Below, in pieces: positions 1 through 64,000 of a DNA stretch of 64,000 nt. Under the pieces are notes generated by a model. It was not told the origin of the DNA. It saw only the letters and a list, made by a program, of their open reading frames with translations, and did no database searches. Source of the stretch: Rhodoferax sp. GTDB lineage: Bacteria; Pseudomonadota; Gammaproteobacteria; Burkholderiales; Burkholderiaceae_C. The position numbers were made by a program, and so were the translations under genes. How positions within the stretch are numbered: the stretch's first letter is position 1; each line of letters starts with the position of its first letter. The stretch lies in the NCBI RefSeq assembly GCF_025354435.1, contig NZ_JANXMU010000077.1, positions 62,001 through 126,000 of the forward strand. Direction: 5' to 3'.

Positions 1-484
1 GGGCGATGGCAATCTTGCCCTTCCAGGCCGGGCCTGCCAGGTCCAGCATGGACACCGGCAACTGTTTGGCATCCAGGAGAGTGCTGTTGTAGACCAGCAC
101 GTTTTCACGCGCCAGCACGCCCAGCCATTGGCCAGATGGTGAGCTGGAGCGGACGGGCACTTCGGCCAGCGCAGCGGGGGCTACCTTGGCAAACATGCCT
201 TTTTGCTCCAGCAGGGTCAGCTCAGGGGAGTTTTCAGTGAAGTACACGTCCGCCGGGGACGCTGCGCCCTCTTTCAGCAACTGGGCGGCCAACTGCGGCC
301 CTTCGCCGTGGCGAACCTTGACCACAACGCCGGACAGTTTTTCAAAGTCCTTGACCAGCAGGTTGACCATTTGCTCATGCTGGGCACTGTACAAAATGAC
401 GCTGGGTGCCGCCATCGCCGCCCTCGCACACAGGCTGGCCACAGTGGCCAGCAATAAAACGCGGGCGATTGCAGGGAAGTTCAT
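1..484 (-). CDS. Iron(III) ABC transporter substrate-binding protein (FbpA/FutA-like), 3' part outside window
   Basis: Reverse translation MNFPAIARVLLLATVASLCARAAMAAPSVILYSAQHEQMVNLLVKDFEKLSGVVVKVRHGEGPQLAAQLLKEGASPADVYFTENSPELTLLEQKG: signal peptide plus LYSAQHEQ...VYFTENSPEL motifs of periplasmic iron-binding proteins; ORF open at window edge. Confidence 0.8.
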   Translation of the reverse strand, partial: MNFPAIARVLLLATVASLCARAAMAAPSVILYSAQHEQMVNLLVKDFEKLSGVVVKVRHGEGPQLAAQLLKEGAASPADVYFTENSPELTLLEQKGMFAKVAPAALAEVPVRSSSPSGQWLGVLARENVLVYNSTLLDAKQLPVSMLDLAGPAWKGKIAIA

Positions 485-500
485 GGTGATTCTTTCAAGA

Positions 501-1802
501 TTAAGCGGAGGCTGCGGCGGCTTCAAACAGAGCCGCGCCAAGGTACGAGCCAGCCTGTACGCCGGGGGGACAGGCAAAAATGCCGCTGCCGTTGTGGGTG
601 GTGAACTGGTTCATGGTGTCCAGCCCCGCCAGGCGGTGGTTGGTCGGAATAAAACTGGTGCGCGGGTCTTTTTGGTAGCAGAAAAACAGCAACCCGGCAT
701 CGAACTCGACCGCCTGCTTCCAGGGGGGCCAGCGTTCGGAGTGGAAGTTGCTGCCGTCGTGGTACGAATAACCGCGCCGCAGCATTTGCGTACCGCCGTT
801 ATTGGCCGCGGCCGACAACCGGATGTGCGCCGCTTCAGGCACCACCAGTTCGCCATCGGGGTCCACGGCCTCCAGGTCGGCCGCATCGTGCTCGTGCAGC
901 TTACCCAGTGGGGCGCCGCTGGATTTTTTGCGGCCCACCACCTGCTCCTGGAAGTCCAGCGGCATGCGGTCCCAGTGCTCCAGGGCAATGCGCACGCGCC
1001 GGACCACCATGTAGCTGCCGTCGCGCATCCAGGCCGGGCCCTCGTTGCCAACCCAGACCACGTTGCGCATCAGCGCGGCCTGGTTGGTGGCCGGGTTGTT
1101 GCTGCCGTCCTTGAAACCCATCAGGTTGCGTGGTGTTTCTTTGCGGCTGTCGCCGGTGAAACCCGTCTGGGTCCACTGCAGGCTGGCTTTGCCGTAGGCC
1201 GCGCGCGCCAACTGGCGGATGGCGTGAAAGGCCACCTGCGGGTCGTCCGCACAGGCCTGCACGCTCAGGTCACCACCGGTTTTTTCCGTGATCAGCTGGT
1301 CGCCGTTGAACTTGGGCAGATCGACCAATGCCGCCGGGCGCTGACCGGCCAGGCCGTAGCGGTCCACACCGTTTTTGCTGAACAGGCCGGGGCCGAATCC
1401 AAATGTCAGGGTCAGGTTTTCAGGCGGCAGGCCCATGGTCTCGCCCGAATCGCCGGGCAGTGGGTCGGCGCTGCCGTCCGGGGTATAGCTACCGGGATAA
1501 GCCGGTTCACCGCGGGCCAAGCGCGCCGACACCTCGGTCCACTGGCGCAGCAGGGCGATCACGTCCGCGCGCTTGTCGCTGTCCAGCGCGAACACCGCAA
1601 AATAGGTGTGCCGCTGCGCAGGCGTGAGGATGCCGCTCTGGTGCGGGCCGTGGAACGGCACGCTGGCCACAGAACCGGAGTGTGCAGCAGGTAATTTGGC
1701 AGCCTGCGCCGGACCCAGCGCCCCGGCCGCTACCGCCAGCCCCCCGGCGGTGCCAAAAAAGCCCCGGCGCGACACCTCCGCAGGTGGGTTCACGGGCTTC
1801 AT
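501..1802 (-). CDS. Dyp-type peroxidase (EfeB/deferrochelatase-like), Tat-exported
   Basis: Twin-arginine signal SRRGFFGTAGG, DyP GXXDG motif (NLMGFKDGSNNP); ATG at 1802 overlaps the upstream TGA (ATGA). Confidence 0.88.
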   Translation of the reverse strand: MKPVNPPAEVSRRGFFGTAGGLAVAAGALGPAQAAKLPAAHSGSVASVPFHGPHQSGILTPAQRHTYFAVFALDSDKRADVIALLRQWTEVSARLARGEPAYPGSYTPDGSADPLPGDSGETMGLPPENLTLTFGFGPGLFSKNGVDRYGLAGQRPAALVDLPKFNGDQLITEKTGGDLSVQACADDPQVAFHAIRQLARAAYGKASLQWTQTGFTGDSRKETPRNLMGFKDGSNNPATNQAALMRNVVWVGNEGPAWMRDGSYMVVRRVRIALEHWDRMPLDFQEQVVGRKKSSGAPLGKLHEHDAADLEAVDPDGELVVPEAAHIRLSAAANNGGTQMLRRGYSYHDGSNFHSERWPPWKQAVEFDAGLLFFCYQKDPRTSFIPTNHRLAGLDTMNQFTTHNGSGIFACPPGVQAGSYLGAALFEAAAASA

Positions 1803-2944
1803 TGCGCCAGCACGAGCGTGTTGACGTCGTCTTCCACGTAATAAAAGCTGCCGCCCCCAGCGTGCATGGCCAGGCCAAACAGGTCGCCATTGCCGGGCGG
1901 GGTTTGGGCCTTGTTGGCATCGATCCACTTGGCGTAGAGCTGGGTGCCGGTGGCGGGGTCAATCTCAATCACCTTGCCGTTCAGACCGTTGGTCACCAGC
2001 AGGTGGCCCTGGGGGGTCATCACCATGGCCAGCGGGCGCGACAGAAAGCCGCCGCGGGTCAGGGTGCGACCGACCCCGGCACTGGTGCTGCGGGTGGTGG
2101 CTTCGCGGATCTCGCTGATGCGGTTGCCCAGCGCGTCGGATACGTACAGTTTGTCGTCTGCGCCCAGCGCCAGTCCGGTTGGCCCGACGATAAAGACGCT
2201 TTTATCTGCCTGCTCGCCAAAGCCGTGCGCCACCACGGTCTCGTCCACCATCTCGGGCGGCTGCTGGTCGGCCAGTTTCAGCTCGATGCGCAAAATGGTG
2301 GACTGGTTGAACACCGGCGGTTCGCCGTCTGGCGAACCTACGCCAAAGCCCACATTGCTGACAAACAGCGTGGCGCTGTCGCCCTTGTCGATCACCGCCA
2401 TATTGCCCCAGGGGTCGTTGATTTTTTCGTCGGCAAACACCTTGCGCACCGTGCCCTGTGCATCCAGCGCAATCAGGCAGCCAGGGCCTTTGGTGCGCGT
2501 GGTGCCGTCGTTGCTGGGCGTGCTGCCAACAATGACCCAACCGGACTTCAGCACTGCCAACGCCGTGCCCAGGCCCACACCACCGGGGCAGCCCGCCAAG
2601 TCGTGCGGCAAGGTGGCAAAGGTGCTGAGCTGTTTGGTCGCCGGGCTGTAGCTGACGATGGTGGTACCCGTGCCCTGCAGGTTGGCGGCGTTGTTGAAGT
2701 TGGAGATGTACACATCGCCCTGCTGGATGCGACCCACGCTGGTGGGGGCCACAAACACGCCGTAGGGGTTTTGGTCGCCGTTCTCTGGCACGGTGGACAC
2801 CAGGGTCACGTGCTTGCGGATGGCCGGCAGCAACCCGGGGACGACATCGTCGGCCCAGCTGGCGTTACCCAAACCGAGCACGATCAGAGACAGTGCCGCC
2901 GTGGCAAGGCGGGTACGAGAAAAATTCAAGGGCAAAGAAATCAT
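1799..2944 (-). CDS. Secreted NHL/SMP-30-like beta-propeller protein
   Basis: 381-aa ORF with signal peptide; repeated GPTGLALGADDKLYVSDALGNRI / PLAMVMTPQGHLLVTNGLNGKVIEID blades; overlaps DyP gene by 4 nt. Confidence 0.7.
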   Translation of the reverse strand: MISLPLNFSRTRLATAALSLIVLGLGNASWADDVVPGLLPAIRKHVTLVSTVPENGDQNPYGVFVAPTSVGRIQQGDVYISNFNNAANLQGTGTTIVSYSPATKQLSTFATLPHDLAGCPGGVGLGTALAVLKSGWVIVGSTPSNDGTTRTKGPGCLIALDAQGTVRKVFADEKINDPWGNMAVIDKGDSATLFVSNVGFGVGSPDGEPPVFNQSTILRIELKLADQQPPEMVDETVVAHGFGEQADKSVFIVGPTGLALGADDKLYVSDALGNRISEIREATTRSTSAGVGRTLTRGGFLSRPLAMVMTPQGHLLVTNGLNGKVIEIDPATGTQLYAKWIDANKAQTPPGNGDLFGLAMHAGGGSFYYVEDDVNTLVLAQ

Positions 2945-2972
2945 GGAATCAGCTTCTTAATAAAGTGGAGCA

Positions 2973-4418
2973 TCAAAACGTGATGTTGGTACGCAAACCG
3001 ACCACCACTTCACGGCCAATCAGGCTGGAGCCGCCCAGGCTGCCGGGGTTCAGCACGCCGCCGCCAGGGTGGTTTACCACCTGGATGTCGCTCTGGATCT
3101 GCAACCAGGGGTTGACCTGGTACTGGTAGGTGGCTTCGACAAAGGTTTCGTAGTGGCGCACGGGGTAATAGGCCCCGCTGGCCATGGCGGTGTCGCTGTC
3201 CAGACCGCGGGCACCGCTGGCCACCTGCACATAGCCAAAGCCCAGGCCAACGGTGTCGTTGTCACGCCCGGCAAACGGGCCTTTCAACGACACCCCGCTG
3301 TTCAGGCTAAAGCTGACCAGGTTGCGGTCGCTGGGTGCGCCCATGGCGCGCGCAAACACGGCCAGGCCCTGGCTGGTGTCGGGCACGCTTTCCCACACCA
3401 ACTGGTCGGCCACGGCATAGAAGCTGTAGTTGCCCTTGTGGTTCAGCGGGGCGCCGCTGCTGGCCGGGTCTGCCAACGACAGGCCGTCGCTGCCGTAGCG
3501 CTGGTCGGCAAACTGGGCGTTGTGGTACCACATGCCGACCTTGTAGGTGCCGGGCAGACCTTTGTGGCCGCTGCCGGTTTCCAGCTGGCCCAGGGCGGGC
3601 TGGTTGATGGCGTACTGCAGCTCGGCTATCCACAGCGTGCCGCCTTTCAGGCTGAACGCCGTACCGTGGCGGTTGTGGTCGTTGCCCGCTGCCGTGGGGT
3701 CGCCATCAAACACCCCGGCCAGCACGGTGATGGCGTCGGTGGGATGGGCCCGCAGCCGCACACCCAGTGCCGACATCGGGTAAGCCGGGCCACCTGCAGG
3801 CAGGTCGTAGGATGGCACAGCGGGCCAGCCCATCATGGTGTTCAGAAACAAGCCGGAATAGGTGCTGGTCATGAACTCCTGGTCCACGCTTTGCTGGCCG
3901 AGCTTGATGTCAAACCGGTTGTCGTCGGTAGCCTGCTGGTACCACAGCTCCCACAGCTTGGTGTTGCGGTCGCTTTCGATACCGCTGGCGGTTTGCAGGT
4001 TGCTGAGCTTGCGTTGGCTGAGGTTCTTGCCGTGGATGTCGATCAGGCTCAGGTTGCCGGTGCCGCCCGCCACACCCCAGGCTTTGGCCGAATCCAGCCC
4101 CAGCGTCAGGGTCGTCAGGCCGTCGTAGTCAAAACCATGGCCGGTGCCGCCGCTGACGTTGCCCAAATACTCGCTGGTTTCGGTCAACCCCAGCGAGATG
4201 CCGTGGCTGGCCAGGCTGGAGCGCAGGCCGCCCATGTCCCCCAGCGCCGAACTGCGCGACCAAAAGCCCGTCCACTGCCCAATGGGTTGCGCCGCAATCA
4301 CACGGTTGGCCTCGGGCAGGCTGGCATCGCCACGGGCATCGTCTATCGCTTCGGCCTGCACTGCGCCGTAGCCCAACGCTAGTGCAACGAAAAGGGTGGT
4401 GTATCGGATCGGAGTCAT
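2973..4418 (-). CDS. Carbohydrate-selective porin OprB family protein
   Basis: Signal peptide MTPIRYTTLFVALALGYGAVQA; long porin-like barrel with C-terminal VVVGLRTNITF; OprB-type motifs (WELWYQQ, KLGQQSVDQEFM). Confidence 0.75.
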   Translation of the reverse strand: MTPIRYTTLFVALALGYGAVQAEAIDDARGDASLPEANRVIAAQPIGQWTGFWSRSSALGDMGGLRSSLASHGISLGLTETSEYLGNVSGGTGHGFDYDGLTTLTLGLDSAKAWGVAGGTGNLSLIDIHGKNLSQRKLSNLQTASGIESDRNTKLWELWYQQATDDNRFDIKLGQQSVDQEFMTSTYSGLFLNTMMGWPAVPSYDLPAGGPAYPMSALGVRLRAHPTDAITVLAGVFDGDPTAAGNDHNRHGTAFSLKGGTLWIAELQYAINQPALGQLETGSGHKGLPGTYKVGMWYHNAQFADQRYGSDGLSLADPASSGAPLNHKGNYSFYAVADQLVWESVPDTSQGLAVFARAMGAPSDRNLVSFSLNSGVSLKGPFAGRDNDTVGLGFGYVQVASGARGLDSDTAMASGAYYPVRHYETFVEATYQYQVNPWLQIQSDIQVVNHPGGGVLNPGSLGGSSLIGREVVVGLRTNITF

Positions 4419-4503
4419 GCTGCGCCTGCGGACGGGGTGAAAAAGTACCAGGAATTGATGTCGCGGTAGAGCTCTAAACCGCGTGGCCAATAGAGATCAC
4501 GAA

Positions 4504-4518
4504 TAGTAATGATTTGCA
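4504..4518 (-). promoter_or_regulatory. Putative Fur box upstream of the porin/iron operon
   Basis: Reverse complement TGCAAATCATTACTA matches 11/15 positions of the 7-1-7 Fur consensus TGATAATnATTATCA; within AATGCAAATCATTACTATT. Confidence 0.5.
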
Positions 4519-4726
4519 TTTGAAATTTGACCCCACGCCCTCCTTTCAACAGTAAAGCGGGGTAAAGATACAAATACAAACAAATGGGCGGAGATTTTTA
4601 CAGCCCTCGTTTCGACTTTATATGCTATTTATTTAATAGCTTTTAGTGCATGTTAAATATGGGCTGAAAGCACTTTTAATACCTATTTTTTTGACTAAGC
4701 CACAGCCTGTAGATAATGAGACCGAC

Positions 4727-5212
4727 ATGACCGACCTCCACGCACTCCCACCGGGCCTCGTTGCCGTCACTGGCGGTGAACGCACCGGCAAAACCAGCCT
4801 TTTGCGCCGCCTCAGTGAAGCCGGCGCGCAGTGGCTGGATCTGGCTTTACCCCACCAGGATGACTTGGCTTCGCAAGAGATATGGGCTGCCCTGCAAAAG
4901 CGCAGTCCGCATTGGGATGCCGAGGTGCACCAGCATCTGGTGAAGGCCTTGCTGCTGAGCCCACACCAGAGCAAGAAACTTTACATGCTGTCCACAGGCA
5001 GCCGACGCAAAGTGGCGCTGGCAGGTTTGCTGGCCTGCGGAGCCACGGTGACGTGTCTGGACCAGCCCTATGCCGCACTGGACGGGGCTTCGATCCGGGT
5101 GGTCAACGGTTTTTTGAAGGACGTGGCCGAACACACCTCCCGTACCTGGGTCGTGGCCGACTACGAGGCAGACCCGCAACTGCCATGGCGGCAGGTGATC
5201 CCATTGGACTGA
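4727..5212 (+). CDS. Small ABC transporter-type ATP-binding protein, orphan
   Basis: Walker A GGERTGKTSLL, signature-like LSTGSRRKVALAGLLA, Walker B CLDQPYAALD. Confidence 0.7.
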   Translation: MTDLHALPPGLVAVTGGERTGKTSLLRRLSEAGAQWLDLALPHQDDLASQEIWAALQKRSPHWDAEVHQHLVKALLLSPHQSKKLYMLSTGSRRKVALAGLLACGATVTCLDQPYAALDGASIRVVNGFLKDVAEHTSRTWVVADYEADPQLPWRQVIPLD

Positions 5213-5300
5213 TCTGGGTGGGCGGCAGACAAACCGACAACGCTATATATTCAATAGCTACTTGCGTAGACTCTATATGCGCTAGAAGCCTAAAAAGCAT

Positions 5301-5327
5301 AAAAAAGAGGGCATAGGCGCCCTCTTT
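5301..5327 (-). terminator. Rho-independent terminator of acs (possibly bidirectional)
   Basis: AAAGAGGGC/GCCCTCTTT stem with A-run at 5301-5306 (U-tract on minus strand). Confidence 0.7.
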
Positions 5328-5390
5328 GAGAAACACCGTGGAACCGGTGCTGCCGGGCCACGGGTGTTGTTGCCGTCCAGAACGTAGGCG

Positions 5391-7379
<1,989 letters not shown>

Positions 7380-7417
7380 GGGTTTGTCTCCTCGATGGAT
7401 GGTTTTACTTTAAAGAA

Positions 7418-7458
7418 CTTTCGTGGTTTCGGGTGCTCTGCACCCAAACACACGAAAG
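7418..7458. repeat. Palindromic hairpin repeat, family F3 copy 1
   Basis: CTTTCGTGG..GGGTGC..GCACCC..CACGAAAG; nearly same as 46662-46704. Confidence 0.6.
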
Positions 7459-7578
7459 CCCGGTGTTGTCGCTGGCGTTAATGTCGGGCTTGGCTCTTAC
7501 GTATTGCTGACTTGGAAAAACGGTACGAACCCTGATCCTACAATCCAACTTTGCAATTAACGCACCAAAACCCCAAAA

Positions 7579-8187
7579 ATGTCCGAATCTACCCCGCCAA
7601 AACCCAAGCCGCTGCGCCCCCTGCCCCGCTTCATTTTTGCCAGCCGTTGGCTACAGTTACCTCTCTACCTGGGCCTGATAGCAGCACAGGCGGTGTACGT
7701 GGTGCATTTCCTGGTGGAGTTGACGCATCTGGTGGAGGCCGCCTTTGGCAACCAGACCGCGCTGGAAGCCTTGGTCAGCAGTATTGGCTACAAGGATGCC
7801 GCCGTACCCAGTGCGCTGAACGAAACCATCATTATGCTGGTGGTGCTGGCGCTGATCGACGTGGTGATGATCTCCAACCTGCTGATCATGGTGATCGTGG
7901 GCGGCTACGAGACCTTTGTGAGCCGCATGGACCTGGACGGCCACCCCGACCAACCCGAATGGCTGAGCCACGTGAACGCCTCGGTGCTGAAAGTCAAGCT
8001 GGCCATGGCCATCATCGGCATTTCGTCTATCCACCTGCTGAAAACCTTCATCAACGCGGCCAATTACGATGCCAAGGTGCTAGTGGCACAAACCGGCATA
8101 CACGTGGTGTTTTTGCTGAGCGCACTGGCAATTGCCTATACCGACAAACTGCTCACCGCCACCTACAAGGCGGCACGGCACGATTAA
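7579..8187 (+). CDS. YqhA/UPF0114 (TIGR00645) family membrane protein
   Basis: 202 aa, [20 protein letters not shown] and [22 protein letters not shown] typical of YqhA family. Confidence 0.88.
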
Positions 8188-11100
8188 TCAAGTCGAACCA
8201 GATACCGGGTGGATGCGCCGCCGCTCGGGCTGCAGCTTGCGGTCTTGCAGCCAGGGCGCAAAGGCCACGGCCGGCATGGGGCGGGCAAAGTAGTAGCCTT
8301 GCAGCTCGTCGCAGGCCAAAGCCTTGAGCTGGCCCGCCACCTCGGCCAGCTCCACCCCTTCGGCCACCACCTTCAGGCCCAGGGTGTGGCCCAAGGCGAT
8401 GATGGCGCGGATGATGGCCAGATCGGTAGGGTCGGTCAGCATGTCACGCACAAACGACTGGTCGATTTTCAGCTTATCGATGGCAAAGCGCTTAAGGTAG
8501 GCCAGGCTGGAATAGCCGGTGCCAAAGTCATCGATCGACAGGTGCACGCCCAGGGCTTTCAGGGCCGCCAGTTGCTCCACGGCCAGGCTGGTGTTGTCCA
8601 TCAGTACCGACTCGGTGATCTCCAGCTCCAGCGCGGCAGGCACGATGCTGTGGTCTTGCAGGCATTGCTGTATCTGCGATACCAGCCCGGCATCGGCCAA
8701 CTGCAGGGCCGATAGGTTCACCGATACCGTCAACGCGGTAAACCCTTGCGCATGCCATTGCGCTAGTTGCCCGCAGGCTTGCTGCAGCACCCAGGCACCA
8801 ATGGGGCGGATCAAACCGGTTTCCTCGGCCACCGGGATGAAGCGGGCCGGCGACACCGAGCCCAGCGCGGGATTGTCCCAGCGCAGCAAGGCCTCAACCC
8901 CCACCACCTCCAGCGTCTCGGCGTTGACCTTGGGCTGGAAGTGCAGGCCGAATTCGCCGCGCTCCAGGGCATGGCGCAGTTGCTGCTCCAGCGTCTGTCG
9001 CTGCTGGGCCAGTTGCTCGATTTCGGGTTCGTAAAACCGCGCCATATCGCGCCCAGCGTTTTTGGCGGCATACATGGCAGCATCGGCACGGCGCATCAGC
9101 AAGGGCAGGTCCAGGCCGTCATCCGGGTACAGCGCAATGCCGACGCTGCACGAGACTTGCAGGTCGTGGCCTTCAACATGGTGGGTCTGGCGGATCAGTG
9201 GAATCAGGCGGCGCTCCACCGTCTGCTGCACCTCTTCGGGTCCAGCCACGCCGCGCAGAATAACCACGTATTCGTCACCACCCAGGCGGCTCACGGTGTC
9301 ATCGCCGCGCACCGCCTGGCTCAAGCGGCTGGCCACCGAGCGTAGTACGCCGTCGCCAATGTGGTGGCCCAGTGTGTCGTTGATGTTTTTGAAGCGATCC
9401 AGGTCGATGAACAACACGGCCACCCGCTCGCCGCTGCGCTGCGCGGCCTCGATCGCGGCCTCCAGCCGGATCACGCACAACGCCCGGTTGGGCAGCTCGG
9501 TCAGCACATCGTGCTGGGCCAGAAACTGCACCCGCGCCTCGGTGCGCTTGCGGTCGGTGATATCGACCGAGATGCCGATGTACTGCGACACCGCGCCAAA
9601 GCGCGAACCGTCGCGCACCGCAGAGATCATCAGCCACGCCGGGTAGGTTTCGCCCGAGCGTTTGCGGAAATGGACCTCACCCTGCCAGGCATCGCGGTCT
9701 TGCGACAGGGCATTCAGGCTTTGTTCCACGGTCGCCGCTTCCGTACCTTCCAGCAACACACTCAGCGGCTCGCCAATCACCTCGTAGAAGTCGTACGAGG
9801 TGCTGCGGCAAAACGCCCGGTTGACGCTCAGAATCTTTTGCTGCCCGTCCATGATGATGATGCTCTCGCTAGAGGCCTCAAACACCTTGGCCCAGAGCTC
9901 CAGGCGGCGCTCCATCACCTTGAGTACATTGATCGGGGTGAAGGCCGTCAGCACCGCATCCCGCCCCTGGAACTGCAGCCTGCGGGCCGACAGCACGGCC
10001 CACGAGGGCTCGGCCCCGCCCAGCCAGCGCACCTCGAACTCATCCACCTTGCCCTGGTCCGACAGCTGCTGGAAAAACCGCGCACGTACGCCCGGCTCCA
10101 GTCCGGTGCGCCAGGGGTCTCGGGTCTGACCTGCCAGCCACGGCAGTGCCGGGGCGTTGGCGTGCAGTACCTCGTGGTCGGGCACCGAGGTGACCACCAG
10201 CGCAATCGGAATCGCCTCCACCAGCGCCTGCTGGGCCTGGGCGGCACGGCTGCGGGCGGCGGCTTCCTGCTCGGCCAGCCGTTGCTGGTCCAGCTGGGCC
10301 AGCATGCCGTTGAAGGCGGTGACCAGTTGGCCAATTTCGTCCCGGCTGTGCCACACCGCCCGGCGCGAGTGGTCGCCGGTCTGGCGCACCGCATCGGCCA
10401 CAGAAGCCAGGTTCTTCAGAGGCCGGGCGATCTGGCGGGCTACCGCGTAGACCAGACTCAAAATGCAGCTGAGCAGCAAAAAGGCCGTGCCCAGGTGCAG
10501 CCACATGCGGTTGAACAGCGCATCCACCCGCTCGTGCAGCAGCCGGTCCAGATCGGTGGCGGTGCGGGCCCAGGCCTCGGTCAGCGCCAGCAGCGAATCG
10601 CCGTAATGCTGTTGCAGCAGCTCCAGGTTGTGCGGATTGGCATCGCCATCGGCGAGCAGCTGCACCGCCGCCAAAAATTCGCCCAACCGGGCCTCCAGCA
10701 CGGTACGGCTGGCCTGCAGCGCGGCGCGCTGCGCCGGGGTGCCTGCGGCAAAGGCCTGGTTGTAGTCCGAGCGGATACCCAGCGCCACGGCATCCAGCCG
10801 CCCGGCCAAAATCAGAAGTTCGGTGCGCCGGTCTTGCACACCGGACGGAATCGCCACCGCCGACGGGGCTTTGGGCAGGATGCGGATGGTGTCGTTGAGC
10901 ACCTCCAACAGCTCGGGAAAGCGCAGCACCACCAGCGACATGGCGTAGTAGCTATCCAGATCGGGGTCCAGGATCAGGTTGGACTGGTTGCCCACGGTCG
11001 TCAACAACTCGCGGGCTTGGCGCAGCATGGGCCGCAGGGCGTTTTGGTGCTCGACCGGGCGGGTCTCGGTGTCGAGCTGCTGCCAGCTTTCTACAAAGGC

Positions 11101-11427
11101 CTTACTGGCCTGGGCCGTCTGCAAGGCCTCGTCGTGGCGCATGCGCAAGGCATCCAGACGCAGCAGGGCCACCGACGATGGCAATGCACCAGTTTGGGGC
11201 GGTAAAAAGGGCTGCATGAGTACATCACGCACCGCCACGCTGTAGGCTGTGCCGATGATTTCTTTACGGGTGAAATCAATCGACTGGAATTTCTCGTGGA
11301 TCAGGATGCTCGACACGTAGATCACGGCGGTCAGGTCGAGCAGATAAATCAGCGTAAGTTTGCGCCCCACGCTCAAGCGACCCAGCCAACGGGTGAAGAT
11401 TTGGGCGGGTTTAAAGCCTACCGGCAC
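8188..11427 (-). CDS. Membrane sensor with HAMP, PAS, GGDEF and EAL domains
   Basis: 1079 aa; RLGGDEYVV, EALLRW, DDFGTGYSSLAYLKRF; N-terminal TM/periplasmic region. Confidence 0.93.
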   Translation of the reverse strand: MPVGFKPAQIFTRWLGRLSVGRKLTLIYLLDLTAVIYVSSILIHEKFQSIDFTRKEIIGTAYSVAVRDVLMQPFLPPQTGALPSSVALLRLDALRMRHDEALQTAQASKAFVESWQQLDTETRPVEHQNALRPMLRQARELLTTVGNQSNLILDPDLDSYYAMSLVVLRFPELLEVLNDTIRILPKAPSAVAIPSGVQDRRTELLILAGRLDAVALGIRSDYNQAFAAGTPAQRAALQASRTVLEARLGEFLAAVQLLADGDANPHNLELLQQHYGDSLLALTEAWARTATDLDRLLHERVDALFNRMWLHLGTAFLLLSCILSLVYAVARQIARPLKNLASVADAVRQTGDHSRRAVWHSRDEIGQLVTAFNGMLAQLDQQRLAEQEAAARSRAAQAQQALVEAIPIALVVTSVPDHEVLHANAPALPWLAGQTRDPWRTGLEPGVRARFFQQLSDQGKVDEFEVRWLGGAEPSWAVLSARRLQFQGRDAVLTAFTPINVLKVMERRLELWAKVFEASSESIIIMDGQQKILSVNRAFCRSTSYDFYEVIGEPLSVLLEGTEAATVEQSLNALSQDRDAWQGEVHFRKRSGETYPAWLMISAVRDGSRFGAVSQYIGISVDITDRKRTEARVQFLAQHDVLTELPNRALCVIRLEAAIEAAQRSGERVAVLFIDLDRFKNINDTLGHHIGDGVLRSVASRLSQAVRGDDTVSRLGGDEYVVILRGVAGPEEVQQTVERRLIPLIRQTHHVEGHDLQVSCSVGIALYPDDGLDLPLLMRRADAAMYAAKNAGRDMARFYEPEIEQLAQQRQTLEQQLRHALERGEFGLHFQPKVNAETLEVVGVEALLRWDNPALGSVSPARFIPVAEETGLIRPIGAWVLQQACGQLAQWHAQGFTALTVSVNLSALQLADAGLVSQIQQCLQDHSIVPAALELEITESVLMDNTSLAVEQLAALKALGVHLSIDDFGTGYSSLAYLKRFAIDKLKIDQSFVRDMLTDPTDLAIIRAIIALGHTLGLKVVAEGVELAEVAGQLKALACDELQGYYFARPMPAVAFAPWLQDRKLQPERRRIHPVSGST

Positions 11428-11461
11428 AACGTACGCGCACGTGGTTTCATGCCATAAAACG

Positions 11462-11501
11462 ACACCACCCCACAGGCCACCAGGGGCCTGTGGGGTGGTG
11501 T
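11462..11501. terminator. 17-bp perfect inverted repeat, probable terminator
   Basis: ACACCACCCCACAGGCC-ACCAGG-GGCCTGTGGGGTGGTGT followed by TTGTGGGTT. Confidence 0.55.
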
Positions 11502-11538
11502 TTGTGGGTTGCCGATCCGGAAACCGTCAGCTTGCATC

Positions 11539-12498
11539 TCAGGTGGTCACCGGCACCAGGAACTCGCGGCTAATGTGCGCGCCCAGCTCGTTCACGCGGT
11601 CCAGGAACTGCGTCAGGAAGGCGTGCAGGCCGGTGGCCAGGATTTCGTCGATGCGGGCAAACTGCAGGTCGGCGCGCAGCTTGCCAGCGCGGCGAAGGGT
11701 TTCGCTGTAGGGATTGGTGGACACCAGCGACAGGTTGCTCAGCACCTCGTTCAGGCTGCCGTGCAAAGAGCGAGGCATGTCGGCACGCAAGATCAGCAGC
11801 TCTGCCACGCGCTCGGGTTTGATCACGTCGCGGTAGACCTTGCGGTACACCTCGAAGCCCGAGACGCTGCGCAAAATCGCGCTCCAGTGGTAGAAGTCGT
11901 ACTCTTGGTCCTTCTCGCTGGCGGCACCGAAAAAGTCGCTTTGCACGGCGTGAAACTTCACGTCCACCAGGCGCGCGGTGTTGTCGGCCCGCTCCAGAAA
12001 GGTGCCCAAGCGCGTGAAGTGGAAAGCCTCGTCCTGCAGCATGGTGCCTAGCGTCACACCGCGCGACAGGTGCGAGCGGAACTTGACCCACTCGAAGAAC
12101 TGCGCCGGGTCGGTTTCGAAATCGCCCGCCTTGAGCATGCGGTTGACTTCCAGCCAGGTGGTGTTGAGCGTTTCCCAGACTTCGGTGGTCAGGGTGCCGC
12201 GCACTGCACGGGCGTTTTCACGGGCTGCACGCAGGCAGGAGATGATGGAAGATGGATTTTCTTCGTCCTTGACCATGAACTCCATCACCTCTTTGGACGT
12301 GATTTCGCCATGCTTGGCCATGTAGGGCTGCAGCAGTTCGCTGATGGACAGCAGGCCTTGCAAGCCCACTTGGGCCACAGCGGCCGACTGGGGCAGCAGC
12401 GCGGTTTGGTAGTTGATGTCGAGCATACGGGCCGTGTTCTCGGCACGTTCGGTATAGCGGGACATCCAGAAAAGATGGTCGGCAGTGCGTGACAGCAT
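11539..12498 (-). CDS. Alpha-E domain protein (DUF403)
   Basis: MLSRTADHLFWMSRYTERAENTARMLDI N-terminus diagnostic of family. Confidence 0.92.
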   Translation of the reverse strand: MLSRTADHLFWMSRYTERAENTARMLDINYQTALLPQSAAVAQVGLQGLLSISELLQPYMAKHGEITSKEVMEFMVKDEENPSSIISCLRAARENARAVRGTLTTEVWETLNTTWLEVNRMLKAGDFETDPAQFFEWVKFRSHLSRGVTLGTMLQDEAFHFTRLGTFLERADNTARLVDVKFHAVQSDFFGAASEKDQEYDFYHWSAILRSVSGFEVYRKVYRDVIKPERVAELLILRADMPRSLHGSLNEVLSNLSLVSTNPYSETLRRAGKLRADLQFARIDEILATGLHAFLTQFLDRVNELGAHISREFLVPVTT

Positions 12499-12522
12499 GT
12501 TGTTGTTCCTGTGGTCTGTTGT

Positions 12523-14052
12523 CTACGATTGGGTCTGGATTTGCGTCTCTGCTGGAATAACAGGAACCGTCGCAGGCACTGCGTCGTCTTCCAGAATCCA
12601 GGTGTCTTTGGTGCCGCCACCTTGCGATGAGTTAACCACCAGCGAGCCGTCTTTTAGGGCCACGCGGGTCAGGCCACCCGGCACCATCTGCACGGTTTTA
12701 GCCGACAGCACATAGGGCCGCAAGTCGATGTGGCGCGGTGCAATGCCGCTCTCCACAAAGGTCGGGCAGCTGGAGAGGCTGAGCGTGGGCTGGGCGATGT
12801 AGCCGCTGGGGTTGGCCAGCAGGGCCGCGCGGAATTCTTCGATTTCGGCCTTGGTGGAGGCCGGGCCGACCAGCATGCCATAGCCGCCTGCGCCGTGCAC
12901 TTCCTTGACCACCAGGTCTTTGAGGTTGGCCAGGGTGTACTTCAGGTCTTCCGGGTTGCGGCACATGAAGGTGGGCACGTTGTTCAAAATCGGCTTTTCG
13001 CCGAGGTAGAACTCGATCATCTTGGGCACGTAGGGGTAGATCGACTTGTCGTCGGCCACGCCAGTACCCACACCGTTGCAGATCGACACGTTGCCAGCCC
13101 GGTAGGCTGACATCAGGCCGTCGCAGCCCAGGGTGGAGGTAGGGCGGAACACCTGCGGGTCGAGGTAGTCGTCGTCCACGCGGCGATAGATCACATCCAC
13201 GCGTTTCGGGCCGCGGGTGGTGCGCATGTAGCAGAACTTGTCCTTGACGAACAGGTCTTGCCCTTCGACCAGCTCGACACCCATTTGTTGGGCCAAAAAC
13301 GCGTGCTCAAAGTAAGCGCTGTTGTACATGCCGGGGGTCAGCACCACCACGGTAGGGTCAGAGGTGGCGGCGGGAGCCGAGGCACGCAGGGTTTCCAGCA
13401 GCAAGTCGGGGTAATGCGCCACGGGGGCCACGCGGTGGCTGTTGAACAGGTCGGGGAAGAGCCGCATCATCATCTTGCGGTCTTCCAGCATGTAGCTCAC
13501 GCCGCTGGGCACACGCAGGTTGTCTTCCAGCACGTAGTACTCGCCATTACCCTGGGCATCCGGGGCGCGGACGATGTCGACACCGGAGATGTGCGAATAG
13601 ATCTGGTTGGGCAGGTCCACGCCGATCATCTCGGGGCGGAACTGGGCGTTGTTCATGATCTGCTCGGTGGGGATGATCCCCGCCTTCAGAATTTCCTGGT
13701 CGTGGTAGACGTCATGCAGGAAGCGGTTCAGAGCAGTGACGCGTTGCACCAGGCCTTTTTCCATGCTGCCCCACTCTTGCGCGGGAATGATGCGAGGGAT
13801 CAGGTCGAAGGGAATCAGTCGCTCGGTGCCCGAGCCGTCTTCGTCTTTGGCACCGTACACCGCAAAGGTGATACCGACGCGGCGGAAGATCATTTCCGCT
13901 TCTTCACGGCGCTTGGCCATCATGTCGCCTGGCTGCTTGGCTAGCCAGGCATCGTAGATTTTGTAGTGGTCCCGGATCTGCTTGCCCTTTGAGAAAAACT
14001 CGTAAGGTAGCCCTGTGTACATCTCGTCAAATTTTTGCATAAATAAGTCCAT
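12523..14052 (-). CDS. Circularly permuted type 2 ATP-grasp protein (DUF404/DUF407)
   Basis: MQKFDEMYTG, FDLIPRIIPAQEW, VLTPGMYNSAYFEHAFLAQQMGVELVEGQDL, KEVHGAGGYGMLVGP. Confidence 0.92.
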   Translation of the reverse strand: MDLFMQKFDEMYTGLPYEFFSKGKQIRDHYKIYDAWLAKQPGDMMAKRREEAEMIFRRVGITFAVYGAKDEDGSGTERLIPFDLIPRIIPAQEWGSMEKGLVQRVTALNRFLHDVYHDQEILKAGIIPTEQIMNNAQFRPEMIGVDLPNQIYSHISGVDIVRAPDAQGNGEYYVLEDNLRVPSGVSYMLEDRKMMMRLFPDLFNSHRVAPVAHYPDLLLETLRASAPAATSDPTVVVLTPGMYNSAYFEHAFLAQQMGVELVEGQDLFVKDKFCYMRTTRGPKRVDVIYRRVDDDYLDPQVFRPTSTLGCDGLMSAYRAGNVSICNGVGTGVADDKSIYPYVPKMIEFYLGEKPILNNVPTFMCRNPEDLKYTLANLKDLVVKEVHGAGGYGMLVGPASTKAEIEEFRAALLANPSGYIAQPTLSLSSCPTFVESGIAPRHIDLRPYVLSAKTVQMVPGGLTRVALKDGSLVVNSSQGGGTKDTWILEDDAVPATVPVIPAETQIQTQS

Positions 14053-14185
14053 CTCCTGATAACAAAGCATAGCAAGTAGCGCGCCAGGTTGGTGCAAAAA
14101 CAAGCGACCGATAGGATGTGCGGGCTAATCCATGCCTATGTGGCACATCCACGGTACCCATCGTAGCGCTGTTTGCCGGGCAGTC

Positions 14186-16648
14186 TCACGGCGGATGGTG
14201 CTGCCAGTAACGGGGATCGTCCTGGCGGTCGCAATGCATCTGGGAGGGTGCCGTGGATTGCCAGCTGGCAGCCCCGCAGTGGCTGCTATCCACCACCGCG
14301 ATGCCACGCTGCTGGTAGCGCTCCAGCACCGGCGGCGCAGGGTGGCCAAAACGGTTGCGGTAACCGGCCTGCACCAGCGCAAAGCGCGGCTGTACCGCAT
14401 CCAGAAACGCCGGGCTGCTGGAGGTTTTGCTGCCGTGGTGCGGCACCAGCAAGACATCGGCCCGCAGCGGCACCTGGCGGGCAAGCAACGCGGCCTCTTG
14501 CGGTTGCTCAATATCGGCCACGAGTAACGCCGTGTAAGTGCCGTTGGAGACGCGCAACACGCAGCTCAAGGCATTGGGCTTTTGCACGCTGTCGTAGTCG
14601 GTGGCCTGCGGATGCAGCACATCAAAACGCACGCCATCCCAGGTCCAAGCCTGGCCCGCCGCACAGCGCTGCACGGGGCGTACGGCCTGCAGGAGGTTAC
14701 CCGCTTCGATAGAGCTCAGCAGAGCGGCCTGCGGTTGGGTTGCCAACAACGAAGCCGCGCCACCGCTGTGGTCGCTGTCGCGGTGGCTGACGATGACCGT
14801 GTCTACCGTTTCGCCCAGCGCCCGCAGCAGCGGCACCAGCACGCGCTGGCCCGCATCGCTGTCCAACCCAAAGCGCGGCCCGGTGTCAAACACCAGCGTG
14901 TGGGCCGCGGTGCGCACCACCACGGCGTTGCCCTGCCCGATGTCGGCAGCCAGCAGCCCAAAATGCCCAGTGGGTGGGCGCGGGGCTTGCCACAACAGCA
15001 CCGGCAACAGCAGCGGCACGCCCATCACCCGCCAGCCCCAGGGCAGACGCAGCACCAGCAATACGCCACCCAATATGGCCGTAGCGCCCATCCATAATTC
15101 AGGGGCAGCTACAGAAACCGTAGCAAACGGCACACGCACCAACATTTGCAGCAGCCAGCCCAGCGCGTCGATGGCCAGCGCTGCCGCCTGCCACAGCGGC
15201 GGCACCAACACGCCCAGCATGCACAGCGGAGTGACCACCAGCGTGACCCACGGAATCGCCAGCAGATTGGCCAACAGCCCCACCACCGACACCTGTTGGA
15301 ACAACAGCAGCGTCAACGGAGTCAGCGCCAAAGTGATGGTCCACTGCTCACGCAACATCAAGCCAAATCGACTTCTAGCGCTTATGTTACCTTCGCCAGT
15401 AGCTCCTAAATCAGTAGCAAACAGCACAGCTACCGCCACAAAGCTCAGCCAGAACCCAGCCTGCAGCAAGGCATACGGGTCGATGGCCAGCACCACCGCG
15501 CAGGCCAGCAGACACACCGACGACCAAGGCCATTGCCGCCCACTTACCCGCAGCAGGCCCATGGTGGCCAGCATCCAGATAGTGCGCTGCGACGGCACAC
15601 CCCAGCCGCTGAACACGGCGTAGACCATCGCCAGCAGTACACCACCGACCAGCGCCACCTGCGGCACGGGCCAGGCTTCGCCCGCGCGCCAACCCAGTGC
15701 ATCGCTGCGCCGCCACAGCCAGCCCACACACGCAGCGGCCAACCAGGCAAACATGGTGACGTGCAATCCAGAAATGCTCATCAGATGCGCCACGCCGGTG
15801 GCCCGGAACAGGTCCCAGTCGGCGCGCTCGATAGCGTTTTGGTCCCCCACCACCAGCGCGGCGATGACCCCGGCCAAATGCCGGTCCACCACATGCAGAT
15901 AAATGCTGTCGCGCACCGTTTGCCGGGCGCGTTCCACCGGGTGCTGCCAGGTATCGGCCAGTCGCTGTGGCGCTACCTCTTTGGGCCCGGCGCGCACGCT
16001 GCCGGTGGCCTGCACGCCCTGCTCCCACAGCCAGAGCTCAAAATCAAAACCGTGGGGATTGCGGCCACCGTGCGGAGCCTTAAGGCGCACCGTCATCTCC
16101 CAGCGCTCCCCGGCGCGCACATCACCAGGTTGGCGCTGCAGCTCGAGTTGGGTAGCGCTGCCGCCCGCGCCAAAAGCCAGCATGCCGCTGTACCAAGCCA
16201 AGTCGATCAGCGGTGGCACGGCCACGGGGCCGGCATCCAGCCGCGCCGACTCCACATGCAGGCGAAACCGCAGCCCCGCTTCGCTGCGCTGTGGCATCGC
16301 CACCACAATACCGACCACACGGATGTCATGCCCCTCCAAATTCGCATCCAGAGAGGTATTGGAAAATGCCACTGCCCGCCCGCCACACAGACCGAAAGCC
16401 AGCAATAGCCCACCTAGCAGCGCCACCAGCCAACGCAGCGTGCCCGCACCGACCGCCAACCACAATGCTATTTTATTAATAGCTACCAGCGCAATCAACA
16501 TAAGCGCCAGCAGCATAAAAACCATATAGACCCAGCCCGGCCACAGCGCGCCCTGGCCCAACTGCAGGCCGGTACCAAGCGCCCAGCCGAGCAAACCCGG
16601 GGCCACCAGCGCCACACGTTTGATCTCAGAAGGCCACTGGTTTTGCAT
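14186..16648 (-). CDS. comEC: DNA internalization competence protein ComEC/Rec2
   Basis: Competence domain (GVAHLMSISGLHVTMFAW) plus C-terminal MBL domain (SHRDSDHSGGAASLL); N-terminal DUF4131-like region. Confidence 0.92.
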   Translation of the reverse strand: MQNQWPSEIKRVALVAPGLLGWALGTGLQLGQGALWPGWVYMVFMLLALMLIALVAINKIALWLAVGAGTLRWLVALLGGLLLAFGLCGGRAVAFSNTSLDANLEGHDIRVVGIVVAMPQRSEAGLRFRLHVESARLDAGPVAVPPLIDLAWYSGMLAFGAGGSATQLELQRQPGDVRAGERWEMTVRLKAPHGGRNPHGFDFELWLWEQGVQATGSVRAGPKEVAPQRLADTWQHPVERARQTVRDSIYLHVVDRHLAGVIAALVVGDQNAIERADWDLFRATGVAHLMSISGLHVTMFAWLAAACVGWLWRRSDALGWRAGEAWPVPQVALVGGVLLAMVYAVFSGWGVPSQRTIWMLATMGLLRVSGRQWPWSSVCLLACAVVLAIDPYALLQAGFWLSFVAVAVLFATDLGATGEGNISARSRFGLMLREQWTITLALTPLTLLLFQQVSVVGLLANLLAIPWVTLVVTPLCMLGVLVPPLWQAAALAIDALGWLLQMLVRVPFATVSVAAPELWMGATAILGGVLLVLRLPWGWRVMGVPLLLPVLLWQAPRPPTGHFGLLAADIGQGNAVVVRTAAHTLVFDTGPRFGLDSDAGQRVLVPLLRALGETVDTVIVSHRDSDHSGGAASLLATQPQAALLSSIEAGNLLQAVRPVQRCAAGQAWTWDGVRFDVLHPQATDYDSVQKPNALSCVLRVSNGTYTALLVADIEQPQEAALLARQVPLRADVLLVPHHGSKTSSSPAFLDAVQPRFALVQAGYRNRFGHPAPPVLERYQQRGIAVVDSSHCGAASWQSTAPSQMHCDRQDDPRYWQHHPP

Positions 16649-16766
16649 AGGGTCATACTCCAATCGCAACACGCCACAGCCAATCCATGGCTCAGGACTT
16701 GCTAGTATGCGGGTAGGTTCTGGCGTTGCCGAAACCATCTTTTTTGAAGCCCTAAGAGACGCATCC

Positions 16767-19700
16767 ATGTCCATTCATGCCGCACTGAACCACGTTACGC
16801 ACTACAAGTACGACCGCCCGGTCAACCTCGGCCCACAGGTCATCCGTTTACGTCCCGCCCCCCACTGCCGCAGCAACGTCATCTCTTATTCGCTCAAGAT
16901 CGAGCCCGCTGACCACTTTGTGAACTGGCAGCAAGACCCGTTTGCCAACTACCAGGCCCGCCTGGTGTTTCCCGCCAAAACTACCGAATTCAAGGTCACG
17001 GTCGATCTGGTCGTCGAAATGGCGGTCTACAACCCATTCGACTACTTCCTGGAGCCCGAGGCGCAGAACTTTCCCTTCAAGTACAGCCCCACGCTGCAAG
17101 AAGAACTCTCGCCCTACCTAGTCACCGAGCCCGCCACCCCGCTGGTGCAGGCCTACCTGGACAAGCTGGACCTGAAAACCCAGCCTACCAACGACTTCCT
17201 GGTCGCCATCAACCAGCAAATCCAGAGCGACATCAAGTACCTGATCCGTATGGAACCCGGCGTGCAAACGCCCGAAGAAACGCTTGAGAAAGCCAGCGGC
17301 TCCTGCCGCGACTCCGGCTGGCTGCTGGTGCAGCTGCTACGCCACTGTGGCTTGGCGGCGCGCTTTGTGTCGGGCTACCTGATCCAGCTCACCCCCGACG
17401 TGAAAGCCTTGGACGGCCCTAGCGGCACCACAGTCGATTTCACCGACCTGCACGCCTGGTGCGAAGTATTCTTGCCCGGTGCAGGCTGGGTCGGTCTGGA
17501 TGCGACCTCGGGCCTGTTCGCAGGCGAAGGCCACATCCCACTCGCCTGCACGCCCCAGCCGTCCAGTGCTGCGCCGATTGAAGGCGGCGTAGACGAAGCC
17601 GAAGTCGAGTTCGCCCACCACATGGTGGTCACCCGCCTGTACGAATCCCCCCGCGTTACCAAGCCCTACACCGACGAGCAATGGGCCGACATCCTGGCCC
17701 TGGGTGAAGAGGTCGATGAAAAGCTGGCCGCGGGCGACGTGCGCCTGACCATGGGCGGTGAGCCCACCTTTGTGGCCGTGAACGACCGCGATGCCGCCGA
17801 ATGGAACACCGATGCCCTCGGCCCCACGAAGCGCGCCTTTGCCACCGGCCTGACCCACAAGCTGCGCGACCAGTACGGCCAGGGCGGCTTCCTGCACTTC
17901 GGCCAAGGCAAGTGGTACCCCGGCGAGCAACTGCCGCGCTGGGCGCTGAATATTTTCTGGCGCACTGATGGCCAGCCCGTGTGGCGCAATCCCGACCTGT
18001 TTGCCGACGAGCGCGTGCCCTCGAACTACACCAGCGAAGATGCCCGCCGCTTCACCGAAAAGCTGGCCACCAACCTGGGTGTCACGCCCAAGTTCATCGT
18101 CGCCGCACACGAAGACACCTGGTACTACCTGTGGCGTGAACGCCGCCTGCCGGTGAATGTGGACCCGTTCAACTCCAAGCTCGGTGACGAGATGGAACGC
18201 GCACGCCTGCGCCGCGTATTCGAGCAAAAACTCGATGCCGTCATCGGCTACGTGCTGCCCGTGAAACCCGCCGACACTTCCCGCGTAGCCGGTCCGGTCT
18301 GGACCACCGGCCCCTGGTTTGTGCGCGACGAACGCATGTACCTGATGCCCGGCGACTCGCCCATGGGCCTGCGCCTGCCACTCGACTCCCTGCCCTGGGT
18401 CAGCGAAGCCGAGTTCCCCTACATGGTCGAGCAAGACCCCTCCATCCCGCGCGAGCCGCTGCCCGAATCCAGCAGCATGTACGCCCGCTATGCGCAGCGC
18501 TCGGCTGCAAAGCCAGGGGTATTCACCACCAACATGACCGCCGTAGGCGGACCGGCCCGTCCCGGCGTGGCCACGCCCACCATCCCGAGCTCATCCAGCA
18601 GCATTCCCACGCTGACCGAACGCGCCAACCTGCCCTTCCAGTCCGGAGTCAACCCGGCGCCAGAGGCCACCCGCCAACGCCAGGACCAGGTGGCCAGTGC
18701 CTACACCGCCGTGCCGCCCCTGGCCAGCGCCCACAGCCCGCTGCAAACCGAGCCCGCCAGCTTTGCTACCCGCGTGCCCAGCAAGAACGAATCGGCCCAC
18801 TGGCTGACCCGCACCGCGCTGTGCGTCGAAGTGCGTGACCCGCGCCGCGCCAGCGGCCCCAAGGCCGAAGCCGTGGGCGAAAAGTCTGGCGTGCTGTACA
18901 TCTTCATGCCCCCGCTGGAGATGCTGGAAGACTACCTGGAACTGTTGGCCGCGATTGAAAACACCGCCGAGCAACTGGGCGTGAAGCTGGTCCTCGAAGG
19001 CTACCCGCCCCCACGCGACCCGCGCCTGAAGCTGCTGGCTGTGACCCCCGACCCGGGCGTGATCGAGGTCAACGTGCACCCCGTCGCCACCTGGGGCGAG
19101 CTGGTGGCCAACACCGAGTTCCTGTACGAGGCCGCGTTCGAGTCGCGCCTGAGCGCCGAGAAGTTCATGACCGACGGCCGCCACATCGGCACCGGCGGCG
19201 GCAACCACTTTGTGATGGGCGGCTCCACGCCTGCCGACAGCCCCTTCCTGCGCAAGCCCGAGCTGCTGACCAGCATGCTGCTGTACTGGCACAACCATCC
19301 ATCGTTGAGCTATTTGTTCAGCGGCATGTTTGTCGGCCCGACCAGCCAGTCACCACGCGTGGACGAAGCCCGCAACGACCAGTTGTACGAGTTGGAAATC
19401 GCCATCGAGCAGGTGGCCATGAACCGCGAAAAATACGGCCAGGAAATGCCACCGTGGATCGTCGACCGTACGCTGCGCAACATCCTTATTGATGCCACCG
19501 GCAATACGCACCGCAGCGAATTCTCCATCGACAAGATGTACTCGCCCGACAGCGCGACCGGCCGTCTGGGCCTGCTGGAACTGCGCGCCTTTGAAATGCC
19601 GCCGCACGCCCGCATGAGCATCTCGCAACAGCTGCTGCTACGCGCCTTGGTGGCCCGCTTCTGGGACAACCCGTACAAGGCGCCCGCCACCCGCTGGGGC

Positions 19701-20378
19701 ACCGAGCTGCACGACCGCTTCATGCTGCCGACCTTCATCCAGATGGACTTCCACGATGTGATCGACGAAATGGTGGCCGCAGGCTTTGCCTTCGACCGCA
19801 GTTGGTTCGCGCCGCACCTGGAATTCCGCTTTCCACTGGTCGGCGACGTGAAGAGCAGCGGTATTGAGATGACGCTGCGCAACGCGCTGGAACCCTGGCA
19901 CGTACTGGGTGAAGAAAACGGCTCCACCGGCACCGCCCGGTATGTCGATTCCTCGCTGGAGCGCATCGAGGTGAAGGTCACCGGCATGAACCAGAGCCGC
20001 TACGTCATCACCTGCAATGGCCGCGCCATGCCCATGCAGTCCACCGGCACCAACGGTGAATTTGTGGCCGGTGTGCGCTACCGCGCCTGGAACCCGCCGT
20101 CGGCTCTGCACCCCACCATCGGCATCCACGCCCCGTTGACCTTCGACATCGTGGACACCTGGATGAAGCACTCCATCGGCGGCTGCCAGTACTTCGTGAA
20201 CCACCCCGGTGGCCTGAGCTACGACACCTTTCCGGTGAACGCCTACACGGCCGAGAGCCGCCGTCTGTCGCGCTTTAGCCGCATGGGCCACACGCCCGGC
20301 GTGATGCACATCCCACCCGCGACCATCAACGTCCCGGCCAGCAAAGAGTTCCCGTTCACGCTCGATTTGCGCCGGTAA
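16767..20378 (+). CDS. Transglutaminase-like protein with C-terminal DUF2126 region
   Basis: MSIHAALNHVTHYKYDRPV; TGase Cys/His/Asp context SGSCRDSGWLLVQLLRHCGLAARFVSGYL / DLHAWCEVFLPGAGWVGLDATSG; long DUF2126-type C-terminus MGGEPTFVAVNDRDAAEWNTDALGPTKR. Confidence 0.92.
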   Translation: MSIHAALNHVTHYKYDRPVNLGPQVIRLRPAPHCRSNVISYSLKIEPADHFVNWQQDPFANYQARLVFPAKTTEFKVTVDLVVEMAVYNPFDYFLEPEAQNFPFKYSPTLQEELSPYLVTEPATPLVQAYLDKLDLKTQPTNDFLVAINQQIQSDIKYLIRMEPGVQTPEETLEKASGSCRDSGWLLVQLLRHCGLAARFVSGYLIQLTPDVKALDGPSGTTVDFTDLHAWCEVFLPGAGWVGLDATSGLFAGEGHIPLACTPQPSSAAPIEGGVDEAEVEFAHHMVVTRLYESPRVTKPYTDEQWADILALGEEVDEKLAAGDVRLTMGGEPTFVAVNDRDAAEWNTDALGPTKRAFATGLTHKLRDQYGQGGFLHFGQGKWYPGEQLPRWALNIFWRTDGQPVWRNPDLFADERVPSNYTSEDARRFTEKLATNLGVTPKFIVAAHEDTWYYLWRERRLPVNVDPFNSKLGDEMERARLRRVFEQKLDAVIGYVLPVKPADTSRVAGPVWTTGPWFVRDERMYLMPGDSPMGLRLPLDSLPWVSEAEFPYMVEQDPSIPREPLPESSSMYARYAQRSAAKPGVFTTNMTAVGGPARPGVATPTIPSSSSSIPTLTERANLPFQSGVNPAPEATRQRQDQVASAYTAVPPLASAHSPLQTEPASFATRVPSKNESAHWLTRTALCVEVRDPRRASGPKAEAVGEKSGVLYIFMPPLEMLEDYLELLAAIENTAEQLGVKLVLEGYPPPRDPRLKLLAVTPDPGVIEVNVHPVATWGELVANTEFLYEAAFESRLSAEKFMTDGRHIGTGGGNHFVMGGSTPADSPFLRKPELLTSMLLYWHNHPSLSYLFSGMFVGPTSQSPRVDEARNDQLYELEIAIEQVAMNREKYGQEMPPWIVDRTLRNILIDATGNTHRSEFSIDKMYSPDSATGRLGLLELRAFEMPPHARMSISQQLLLRALVARFWDNPYKAPATRWGTELHDRFMLPTFIQMDFHDVIDEMVAAGFAFDRSWFAPHLEFRFPLVGDVKSSGIEMTLRNALEPWHVLGEENGSTGTARYVDSSLERIEVKVTGMNQSRYVITCNGRAMPMQSTGTNGEFVAGVRYRAWNPPSALHPTIGIHAPLTFDIVDTWMKHSIGGCQYFVNHPGGLSYDTFPVNAYTAESRRLSRFSRMGHTPGVMHIPPATINVPASKEFPFTLDLRR

Positions 20379-20390
20379 ATAGGGCCTCGT

Positions 20391-20438
20391 AGCACAGAAG
20401 CTGCTCCAAATGGAGCGGCTTCTGTGCTTATGTTTTTA
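20391..20438 (+). terminator. Probable rho-independent terminator
   Basis: AGCACAGAAGC...GCTTCTGTGCT stem with inner GCTCC/GGAGC stem, followed by TATGTTTTT. Confidence 0.6.
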
Positions 20439-20514
20439 TCACATACTTCCCTCCATTTTTGACGTCCTTTAGCGCTCCGTAAGTCCCATTTCTGGTGTGA
20501 CAATCGGGTGACAC

Positions 20515-23136
20515 GTGGAAAATAAGACCCCCCCCCTTTTTCAAATACCGATGTCAGAAGACCCCCGCGCCCTGGCGTCGGCACTGGCCCGCCCGGCCCT
20601 GGCCGGGCACTTCGACGAACTGCGCGGTAAGTCGCGCCCGGCCGATGCAGCTCCACCCAAAAGCTCCGCAGAGCAAACGCCGCTCACGACGGAGTGGAGC
20701 GAGTTTTTTGAACAGCTTGGCTCCAATGGCTTTGCCGACCTGAACCACCGTACCGAACAACTCCAGCACCAGATCCACGACAACGGCGTGACCTACAACG
20801 TCTATGCCGATGCCGACAATCCACAGCGGCCCTGGTCGCTGGATCTGTTCCCGATGATCGTCTCGCCGGAGAGCTGGAAACAGATCGAAACCGGCGTGCT
20901 ACAGCGCGTGCGCGTGCTCGACCGCGTGCTGGCCGACATCTATGGCCCGCAGCAACTGCTGGCGCGCGGCTTGCTGCCCCCCGCTTTGGTGCAGGGCCAT
21001 CCGGGCTACCTGCGCCCCATGCACGGCGTGCAACCACTGGGCGGCACGCATTTGCACATCACCGCATTTGATCTGGCCCGTGGCCCCGACGGCAACTGGT
21101 GGGTGGTGTCGCAGCGCACCCAGGCACCCTCAGGCCTGGGTTACTTGCTGGAAAACCGCTTGTCGATTTCGCGGCTGTTTCCGCAGGCCTTCGAGTCCAT
21201 GCACATCCAGCGGCTGGCCTCCACCTACCGCAGTCTGGTTGATGGCCTCAAACGCATGAGCCCGGCGGGCAAGGACGCGCACATCGCCCTGCTGACCCCC
21301 GGCCCGTACAACGAAACCTATTTCGAACACGCCTACCTGGCCCGCTACCTGGGCTTGACCCTGGTAGAAGGCAGCGATCTGACGGTGCGCGACCAGCGCC
21401 TGTACCTCAAGACCCTCAAGGGCCTGGAGCCAGTGCACGGCCTACTCAAGCGCCTGGACGACCAGTTTCTGGACCCGCTGGAGCTGCGGCCCGACTCCCG
21501 CCTGGGCGTGCCTGGCCTGATGCAGGTGGTGCGCGCCGGCAATCTGGTGATGGCCAACCCACCGGGTTCGGCATTTCTGGAATCACCCGCGCTGCTGGGC
21601 TTCTTACCGGCCTTGTCGCGCCACTTGCTGAACCAGGAACTACTGCTGCCCGCCCTGCCTACCTGGTGGTGCGGCGAACGCGCCGCATCGGACGCGGCCC
21701 TGCCCGAGCTGGGCAACAGCGTGATCAAACCCACCTACCAGGGCGCGGCCAGCCGCCGGGCCTTTGATGCCGTGCTGGGCCGCAGCCTGTCGCGCCGCGA
21801 GCTCGACGAGTGGGCTGGCCGCATCGCCCGCCAGGGCGACGAATACACGGTGCAGGCCTACCTGCCCCTGTCGCAAATGCCGACCTGGAACGCCCACCCC
21901 AACCACCCGGCGCGCATCGCACCGCGCTCTATGATGCTGCGCGTGTTTGCCGTGTCCGACGGGCCACAGTCCTGGCGGGTTCTGCCTGGCGGTCTGGCGC
22001 GCATGGTCAATTCACGCGACAGCGTGGCCTCCATGCAGCGCGGTGGAAGCAGTGCCGACGTGTGGGTCAAAACCACCGGCGAGGTAGACCGCACCACCCT
22101 GCTGCAAACCAGCTTGTCAGTAGAGATGGTGACCCGGCGCAGCCACCGCGTGACCAGCCGCGCTGCCGAAAACCTGTTCTGGCTGGGCCGCTACGCCGAA
22201 CGCACCGAAAACAGCCTGCGCCTGGCCCGCGTCACGTTGGACAGCCTGGGCGGCGAAGACCAAACTGCCACCCCGCTGCTGGTATGGCTGCATGACATGG
22301 CCACCCGCCACGGCCTGGTGCTGGCGGCGGTGCCGTCGCCGCTGCAGGCGCGCCGGGTGTTCGAACGCTCACTGATTGCCGGGCTAGCCGACCCCAGCGC
22401 CGTACCCAGCGTGGGCTACAACCTGCGCGCCATCAAACAGGTGGCCTCCAAGCTGCGCGAACGGTTGTCGCAAGAGCACTGGAACGTGATCGTGCGGGCC
22501 GAAGACAAGTTCTTCAGCCGCTGCGCCAAAAACGCCAAGGATGGCGACTTTTCCCCTATGGAAGCCCTGCGCGTGCTGGAAGCCACCAGCACCCACCTGG
22601 CCGCCATGACCGGCGCCCAGACCGACCGCATGACCCGTGACGACGGCTGGCGCCTGCTCAGCATCGGCCGCCATATCGAGCGCCTTGGCTTTTTGTCCAC
22701 CGCATTGGCGCGTGGCTTCAAAGCGGGCTCGCTGGCCAACACCGGCGGCTTCGAGGCGATGGTGGCGCTGTTTGACAGCACCATCACCTTCCACTCGCAG
22801 TACCAGCAGAGCCGCGATGTGGCAGCCCTGGTCGATTTGCTGGTGCTGGACCGCGACAACCCGCGCTCGCTGGCCTGGGTGGCGCATACCTTGCGTGGCC
22901 GCCTGGCCAAACTGGCGGGCAGCCCGGCCGGTGTGCTCAGCGCCATGTCGAACAAAGTCATGTCGCCCGCCGACTGGGACCTGGCCGCGCTGTGCAGCGT
23001 GGATGCCCAAGGCCACTACACTGTATTGACCGACCTTTTGGCGCAATGTAGCCAGTGCGCATTTGACGTTTCGGACGAAATCAGCGCCACCTACTTCACC
23101 CATTCAAGGGATTCGAAAACCAGCTTGGGAGCTTGA
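20515..23136 (+). CDS. Fused circularly permuted ATP-grasp / alpha-E protein (DUF404-DUF407-DUF403); start GTG 20515 or ATG 20551
   Basis: N-terminal half parallels the 12523 product (LLTPGPYNETYFEHAYLARYLGLTLVEGSDL); C-terminal half has RAAENLFWLGRYAERTENSLRLAR as in the 11539 product. Confidence 0.9.
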   Translation: MENKTPPLFQIPMSEDPRALASALARPALAGHFDELRGKSRPADAAPPKSSAEQTPLTTEWSEFFEQLGSNGFADLNHRTEQLQHQIHDNGVTYNVYADADNPQRPWSLDLFPMIVSPESWKQIETGVLQRVRVLDRVLADIYGPQQLLARGLLPPALVQGHPGYLRPMHGVQPLGGTHLHITAFDLARGPDGNWWVVSQRTQAPSGLGYLLENRLSISRLFPQAFESMHIQRLASTYRSLVDGLKRMSPAGKDAHIALLTPGPYNETYFEHAYLARYLGLTLVEGSDLTVRDQRLYLKTLKGLEPVHGLLKRLDDQFLDPLELRPDSRLGVPGLMQVVRAGNLVMANPPGSAFLESPALLGFLPALSRHLLNQELLLPALPTWWCGERAASDAALPELGNSVIKPTYQGAASRRAFDAVLGRSLSRRELDEWAGRIARQGDEYTVQAYLPLSQMPTWNAHPNHPARIAPRSMMLRVFAVSDGPQSWRVLPGGLARMVNSRDSVASMQRGGSSADVWVKTTGEVDRTTLLQTSLSVEMVTRRSHRVTSRAAENLFWLGRYAERTENSLRLARVTLDSLGGEDQTATPLLVWLHDMATRHGLVLAAVPSPLQARRVFERSLIAGLADPSAVPSVGYNLRAIKQVASKLRERLSQEHWNVIVRAEDKFFSRCAKNAKDGDFSPMEALRVLEATSTHLAAMTGAQTDRMTRDDGWRLLSIGRHIERLGFLSTALARGFKAGSLANTGGFEAMVALFDSTITFHSQYQQSRDVAALVDLLVLDRDNPRSLAWVAHTLRGRLAKLAGSPAGVLSAMSNKVMSPADWDLAALCSVDAQGHYTVLTDLLAQCSQCAFDVSDEISATYFTHSRDSKTSLGA

Positions 23137-23148
23137 TGGAGTACGGCC

Positions 23149-24147
23149 ATGCAACTTGAGATCACCCACGAAACCCATTACGCCTACCAGCCCGCGGTAG
23201 AAACGGCGCAGCACGTGGCGCATTTGCGCCCGCCCAGCACCGCCCACCAGCAGTTGCTGAGCCACACCCTGACCATCGGCCCCACGCCCAGCCAACTCAC
23301 CCAGTCGTTGGACGTGTATGGCAACCTGTGCTCGTTCTTTGCGCTGCAGGCCGTGCACGAAGAGCTCAGCGTAGTGGCCCGCAGCCTAGTGCGCACCAGC
23401 GCCCCGGTGTGGCCCACCAGCGCCCTGACCTGGGAGCAGGTGCGCGAGCGCTTTCGCTACCGGGCCGGAGCCCAGTTCAGCGCCGCTTCGGAATTTGTGT
23501 TTGCCTCGCCCTACGTGCCGCGCCACCCGGACTTCTTGGCCTACGCCAAGCCCAGCTTCGGCCCCGGTGTGCCCCTGCTGGCCGCCGCGCAGAACCTGAT
23601 GGAGCGTATCTATGACGACTTCACGTATTCGTCGGAAAGCACCGAGGTCAACACCCCTGCCGTGGAGGCGCTGGCGCTGCGCAAAGGCGTGTGCCAAGAC
23701 TTCGCCCACATCATGGTGGCCTGCTGCCGCGCCATGGGCCTGCCCGCGCGCTACGTCAGCGGCTACCTGCTGACCCACCCGGCCCCGGGCCAGCCGCGGC
23801 TGATCGGCAGCGACGCCTCGCACGCCTGGGCCTCGGTCTACGTACCCGACCAGTCGGGTGACCTGGGCTGGTGCGACTTTGACCCGACCAACAACCGGGC
23901 TCCCGGCGACGACTACGTCACCCTTGCCACGGGCCGCGACTACTCCGACGTGTCTCCCATGCGTGGCGTGATCCACGGCGGAGCCAGCCACATCCTCAGC
24001 GTGGCTGTCACGGTGATGCCGCTGGAGCCGGTGACCCCGCCGCCACCGCTTCCCGCACGGGCCAGGCAGACCGGCGATGGGTCGTCACAATCCCAATCGC
24101 AAAGCCAAAGCAGCATCTGGCTGCCACCCACCCAACAGTGGCAGTAG
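23149..24147 (+). CDS. Transglutaminase family protein
   Basis: MQLEITHETHYAYQPAV; GVCQDFAHIMVACCRAMGLPARYVSGYL and DASHAWASVYVPD..GWCDFDPTNN. Confidence 0.93.
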   Translation: MQLEITHETHYAYQPAVETAQHVAHLRPPSTAHQQLLSHTLTIGPTPSQLTQSLDVYGNLCSFFALQAVHEELSVVARSLVRTSAPVWPTSALTWEQVRERFRYRAGAQFSAASEFVFASPYVPRHPDFLAYAKPSFGPGVPLLAAAQNLMERIYDDFTYSSESTEVNTPAVEALALRKGVCQDFAHIMVACCRAMGLPARYVSGYLLTHPAPGQPRLIGSDASHAWASVYVPDQSGDLGWCDFDPTNNRAPGDDYVTLATGRDYSDVSPMRGVIHGGASHILSVAVTVMPLEPVTPPPPLPARARQTGDGSSQSQSQSQSSIWLPPTQQWQ

Positions 24148-24162
24148 ACACTCGCACTGCAT

Positions 24163-24209
24163 AATTCATAGCTACTCACGTAGGTGCAATATGCGCTAGA
24201 GGCTTATTT
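24163..24209 (+). repeat. Palindromic repeat family F2 copy
   Basis: ATTCATAGCTACTCACGTAGGTGCAATATGCGCTAGAGGCTTATTT. Confidence 0.6.
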
Positions 24210-24229
24210 CATTACCAAAAGGACATACC

Positions 24230-24688
24230 GTGGACATTTACGCCAAACTGCAAGAACTCAACATCACCTTGCCCCCCATCGCCATTCCGGCGGCCGCCTA
24301 CGTACCATTTGTGCAAACCGGCAAGCTAGTGTTCCTGAGCGGCCACATCGCCAAGCAAGACGGCAAAGTGTGGGTGGGTCAATTGGGCAAAAACATCGCC
24401 ACTGCAGAGGGCAAAGATGCTGCGCGGGCCATTGCGATCGACCTGCTGGGCACGCTGCACGCCGCCGTGGGCGACCTGAACAAGGTCACCCGCATCGTCA
24501 AGCTGATGTCACTGGTCAACTCCACCCCCGACTTCACCGAGCAGCACTTGGTCACCAACGGTGCCAGCGAACTGCTAGGCGCGGTGTTTGGCCCAGTCAT
24601 CGGTGCCCACGCCCGCAGCGCGTTCGGCGTGGCGCAGATCCCCATGGGAGCCTGCGTCGAGATCGAGCTGATCGCGGAGATTGGCTAA
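24230..24688 (+). CDS. RidA/YjgF/UK114 family protein
   Basis: 152 aa; FVQTGKLVFLSGHIAKQDGKVWVGQLGKNI, GAHARSAFGVAQIPMGACVEIELIAEI. Confidence 0.9.
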   Translation: MDIYAKLQELNITLPPIAIPAAAYVPFVQTGKLVFLSGHIAKQDGKVWVGQLGKNIATAEGKDAARAIAIDLLGTLHAAVGDLNKVTRIVKLMSLVNSTPDFTEQHLVTNGASELLGAVFGPVIGAHARSAFGVAQIPMGACVEIELIAEIG

Positions 24689-24780
24689 CCCCCAGGCTGC
24701 AGAGCTTCGGTTCTTGCACCAACTCCCTTTCAGGGGGCAACACCAGCAGCCTGGCAGAGCCAGTTCTGCGATGTTTCTGG
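24689..24780 (+). repeat. Dispersed palindromic element family F1 copy 1
   Basis: CCAGGCTGC (24692-24700) / GCAGCCTGG (24746-24754) with conserved interior and flank ...CAGTTCTGCGATGTTTCTGG, shared with 32031-32124 and 42641-42762. Confidence 0.75.
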
Positions 24781-24818
24781 AATAGATGCGTTCTGGCAGA
24801 AGCGGGCTTGGTTTTCTT

Positions 24819-26603
24819 TTAGAAGCTTTCCCAGTCGCCCTCGCCGCCCGCGGGGGCGGCAGCGGGTTTGGCCTTGGGGGCCGCCAAGGAGCGGGCTACG
24901 GGGGCGGCAGGAGCCGCCTTGCGTCCGGGAGCCGCCACAGGCTTGTTCGGCAGCTTGGCCGCAGGGGCCCGTGCTGCGGGCGCGGCCACCGGGGTGTGCC
25001 GCACGGGCGCAGGCACCGGTGCTGCCGTGTAAGCCATGGCCCGACCACCATGCAGCGACGCATTCACCTTGAACACCGCCACCGCCGTGGCCAACTGGCC
25101 TGCCTGCTCGCGCATGCTGGTGGCGGCAGCGGCACTCTCCTCGACCAGGGCAGAGTTTTGCTGCGTCATCTGGTCCAGGTTGACCACTGCACGGTTGATC
25201 TCGTTGATGCCGGTGCTCTGCTCGGTGGCTGCCGCGGTGATCTCGCCGACGATATCGGTCACCCGCTTGACCGACTGCACGATGTCGCTCATGGTGCTGC
25301 CCGCCTCGGCCACCAACCGCGCACCGGACTCAACTTTCTCCACCGAGGTGCCGATCAGGCCCTTGATTTCCTTGGCCGCCTGGGCGCTACGTTGCGCCAG
25401 GCTGCGCACTTCGCTGGCCACCACGGCAAATCCCCGGCCCTGCTCACCCGCGCGGGCCGCTTCCACGGCGGCGTTCAGCGCCAGGATGTTGGTCTGGAAG
25501 GCGATGCCGTCGATCACGCCGATGATGTCGGAGATCTTCTTGCTGCTGGCGTTGATCTCCTCCATCGTCACCACCACCTGCTTGACCACCTCGCCGCCCT
25601 TTTGCGCCACGCTGGACGCGCTGGCCGCCAGCGAGCTGGCCTGGTTGGCGTTATCGGCGCTTTGGCGCACAGTCTGGGTCAGGTGGTCCATGGAGGCCGC
25701 GGTTTGCTGCAGGTTGCTAGCGGTCTGCTCGGTGCGGGCCGCCAGGTCGTTGTTGCCACTGGCGATTTCGGAGCTAGCGGTGGCTATGCTGTCGGTGCTT
25801 TGGCGCACCTGGTGGACCATACGGCCCAGCGACAGGCTCATGGTGCTCAGCGAGCGCAGCAGGTCCCCAAACTCGTCCTTGCGCGCTGAATCCAGTGACA
25901 TGCTGAGGTCGCCCTCAGCGATGCGGGCCGCCGCCTGGTTGGCCACGCCCAAAGGCTGCTGGATGCTGCGGATCAGCCAGAAGGCGCCTGCCAGCAGGCC
26001 CAGCACCAGCACGGCCAGGCACACGCAGACAATATTGAACAGCACCGCACGCTCGGATTTGGCATCGGCCTCGGACTGCGCCAGCGCCTGCTCCTGCATT
26101 TCGACAAACTTGCGCTGGTCGCCTAAATAGGCGCTGACGGCGGCCTTAACTTCGCCTTGCAGCAGCGCCAGGGCTTCGTCGGTCTTGCCGTCTTTTTTCA
26201 GCTGCTGCGCGCGGGCCCGGCTGTCGAGCACCTTGGTCCGGGCAGCGGCAATGGTGTCGAGCTGGGCTTTGTCCGCCGGGCTCAAATCCATCGCGGAAAT
26301 GCTTTTCTGGATCTCGGTAATCTGCGCGCTGGTGGCCGTGGTGGGCTCTTTGAAGGCCGCCGCCACGCCGGGATCGGTGCTCAGCAAGGAAGCCTCGGCA
26401 CGTACCGCATTCAGGTTCGTCAAGCCCGCCCAGCGGGTGGACTGGAGCACGCGCTGGTCCATGGCGAGCTGGGCCGCCTGGGTTTGGGCCTGCAATGCCA
26501 TGGAACGGTAACCGGTGACCCCGGCCAATACCAGCAGTGCAGCCACGATAGCCCCCACGGCCAGCCAGAGTTTTGCTGCTACGCGCAAATTGCTGAAGTT
26601 CAT
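24819..26603 (-). CDS. Methyl-accepting chemotaxis protein with C-terminal DWESF tail
   Basis: HAMP plus signalling hairpin [46 protein letters not shown]. Confidence 0.95.
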
Positions 26604-26682
26604 GATGTCTCCTAGTTATGCGGGTTTTTCTACTTCACAAATTGTGACAGATTCACCCCCCTCGGAAACAGCTTGAACAGCC

Positions 26683-29094
<2,412 letters not shown>

Positions 29095-29151
29095 GGGGAG
29101 TGGAGAAAGAGAGAAAAGACGCGGCTAGGGGTGCCGCAAAGACGACAGATA

Positions 29152-29946
29152 TCAGGGCAATCCGGCCACCGGAGGCAGATTGCCACGGCCTACGGCACCG
29201 CCAGAAAGCTCCATACGGATACGCGATGGCAGGCGGCGCTGCTCGGCCACGGCTGCGGGCGGCTTCAGGCCGTTGTAGAGCTGGAGCACGGTTTTCACGT
29301 AGGCCTGGGTTTCCTTGTAATTGGGAATGCGGTTGCCCGCCCTTTGTACCGCGCCCTCGCCTGCGTTGTACGAGGCCACCGCCAAGTCGAGCTGGCCGGG
29401 GAACATATTGATCAGATCGCTGAGGTAGCGCGCGCCAATGCGGATATTGGTTTTAGGGTCGGTCAGCTTTTGCTCGATGCTGTTTTTGGGGTCACCCACC
29501 AGCCCGTAGCGTTCGGCCGTGGCCGGCATGATCTGCATCAGACCGACAGCGCCCTTGGGCGACACAGCCGTGCTGTTGAAGCCCGACTCGGCCACGATCA
29601 GGGCCTGCAGCAGTTCGTAGTCGATGCTCAGCTTGGTGGAGGCCTCACGCAGATGGTGTTTGACCAATTTGTAACTGGGCGAAATATCAAAAAACGCCAG
29701 CAGCTTGGCCGGAGCCGTGGGCACATCCACCGGCCGGGCCGTGCTGGCAGCCTTGAGTCCCTGGGTGGTGTCAAAGCTTTCATCGCCCTTGTAGAAGAGC
29801 TCGTAGCGGTCGTCCGTGCGCTCGGTGGCAAAGTGCGCCACGCCCTGCGGGTCGATATAACCCCACACGTCGGCCAGGGCGACATGCTGCGTTATCAATA
29901 GCGCAATGCCTATACAGAATCTACGCCAAAGGCCTATTTTGTTCAT
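29152..29946 (-). CDS. Lytic transglycosylase (SLT domain) with N-terminal DUF4124-like segment
   Basis: ALIVAESGFNSTAVSPKGAVGLMQIMPATAERYG; VASYNAGEGAV; signal peptide. Confidence 0.88.
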   Translation of the reverse strand: MNKIGLWRRFCIGIALLITQHVALADVWGYIDPQGVAHFATERTDDRYELFYKGDESFDTTQGLKAASTARPVDVPTAPAKLLAFFDISPSYKLVKHHLREASTKLSIDYELLQALIVAESGFNSTAVSPKGAVGLMQIMPATAERYGLVGDPKNSIEQKLTDPKTNIRIGARYLSDLINMFPGQLDLAVASYNAGEGAVQRAGNRIPNYKETQAYVKTVLQLYNGLKPPAAVAEQRRLPSRIRMELSGGAVGRGNLPPVAGLP

Positions 29947-29953
29947 AAGTTTG

Positions 29954-31930
29954 TTAAACGTCCAGCTCGACGGTGTCGCCATGCAACTCCATCAATTCAC
30001 GCCGGGAAGCGGCTTCGCCTTTGCCCATCAGCTTGGTGATCAGGCTTTCGGTCTGGGCGAAGTTAACACTGCCCAGCTGTACCGGCAAGAGGCGGCGTGT
30101 ATCCGGATTTAACGTGGTGTCCCACAGTTGCTCGGCATTCATCTCGCCCAGGCCTTTGAAGCGGCTGATGCTCCAGGCCCCTTCACGCACGCCTTCCTTG
30201 CGGAGCTTATCTAGGATGGCGCTGCGTTCGCCTTCGTCCAACGCATAGGCTTTACTGGCTGGTTTTTTGCCGCGGGCGGGCGCATCCACACGGTACAGCG
30301 GCGGCCGGGCGACAAATACGTGGCCGGTTTCGATCAGCTTGGGGAAGTGGCGGAAGAACAGGGTCAGCAGCAGCACCTGGATGTGCGAGCCGTCTACGTC
30401 CGCGTCGCTGAGGATGCAGATCTTGCCGTAGCGCAGGCCGCTCAGGTCGGGCGTGTCGTTGGGACCGTGCGGGTCCACGCCGATGGCTACCGAGATATCG
30501 TGGATTTCGGTGTTGGCAAACAGCCGGTCGCGCTCCACCTCCCAGGTGTTGAGCACCTTGCCGCGCAGGGGCAGGATGGCCTGGCTGGCCTTGTCGCGGC
30601 CCATTTTGGCGCTGCCACCGGCGGAGTCGCCCTCGACCAGAAACACCTCGTTTTGCGCCAAATCTTTGCTTTCACAGTCGGTCAACTTGCCGGGTAGCAC
30701 GGCCACGCCGGAACCCTTGCGCTTTTCGACCTTTTGCCCGGCTTTCTGGCGGTACTGGGCGGCCTTGATGGCCAATTCGGCCAGCTTTTTGCCGTAATCC
30801 ACGTGCTGGTTCAGCCATAACTCCAGGGTGGGCCGCACAAAGCTGGACACCAGGCGCACCGCGTCGCGCGAATTCAGCCGTTCCTTGATCTGGCCCTGGA
30901 ACTGCGGGTCCAGCACCTTGGCGCTGAGTACAAAGCTGGCGCAGGCAAACACGTCTTCGGGCAGCAGCTTCACGCCCTTGGGCAGCAGGGAATGCAGCTC
31001 GATGAAGCTTTTGACCGCCGTGAACAGGCCGTCGCGCAGGCCGGATTCATGGGTACCCCCCACGCTGGTGGGGATCAGGTTGACGTAGCTCTCGCGCATG
31101 GGCGCGCCGTCTTCGGTAAAGGCCACGCACCACTGCGCGCCCTCGCCTTCGGCAAAGGTGTCGTGGCCGCTGTCGGCAAAGCCTTCACCTTCGAAGAGCG
31201 GAATCACCGGCTCGCCGTTCAGGGTTTGCGTCAGGTAGTCGCGCAGGCCGCCCTTGTAGGCCCAGGTCTGCACGTCCTTGGTTTTCTCAATGGTCAGGGT
31301 GACCGTGACACCGGGCATGAGCACGGCTTTGCTGCGCAGCAAATGGGTCAGCTCGGCCATGGGCAGGGCCGAAGATTCGAAGTATTTGGGGTCAGGCCAG
31401 ACGCGCACGCTGGTACCAGATTTACGGTCGCCCGCCTCGGCCTTGCGGATCTGCAAGGGCTCAACCACGTCACCGGCAGCAAACACCAAATTGGCCACCG
31501 AGCCTTCGCGGTACGAAGTGGCTTCCAGCCGCAGCGCCAGGGCGTTGGTCACGCTGACCCCCACGCCGTGCAGGCCGCCCGAAAAGCTGTAGGCCCCGCC
31601 TTTGCCCTTGTCGAACTTGCCGCCCGCGTGCAAGCGGGTGAACACCAGCTCGATCACCGGGGCGTTTTCTTCCGGGTGCATGCCAAACGGGATGCCGCGG
31701 CCATCGTCGTCGATGCCGACCGAACCGTCGGCAAACAGCGTGACGCGGATCTTTTTGCCGTGGCCCGCCAGCGCCTCGTCGGCCGCGTTGTCCAGCACTT
31801 CCTGGATGACGTGCAAGGGGTTGTCGGTGCGGGTGTACATGCCCGGGCGCTGCTTGACGGGCTCCAGGCCTTTGAGGACACGGATCGAGCTTTCGGAATA
31901 GGCGGGGATTGCGGGGTTTTGGGTAGCCAT
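29954..31930 (-). CDS. parE: DNA topoisomerase IV subunit B
   Basis: GHKB ATPase motifs (VLDNAADEALAG, DDGRGIPFGMHPEE, SGGLHGVGVSVTNAL), TOPRIM EGDSAGGSAKMGRDKASQAILPLRGK. Confidence 0.95.
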   Translation of the reverse strand: MATQNPAIPAYSESSIRVLKGLEPVKQRPGMYTRTDNPLHVIQEVLDNAADEALAGHGKKIRVTLFADGSVGIDDDGRGIPFGMHPEENAPVIELVFTRLHAGGKFDKGKGGAYSFSGGLHGVGVSVTNALALRLEATSYREGSVANLVFAAGDVVEPLQIRKAEAGDRKSGTSVRVWPDPKYFESSALPMAELTHLLRSKAVLMPGVTVTLTIEKTKDVQTWAYKGGLRDYLTQTLNGEPVIPLFEGEGFADSGHDTFAEGEGAQWCVAFTEDGAPMRESYVNLIPTSVGGTHESGLRDGLFTAVKSFIELHSLLPKGVKLLPEDVFACASFVLSAKVLDPQFQGQIKERLNSRDAVRLVSSFVRPTLELWLNQHVDYGKKLAELAIKAAQYRQKAGQKVEKRKGSGVAVLPGKLTDCESKDLAQNEVFLVEGDSAGGSAKMGRDKASQAILPLRGKVLNTWEVERDRLFANTEIHDISVAIGVDPHGPNDTPDLSGLRYGKICILSDADVDGSHIQVLLLTLFFRHFPKLIETGHVFVARPPLYRVDAPARGKKPASKAYALDEGERSAILDKLRKEGVREGAWSISRFKGLGEMNAEQLWDTTLNPDTRRLLPVQLGSVNFAQTESLITKLMGKGEAASRRELMELHGDTVELDV

Positions 31931-32030
31931 AATTTTGGATTGTAGAGCACTGGATGCAACCACAGCATCCTAGAATCTTCGCTTGAATGTCAGTTGCCCG
32001 CCACCCAGCGACGTGCAAAACGCGGGCCCG

Positions 32031-32124
32031 CCAGAAACACCGCAGAACTGGCTTTGCCAGGCTGCTGGTGTTGTCCCCTGCAAGGGGGTTGGCGAAAGAT
32101 GCGCAGCACTGCAGCCTGGAGGTG
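32031..32124 (-). repeat. Dispersed palindromic element family F1 copy 2
   Basis: Reverse complement CACCTCCAGGCTGCAGTGCTGCGCATCTTTCGCCAACCCCCTTGCAGGGGACAACACCAGCAGCCTGGCAAAGCCAGTTCTGCGGTGTTTCTGG. Confidence 0.75.
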
Positions 32125-32150
32125 TGCCACGATCTCTGTACAGTCACGCC

Positions 32151-33374
32151 ATGCAAAGTTCCAAAGCCCCTCTTTCTCTCACCCAACTCCTCATCTGCGG
32201 CGGTGCCATCGTTACGCTGTCCATGGGCATCCGCCATGGCTTTGGCCTGTGGCTGCAGCCCATCACCCAGGCCCAGGGCTGGACCCGCGAAACCTTTGCC
32301 TTTGCCATCGCTATCCAGAACCTGACCTGGGGTGTCAGTGGCGTATTTGCGGGCATGCTGGCCGACAAGCTGGGGGCAGTGAAGGTAATTATGGTGGGCA
32401 CGCTGTGCTACGCGCTGGGGCTGATCGGTATGGCGCACGCGCCCACGCCGCTGCTGTTCACGCTGAGCGCCGGGGTACTGATCGGCATTGCCCAGGCGGG
32501 CACCACCTACGCGGTGATTTACGGCGTGATCGGGCGTAATGTGGCGGCCAACAGGCGCTCGTGGGCCATGGGGATTGCGGCGGCTGCGGGCTCGTTTGGC
32601 CAGTTTCTGATGGTGCCGACCGAAGGGCTGCTGATCAGCCACCTGGGCTGGCAGCAGGCGCTGGTGGTGCTGGGGGGCGCGGCCTGTCTGATCATTCCGC
32701 TGTCTTGGGGCCTGCGCGAGCCGGGTTTTGGCGGTGCCCAGGCGGTGCCACGCGACCAGACGATTGGCGAAGCGCTCAAAGAGGCTTTCAAATACCCCAG
32801 CTTCCAACTGCTGATGGCGGGCTATTTTGTCTGTGGCTTCCAGGTGGTATTCATCGGCGTACACATGCCCAGCTATTTGCGCGACAAGGGCTTGTCGCCC
32901 CAGGTGGCCAGCTACGCGTTGGCGCTGATCGGCCTGTTCAATGTGTTTGGCACCTACGCAGCGGGCACGCTGGGGCAGCGCATGCAGAAAAAGACCATCC
33001 TGTCCTTCATCTACTTTGCCCGGGCCGTGACCATCAGCATCTTCTTGCTGGCCCCGTTGTCGCCCACCAGCGTCTACATTTTTGCGGCCGTGATGGGCGT
33101 GCTGTGGCTGTCTACCGTGCCACCAACGAATGCTGCACTGGCGCAGATTTTTGGTATCCAGCACATGTCAATGCTGAGCGGATTTGTGTTTTTAAGCCAC
33201 CAGATCGGCTCCTTCCTGGGCGTGTGGCTAGGCGGCGTTCTGTACGACCGCAATGGCAACTACGACCTAGTTTGGTACATCGCCATCGCCCTGGGCGTGT
33301 TTGCCGGGCTGGTGAACCTGCCGGTCAAGGAAGCGCCGATACGCCGCGCGGACGCGCTGGCGCAGGGGGCCTGA
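32151..33374 (+). CDS. MFS transporter (OFA/monocarboxylate-type)
   Basis: 12-TM MFS pattern; SMGIRHGFGLWLQPITQAQGWTRETFAFAIAIQNLTWGVSGVFAGMLADKLG. Confidence 0.88.
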   Translation: MQSSKAPLSLTQLLICGGAIVTLSMGIRHGFGLWLQPITQAQGWTRETFAFAIAIQNLTWGVSGVFAGMLADKLGAVKVIMVGTLCYALGLIGMAHAPTPLLFTLSAGVLIGIAQAGTTYAVIYGVIGRNVAANRRSWAMGIAAAAGSFGQFLMVPTEGLLISHLGWQQALVVLGGAACLIIPLSWGLREPGFGGAQAVPRDQTIGEALKEAFKYPSFQLLMAGYFVCGFQVVFIGVHMPSYLRDKGLSPQVASYALALIGLFNVFGTYAAGTLGQRMQKKTILSFIYFARAVTISIFLLAPLSPTSVYIFAAVMGVLWLSTVPPTNAALAQIFGIQHMSMLSGFVFLSHQIGSFLGVWLGGVLYDRNGNYDLVWYIAIALGVFAGLVNLPVKEAPIRRADALAQGA

Positions 33375-33378
33375 AACC

Positions 33379-33498
33379 ATGGCAAAAACACTAGGCTGGT
33401 GGTGTGCCGCCTTGGCAGCGCTGACAGGGGTGTTCGCCCTGTACACGCGGCCCGAGTTCCTGGTAACCCTGGCCGACCAGCTCTGGGCCTGTTTTTGA
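33379..33498 (+). CDS. Small 39-aa single-TM protein (not in supplied ORF track)
   Basis: ATG at 33379, TGA at 33496-33498: MAKTLGWWCAALAALTGVFALYTRPEFLVTLADQLWACF; starts 5 nt after the MFS gene. Confidence 0.5.
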   Translation: MAKTLGWWCAALAALTGVFALYTRPEFLVTLADQLWACF

Positions 33499-33499
33499 A

Positions 33500-33549
33500 C
33501 AAAATTGGCCTCTAGCGCATATTGCACCTATGCTAGCAGCTATGCAAAC
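33500..33549 (-). repeat. Palindromic repeat family F2 copy
   Basis: AAAATTGGCCTCTAGCGCATATTGCACCTATGCTAGCAGCTATGCAAAC. Confidence 0.6.
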
Positions 33550-33632
33550 AATAGCAAATCGTTTTTCCCAACGGCAAATTTGCCTTACACGCCCTCGTTA
33601 GAATGGCGATTTTCCCGTTTGAGACTGCGGAC

Positions 33633-34514
33633 ATGACACCCATTACTGGCAGCATCGTGGCACTGGTGACCCCGATGCTTGAAGACGGCAGCGTGGACTA
33701 CCCCACCCTGCGCACACTGATCGACTGGCATATTGCGGAGGGAACGGACTGCATTGGCGTGGTCGGTACCACCGGCGAATCGCCCACGGTCACCGTGGAA
33801 GAGCACTGCGAGATCATCCGCGTGTCGGTCGAGCAGGCCAAAGGCCGGGTGCCGATCATGGCGGGCTGCGGGGCCAATTCCACGGCGGAAGCCATCCAGC
33901 TGACTCGCTTTGCCAAAAAGGTCGGTGCCGACTGCCATCTGCAGGTCGTGCCTTACTACAACAAACCCACCCAAGAAGGCCAGTACCAGCACTTCAAGGC
34001 TATCGCCGAAGCGGTGGATTTGCCCATGGTGCTGTACAACGTACCCGGCCGCTCGGTCGCCGATATGCTGCACGACACCGTGCTGCGCCTGGCCCAGGTG
34101 CCGGGCATCATCGGCATCAAGGAAGCCACCGGCAACATCGAACGCGCCCAGTGGCTGATCCGCGATGTCCCCCCAGGCTTTGCCGTGTACTCGGGCGACG
34201 ACCCGACCGCCGTGGCTTTGATGCTGTGCGGCGGCCAGGGCAACATCAGCGTGACGGCCAACGTAGCCCCGCGCCTGATGCACGAACTCTGTGTGGCAGC
34301 CATGGCAGGCGACAACCGCCGGGCCATGGAGATCCAACGCCAGCTCATGCCGGTGCACAAGCACCTGTTTGTCGAAGCCAACCCGATTCCCGTGAAATGG
34401 GCCATGGCCGAGATTGGCCTGTGCGGGCCTACTTTGCGCCTGCCCATGACACCCTTGTCGACCTCTTTCCACACCACTGTAAAAGACGCGCTGCGCAGCG
34501 GCGGCTTGCTGTAA
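33633..34514 (+). CDS. dapA: 4-hydroxy-tetrahydrodipicolinate synthase
   Basis: [49 protein letters not shown]. Confidence 0.96.
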
Positions 34515-34533
34515 ACCCTTTTAGGAACGATAC

Positions 34534-35625
34534 GTGAACCATATTGCCAAAGCTGGATTGAAAGTTGGAGTGTTGGGGATGACATTGGCGCTGGGTGCCT
34601 GCTCGGTGCTGCAAAGCGAAAAGATCGACTACAAAAGCGCGGGCACGGTAGGCCCGGCGCTGGACGTGCCGCCCGACCTGTCGCAATTAAGCCGTGACTC
34701 CAAGTACGTGGTGCCTGGCGCTGCCGTCACCGCCAGCAACTACAAAGTCGGCCAGGTTGCCGCTGCCGCCCCCACCGCCGCCACCTCGCTGGGCGACATC
34801 CGTGTGGAGCGCGCGGGCACGCAGCGCTGGCTGGTGGTGAACCGCCCCGCCGACAAATTGTGGGTGCCGGTGCGCGACTTCTGGCAGCAAAACGGCTTTC
34901 TGCTGACCGAAGACAACCCCGGCCTGGGCATCATGGAAACCGATTGGGCCGAAAACCGCGCCAAGTTGCCGCAGGACATTATCCGCAGCACCTTGGGTAA
35001 AGTATTTGAGTCGCTCTACTCCACCGGCGAACGCGACAAATACCGCACCCGCCTGGAGCGTACGGCCACCGGCGGTACCGAAATCTACATCAGCCACCGC
35101 GGCATGGTCGAGGTGTACACCAGCCAGGCCAAAGACCAGACCATCTGGCAGCCCCGCCCCACCGATCCCGAGCTGGAAGTTGAATTCCTGCGCCGCCTGA
35201 TGCTGAAACTGGGTGCCAACGACGAGCAGGTCAAAACCGCGCTGGAGCCCGAAGCCGCCAAGGCCAATGCCCGTATCGCCACGGTCAACAACCAGCCGGT
35301 GGTGCAACTAGACGACGGTTTTGACCGTGCCTGGCGCCGCGTCGGTCTGACGCTGGACCGCACCGGCTTCACCGTCGAAGACCGCGACCGCAGCAAAGGC
35401 ACCTACTTTGTGCGCTACGTGGCCCCGAATGCCACCAAGACCCAGCCTGGCTTCTTCACCAAGTTGTTCAGCAAAGACAGCACCTCGCCACCGCTGCAGT
35501 ACCGCATTGCCGTGGTCACCGAAGGCACGACCACCACCGTCTCGGTGCTGAACGCAGCGGGCGTACCCGAAGTGTCCGACAACGCCAAGAAGATCGTCCA
35601 GATCATTGCGGACGACCTGAAATAA
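34534..35625 (+). CDS. bamC: Outer membrane assembly lipoprotein BamC
   Basis: Lipobox LALGACS; immediately downstream of dapA; KIDYKSA...LDVPPDLSQL. Confidence 0.9.
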   Translation: MNHIAKAGLKVGVLGMTLALGACSVLQSEKIDYKSAGTVGPALDVPPDLSQLSRDSKYVVPGAAVTASNYKVGQVAAAAPTAATSLGDIRVERAGTQRWLVVNRPADKLWVPVRDFWQQNGFLLTEDNPGLGIMETDWAENRAKLPQDIIRSTLGKVFESLYSTGERDKYRTRLERTATGGTEIYISHRGMVEVYTSQAKDQTIWQPRPTDPELEVEFLRRLMLKLGANDEQVKTALEPEAAKANARIATVNNQPVVQLDDGFDRAWRRVGLTLDRTGFTVEDRDRSKGTYFVRYVAPNATKTQPGFFTKLFSKDSTSPPLQYRIAVVTEGTTTTVSVLNAAGVPEVSDNAKKIVQIIADDLK

Positions 35626-36413
35626 GCACCTTACGCTTCAAAAGCCTGGGCAGCGGCAGCGCAGGCAACGGCACCATCGTCGAAGCCAGCCGCGGGGCCC
35701 ACACCACCCGCGTGCTGGTCGATTGCGGCTTTGGCCAAAAGCAGCTCGACCAGCGGCTGGCGCTCGCGGGCCTGCAGGCCGGGCAGATCGACGCGATCTT
35801 CATCACCCACGAGCACGGCGACCATGTGGGCTGCGCGCCGCAGTGGGCCGTGCGCCACCGCATCCCGGTGTGGATGAGCCACGGCACCCATGCCGCCATC
35901 GTCCACCCCGATCTGCCAGACCTGGACGGCCTGCTGCGTATCGCCCGCGACACCGAAACCATCGACCTGGGCAACTTGCAGCTCACGCCCTTTACCGTAC
36001 CGCACGATGCCCGTGAGCCCTTGCAACTGCGCTGCAGCCAGGGCGATGCACACCTGGGCATCCTGACCGATCTAGGCCATGCCACGCCGCACGTGCTGGA
36101 GCAGCTGATGGGCTGCCAGGCCCTGCTGCTGGAATGCAACCACGATCCCGATCTGCTGGCCGCGTCGCGCTACCCACCGTTTCTAAAGCAGCGCGTAGGC
36201 GGCATGTACGGCCACCTGGCCAATTACGCCGCCGCCGCGATTGCCCAGGCCCTGGCCGTGGGCGGTCTGCGCCGCATCATGGCCGCGCATTTAAGCGAAC
36301 AAAACAACCGACCCGAGCTGGCGTTGGCAGCCTTGGCCGGAGCCGAAGGTTGCGCCGATGTTACACTGGACGTCGCGCAGGCGACTTTTGGCTGCGATTG
36401 GGTCACCGTATAA
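35622..36413 (+). CDS. MBL-fold metallo-hydrolase (YycJ/WalJ-like); non-canonical start proposed
   Basis: HxHxDH motif (ITHEHGDHVGC); conserved N-terminus LRFKSLGSGSAGNGTIVEASRGAHTTRVLVDCG is in frame upstream of the first canonical start (GTG 35712). Confidence 0.8.
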   Translation: MSTLRFKSLGSGSAGNGTIVEASRGAHTTRVLVDCGFGQKQLDQRLALAGLQAGQIDAIFITHEHGDHVGCAPQWAVRHRIPVWMSHGTHAAIVHPDLPDLDGLLRIARDTETIDLGNLQLTPFTVPHDAREPLQLRCSQGDAHLGILTDLGHATPHVLEQLMGCQALLLECNHDPDLLAASRYPPFLKQRVGGMYGHLANYAAAAIAQALAVGGLRRIMAAHLSEQNNRPELALAALAGAEGCADVTLDVAQATFGCDWVTV

Positions 36414-36445
36414 GGAATTACCCTGGTGCGTCGGGTAAGATCGCA

Positions 36446-36585
36446 GGGTTCATTGGGGAGTAGCCGCCCACTCTTATGTGGGGCTTGCGTCAACATACTT
36501 AGCCGTTCGGCTATGGTGCAAGCGGTTGATGTCTAAACCAGTTTTAGGCAAATTCTTAGCAAGACCTTTGACCATGTCACCTCGG
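36446..36585 (+). ncRNA. yybP-ykoY-type manganese riboswitch (approximate bounds)
   Basis: 5' TTGGGGAGTAGCCGCC and 3' AGCAAGACCTTTGACCATG conserved aptamer segments, directly upstream of a UPF0016/GDT1 exporter. Confidence 0.85.
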
Positions 36586-36643
36586 TTTGGCCGGGAGGGG
36601 ATGTGGTCATTCGTCTTAGATCCGGCCAAGGAAAATAATACCC

Positions 36644-37219
36644 ATGGAAGCATTTCTCATCTCCACAGGCATCGTCGCTCTCGCGGAAATCGGCGATAAA
36701 ACCCAACTCCTCGCCTTCATTCTGGCGGCCAAATTCAAAAAGCCCTGGCCCATCATTGCGGCCATCTTGGTATCCACCATTGCCAACCACGCCTTTGCGG
36801 GTGCGGTCGGCTCCTGGGTGACCTCCTTGGTCGGGCCCGAAACCCTGCGCTGGGTGCTGGGCATTTCTTTCATCGGTATGGCAGGCTGGACACTGGTGCC
36901 CGACAAGTTTGAAGAAGAAGATGCCAAGCTGGCCCGCTTTGGCGTGTTCGGCACCACCTTGATTGCCTTCTTCCTGGCCGAAATGGGCGACAAAACCCAG
37001 TTTGCCACCATCGCCCTGGCGGCCAAATACCACAACTTTGTAGCCGTGGTGTCGGGCACCACGCTGGGCATGATGCTGGCCAACGTGCCCGCCGTACTGC
37101 TGGGCAATAAGATTGCCGAACGCATGCCAACCAAGATCGTCCACCGCATTGCCGCCGCTATTTTTCTGGTCATGGGAATCTTGACCTTAATGGGCGTTGG
37201 CGCTGGTGTAGGTTTGTAG
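36644..37219 (+). CDS. UPF0016/GDT1-family manganese exporter (MneA-like)
   Basis: Two duplicated E-x-G-D-K-T motifs (LAEIGDKTQLLAF and LAEMGDKTQFATI). Confidence 0.9.
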   Translation: MEAFLISTGIVALAEIGDKTQLLAFILAAKFKKPWPIIAAILVSTIANHAFAGAVGSWVTSLVGPETLRWVLGISFIGMAGWTLVPDKFEEEDAKLARFGVFGTTLIAFFLAEMGDKTQFATIALAAKYHNFVAVVSGTTLGMMLANVPAVLLGNKIAERMPTKIVHRIAAAIFLVMGILTLMGVGAGVGL

Positions 37220-37244
37220 AACAGCTACACAATCAGGAGCACAC

Positions 37245-38192
37245 ATGCTGCACCCATTTCCGCCAGAAGACGAACACGACAGCGCCCAGCAAATGGCCCT
37301 GAAAGCCGCTGCCGCATCCAAAAGTACCTGGATCAGCGTGGCCGTCAATATCGCCCTGAGCACGGTGCAGATCCTGGTGGGCATTTTCGCCAAATCGCAG
37401 GGGCTGATCGCCGACGGCGTGCATTCGCTGTCCGACCTGGTGGCCGACTTTGCCGTGCTCCTGGCCAACCACCACAGCCGCAAAGATGCCGATACCGAGC
37501 ACCCTTACGGCCACCAACGCTTTGAAACTGGGGCCTCGCTGGTACTGGGTTTGCTGTTGCTGGCGGTGGGCCTGGGCATGGTGTGGACGGCGGTACTCAA
37601 GCTGGAGCAGCCCAGCACCATCCCTAGCGTGCACCTGTCGGCGCTGTGGGTGGCGCTGGCCGCGCTGGTGGCCAAGGAGTGCCTGTTCCGCTACATGCTG
37701 CGGGTGGCAACGAAGGTCAAATCCGGCATGCTGGTGGCCAACGCCTGGCACGCCCGATCGGACGCAGCCTCGTCCCTGGTGGTGGCCTGCGGCATCGGTG
37801 GCAACCTGCTGGGCTACCCGCTGCTGGACCCGATTGCGGCGCTGGTCGTGGGCTTTATGGTGGGCAAGATGGGCTGGTCGTTTGGTTGGGACGCGCTGAA
37901 CGACCTGATGGACCGGGGTGCCGACGAACAAGAGGTAGAAGCCATCCAGCGCACCATCGCCCAGACCCCCGGCGTGCTGGGCGTGCACGACCTGAAAACC
38001 CGCCGCATGGGCGACATGCTGGTGGCCGACGCGCACATCGTGGTGGCCGCCGACATCACGGTGGAAGCCGGGCACGGCATTGCGGTGGAAGCCCGCCGCC
38101 GGGTGCTGCAGCAGCACGCGGTGCTGAACCTGATGACCCACATCGACCCAGCCGACCGGCCCGATGGGGACCACCCCGGCACGCTGGCATAA
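37245..38192 (+). CDS. Cation diffusion facilitator (CDF) family transporter
   Basis: LIADGVHSLSDLVADF and NAWHARSDAASSLVV metal-site motifs, cytoplasmic C-terminal domain. Confidence 0.92.
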   Translation: MLHPFPPEDEHDSAQQMALKAAAASKSTWISVAVNIALSTVQILVGIFAKSQGLIADGVHSLSDLVADFAVLLANHHSRKDADTEHPYGHQRFETGASLVLGLLLLAVGLGMVWTAVLKLEQPSTIPSVHLSALWVALAALVAKECLFRYMLRVATKVKSGMLVANAWHARSDAASSLVVACGIGGNLLGYPLLDPIAALVVGFMVGKMGWSFGWDALNDLMDRGADEQEVEAIQRTIAQTPGVLGVHDLKTRRMGDMLVADAHIVVAADITVEAGHGIAVEARRRVLQQHAVLNLMTHIDPADRPDGDHPGTLA

Positions 38193-38201
38193 TCCAGGGT
38201 C

Positions 38202-38253
38202 TTTTAGGCCTCTCGTGCTCATTTTTATTGCACGAGCAGCTACACATTCCATA
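38202..38253. repeat. Palindromic repeat family F2 copy (degenerate)
   Basis: AGGCCTCTCGTGCTCATTTTTATTGCACGAGCAGCTACACATTCC. Confidence 0.4.
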
Positions 38254-38275
38254 GCACACACTCCAAGGAACACAC

Positions 38276-38635
38276 ATGGCTTTCACCACCACCGCCTCCG
38301 GCCTGCAGTTTGAAGACACCATCCAGGGCTCGGGCGATGTCGCCACCAAGGGCAAGAGCGTTACCGTGCACTACACCGGCTGGCTGTTCAACGACGGCGT
38401 GCAAGGTGCCAAGTTCGACTCCAGCAAGGACCGCAAAGACCCCTTCGTGTTCTCGCTGGGCGCTGGCATGGTCATCAAGGGCTGGGACGAAGGCGTGGCC
38501 GGTATGCAAATCGGCGGTGCCCGCACCCTGATCATCCCCGCCGCCCTGGGCTATGGCGCACGCGGTGCGGGTGGTGTGATTCCGCCCAACGCCACGCTGA
38601 AATTTGACGTGGAACTGCTGGCCATCAAGGGCTGA
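38276..38635 (+). CDS. FKBP-type peptidyl-prolyl cis-trans isomerase
   Basis: VTVHYTGWLFNDG..FDSSKDR..FVFSLGAGMVIKGWDEGVAGM. Confidence 0.95.
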   Translation: MAFTTTASGLQFEDTIQGSGDVATKGKSVTVHYTGWLFNDGVQGAKFDSSKDRKDPFVFSLGAGMVIKGWDEGVAGMQIGGARTLIIPAALGYGARGAGGVIPPNATLKFDVELLAIKG

Positions 38636-38758
38636 AACCTCCCTGGGCGGGGCCTGTGGCTCCGCAGTGCCAGCCCATTTTTTCGACGCCGCCCCCTTGC
38701 AAAAGGCCAGGGCGGCACAAGTTTGCGTAGCTGGTTCACTCCATTCACCCTCCAGAAC

Positions 38759-39307
38759 ATGTCTGAAAACAACTCCAATCCCGACCACCAGCCCATGGAC
38801 GGCATGGCCCCCGCCGATGAGCAAGCGACCAGCGACGTGGAAGCACTGGCCATGGCCCAGGCCGAACTGGCTGCCCTGAAGGCCAAAAGCGCCGATCTGG
38901 CCGACCAGTTCCTGCGCGCCAAGGCGGATGCCGAAAACGCCCGCCGCCGCGCCGAAGACGACATCGCCAAGGCCCGTAAATTCAGCCTGGAAAGCTTTGC
39001 CGAAAGCCTGCTGCCCGTGGCCGACAGCCTGGAAGCCGGTCTGGCCATCAAGGACGGCACGCCCGCCCAGATCCGCGAAGGCGCCGAAGCCACCCTGCGC
39101 CAGCTCAAAAGCGCGCTGGAACGCAACAAGGTCATCGAGATCGCCCCCGCCGCGGGCACCAAGTTCGACCCGCACCAGCACCAGGCCATCAGCGTGGTGC
39201 CTGCCGAGCAGGAAGCCAACACCGTGGTCAGCGTGCTGCAAAAGGGCTATTTGATCTCGGAGCGCGTGCTGCGCCCGGCCCTGGTCACGGTTACCGCACC
39301 TAAATAA
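38759..39307 (+). CDS. grpE: Nucleotide exchange factor GrpE
   Basis: GrpE coiled coil and C-terminal [43 protein letters not shown]; followed by dnaK. Confidence 0.95.
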
Positions 39308-39427
39308 ATAAAAAGCGCAGGGATTTCAATCACCCCACTCTTGAAGTGGCGAAAGTAATCCGCACCTTGAACGCAACAGGGCTTTGCTTGAAGCCCGCAC
39401 CATTTACACAAATCGAAGGACGAAATC

Positions 39428-41362
39428 ATGGGAAGAATTATTGGTATTGACTTGGGCACCACCAACAGCTGCGTTTCCGTTATGGAAGGCAATGTGCCCC
39501 GCGTGATCGAAAACGCCGAAGGCGCACGCACCACCCCCTCCATCGTGGCGTACCAAGAAGACGGCGAAGTACTGGTCGGCGCATCCGCTAAGCGCCAAGC
39601 GGTCACCAACCCACGCAATACGCTGTACGCCGTCAAGCGTTTGATCGGCCGCAAGTTCACCGAAAAAGAAGTCCAGAAAGACATCGATCTGATGCCTTAC
39701 TCCATCGTGGCGGCCGACAACGGCGATGCCTGGGTGGAAGTGCGCGGCAACAAGATTTCGGCCCAACAGGTCAGCGCCGACATTCTGCGCAAGATGAAGA
39801 AGACCGCCGAAGACTACCTGGGCGAAGCCGTCACCGAAGCCGTGATCACCGTGCCTGCGTACTTCAACGACGCACAACGCCAAGCCACCAAGGACGCAGG
39901 CCGCATCGCCGGTCTGGACGTGAAGCGCATCATCAACGAACCCACCGCAGCAGCCCTGGCCTTTGGCCTAGACAAGCACGAAAAGGGCGATCGCAAGATT
40001 GCGGTGTATGACTTGGGCGGCGGCACGTTCGACGTGTCCATCATCGAAATCGCCGATGTCGATGGCGAAAAGCAATTCGAAGTGCTGTCTACCAACGGCG
40101 ACACCTTCCTGGGCGGCGAAGACTTTGACCAACGCATCATCGACTTCATCATTGCCGAGTTCAAGAAAGAGTCCGGTGTCGACCTGTCCAAGGACGTGCT
40201 GGCCCTGCAGCGCCTAAAAGAAGCCGCTGAAAAGGCCAAGATCGAGCTGTCCAACAGCGCATCGACCGACATCAACCTGCCCTACGTGACAGCCGATGCC
40301 TCCGGCCCCAAGCACCTGAACATCAAGCTCAGCCGCTCCAAGCTGGAAGCGCTGGTCGAAGAATTGATCGAGCGCACCATCGCGCCTTGCCGCACCGCCA
40401 TCAAGGATGCGGGTGTGAGCGTGGCCGACATCCATGACGTGATTTTGGTCGGCGGCATGACCCGCATGCCCAAGGTGCAAGAGAAGGTGAAGGAATTCTT
40501 CGGCAAGGAACCCCGCAAGGACGTGAACCCTGACGAAGCCGTAGCCGTTGGCGCAGCCATCCAGGGCCAGGTGTTGAGCGGCGACCGCAAGGACGTGCTG
40601 CTGCTGGACGTGACCCCTCTGTCGCTGGGTATCGAAACCCTGGGCGGCGTGATGACCAAGATGATCGTCAAGAACACGACCATCCCGACCAAGTTTGCGC
40701 AGACCTTCTCTACCGCCGACGACAACCAGCCCGCCGTGACCATCAAGGTGTTCCAGGGCGAGCGCGAAATCGCCAACGTCAACAAGCTGCTGGGTGAGTT
40801 CAACCTCGAGGGCATCCCACCGGCAGCGCGTGGTACGCCACAGATCGAAGTGTCGTTCGACATCGATGCCAACGGCATCTTGCACGTCGGCGCGAAAGAC
40901 AAGGGCACCGGCAAGGAAAACAAGGTCACCATCAAGGCCAACTCGGGTCTGTCGGAAGCCGAAATCCAGCAAATGGTGAAAGATGCCGAGCTGAACGCCG
41001 CCGACGACAAGAAGAAGCTGGAACTGGTGCAAGCCCGTAACCAGGGCGAAGCCAGCGTGCACAGCGTCAAGAAGAGCCTGACCGAGTACGGCGACAAGAT
41101 CGAAGCGGCAGAAAAGGAAAGCATCGAAGCCGCCATCAAGGCGCTGGAAGAAGTCTTGAAGGGCGAAGACAAAGCCGCCATCGAAGAGAAGAACACCGCT
41201 CTGATGACTGTGAGCCAGAAGCTGGGCGAGAAGATGTACGCCGACATGCAAGCCAAGCAAGCCGCCGACGAAGCCGGTGCTGCTGCGCCGGGTGCCGAAG
41301 CCGCCAAAGCCGCTGACGACAACGTGGTCGATGCCGAAGTGAAAGAAGTCAAGAAGGGCTAA
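39428..41362 (+). CDS. dnaK: Molecular chaperone DnaK
   Basis: [21 protein letters not shown]; 644 aa Hsp70. Confidence 0.98.
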
Positions 41363-41388
41363 CTGAGCAGCCGCAGGCTTGATCAGAC

Positions 41389-41440
41389 CCGCGCCGCGCC
41401 TGGACAGTCCCGATGGGACTTTCGGCGCGGCTTTTTGCGT
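41389..41440 (+). terminator. Probable terminator/hairpin between dnaK and dnaJ
   Basis: GCCGCGCC..GGCGCGGC stem with inner AGTCCC/GGGACT, followed by TTTTTGCG. Confidence 0.6.
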
Positions 41441-41492
41441 AACGAGCTATCCGGCTCCTCCCCGATCGCCGTAGTGAGAAAGTGATTGCAGC

Positions 41493-42632
41493 ATGAGCAA
41501 ACGAGATTATTACGAAGCCCTCGGCGTTCCCAAGAATGCCTCCGAGGAAGAAATCAAGAAGGCCTATCGCAAACTGGCGATGAAGCACCATCCTGACCGC
41601 AACCAGGGTGATTCGGCCAAGGGTGCCGAAGACAAGTTCAAGGAAATCAAGGAAGCCTACGAAATGCTGAGCGACGCGCAAAAGCGCGCCGCCTACGACC
41701 AGCACGGCTTTGCCGGTGTCGACCCGAACATGCGCGGCGGCCCCGGGGCCGACGGCTTTGCAGGCGGTGGCTTTGCCGAGGCCTTTGGCGATATTTTTGG
41801 CGACATGTTCGGCCAAAGCCGCGGTGGACGCGGCGGTGGCCGCCAGGTGTTCCGCGGAGCCGACCTCAGCTACGCCATGGAAGTCACGCTGGAAGAAGCC
41901 GCACGCGGCAAGGAAGCGCAGATCCGCATTCCCACCTGGGAAGCCTGCGACACCTGCCACGGCAGCGGTGCCAAACCCGGCACCCAGGCCAAGACCTGCG
42001 GCACCTGCGCGGGCCAGGGCACGGTGCAGATGCGCCAGGGGTTCTTCAGCGTGCAGCAAACCTGCCCCACCTGCCGCGGCACGGGCAAGGTCATTCCCGA
42101 CCCCTGCACCGTCTGCAGCGGCCAGGGCAAGGTCAAGAAGCAAAAGACGCTGGAAGTCAAAATCCCCGCCGGTATCGACGACGGCATGCGCATCCGCAGC
42201 GTGGGCAATGGCGAGCCGGGCTCGAACGGCGGACCCTCGGGCGACCTGTACATCGAGATCCGCACCAAGAAGCACGACATCTTCGAGCGCGACGGCGGCG
42301 ACCTGCACTGCTCGGTGCCGGTGAGCTTCATCACCGCCGCCCTGGGTGGCGAGATCGAAGTGCCCACCCTGTCCGGTAAGGCCGCCATCGACATCCCCGA
42401 AGGCACGCAAGCGGGCAAGCAGTTCCGCCTGCGCGGCAAGGGCATCAAAGGTGTGCGCGACAGCTCGCCCGGCGACCTGTACTGCCACATCACGGTGGAA
42501 ACCCCGGTCAAGCTCACCGAACACCAGCGCAAGCTGATGCGCGAGCTCGACGAGTCCTTCAAAAAGGGCGGCGGCAAGCATTCGCCCACCGGAGACAGCT
42601 GGACGGACAAGCTGAAGAAGTTCTTCGCATGA
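41493..42632 (+). CDS. dnaJ: Molecular chaperone DnaJ
   Basis: J domain HHPDRN; four CxxCxG zinc repeats. Confidence 0.98.
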
Positions 42633-42640
42633 ACTGTTGA

Positions 42641-42762
42641 ACACCCCCAGGCTGCAGCGCTTCGCGTCTTTCGCCACCCCCCTCGTATCGGTTTGAAAAA
42701 CCGATACGACACGCAGAGGGCAAAAGCAGCGGCCTGGCGGAGCCAATTCCGCGCTGTTCTGG
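42641..42762 (+). repeat. Dispersed palindromic element family F1 copy 3, with nested hairpin
   Basis: CCCCCAGGCTGCAGCGCTTCGCGTCTTTCGCCACCC...GCAGCGGCCTGGCGGAGCCAATTCCGCGCTGTTCTGG. Confidence 0.72.
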
Positions 42763-42796
42763 AAAGGGCTTTACTGCGCTTGCCCTGGTTTGATTC

Positions 42797-42831
42797 AAAG
42801 CCCCTTGGTGCCTGCACCCTGGGGCTTTTTT
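42797..42831 (+). terminator. Rho-independent terminator downstream of dnaJ
   Basis: AAAGCCCC..GGGGCTTTTTT. Confidence 0.75.
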
Positions 42832-42866
42832 CATAGACGGGCTAAAACCATGCTCGCTATAGTGTT

Positions 42867-42912
42867 GATAGCTACTCACGTATGTAGCACCTACGCCAGA
42901 GGCACTTTTATT
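42867..42912 (+). repeat. Palindromic repeat family F2 copy
   Basis: TGATAGCTACTCACGTATGTAGCACCTACGCCAGAGGCACTTTT. Confidence 0.6.
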
Positions 42913-42992
42913 ATAAAAATAGCACTGCAAACTGATGGGAATTGATGCTATCCGCTTATAGTTGAAGTTTTGCCAACAGCAAGGACATTGCC

Positions 42993-44111
42993 ATGAAAAC
43001 CAAAGCCGCCGTCGCCTGGAAAGCAGGTGCCCCGCTTACCATCGAAACCGTGGACCTGGAAGGCCCCAAGTTCGGCGAAGTGCTGGTCGAAATTAAGGCC
43101 ACCGGCATCTGCCATACCGACTACTACACCCTCAGCGGCGCCGACCCCGAAGGCATCTTCCCCGCCATCCTGGGCCATGAAGGCGCAGGCATCGTGGTGG
43201 ACGTGGGCCCCGGTGTCACCACCTTGCAAAAGGGTGACCACGTCATCCCTCTCTACACCCCCGAATGCCGCCAGTGCAAGTTCTGCCTGAGCCGTAAGAC
43301 GAATCTGTGCCAACTGATCCGTGGCACCCAGGGCAAAGGCCTGATGCCCGATGCCACCAGCCGCTTCAGCCTGGACGGTAAACCCATCTTCCACTACATG
43401 GGCACCAGCACCTTCAGCAACTACACCGTCGCCCCCGAGATATCCCTGGCCAAGATCCGCAAGGATGCTCCGTTTGACAAGGTCTGCTACATCGGCTGCG
43501 GTGTCACCACCGGTATTGGTGCCGTGCTGTTCACCGCCAAGGTCGAAGCCGGTGCAAATGTGGTCGTGTTCGGGTTGGGTGGCATCGGCCTGAACGTGAT
43601 CCAGGGTGCCAAGATGGTTGGTGCCGACAAGATCATCGGTGTCGATCTGAACCCGGCCCGCGAAGCCATGGCCCGCAGCTTCGGTATGACCCACTTCCTG
43701 AACCCGAAGGACATTGAGGCTGCAGGCGGCAATATCGTGGACGCCATCGTCCAGCTGACCGACGGCGGCGCCGACTACAGTTTCGAGTGCATAGGCAACA
43801 CCAAAGTCATGCGCCAGGCGCTGGAATGCACCCACAAAGGCTGGGGCCGCAGCATCATCATCGGCGTGGCTGAAGCGGGGGCAGAGATTTCCACCCGGCC
43901 CTTCCAACTGGTCACTGGCCGCAAATGGGAAGGCTCGGCCTTCGGCGGAGCCCGTGGGCGCACCGATGTGCCGAAGATTGTGGACTGGTACATGGAGGGC
44001 AAGATCAGCATCGACCCGCTGATCACCCACACCATGCCGTTGGAGGACATTAACAAGGGGTTTGAGTTGATGAAGCGCGGGGAATCCATTCGCGGCGTGG
44101 TGCTGTTCTGA
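42993..44111 (+). CDS. frmA: S-(hydroxymethyl)glutathione dehydrogenase / class III alcohol dehydrogenase
   Basis: [31 protein letters not shown], 372 aa, adjacent S-formylglutathione hydrolase. Confidence 0.96.
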
Positions 44112-44980
44112 TGGGCGCGCTCACCACCCTCTCAGAGCACGCATGCTTTGACGGCATCCAGACCTTCTACCAACACGATTCCTCGGAAATCGGCCTGCCC
44201 ATGCGCTTTGCGGTGTACATGCCGCCGAACACGTCCGGTCCGGTGCCCGCCCTGCTCTACCTGGCAGGCCTGACCTGCAACGAAGAGACCTTCATGGCCA
44301 AGGCTGGGGCGCAGCAGTACGCTGCGCAACTAGGCATTGCCTTGATCGCACCCGATACCGGACCGCGCGGTGCCAATGTGCCGGGCGAGGCCGATAGTTG
44401 GGACTTTGGCCTGGCGGCCAGCTTCTACATCGACGCGACCGAAGCACCCTGGTCTACCCACTACCGCATGGAAAGTTACCTCGTCAAAGAGCTGCTGCCT
44501 TTGGTGGTCGAAGAACTCTTGATCGACCCCAACCGTATTGGCATCTTCGGCCATTCGATGGGTGGGCATGGCGCGCTGACGCTGGCGCTGAAACACCCCG
44601 GTCTGTTCAAGTCGGTATCGGCCTTTGCGCCCATCTGCGCCCCCACCCAGTGCGCCTGGGGGCAAAAGGCGTTTACCGGCTACCTGGGTGCCGACAAAAC
44701 GCCCTGGACCGCACACGATGCCGTGTTTTTGATGGCCGCCAAGACCGCTGCACCCTACCCCCAGGGCATCCTGATCGACCAAGGCTTGGCCGACAAGTTT
44801 TTGGCCCCCCAGCTCAACCCGCATATTTTTGAAGCTGCCTGCCAGGCCGTGAGCCAACCACTGCTGCTGCGCCGCCATATCGGCTACGACCATGGTTACT
44901 ACTTCATCGGCAGCTTCATGGCCGACCACATGGCACACCACGCAAACGCTTTACAGGCCGCCATTACAGTCTCGCCCTGA
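44111..44980 (+). CDS. frmB: S-formylglutathione hydrolase
   Basis: GHSMGGHGALTLAL nucleophile elbow; TGATG overlap with frmA. Confidence 0.95.
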   Translation: MGALTTLSEHACFDGIQTFYQHDSSEIGLPMRFAVYMPPNTSGPVPALLYLAGLTCNEETFMAKAGAQQYAAQLGIALIAPDTGPRGANVPGEADSWDFGLAASFYIDATEAPWSTHYRMESYLVKELLPLVVEELLIDPNRIGIFGHSMGGHGALTLALKHPGLFKSVSAFAPICAPTQCAWGQKAFTGYLGADKTPWTAHDAVFLMAAKTAAPYPQGILIDQGLADKFLAPQLNPHIFEAACQAVSQPLLLRRHIGYDHGYYFIGSFMADHMAHHANALQAAITVSP

Positions 44981-45001
44981 CTCCACTTACTCGATGATCT
45001 G

Positions 45002-46648
45002 ATGCCCTTGTACGACAGCGCCCGCACGGGCCGCACCCGCCACCCCACCTGGCTGGTGCTGATATTTAGCCTGTGGATTGCCACGGTTTGCAACATCCCC
45101 CTGTGGCGTGAATGGAGCCGCATGCCCGAGCTGCAGAATCTGCGCGGCTTGGCCGTAGGCGCAGGGTTTGCCGTCACGATTGCTGCGGCCATGGCACTGC
45201 TGTTCAGTCTGCTGAACTGGCGCTGGACGCTCAAACCCGCCATCACGCTATCGCTGTTTGCAGCCGCGTTTGGCGCGCATTTCATGCTGTCGTACGGCGT
45301 GGTGATTGACACCACCATGCTGGTCAATGCGCTGGAAACCGACATGCGCGAAACCCGCGACCTGATGAACCTGCAAATGCTGGTCACGGTGCTCATCATG
45401 GCCGTACTGCCCAGCATCTGGCTGTGGCGGCAGCGCACACCGCGCCGCTCGGCCCTGCGCCAGATCGGCGGCAACCTGCTGACCGCCGTGCTGGCCCTGG
45501 GGATGCTGGTGGGCAGCTTGCTGCTGATTTTTCAAGACTTTTCATCGCTGATGCGCAACCACACCGAGCAGCGCTACCTGATCAACCCACTGAACTCTTT
45601 TTACGCGCTGGGCGATATTGCCGCCAAACCCTTCAAGCGTGACGAGCGCACGACTCTGCCGATTGGCCAGGATGCCCAGTTGACCGCCGCACCCGGCAAG
45701 CCGCCCCTGCTGTTGCTGGTGGTGGGCGAAACTGGGCGTGCAGGCCAGTTCGCATTGAACGGCTATGCCCGCCCCACTACGCCCGAGCTGGCCAAAGAAC
45801 ACATTGCCAGCTACCGCAACGCCTGGTCGTGCGGCACCAACACCGCCGCCTCGGTGCCCTGCATGTTCTCGCACCTGGGTAAGCAAGCCTATGAGGGCCG
45901 CACAGCCAACTATGAGGGCCTGCTGGACGTGCTGCAACGCAGCGGTCTGGGCGTGGTATGGATCGACAACCAGGCCGGCTGCAAAGGCGTGTGCGACCGC
46001 GTACCCAACACCAGCACCACCCAGCTCAAAGACAAAGACCTGTGTGTGGACGGCGAATGCTTTGACGAAATCATGCTGCGCCAGCTTGATGCCCGCATTG
46101 CCGAACTGCCCGCCGAGCGCCGCGCCAAAGGGGTGGTCGTGCTGCTGCACCAGATGGGTGGCCACGGCCCCGCCTACTACAAGCGCACCCCGGCTGCCTT
46201 CAAGAAGTTTTTGCCTGAATGCACCAGCAACAACCTGCAAGACTGCAGCCAGTCCCTGCTGATCAACGCCTACGACAACACTATCGTCTACACCGACCAC
46301 GTGCTGGCCAGCGCCATCGCATGGCTGAAAAGCAAAGAAGCCACCAGCACCCCGGCCATGGTCTACGTGGCCGACCACGGCGAGTCGCTGGGTGAAAACA
46401 ACATCTACCTGCACGGCCTGCCCTACGACATCGCACCCGATGTGCAAAAGCGCGTGCCCTGGATTACCTGGCTGTCCCCCGCTTTCGAGCAGCGCAGCCA
46501 TGTGGCCACCGGGTGCCTGCAAAAGCAGCAAGACGTGCGCATCAGCCACGACAACTACTTCCATTCGGTGCTGGGCCTGCTGGGTGTAAAAACCAGCGTG
46601 TACCAGCCCGCGCTAGATATCTTTCAACCTTGCGTAGGGGTCAAGTAA
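45002..46648 (+). CDS. Phosphoethanolamine--lipid A transferase family protein (EptA/MCR superfamily)
   Basis: N-terminal TM domain, sulfatase-like domain with VVGETGRAGQFALNGYARPTTP, CMFSHLGKQ, YVADHGESLGENNIYLHG. Confidence 0.92.
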   Translation: MPLYDSARTGRTRHPTWLVLIFSLWIATVCNIPLWREWSRMPELQNLRGLAVGAGFAVTIAAAMALLFSLLNWRWTLKPAITLSLFAAAFGAHFMLSYGVVIDTTMLVNALETDMRETRDLMNLQMLVTVLIMAVLPSIWLWRQRTPRRSALRQIGGNLLTAVLALGMLVGSLLLIFQDFSSLMRNHTEQRYLINPLNSFYALGDIAAKPFKRDERTTLPIGQDAQLTAAPGKPPLLLLVVGETGRAGQFALNGYARPTTPELAKEHIASYRNAWSCGTNTAASVPCMFSHLGKQAYEGRTANYEGLLDVLQRSGLGVVWIDNQAGCKGVCDRVPNTSTTQLKDKDLCVDGECFDEIMLRQLDARIAELPAERRAKGVVVLLHQMGGHGPAYYKRTPAAFKKFLPECTSNNLQDCSQSLLINAYDNTIVYTDHVLASAIAWLKSKEATSTPAMVYVADHGESLGENNIYLHGLPYDIAPDVQKRVPWITWLSPAFEQRSHVATGCLQKQQDVRISHDNYFHSVLGLLGVKTSVYQPALDIFQPCVGVK

Positions 46649-46661
46649 TTAATGTGAAACA

Positions 46662-46704
46662 ACTTTCATGGCTTGGGGTGCATTGCACCCAAGTCCATGA
46701 AAGT
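46662..46704. repeat. Palindromic hairpin repeat, family F3 copy 2
   Basis: ACTTTCATGGCTTGGGGTGCATTGCACCCAAGTCCATGAAAGT. Confidence 0.65.
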
Positions 46705-47438
46705 CAGGCCAAACCGCCATTGGCCCGCAGCACCTGGCCATTGACCCAGCCAGCCTGAGGCCCCACCAGGAAAGACACCACCTGGGCGATGTCCTCGGGC
46801 TGGCCCAACCGCTCCAGCGGCGGCATTTTGGCAAAGGTGGCGATCTGCTCCGGAGTTTTGCCGTTCAAAAACAGTCCGGTAGCTACCGGGCCGGGGGCCA
46901 CCACGTTCACCGTGATGTTGCGGCCGCGCAGCTCTTTGGCAAACACCTGGGTCAGCGCCTCCACCGCCGCCTTGCTGGCGTTGTAAATCGCGTAGCCGGG
47001 CAGCTTGAGCACCAGCGCGGTGCTGGAGAAGTTGACGATGCGCCCGCCATCGTTCAGGCGCTGGGCGGCTTCGCGCAAGGTATTGAAAGTGCCCCGGGTG
47101 TTGGTGTTGAAGGTCTGGTCGAACAGCGCGTCGCTGGTGTCGGCCAGCGGCGCGGGCTTCAAGATACCCGCGTTGTTGACCAGCACGTCCACCCGGCCCA
47201 GAGCCGATTCCACCGCCTCGAACATCGCGCGCACCTGCGCCGCATCCGCTACATCGGCCTGCACCGCCATGGCTTGGTGGCCCTGGTCATGGAGCACAGC
47301 CACCAGCGCGTCGGCCTCGGCCTGGCTGTGGGCGTAGTTGATGGCGACTGCAAAACCGTCTGAGGCCAGCTGCTGGGCAATGGCTGCGCCGATACCGCGC
47401 GATGCGCCGGTGACGAGGGCAATTTTGGGGGGTGTCAT
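46704..47438 (-). CDS. SDR family oxidoreductase
   Basis: TGASRGIGAAIA cofactor motif; YAIYNASKAAVEALT. Confidence 0.93.
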   Translation of the reverse strand: MTPPKIALVTGASRGIGAAIAQQLASDGFAVAINYAHSQAEADALVAVLHDQGHQAMAVQADVADAAQVRAMFEAVESALGRVDVLVNNAGILKPAPLADTSDALFDQTFNTNTRGTFNTLREAAQRLNDGGRIVNFSSTALVLKLPGYAIYNASKAAVEALTQVFAKELRGRNITVNVVAPGPVATGLFLNGKTPEQIATFAKMPPLERLGQPEDIAQVVSFLVGPQAGWVNGQVLRANGGLA

Positions 47439-47543
47439 GGTTGATTCCTTGGGGTTGGGTAGGGGATAGCTGGATCATGCCCAGATCACCTACAAAGATA
47501 ATCACCCTAAAATCGCCATTACTATTCGATATAAGCCAACAAT

Positions 47544-48437
47544 ATGGACCGGTTTGAAGAAATGAAGGTGTTTGTGCGCATCGTCGAGCGGCGCAGCTTT
47601 ACCCAGGCGGCCGACGATCTGCAACTGCCCCGCGCCACCGTCACCAACGCCATCCAGCGGCTGGAAACCCGGCTGGGCACCCGCCTGCTGGAGCGCACCA
47701 CCCGCCAGGTCAGCCCCACGCTGGACGGCGATGGCTACTACCAGCGCTGCCTGCGCCTGCTGGCCGACATGGAGGAGGCCGAGGACGCATTTCGCAACAC
47801 GGCACCCAAGGGCTTGCTGCGGGTGAACCTGCAAGGCACGCTGGCGCGCAGGTTTGTGTTGCCCGCCCTGCCCGTTTTTTTGGCGCGCTACCCCGGGCTG
47901 GAGCTGCACATCGGCGAAGGCGACCGGCTGGTGGACCTGGTGCGCGAGGGCGTAGATTGCGTGCTACGCGCGGGCACGCTACAAGACTCGTCCATGGTGG
48001 CGCGCAGGGTGGCGAACCTGCCGCAGGTCACCTGCGCCAGCCCGGCCTACCTGGTCCAGTTCGGCATGCCCGCCGATCTGGCGGCGCTGGCTACGCACCG
48101 GGCGGTGAACTACCTGTCCAGCGCCACCGGGCGGGCGCTGCCGCTGGAATTCATGCTGAACGGCACACTCCAGACGCTGGAGCTGCCGGGCACGGTATCG
48201 GTCACCGGGGCGGATGTGTATGCTGCTTCGGCCCTCGCCGGGCTGGGCCTAGTGCAGGTGCCGCGCTACCGGGTTCAGGCCCGGCTGGACGATGGCAGCC
48301 TGCAGGAGGTACTGGCTCACCTGCCGCCGCCCGCCCTGCCGGTCAGCGTGTTGTATCCGCAGAGCCGGCAGCTATCAGCCCGGGTGCGGCTGTTTGCCGA
48401 CTGGCTTCAGGCGCTTTTTGTCTCGTCAAACCCATAA
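47544..48437 (+). CDS. LysR family transcriptional regulator
   Basis: MDRFEEMKVFVRIVERRSFTQAADDLQLPRATVTNAIQRLETRLGTRLLERTTR HTH; divergent from the SDR gene. Confidence 0.95.
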   Translation: MDRFEEMKVFVRIVERRSFTQAADDLQLPRATVTNAIQRLETRLGTRLLERTTRQVSPTLDGDGYYQRCLRLLADMEEAEDAFRNTAPKGLLRVNLQGTLARRFVLPALPVFLARYPGLELHIGEGDRLVDLVREGVDCVLRAGTLQDSSMVARRVANLPQVTCASPAYLVQFGMPADLAALATHRAVNYLSSATGRALPLEFMLNGTLQTLELPGTVSVTGADVYAASALAGLGLVQVPRYRVQARLDDGSLQEVLAHLPPPALPVSVLYPQSRQLSARVRLFADWLQALFVSSNP

Positions 48438-49402
48438 CGTGTATGCGCCAGGGCCATCACCTCGCGCGGCGGCGTGGCCTTGAGACGGTGGTCGCTCCAC
48501 ACCTGGCGCCAGCGCCGCGCACCCGGCAGTCCGTGGCGCAGACCCAGCATGTGGCGGGCAATGCTGTACCAGCCCGTGCCCTGCTCCACCGCCATGCGTT
48601 CCATGTACACCACCATCTGCTCCTCAATGCTTTCGCGCGTGGCCTCCACCGGTGCCGCGCCGAAAAACGCCGCATCCCAACCGGCCAGAAACCAGGGGTT
48701 GTGGTAGGCCTCGCGCCCGACCATCACGCCATCCAATTGGGTGAGCTGCTCGGCAATCTGCTCTTCGGTGGTGAAGCCGCCATTGATGGAGAAAGTGAGT
48801 GCCGGGAAGTCCTGTTTCAGGCGGTGCACCAGCTCGTAGCGCAAGGGCGGGATTTCGCGGTTCTCTTTGGGCGACAGGCCTTTAAGCCAGGCATTGCGGG
48901 CGTGCACGATGAACGTGGTACAGCCGCCTTCAGCCACGGTACCCACAAAGTCGCGTACAAAATCATAGCTCTCGGTCTTGTCCACACCAATGCGGTGCTT
49001 CACCGTCACCGGAATGTCCACCGCGTCGCGCATGGCCCGCACGCAGTCGGCCACCAGCTGCGGCTCGGCCATCAGACAGGCCCCGAACGCGCCACGCTGC
49101 ACCCGCTCGCTGGGGCAGCCGCAGTTGATGTTGATCTCGTCGTAGCCCCATTCTTCGCCTAGCTGGGCGCAGCGGGCCAAATCCGCCGGTTCGCTGCCAC
49201 CCAGTTGCAGGGCCACAGGGTGCTCTTCGGCATTGAAACGCAGGTGCCGCGGGACGTCGCCATGCAGCAACGCGCCCGTGGTCACCATCTCGGTGTAGAG
49301 CAAAGTGTGGCGCGACAGCAAGCGGTGCAGGTAGCGACAGTGGGCATCGGTCCAGTCCATCATGGGCGCAACGCTGACACGGTGGGAAGGCAAAGTCATC
49401 AT
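48407..49402 (-). CDS. dusA: tRNA-dihydrouridine(20/20a) synthase DusA
   Basis: VSVAPMMDWTDAHCRYLHRLLSRHTLLYTEMVTTGAL; NINCGCPSERVQ. Confidence 0.94.
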   Translation of the reverse strand: MMTLPSHRVSVAPMMDWTDAHCRYLHRLLSRHTLLYTEMVTTGALLHGDVPRHLRFNAEEHPVALQLGGSEPADLARCAQLGEEWGYDEININCGCPSERVQRGAFGACLMAEPQLVADCVRAMRDAVDIPVTVKHRIGVDKTESYDFVRDFVGTVAEGGCTTFIVHARNAWLKGLSPKENREIPPLRYELVHRLKQDFPALTFSINGGFTTEEQIAEQLTQLDGVMVGREAYHNPWFLAGWDAAFFGAAPVEATRESIEEQMVVYMERMAVEQGTGWYSIARHMLGLRHGLPGARRWRQVWSDHRLKATPPREVMALAHTRYGFDETKSA

Positions 49403-50148
49403 GGCTTGAAATGTCCGTTCAGCTGGTAGCGCGCCCCAGGATGCACCTGGCGCGCCAGGGTGATGGGCACGTCGGCGTTGGCGGTTTTGCGCACCACCAC
49501 CAGGCAGGGGGCGCTGGGTGGGATGCCCAGCAGTGCAGCCTCTTGCGCGGTGGGCAGGCTGGCCTCGACCGAGTACTGCGCTTCCCACAGCGGGGCTACG
49601 GTGCGCAGATAGTAGGTAGGCGAGAGCTGGGTAAAGTCGTTCTGCAGGTAGTCGGGCGCGCAGGCGGGGTTCACAAAACGGTCTTCGCACTGCATGGGCT
49701 CGTCATTTTCAAAATGCACCAGCAGCGTGTGGAAGACGCGTGTGCCGGGGGCCAGTCGAAACTGCTGGGCAATGGCCTCGGGGCAGGCTTCTTCTTGCGC
49801 CAGATGCACCACGGCGTGGTGGCGGTGGCCGCGCGCGGCAATTTCCTGCTGCAGGTCGTGGATGGTCAGGTTCGACGATACCGAGCCCAGGTGCGCGGCG
49901 AAGGTACCCACGCCTTGCAAGCGGGTAACCAAGCCTTCCGATTGCAGCTCGCGCAGGGCGCGACTGACAGTCATACGGCTGACCTGGAACTGCGCCACCA
50001 GTTCGGGCTCGGACGGCATCAGGCTGCCCGGCGGCCAGCGGCCTTGCGACAACTCTTTTTTTAAATGCGCCTTGACCCGGGCGAACGGTGCCTGGTTGGC
50101 GGGTTCCGTGGATGCCAGCGGCGATTGTCGTAAAAAAACCATACGCAA
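49399..50148 (-). CDS. hutC: GntR-family histidine utilization repressor
   Basis: wHTH SEPELVAQFQVSRMTVSRALRELQSEGLVTRLQGVGTF; divergent from hutH. Confidence 0.92.
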   Translation of the reverse strand: MRMVFLRQSPLASTEPANQAPFARVKAHLKKELSQGRWPPGSLMPSEPELVAQFQVSRMTVSRALRELQSEGLVTRLQGVGTFAAHLGSVSSNLTIHDLQQEIAARGHRHHAVVHLAQEEACPEAIAQQFRLAPGTRVFHTLLVHFENDEPMQCEDRFVNPACAPDYLQNDFTQLSPTYYLRTVAPLWEAQYSVEASLPTAQEAALLGIPPSAPCLVVVRKTANADVPITLARQVHPGARYQLNGHFKP

Positions 50149-50224
50149 ATTGTAGTTGTATGTAGTTGACTAGTCATGTCTACTCAATTACAGTCAGCCA
50201 CCATTTGACGAAAGCGAGATTCCC

Positions 50225-51763
50225 ATGCTGATCACCCCCGGCCTCCTCACCCTAGAGCAACTCCAACGTATCCATGCCAGCGTCACACTGCTAGAGCTGG
50301 ACCCGACTTACCGCGACGGCATCCGTGCCAGCGCGGCCCTGGTGCAGGCCGCCGCCGATGGCGATGCCCCTGTGTACGGGGTTAACACCGGCTTTGGCAA
50401 ACTGGCCAACCAGCGCATCAGCAAGGCGCAACTGGCCACGCTGCAACTCAACCTGATCCGCTCGCACAGCGTAGGTGTGGGCGAGCCACTGGCCGCGCCC
50501 ATCGTGCGGCTGATGCTGGCCACCAAGGCCGCTAGCCTGGCGCGCGGCCATTCCGGCGTGCGCGAGGTAGTGGTGGACACCCTGCTGGCGGTGCACAACG
50601 CCGGGCTGGTGCCGCATGTACCGTCTCAGGGTTCGGTGGGCGCATCGGGCGACTTGGCCCCGCTGGCACACATGACGCTGGCACTGCTAGGTGAAGGCGA
50701 AATGTGGGTCGATGGCCAGCGCATGGCCGCGGCAGATGCCTTGGCACGGGCTGGTATCGCACCGCTCACGCTCGGCCCCAAGGAAGGCCTAGCGCTGATC
50801 AACGGCACCCAGACCTCGGCGGCATTGGCGCTGCACGGCCTGTTCATCTTTGAGCCGGTGCTGGAAGCGGCCTTGCTGGTCGGAGCCCTATCGGTAGAGG
50901 CCGCACGCGGTAGCGACGGCCCGTTCGACCCGCGTATCCACGCGCTGCGCGGCCAGCCCGGCCAGATCGACGTGGCTCGCTATTACCGTGCGCTGCTGGC
51001 GGGTAGCGCCATCCGCGAATCCCACGCCACCGGCGACGACCGGGTGCAAGACCCCTATTCGCTGCGCTGCCAGCCTCAAGTGGTGGGTGCCTGCCTGGAC
51101 CAATTGCGCCACGCCAGCCGCATCTTGCTGATCGAAGCCAACGCGGTGACCGACAACCCACTGGTGTTTGCCAAAGACGGCGTGATGGTGTCGGGCGGCA
51201 ACTTCCACGCCGAACCCGTCGCCCTGGCCGCCGACGGCATGGCTCTGGCGATTGCCGAAGTGGGCGCGATTGCCGAGCGCCGCATCGCCATGCTGATCGA
51301 CAGCAGCGTCTCGCGCCTGCCGCCGTTTTTGACGGCCGATGCCGGGCTGCACAGCGGCTTCATGATCATGCACGTCACCGCTGCCTCGCTGGCCTCGGAA
51401 AACAAGTCCCTGGCCCACCCCGCCAGCGTGGACAGCCTGCCCACCAGCGCCAACCAGGAAGACCATGTGTCTATGGCCACCTTCGCCGCGCGCCGCCTGC
51501 AGGCTATGGTGAGCAACACGGCGCACATTCTGGCGATCGAATGGCTGGCCGCAGCCCAGGGTATCGACTTCTTGCGCCCCTTGACCAGCTCTGCCCCGCT
51601 GGAGCTGCTGCACGCCGCGCTGCGCGCCGACATCCCCCGCATGGACCACGACCGCTACTTCGGGCCCGATATTGCCCACGCCACCGAGATGGTGCGCAGC
51701 GGGGCTATCAGCAGCATCTTCCGCACCCTGCCCGGCCTGCCCGCGCTGTGGACGGCAATTTAA
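50225..51763 (+). CDS. hutH: Histidine ammonia-lyase
   Basis: MIO motif GSVGASGDLAPLAHM; 512 aa. Confidence 0.97.
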   Translation: MLITPGLLTLEQLQRIHASVTLLELDPTYRDGIRASAALVQAAADGDAPVYGVNTGFGKLANQRISKAQLATLQLNLIRSHSVGVGEPLAAPIVRLMLATKAASLARGHSGVREVVVDTLLAVHNAGLVPHVPSQGSVGASGDLAPLAHMTLALLGEGEMWVDGQRMAAADALARAGIAPLTLGPKEGLALINGTQTSAALALHGLFIFEPVLEAALLVGALSVEAARGSDGPFDPRIHALRGQPGQIDVARYYRALLAGSAIRESHATGDDRVQDPYSLRCQPQVVGACLDQLRHASRILLIEANAVTDNPLVFAKDGVMVSGGNFHAEPVALAADGMALAIAEVGAIAERRIAMLIDSSVSRLPPFLTADAGLHSGFMIMHVTAASLASENKSLAHPASVDSLPTSANQEDHVSMATFAARRLQAMVSNTAHILAIEWLAAAQGIDFLRPLTSSAPLELLHAALRADIPRMDHDRYFGPDIAHATEMVRSGAISSIFRTLPGLPALWTAI

Positions 51764-51770
51764 GGTAACG

Positions 51771-51805
51771 CGCTGAACAAGTCCCTCGCGGGGACTTGTT
51801 CAGCG
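51771..51805. terminator. 15-bp perfect inverted repeat downstream of hutH
   Basis: CGCTGAACAAGTCCC-TCGCG-GGGACTTGTTCAGCG. Confidence 0.5.
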
Positions 51806-51876
51806 TCGCCGTCAGCCACCGGCTGCCAAGGCGCGGGTAACATGTCGGAACCCAAAGATGGAGGAGCATCCGCACC

Positions 51877-53709
51877 ATGGTTTCCAGCAACGGCCCACGG
51901 CCCACATATCCTCTCGCTACGCCCTTGAAACTCTTCCGGCAGGCGGCCAACGCCGCCACGGTCCTGGCGCTTGCAGCCTGCAGTTCGACACCGCTACCGC
52001 CCTGGCATCCTGCCGCCGCGGTGCCACCCCGGCCTGCGGTGGCGGCCAAGCCCGCAGCCCCTGTGGCCCAAGCGCTTACCGATACCCCGGCTGTCGCCCA
52101 GCCGGTAGCCCGTGCCAGCATCACCGAAACCGATGCATCCCATACCGCCGCCCCGGACAGCGCGCCCTACAGCGCCGCCGTAGCCGCACGCTTCCCCGAC
52201 CCGGCCATCGCCTACAGCACGCCGGGCCTGCTGCCAGGGCGCACCAGTTTCAGCAGCAATACCGAGGTGGCCGATTGGCTGGCCACCCTGAGCGACAAAC
52301 CCAGCCGCGGTGTCCACCCCAGTGTGTTGCGCATCGGCCTGTCGCAGCAGGGCGTGCCCCTGGAAGCCCTGCTGCTGACCCGCGCCAGCAGTCCCGATGC
52401 GCCCACGGTGATCGCCACCGGGCGGCCCACGGTGCTGATCGTGGCGCAACAGCACGGCAACGAACCTGCCGGCAGCGAAGCCGCGCTGGTGGTGGCGCGC
52501 GAGCTGGCGCAGGGCCTGCTGGAGCCGCTACTAGACAAGATCAACGTGCTCATCGTGCCGCGTGCCAACCCCGACGGAGCCGCCGCCAACCAGCGCGTCA
52601 CTGCCAACGGCATCGACATGAACCGCGACCACCTGCTGCTCAACAGCCCCGAGGCCCGCGCCTTGGCCCAGCTGGGCCACGACTACCAGCCCACGGTGGT
52701 GCTAGACGCGCACGAGTACACGGTGGTGGGCCGCTATCTGGAAAAGTTTGCGGCGATCCAAAAATTTGACGCCCTGCTGCAGTACGCCATGACCGCCAAC
52801 ATGCCCGAGTTTTTGACCCGTGCATCCGAAGAGTGGTACCGCCGCCCGGTGGTTTCTGCGCTCAAGTCGCAGGGCCTGACCAGCGAGTGGTACTACACCA
52901 CCTCTACCGACATCGACGACCACGTGGTGTCCATGGGCGGCACCGAGCCCGACACCGGGCGCAACGTCAACGGCCTGAAAAACACCGTCAGCATGCTGAT
53001 CGAAACCCGCGGGGTCGGCATCGGCCGCCTGCATATCCAGCGCCGCGTGCACACCCAGGTCACCGCCATGGTCAGCATGCTGCAAAGCACCGCCACCCGC
53101 GCCGAGCAATTGGGCCAACTGCGCTCCTATATCGACCGCGAAGTCAGCAGCCAAGCATGTGGTCGCACAGGCAGCAAAGCCATCGTGGCCGCAGGCCCCA
53201 CCAGCGCCCAGTACGAGCTAACCATGCTCAACCCCAGCACTGGGGCCGATAAAAAGGTCTCGGTCGATTGGAATTCTGCGCTGGAGCTGCAAACCCTGAA
53301 GTCCCGTACCCGGCCCTGTGGCTACTGGCTATCGGCCGCGTCCACGGCTGCGGTGGACCGGCTGCAGCTATTGGGCGTACAAGTCATGCGGGTGGTGGAT
53401 GCTGGCACTGTTTTGGGTGACCTGTACCGCGCCACCAGCCACAGCACCGGTGTGCGGCAAGACGTGCGTGGCAGCATTGCCGATGCCCAGCCCGTCAATC
53501 TGACCGAGGTGGAGTTGGTGCGCGGCTTGGTCGATACACCGCAAGGGAGTTTTTATGTGCCGCTAGGCCAACCCCTGGCCAACCTGGTGCTGGCCGCGCT
53601 GGAGCCCGACACGCAAAACAGCTACTTTGCCAACCACATCCTGCCCAACCTGAGCGATACCGCCCGCATCATGGCCGAACCCACCGGGGCACTGGAAAAG
53701 TTACCGTAG
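51877..53709 (+). CDS. M14 family zinc carboxypeptidase, predicted lipoprotein
   Basis: Lipobox-like LALAACSS; zinc motif QQHGNEPAGSEA, PRANPDGAAANQR, VVLDAHEYTVV. Confidence 0.88.
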   Translation: MVSSNGPRPTYPLATPLKLFRQAANAATVLALAACSSTPLPPWHPAAAVPPRPAVAAKPAAPVAQALTDTPAVAQPVARASITETDASHTAAPDSAPYSAAVAARFPDPAIAYSTPGLLPGRTSFSSNTEVADWLATLSDKPSRGVHPSVLRIGLSQQGVPLEALLLTRASSPDAPTVIATGRPTVLIVAQQHGNEPAGSEAALVVARELAQGLLEPLLDKINVLIVPRANPDGAAANQRVTANGIDMNRDHLLLNSPEARALAQLGHDYQPTVVLDAHEYTVVGRYLEKFAAIQKFDALLQYAMTANMPEFLTRASEEWYRRPVVSALKSQGLTSEWYYTTSTDIDDHVVSMGGTEPDTGRNVNGLKNTVSMLIETRGVGIGRLHIQRRVHTQVTAMVSMLQSTATRAEQLGQLRSYIDREVSSQACGRTGSKAIVAAGPTSAQYELTMLNPSTGADKKVSVDWNSALELQTLKSRTRPCGYWLSAASTAAVDRLQLLGVQVMRVVDAGTVLGDLYRATSHSTGVRQDVRGSIADAQPVNLTEVELVRGLVDTPQGSFYVPLGQPLANLVLAALEPDTQNSYFANHILPNLSDTARIMAEPTGALEKLP

Positions 53710-53726
53710 ATTTCTTTAGGTTTTAG

Positions 53727-53812
53727 GGGCTATTTTCAAGCATGAAATAGCCCTCTAGCGTAAATAAAATTTACGCTAGGTGCTCCTATTTTTGAATACA
53801 AAAATAGGAGCA
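53727..53812. repeat. Three consecutive hairpins, including an F2-like core
   Basis: GGGCTATTT/AAATAGCCC (53727-53753), CTAGCGTAAA/TTTACGCTAG (53755-53779), TGCTCCTATTTTT/AAAAATAGGAGCA (53781-53812). Confidence 0.65.
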
Positions 53813-53819
53813 TTTGTAT

Positions 53820-54482
53820 TTAGGGCGCAGGTTCCGGCAAGGGCGCGGATTTGGCCTTGGTTTTGGCCGCATTGCGCTCGACGGTCTCGGCCTTGTGGTC
53901 GGCGGCTTCTTGCAGCTTTTTGGCGTAGCGGGCGGGTTCGTTGGCGGCTGCTACGTCGGCTGCACGGCGGGCGCGCGTGGCTTGGTTTTCCTGGTGGTTG
54001 CGGGCCTTGTTGTCGGCCGTGGCTTTGCGCGCAGCCTGGGCCTTCGCGGCCTCAGTCGGGTCATAAGGTTTGCGCGGCTCGGTAAGCGCATGGGGGCGGG
54101 TAGATCCGGTACCGCGCGGGGTGGCGGTGCCCACGGCAGCCGGTGGCTCGTCTTTGGCGGCAGCACTTTGCTCCATGCGCTGCATTTGCTCTGCGCCCTT
54201 GCGTTTGCGCTCCGCGTCGTTGAGCGAGATTTCCTGGCGGCGCAAGTCAGCCATCTCGACCCGGCGGCGGGCGCGACTGGCATCGCGGCAGTCGTTGACG
54301 GCAAATTTCTGGAAGCAGCCCGCCTCCTCGTCGGCAAAGCGCTTTTCAATCTGCTGGCGCTCGGCATTGATACGGGCATGCTCGGCAGCGACTTCCAGGC
54401 CGCCGTCGGCGATTTGTGCCAGCGCCGAGGCACTGCCCAGCACAGCCAGCAGGCACAACAGGCTTATCCGGTATTTTTTCAT
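53820..54482 (-). CDS. Exported hypothetical protein, Ala/Lys/Arg-rich
   Basis: Signal peptide MKKYRISLLCLLAVLGSASALAQ; 220 aa; ATGA overlap with zapE stop. Confidence 0.75.
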   Translation of the reverse strand: MKKYRISLLCLLAVLGSASALAQIADGGLEVAAEHARINAERQQIEKRFADEEAGCFQKFAVNDCRDASRARRRVEMADLRRQEISLNDAERKRKGAEQMQRMEQSAAAKDEPPAAVGTATPRGTGSTRPHALTEPRKPYDPTEAAKAQAARKATADNKARNHQENQATRARRAADVAAANEPARYAKKLQEAADHKAETVERNAAKTKAKSAPLPEPAP

Positions 54483-55576
54483 GTCAGATGGGTGTCCACA
54501 ATGCGCCGTTCCAGCGCCAAAAATTCTGCCGACTGCATCTCGTGCAGGCGCGACACGGTGCGCGGAAACTCGTGCGCCATCGGGCCTTCGGTGTACAACT
54601 CTTCAGGCGGCACGGCGGCCGACATGATGAGCTTGACCCGGCGGTCGTACAGCACGTCCACCAGCCAGGTAAAGCGCCGCGCGGGCGATGCCATGTTGAC
54701 CCCCATCGCGGGCACATTGCTCAGCAGCACGGTATGGAACTGGCTGGCCATTTCCAGGTAGTCGTTTTGCGATCGTGGCCCGCCGCACAGGGTTTGGAAG
54801 TCGAACCAGACCACGCCACCAGCCTTGCGCCGAGCCTGGATCTCGCGGGCTTCGATGTGCAGCACCGGGTCTTCGTCCTGGGTTTCGGCCAGCCGGGTGA
54901 AGGCCTCGGCCATCTCCAGATCGGCCTGCGGGCCCAGCGGCGTGTGGTAAATCTTGACCTGCTCCAGCGTGCGTTGCCGGTAGTCGGTGCCGTTGTCCAC
55001 GCTCAGCACTTCCAGCTTTTCATTCAGCAGCGCAATGGCGGGCAGGATGCGGTCGCGGTGCAGGCCATTGGGGTAGAGGTCGTCGGGCTTGAAGTTGGAG
55101 GTGGTGACAAAGCCCACGCCGTTGGCAAACAGCGCGTCCAGCAGCCGGTGCAGAATCATCGCGTCGGTGATGTCGGCCACATGGAATTCGTCGAAACAGA
55201 TCAACCGGTAGCGCTTGGCCATGCGCTTGCCCAGCTCGTCCAATGGGTTCACCGTGCCCTGCAGGTCGGCCAGCTCGCGGTGCACTTCGCGCATGAATTC
55301 ATGGAAGTGCAGCCGGGTTTTGCGCTTCAAGGGCACAGCGTTGAAGAAACAGTCCATCAAAAAGCTCTTGCCCCGCCCTACCCCGCCGTACATGTACACG
55401 CCACGCGGAATCTCGGGCCGAAAGATCAGCTTTTTGAAACTGTTGGAGCGCTTTTCTTTGTACGCAGCCCACTCGGTGGCGCAACGTTCGAGCGCCTCGA
55501 CGGCGCGCAACTGAGCAGGGTCGGCGGTGTAACCGCGCTGGGCCAGTTCGGCCTCATAGGCTTGTTTAACGCTCAA
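54479..55576 (-). CDS. zapE: Cell division protein ZapE (AFG1-like ATPase)
   Basis: Walker A GGVGRGKSFLMD, RLHFHEFM, ICFDEFHVADITDAMIL. Confidence 0.95.
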   Translation of the reverse strand: MSVKQAYEAELAQRGYTADPAQLRAVEALERCATEWAAYKEKRSNSFKKLIFRPEIPRGVYMYGGVGRGKSFLMDCFFNAVPLKRKTRLHFHEFMREVHRELADLQGTVNPLDELGKRMAKRYRLICFDEFHVADITDAMILHRLLDALFANGVGFVTTSNFKPDDLYPNGLHRDRILPAIALLNEKLEVLSVDNGTDYRQRTLEQVKIYHTPLGPQADLEMAEAFTRLAETQDEDPVLHIEAREIQARRKAGGVVWFDFQTLCGGPRSQNDYLEMASQFHTVLLSNVPAMGVNMASPARRFTWLVDVLYDRRVKLIMSAAVPPEELYTEGPMAHEFPRTVSRLHEMQSAEFLALERRIVDTHLT

Positions 55577-55599
55577 AGAAAAGAACTCCCGTTACTACA

Positions 55600-55650
55600 A
55601 ATTAAATAGCTGCTAGTGCAGGCAGTACCTACGCTAGCAGCCATTTTCTT
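55600..55650. repeat. Palindromic repeat family F2 copy
   Basis: AAATTAAATAGCTGCTAGTGCAGGCAGTACCTACGCTAGCAGCCATTTTC. Confidence 0.6.
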
Positions 55651-55728
55651 CTAAAACTGCAGGATGTACGCAAGTCCCTGTGCATGCCCATAGGGCGGCA
55701 CAGGGACACTGCGCATGTCCTCACCCAT

Positions 55729-57147
55729 CTAGAAGTTCAGCGTACGCTTGTCCACCGCCAAAGCGGCTTCCTTGGTGGATTCGCTCAACGAAGGATGGGC
55801 GTGGCAGATGCGGGCAATGTCCTCGGCGCTGGCGCGGAATTCCATGGCCATCACGCACTCGGCGATCAGTTCGCTGGCCTGCGGGCCGACGATATGCACG
55901 CCCAGGATTTCATCGGTAACGGCATCGGCCAGCATCTTCACCATGCCGGTGGTGTCGCCCAAAGCCCGTGCCCGGCCATTGGCCAGGAATGGGAAGGTAC
56001 CCGCCTTGTAGGCCTTGCCCGCGGCTTTGAGTTGCTGCTCGGTCTGACCGACCCAGGCGATTTCGGGGTTGGTGTAGATCACCCAGGGCACGGTGTTGAA
56101 GTTGACATGGCCGTGCTGGCCGGCAATGCGCTCGGCCACTGCCACGCCTTCTTCCTCGGCCTTGTGCGCCAACATCGGGCCACGTACCACGTCGCCAATG
56201 GCCCAGATATTGGCCAGATTGGTTTTGCAGTCACCGTCCACAATGATGGCACCGCGGTCATCGAGCAGCAAGCCGATGGTGTCCACATCCAAACCGATGG
56301 TGTTGGGCACGCGGCCAATGGAAACGATGAGCTTGTCCACGTCCAGCGTCTGGGCTTCGCCCTTGGCATCGGTGTAGGCAATGCTCACGCCCTTCTTGGA
56401 CTTCTTGATCTCGCCAACCTTCACGCCCAGGTTGATCTTCAGGCCTTGCTTGTCGAAGGCCTTTTTGGCTTCCTTGGCGATCTGTTCGTCCACCGCGCCC
56501 AGGAAAGTCGGCAGACCTTCCAGGATGGTGACTTCAGAGCCCAGGCGGCGCCAGACCGAACCCATTTCCAGGCCGATCACGCCGGAGCCGATCAGGCCCA
56601 GCTTCTTCGGCACCGCACCGATGCGCAGCGCGCCGTCGTTGGACAGGATGGTTTCCTCGTCAAACGGGGTGCCGGGCAGTGGGCGGGCGTTGGAGCCGGT
56701 GGCGATCACGATGTGCTTGCCGACCAGCGATTCCTCGCCAACCTTGATGGCATAGCCGCCGTCTACCGCTGCCACGAACGAGCCGCGGCCATGGAAGAAG
56801 GTGACCTTGTTTTTCTTGAACAGGTACTGGATGCCGTCGTTGTTCTGCTTGACCACGGTGTCCTTGCGGGCCACCATTTTGGCCAGGTCCAGGCCCAGGC
56901 CTTTGACCTCGATACCGTGGTCGGCAAAGTGGTGACCTGCCTGGTCATAGTGCTCGCTGGACTGCAGTAGCGCCTTGGACGGGATGCAGCCGACGTTGGT
57001 GCAGGTGCCGCCCAGTGCCGGGCCGCCCTTGGCGTTCTTCCACTCGTCGACACAGGCCACGTTGAAGCCCAGTTGGGCTGCGCGGATGGCGGCAATGTAG
57101 CCACCGGGGCCGCCGCCGATAACGATCACGTCAAATTGTTTGGACAT
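55729..57147 (-). CDS. lpdA: Dihydrolipoyl dehydrogenase
   Basis: GGGPGGYIAAIRAAQLG, GGTCTNVGCIPSKALL, HAHPSLSE. Confidence 0.97.
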   Translation of the reverse strand: MSKQFDVIVIGGGPGGYIAAIRAAQLGFNVACVDEWKNAKGGPALGGTCTNVGCIPSKALLQSSEHYDQAGHHFADHGIEVKGLGLDLAKMVARKDTVVKQNNDGIQYLFKKNKVTFFHGRGSFVAAVDGGYAIKVGEESLVGKHIVIATGSNARPLPGTPFDEETILSNDGALRIGAVPKKLGLIGSGVIGLEMGSVWRRLGSEVTILEGLPTFLGAVDEQIAKEAKKAFDKQGLKINLGVKVGEIKKSKKGVSIAYTDAKGEAQTLDVDKLIVSIGRVPNTIGLDVDTIGLLLDDRGAIIVDGDCKTNLANIWAIGDVVRGPMLAHKAEEEGVAVAERIAGQHGHVNFNTVPWVIYTNPEIAWVGQTEQQLKAAGKAYKAGTFPFLANGRARALGDTTGMVKMLADAVTDEILGVHIVGPQASELIAECVMAMEFRASAEDIARICHAHPSLSESTKEAALAVDKRTLNF

Positions 57148-57158
57148 GCTGCGTCTCC

Positions 57159-58421
<1,263 letters not shown>

Positions 58422-58492
58422 TTAATATTCTCCAAATCTTCCAACGGGGGGCGCGGCCACTGCAGCACGGTGCAGTGGCGGATGCAGCCGAT

Positions 58493-61363
58493 TTATTTTG
58501 TCAAGACAAAGCCTTTGAGCTTGCCGAAGGCGCCGTCTACCAGCGACTTCTGCTGCTCCTGGTGCAGGTGCGAGTAACCGGCTGCAGGGGATGCCGAGGC
58601 CGCGCGGCCCGAGTAACCCAGCTTCTGGCCTTCGACCATGTTTTCATGCAGGTAGTGCTGCACGAAGAACCAGGCGCCCTGGTTTTGCGGCTCGTCCTGG
58701 CACCAGACCATTTCGGTCACGTTGGGGTACTTTTTGACTTCGGCGGCAAAGGCCTTGTGCGGGAACGGGTAGAGCTGTTCCACGCGCAAGATCACCACGT
58801 CGTCCGCGCCCTTTTCTTCGCGCTTCTTGGCCAGGTCGTAATAGACCTTGCCCGAGCAGGCGACGATGCGCTTGACCTTGTCCGCCTTGACATCCTTGTT
58901 CTCCGGAATGACGGTTTGGAAACCACCCTTGGTGAACTCGCTCAAGGGAGACGCCGCATCCTTGGCGCGCAGCAGCGACTTGGGCGTCATGATGACCAGC
59001 GGCTTGCGCAGGTTGCGCACCATCTGGCGGCGCAACAGGTGGAAGATCTGGCTGGCAGTGGTGGGCTGCACCACTTGCATATTGGTGTCGGCGCTCAGTT
59101 GCATGAAGCGCTCCAGGCGGGCCGAGCTGTGCTCGGGGCCCTGACCTTCGTAGCCGTGCGGCAGCATCAAAGTAATGCCGTTGACACGACCCCACTTGAC
59201 TTCGCCGGAAGCAATGAACTGGTCGATCACCACCTGGGCACCGTTGGCGAAATCGCCAAACTGGGCTTCCCAGATCACGAAGGTGTTCGGGTCGTTCGAC
59301 GCGTAGCCGTATTCGAACGCTAGCACGGCTTCTTCGGACAGGATGGAGTCGATCACGGTGAACGGTGCCTGGCCGTCGGCCACGTTTTGCAACGGGGTGT
59401 AGGTGCCTTCATCGAACTTTTCACGGTCCTGGTCATGGATGACAGCATGGCGATGGGTAAAGGTGCCACGGCCGCAGTCTTCACCGCTCAAACGCACCGG
59501 GTAGCCGCTGGCCACCAGAGACGCAAAAGCCATGTGCTCGCCCATGCCCCAGTCCACCGGAATGTCACCCCGGCCCATCGCGGCGCGGTCGTCGTAGACC
59601 TTTTTCACCAGGGGGTGGGGGGTGATGTTGGCGGGAATGGCCGTCATCTTCTCGGCCAGACGTTTCCACTCGGCCAGAGGAATGGCGGTGTCGCCTGCGT
59701 CGGTCCACTTGCGGTTCAGGTACGGTGACCAATCGACCGCGTACTTGCTCTTGAAGTTGGTGATGACCGGGTTGAAGGTGTTGATACCAGCATCGAGTGC
59801 CGCGCGCATGGCCTTGACCATGTCGTCGCCCAGCGTCTCGCCCATGCCCTGAGCGGTCAGCTTGTCGGCGTACAGCTTGCGGGTACCGGGGTGCTTGGCA
59901 ATCTTGCGGTACATCAGCGGCTGGGTCATGGCCGGGGTGTCTTGCTCGTTGTGGCCGAGTTTGCGGAAGCAGATGATGTCCACCACCACGTCACGTTGGA
60001 ACTCCATACGGTAGTCCAGCGCGATTTGTGTGGCCAGCACCACGGCTTCGGGATCGTCACCGTTGACGTGCAGCACCGGTGCTTCGATCATCTTGACCAC
60101 GTCGGAGCAGTACAGCGTGGAGCGGCTGTCGCGCGGGTCGCTGGTGGTGAAGCCAATCTGGTTGTTGATCACGATGTGCACCGTACCGCCCGTGAAGTAG
60201 CCACGGGTTTCGGCCAGCGCCAGGGTTTCCATCACCACGCCTTGGCCGGCAAAGGCCGCGTCGCCGTGCACCAGCACGGGCAGCACCTGCTTGCCCAGCG
60301 GGTCGGCGCGGCGGTCCATGCGCGAACGCACCGAGCCTTCAACCACGGGGTTGACGATTTCCAGGTGCGATGGGTTGAAGGCCAGCGTCAAATGCACCGG
60401 GCCGCCAGGGGTGGATACGTCGGAGCTGAAGCCCTGGTGGTATTTCACGTCGCCAGAAGGCAGGTCTTCGGGGGCGGTGTGGTCGAATTCGGCGAACAGG
60501 TCGGCAGGTACTTTGCCCAGCGAGTTGACCAGCACGTTCAAACGGCCACGGTGGGCCATACCGATGACGATTTCCTGCAGGCCCTTGGTGCCGCCGGTCT
60601 GGATCAGTTCGTCCATCGAGGCGATAAAGCTTTCGCCGCCTTCGAGCGAGAAGCGCTTTTGGCCGACAAACTTGGTGTGCAGGAAGCGCTCCAGGCCTTC
60701 AGCGGCCGTGATGCGGTCCAGAATGTGGAGCTTTTTCTCTTTGGAGAAATTGGGTTTGCTGCGGATGCTTTCCAGCTTTTGTTGCCACCAGCGCTTCTTG
60801 CCCTGGTCGCTGGTGTACATGTACTCGGCGCCAATGGTGCCGCAGTAGGTTTCACGCAAAGCGTTCATCAGGTCGCGCAGCGACATGGTTTCTTTGCCGA
60901 AGAACGTGTTGCTGGTGTTGAACACGGTTTCCTGGTCGGCATCGGTGAAGCCGTAGAACGCGGGGTCCAGCTCAGGGATGTTTTCGCGTTCGGTGCGTTT
61001 CAGCGGGTCCAGATCGGCCCAGCGCACACCGACGTTGCGGTAGGCGGCGATCAGCTGCTGTACAGCGGTGCGCTTGCGGCCCATTTCGGAGTCGGCGCTG
61101 GCCACCACGACCTTGGTCTGGCCTTGCTTGGCGCGTTCGGCAAAGGCATTGACCACCGGCAGGTGCGGCACGTCTTTGGCGTTGCTGCCGTCCACGGCGG
61201 GCACATTCTGGAGCGCGTCAAAGTAGTCGCGCCAGTTGTCGGGCACGCTGCCGGGATTGTTCAGGTAGTTTTCGTAAAGCTCTTCGACATAGGGCGCATT
61301 GCCGCCGAAGAGATAGGTGTTGCCTTGATAGGCGTTGTACACCGAAGACACTGGATCACTCAT
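58493..61363 (-). CDS. odhA: 2-oxoglutarate dehydrogenase E1 component
   Basis: 956 aa; GMAHRGRLNVLVN, GDAAFAGQGVV, IWEAQFGDFANGAQV. Confidence 0.97.
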   Translation of the reverse strand: MSDPVSSVYNAYQGNTYLFGGNAPYVEELYENYLNNPGSVPDNWRDYFDALQNVPAVDGSNAKDVPHLPVVNAFAERAKQGQTKVVVASADSEMGRKRTAVQQLIAAYRNVGVRWADLDPLKRTERENIPELDPAFYGFTDADQETVFNTSNTFFGKETMSLRDLMNALRETYCGTIGAEYMYTSDQGKKRWWQQKLESIRSKPNFSKEKKLHILDRITAAEGLERFLHTKFVGQKRFSLEGGESFIASMDELIQTGGTKGLQEIVIGMAHRGRLNVLVNSLGKVPADLFAEFDHTAPEDLPSGDVKYHQGFSSDVSTPGGPVHLTLAFNPSHLEIVNPVVEGSVRSRMDRRADPLGKQVLPVLVHGDAAFAGQGVVMETLALAETRGYFTGGTVHIVINNQIGFTTSDPRDSRSTLYCSDVVKMIEAPVLHVNGDDPEAVVLATQIALDYRMEFQRDVVVDIICFRKLGHNEQDTPAMTQPLMYRKIAKHPGTRKLYADKLTAQGMGETLGDDMVKAMRAALDAGINTFNPVITNFKSKYAVDWSPYLNRKWTDAGDTAIPLAEWKRLAEKMTAIPANITPHPLVKKVYDDRAAMGRGDIPVDWGMGEHMAFASLVASGYPVRLSGEDCGRGTFTHRHAVIHDQDREKFDEGTYTPLQNVADGQAPFTVIDSILSEEAVLAFEYGYASNDPNTFVIWEAQFGDFANGAQVVIDQFIASGEVKWGRVNGITLMLPHGYEGQGPEHSSARLERFMQLSADTNMQVVQPTTASQIFHLLRRQMVRNLRKPLVIMTPKSLLRAKDAASPLSEFTKGGFQTVIPENKDVKADKVKRIVACSGKVYYDLAKKREEKGADDVVILRVEQLYPFPHKAFAAEVKKYPNVTEMVWCQDEPQNQGAWFFVQHYLHENMVEGQKLGYSGRAASASPAAGYSHLHQEQQKSLVDGAFGKLKGFVLTK

Positions 61364-61550
61364 ATTCCGCTGACCTCCGTTTCCCTGAAGGAAACATAAG
61401 CTGGTTAAAGCTGGGTTTAATTAACCTTCCGCGACACGGCTGGACCGGTTGGCGGATGCGACTGTGGCAGGAAGGGCCTAGTTCGGTGTGGATTATCTAC
61501 CCATTGCGTGTGGGAACCGCCGAGTTACGGGCAAAGAACAGGTAAACGTT

Positions 61551-61609
61551 ATTATTTTGATAGCTACCAGCGCAGATGGAATATGCGCTGGAGCCTGTTT
61601 TTATTTAAA
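61551..61609 (+). repeat. Palindromic repeat family F2 copy
   Basis: TTTTGATAGCTACCAGCGCAGATGGAATATGCGCTGGAGCCTGTTTTTATTTA. Confidence 0.6.
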
Positions 61610-61643
61610 TCCGCGTGTGGTGCAGGTAAAACAACGCTTGAAC

Positions 61644-62243
61644 TTACTTCACCAAAGCCTGGATGGCCTTGAAATCGGCATGCTCGGCGGTGCGCAGCCA
61701 CTCGAACAGCACCATCTCGGTGGTCACCAGCTCGGCACCCGCCCCGGCCAGGCGGTCAAACGCCGCGTCGCGGTTGCGCTCGGTGCGCGAACTGCAGGCA
61801 TCGGTGACCACCCAGACCTCGAACTCGTCTTCCAGCAAATCGAGTGCGGTCTGCAGCAGGCAGATGTGGGCCTCCAGGCCCGCAATAACGATGGTGTTGC
61901 GCTCTTCCCCGGCGCTGGACTTTTGCAGATGCTTGGGCAGGCTGCGGGCATTGCCCTGCACCGGTTTGGCGGGCGGGCGCAGCCATTCGCCCAGGCCCTC
62001 TTCCACGCCGCTGAACTGCATCTTGCTCAGGGTGTTGCGGCACAAGGCGCGCAGCTCGGGCGGGTTCTCGCCCAGCTTGGACGGGTTTTGCTCGGTGCCC
62101 CAGGTGGGTACGTCCAGCAAGTCGGCGGCCTGCGCCAGCCGCAGGGCGTTGGCGACGACGGTCGCGCTGTCAAAAATGGCGGGCAGCAGGCGGGTTTGGT
62201 AATCGACCAGCACCAGCTGGGATTCGGAGGCATCGAGCAACAT
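61644..62243 (-). CDS. Isochorismatase/cysteine hydrolase family protein (YcaC-like)
   Basis: MLLDASESQLVLVDYQTRLLPAI; IVIAGLEAHICLLQTALDLLE. Confidence 0.9.
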   Translation of the reverse strand: MLLDASESQLVLVDYQTRLLPAIFDSATVVANALRLAQAADLLDVPTWGTEQNPSKLGENPPELRALCRNTLSKMQFSGVEEGLGEWLRPPAKPVQGNARSLPKHLQKSSAGEERNTIVIAGLEAHICLLQTALDLLEDEFEVWVVTDACSSRTERNRDAAFDRLAGAGAELVTTEMVLFEWLRTAEHADFKAIQALVK

Positions 62244-62272
62244 GGGATTCCTAAGGACAAAGCAGCCCCCAA

Positions 62273-62836
62273 TTAAACCGCAGTTGCCAGCGCCTCCTTG
62301 GGTTGTAGGGCCTGTCCTGTCAATGAAGCCAGCAAAGCCAAGCCCAGCGGCCAGTCGCCGTGGCCAGACGCAATATTGATGTGCCCGGCATCTGGCATGC
62401 GCACCAGCTCGCTGCCCCAAGCGCGCGCGCAGGCCCCGGCCAGCCGCACCGGGCAATACGGGTCGTTGCTGCTGGCCACCAGCACGCTGCGGTAGGGCAA
62501 CCGGGCGTAGGGCACGGGGGCGAAGTCGCTCAGTACGGCCCGGCGCTCCGGGTCGGCTGGAGCCACCAGCAAAGCCCCATGGATGCGCTCCACCGCCTCG
62601 GGCGGCAAATGCGTGGCTGCTATGCAGCCCAGGCTGTGGGCCACCACCACCACCGGGCCAGGGCGGGCCAGGATGGCGTGGCTGATGGAGGTGATCCAGG
62701 CAGCGCGGGACGGGGTGATCCAGTCGTCCTGGTCCACCCGCTCCACCCCGGCAAACTGCTCAGCCCACAGGCTTTGCCAATGGCCAGGGCCGGAGTTGCG
62801 CCAGCCGGGGATGATGAGGATACGGGGCGTAGTCAT
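62273..62836 (-). CDS. RBBP9/YdeN-type alpha/beta hydrolase
   Basis: ILIIPGWRNSGPGHWQSLWAE; VVVAHSLGCIAA; PDAGHINIASGHGDWP. Confidence 0.9.
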   Translation of the reverse strand: MTTPRILIIPGWRNSGPGHWQSLWAEQFAGVERVDQDDWITPSRAAWITSISHAILARPGPVVVVAHSLGCIAATHLPPEAVERIHGALLVAPADPERRAVLSDFAPVPYARLPYRSVLVASSNDPYCPVRLAGACARAWGSELVRMPDAGHINIASGHGDWPLGLALLASLTGQALQPKEALATAV

Positions 62837-62942
62837 GGCCCGGATTGTGGGCAAGATGGCTGCAGATTCAAACGACGGAATCGTGGTTTGTTTATGCGCA
62901 TGAACTCACAGCTAAAAAGTCTATGCCAGCCATGCGGAAATT

Positions 62943-63000
62943 TATAAAAAAAGAGCCGCTAGCGCAGATAACACCTGCACTAGCAGCTCTTAATTTGATA
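62943..63000. repeat. Palindromic repeat family F2 copy
   Basis: AAAAAAAGAGCCGCTAGCGCAGATAACACCTGCACTAGCAGCTCTTAATTTGATA; stem AGAGC.GCTAG../..CTAGC.GCTCT. Confidence 0.6.
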
Positions 63001-63015
63001 CTACTAGCCCTTACT

Positions 63016-64000
63016 TCAGTTCCGCCGTGCGGAAGCCAGGCGCTTCACCACCGCCACCATCTGGTCGATCTCGGCAAAGGTGTTGTAGAACGCCAGCGAA
63101 GGGCGCACGGTGGTCTCCACGCCCATGCGGCGCAGGATGGGTTGGGCGCAATGGTGGCCGGTGCGCACCGCAATGCCCTCCTCGTTCAGCGCCTTGCCCA
63201 CTTCTTCGGTGCTGTAACCGGCCAGCACAAAGGACATGACGCTGGCCTTGTCTGCCGCCGTGCCAACCAGACGCACGCCGGGGATGGCACCCAAGGCTTG
63301 CATGCCGTAGACCACCAGCTCGTGTTCGTAGCGGGCGATGTTCTCGATACCCACCTTGTTCACGTAGTCGATGGCCGCGCCCAGGCCTACCGCGTCGGCG
63401 ATATTGCCAGTACCCGCCTCGAACTTGTTCGGGATAGGCTGGAACACGGTTTTCTCAAAGGTCACGTCGGCAATCATGTTGCCGCCGCCCTGCCACGGAG
63501 GCATGTCTTCCAGCACCTCGCGCTTGCCCCAGACCACGCCGATACCGGTGGGACCAAAGACCTTATGGCCCGAGAAGACGAAGAAGTCGGCCCCGATGTC
63601 TTGCACGTCCACCCGCATGTGCGAGATGGATTGCGCGCCGTCCACCAGCGCCTTGGCACCGGCACGGTGGGCCAACGCGACGATTTCCTTCACCGGAACC
63701 ACGGTGCCCAGGGCGTTGGAGACCTGGGTCACGGCCAAAATCTTGGTGCGGTCATTGAGCAGCTTGCGGTACTCGTCCAGCAGCACCTGGCCCGAATCGT
63801 CCACCGGGATCACGCGCAGCTTGGCACCTTTGGCGGCAGCCAGCTGCTGCCAGGGCACGATGTTGGCGTGGTGTTCCAGGTGGCTGACTATTATTTCGTC
63901 GCCCTCGCCCACGTGCTGGCCGCCCCAGCTCTTGGCCACCAGGTTGATGGCCTCGGTGGTGCCGCGCACAAAGATCACTTCGTTCACGTCTGGCGCGTTG
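63016..64000 (-). CDS. SufS/CsdA-type cysteine desulfurase, 5' end outside window
   Basis: FVRGTTEAINLVAKSWG, HHANIVPWQ, FSGHKVFGPTGIGVVWGK (PLP lysine), RTGHHCAQPILRRMG. Confidence 0.95.
   Translation of the reverse strand, partial: NAPDVNEVIFVRGTTEAINLVAKSWGGQHVGEGDEIIVSHLEHHANIVPWQQLAAAKGAKLRVIPVDDSGQVLLDEYRKLLNDRTKILAVTQVSNALGTVVPVKEIVALAHRAGAKALVDGAQSISHMRVDVQDIGADFFVFSGHKVFGPTGIGVVWGKREVLEDMPPWQGGGNMIADVTFEKTVFQPIPNKFEAGTGNIADAVGLGAAIDYVNKVGIENIARYEHELVVYGMQALGAIPGVRLVGTAADKASVMSFVLAGYSTEEVGKALNEEGIAVRTGHHCAQPILRRMGVETTVRPSLAFYNTFAEIDQMVAVVKRLASARRN

Follow-up and report, generated by a model that had tools for sequence, protein, structure and literature searches.

An ATA codon overlapping the bamC stop as the probable start of a metallo-beta-lactamase-fold gene in Rhodoferax

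In this study, the start codon of a gene for a metallo-beta-lactamase (MBL)-fold hydrolase, lying directly behind bamC in Rhodoferax sp., was sought in the window, a 64,000-nucleotide stretch of contig NZ_JANXMU010000077.1. Mechanical ORF calling starts the gene at GTG 35712, as the original prediction stated. That prediction proposed instead an ATA codon overlapping the bamC stop, which raises the question of where the protein begins and how a ribosome could start there.

The bamC-MBL junction and the position of the start

The features of the locus are as follows.

34534-35625, + strand: bamC, outer-membrane assembly lipoprotein, with a GTG start and a TAA stop at 35623-35625 (Pfam Lipoprotein_18, 2.2e-49)
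35584-35630, + strand: junction stretch (last 13 sense codons of bamC, TAA, and ATA AGC ACC), with zero changes across three species
35610-35612, + strand: weak Shine-Dalgarno (SD)-like GGA inside bamC, 9 nt 5' of ATA
35622-35624, + strand: candidate ATA start codon; ATAA at 35622-35625 forms a 4-nt overlap with the bamC TAA
35622-36413, + strand: MBL-fold hydrolase gene, 263 codons from ATA plus a stop codon
35643-35669, + strand: SLGSGSAGN motif, end of beta1 and loop, enclosing CTG 35646
35712-35714, + strand: GTG taken by the ORF caller, codon of residue 31

The NCBIfam BamC model matched the upstream gene at 3.2e-9, under its cut-off. The terminal codons of bamC are GAC CTG AAA TAA. The MBL frame is -1 relative to bamC; from 35622 it opens with ATA AGC ACC, continues with TTA CGC TTC AAA, runs through AGC CTG GGC AGC GGC AGC GCA GGC AAC, and stops with TAA at 36411-36413. 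The MBL start begins one base 5' of the bamC stop, as in 4-nt overlaps, but TAA and ATA stand in place of the TGA stop and ATG or GTG start of coupled overlaps.

The encoded protein has the MBL-type HxHxDH metal motif (THEHGDH), matches Pfam Lactamase_B_2 (2.4e-16) and Lactamase_B (1.8e-14), and gave an AlphaFold model with a mean pLDDT of 91. Foldseek matches of this model, namely RNase Z, YhfI, PhnP, and the B. anthracis ELAC homologue, agree with an MBL fold. Its resemblance to WalJ is presumed by us from the GSGSxGN motif. For the WalJ/YycJ subfamily, no NCBIfam model scored above its cut-off, and the only PDB sequence matches were TTHA0252 and Apyc1. A study of replication arrest (PMC9836290) lists WalJ of B. 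subtilis as a metallo-beta-lactamase/5'-3' exonuclease; by analogy, an exonuclease role for the window protein is offered as a suggestion. Directly 3' of the gene lies an ordinary Mn2+ riboswitch (yybP-ykoY, RF00080, 79.4 bits; 36443-36583, + strand), followed by a gene for a GDT1-type cation exporter (36644-37219, + strand).

Upstream of the motif, the frame is open for 106 codons in the window. The original prediction found no ATG, GTG, TTG, or CTG in this frame back to about 35529; this is correct and holds further upstream, where the sole CTG is at -104 (minus positions are numbered from the S of SLGSGS). Codons within one base of ATG are limited to ATA at -7, AGG at -40 and -82, and that CTG. 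As in natural AUA-start genes, no usable in-frame ATG, GTG, or TTG is present. In G005, one of the two further species with this junction, the frame is closed by a TGA at -22. Of the 21 open codons that remain ahead of the motif, ATA is the sole near-cognate one, and a far-upstream start at CTG -104 is ruled out.

Several observations show that the coding sequence extends 5' of the motif. Across codons 2-22, three base differences separate the window from either relative, and every one is synonymous (Leu TTA/CTC, Arg CGC/CGT, Ser, Ala), a pattern with P of about 0.013 per comparison under random change, the comparisons being not fully independent. LRFKSLGSGSxGN is kept in orthologs that start just ahead of the motif, with a canonical start at -5. 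In the AlphaFold model, strands beta1 to beta3 comprise residues 3-10, 17-24, and 27-33, and L9, S11, G12, S13, G15, and N16 are invariant in 24 orthologs. Because synonymous-only change, the conserved sequence, and these strands all fall here, translation of the MBL gene must begin no later than codon 4, and no near-cognate codon other than ATA is nearby.

Initiation at GTG 35712, the first canonical in-frame start, would give a 233-residue protein. As the original prediction anticipated for a canonical start, an essential part would be deleted: beta1, beta2, and most of beta3 are lost together with the invariant motif. Since 7 of the 9 changed codons 5' of this GTG are synonymous and the core strands are encoded upstream of it, the ORF caller's choice is almost certainly wrong, and we regard such a start as barely credible. 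CTG 35646 within the motif, from which fMet-GSGSAGN would be made, belongs to the start codons that do work, if weakly, and all three species have it; orthologs with an upstream start, though, have it simply as the codon of the motif's conserved Leu, and the preceding LRFK, which belongs to beta1, changes only synonymously (TTA/CTC, CGC/CGT). A start at this CTG is therefore very unlikely. ATA 35622, whose coordinates had been predicted exactly, is left as the only plausible start.

Conservation and origin of the ATA codon

The junction ATAAGCACC was identical in the window genome (G000) and in G003 and G005, two further species of the genus with MBL proteins 94% identical to that of the window; the longer junction GACGACCTGAAATAAGCACC was also identical between the window and both. 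The MBL genes of the three species were free of stops and frameshifts. Since their pairwise dS is 0.31-0.35 with dN/dS of about 0.1, the gene is working and under purifying selection, and the ATA is old, not a base-call error. A sequencing error at 35624 was ruled out by the same ATA in the two other species. The ATA is thus conserved between species, as natural AUA starts are, in three species forming one clade (100/100 support) and in none outside it; the three cases are hence one evolutionary event.

The terminal 14 codons of bamC (13 sense codons and TAA) were unchanged in the three species and form the longest invariant run in the gene. A terminal run of this length has a P of about 0.004 if changes are evenly spread. 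This is modest evidence, and chance could explain part of it.

The original prediction derived ATAA from an ancestral ATGA overlap by one transition, for which orthologous junctions should carry ATGA. The nearest relatives showed no ATGA where the ATA lies. The sister of the ATA clade is Rhodoferax sp. OV413 (L001; L084 is the same contig), which belongs to the genus group of the window genome and has GTG at -5; a species with TTG comes next. In both of these nearest outgroups (L001/L084 and L002/L085), bamC ends with TAA, followed by a spacer and by the GTG or TTG at -5, two codons 3' of the ATA position. For this reason, TAA is taken from the sequences to be the ancestral bamC stop, and a single ATGA-to-ATAA transition is disfavoured because a change from TAA to TGA and back would be required. 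A passage through ATGA on the stem is less likely, as it takes extra steps, and is not needed. Alignment of GAAGTAACCACCGCTTCCCAGGTGCTTCGC (OV413) with GAAATAAGCACCTTACGC (window) points to a loss of approximately 12 nt, start codon included. The canonical start was probably lost together with about 12 nt of spacer, which fits better than an ATGA origin. On the stem of the three-species clade, removal of this spacer with the old NTG start would have brought the bamC stop against the MBL frame.

In a wider survey, 161 of 166 distinct ortholog junctions had a canonical ATG, GTG, or TTG at most 8 codons from the motif, mostly at -5. The 5 without one were the three ATA species, G397, and G238. 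G397 (L101/L127) has no canonical start near the motif and carries ATC at -4 behind an in-frame TAA, and G238 (L108/L126) has ATT at -5, a position occupied by ATG in its close relative G028. These two, known from one assembly each, are possible independent candidates for non-canonical starts, so that non-NTG starts of the MBL gene, rare as they are, may have three separate origins. That ATH starts recur as a rule of this gene was rejected: when 401 family genomes were scanned by pattern for ATH at -5, only G238 matched. In SZAS isolates (L030 and L032), a true GTGA overlap of 4 nt joins the bamC stop to the MBL start, so that the coupling geometry has a separate origin there, with a canonical start.

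Initiation at the AUA codon

The MBL protein is probably translated from ATA 35622 by weak reinitiation after translation of BamC. A ribosome ending bamC at UAA would not fully leave the mRNA and would slip one base back, placing AUA in the P site with fMet-tRNA. Inefficient reinitiation would follow; it would resemble that at the common AUGA overlaps of 4 nt, except that the stop is ochre and the start near-cognate. The MBL protein would then be made in small amounts, dependent on translation of bamC and with a probable sensitivity to IF3. The 4-nt overlap is the commonest geometry of coupling, which needs an overlap or a very short distance and drops sharply as distance grows (PMC10666635).

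The SD-like GGA forms a 3-bp duplex with the anti-SD at -3.2 kcal/mol (ortholog median, -2.2). A strong or extended SD, which is a trait of the S. aureus AUA cases and not of all AUA starts, is not present. It is because of this weak pairing that we infer reinitiation to be the likeliest route. Several other bamC-MBL pairs with short spacers have few or no synonymous changes at the bamC end, whereas pairs with long spacers vary; this is in keeping with an initiation region lying within the end of bamC. Natural AUA starts of S. aureus reach about 10-30% of AUG (PMC13009471), and for E. coli an AUA efficiency of at most 1% of AUG has been reported (Hecht et al., cited in PMC12864459). The low efficiency in E. 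coli counts against the proposal, as do the strong SDs of the S. aureus sites, which the window site does not share. MBL expression is expected to be low. RNA structure at the junction showed nothing consistent among the three species. An altered IF3 in the ATA clade was rejected, as its IF3 is like that of the GTG-start sister except for the C-terminal tail.

Two other routes into the MBL frame were considered. A -1 frameshift by ribosomes finishing bamC, which would yield a BamC-MBL fusion, would agree with the MBL frame being exactly -1 of bamC and with the invariant junction DNA. However, CTGAAATAA is not an X XXY YYZ slippery site, and bamC also ends CTGAARTAA in relatives with an ordinary downstream start. 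BamC is moreover an exported lipoprotein, the fusion of which to a cytoplasmic-type hydrolase would make little sense, and we consider this route highly improbable. Ordinary de novo initiation at ATA on a bicistronic mRNA, uncoupled from bamC, could use the GGA 9 nt upstream, and the same genome does initiate infC at ATC behind an AAGGA SD. Set against this are an SD pairing of only 3 bp and the exact 4-nt overlap, the geometry used in coupling (PMC10666635); de novo initiation is therefore unlikely, though it deserves more weight than frameshifting.

AUAA may be a functional ochre version of the 4-nt overlap, in which termination at UAA passes the ribosome on to a near-cognate AUA. The weak start would be kept by selection that holds the MBL protein low, coupled to BamC, and sensitive to IF3, even though a single A-to-G transition would give AUGA; this idea is tentative, and we think it rather doubtful.

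Relation to known systems and significance

AUA starts and 4-nt overlaps are each known already; what is new here is the combination of an ochre stop with AUA. A search of the accessible literature found no precedent for coupling at AUAA, an absence that is not proof. The AUA starts of S. aureus infC and ccpN (PMC13009471) are similar in being conserved, in having no canonical alternative, and in the limit on output that is expected. They differ in their extended strong SDs and in having been demonstrated by Ribo-Ret and reporters; the MBL gene of the window has a weak SD and an ATA over a stop, known from sequence. Termination-reinitiation overlaps of the ATGA/GTGA type (PMC10666635) share the geometry, their start codon beginning one base 5' of the stop that ends the preceding gene. 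In the known 4-nt overlaps that stop is TGA and the start ATG or GTG; with TAA, only an NTA start fits, of which ATA is the codon near-cognate to ATG.

The infC gene of the same genome (L115, G000:C65:8207-8713, minus strand) has an ATC start behind an AAGGA-like SD, as does infC of the congeners (L111-L118), which is the usual non-AUG arrangement of infC-type genes. infC is the classic case of autoregulation by IF3. It resembles the MBL gene in its ATH-type start in the same organism and congeners and differs in its AAGGA SD; the MBL gene does not encode a translation factor. In E. coli O104:H4, an ATG-to-ATA change in rpoS (PMC12864459) still allows the protein to be made, at a level up to 5-fold lower, but that variant is a recent laboratory mutation, and the ATA of the window is fixed across species.

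Gene callers limited to ATG, GTG, and TTG cut 30 residues off the MBL protein, and overlap surveys limited to NTG starts are blind to ATAA junctions. As a conserved case with no strong SD, the junction makes it possible to test cleanly whether ribosomes that have just terminated become less strict about the start codon.
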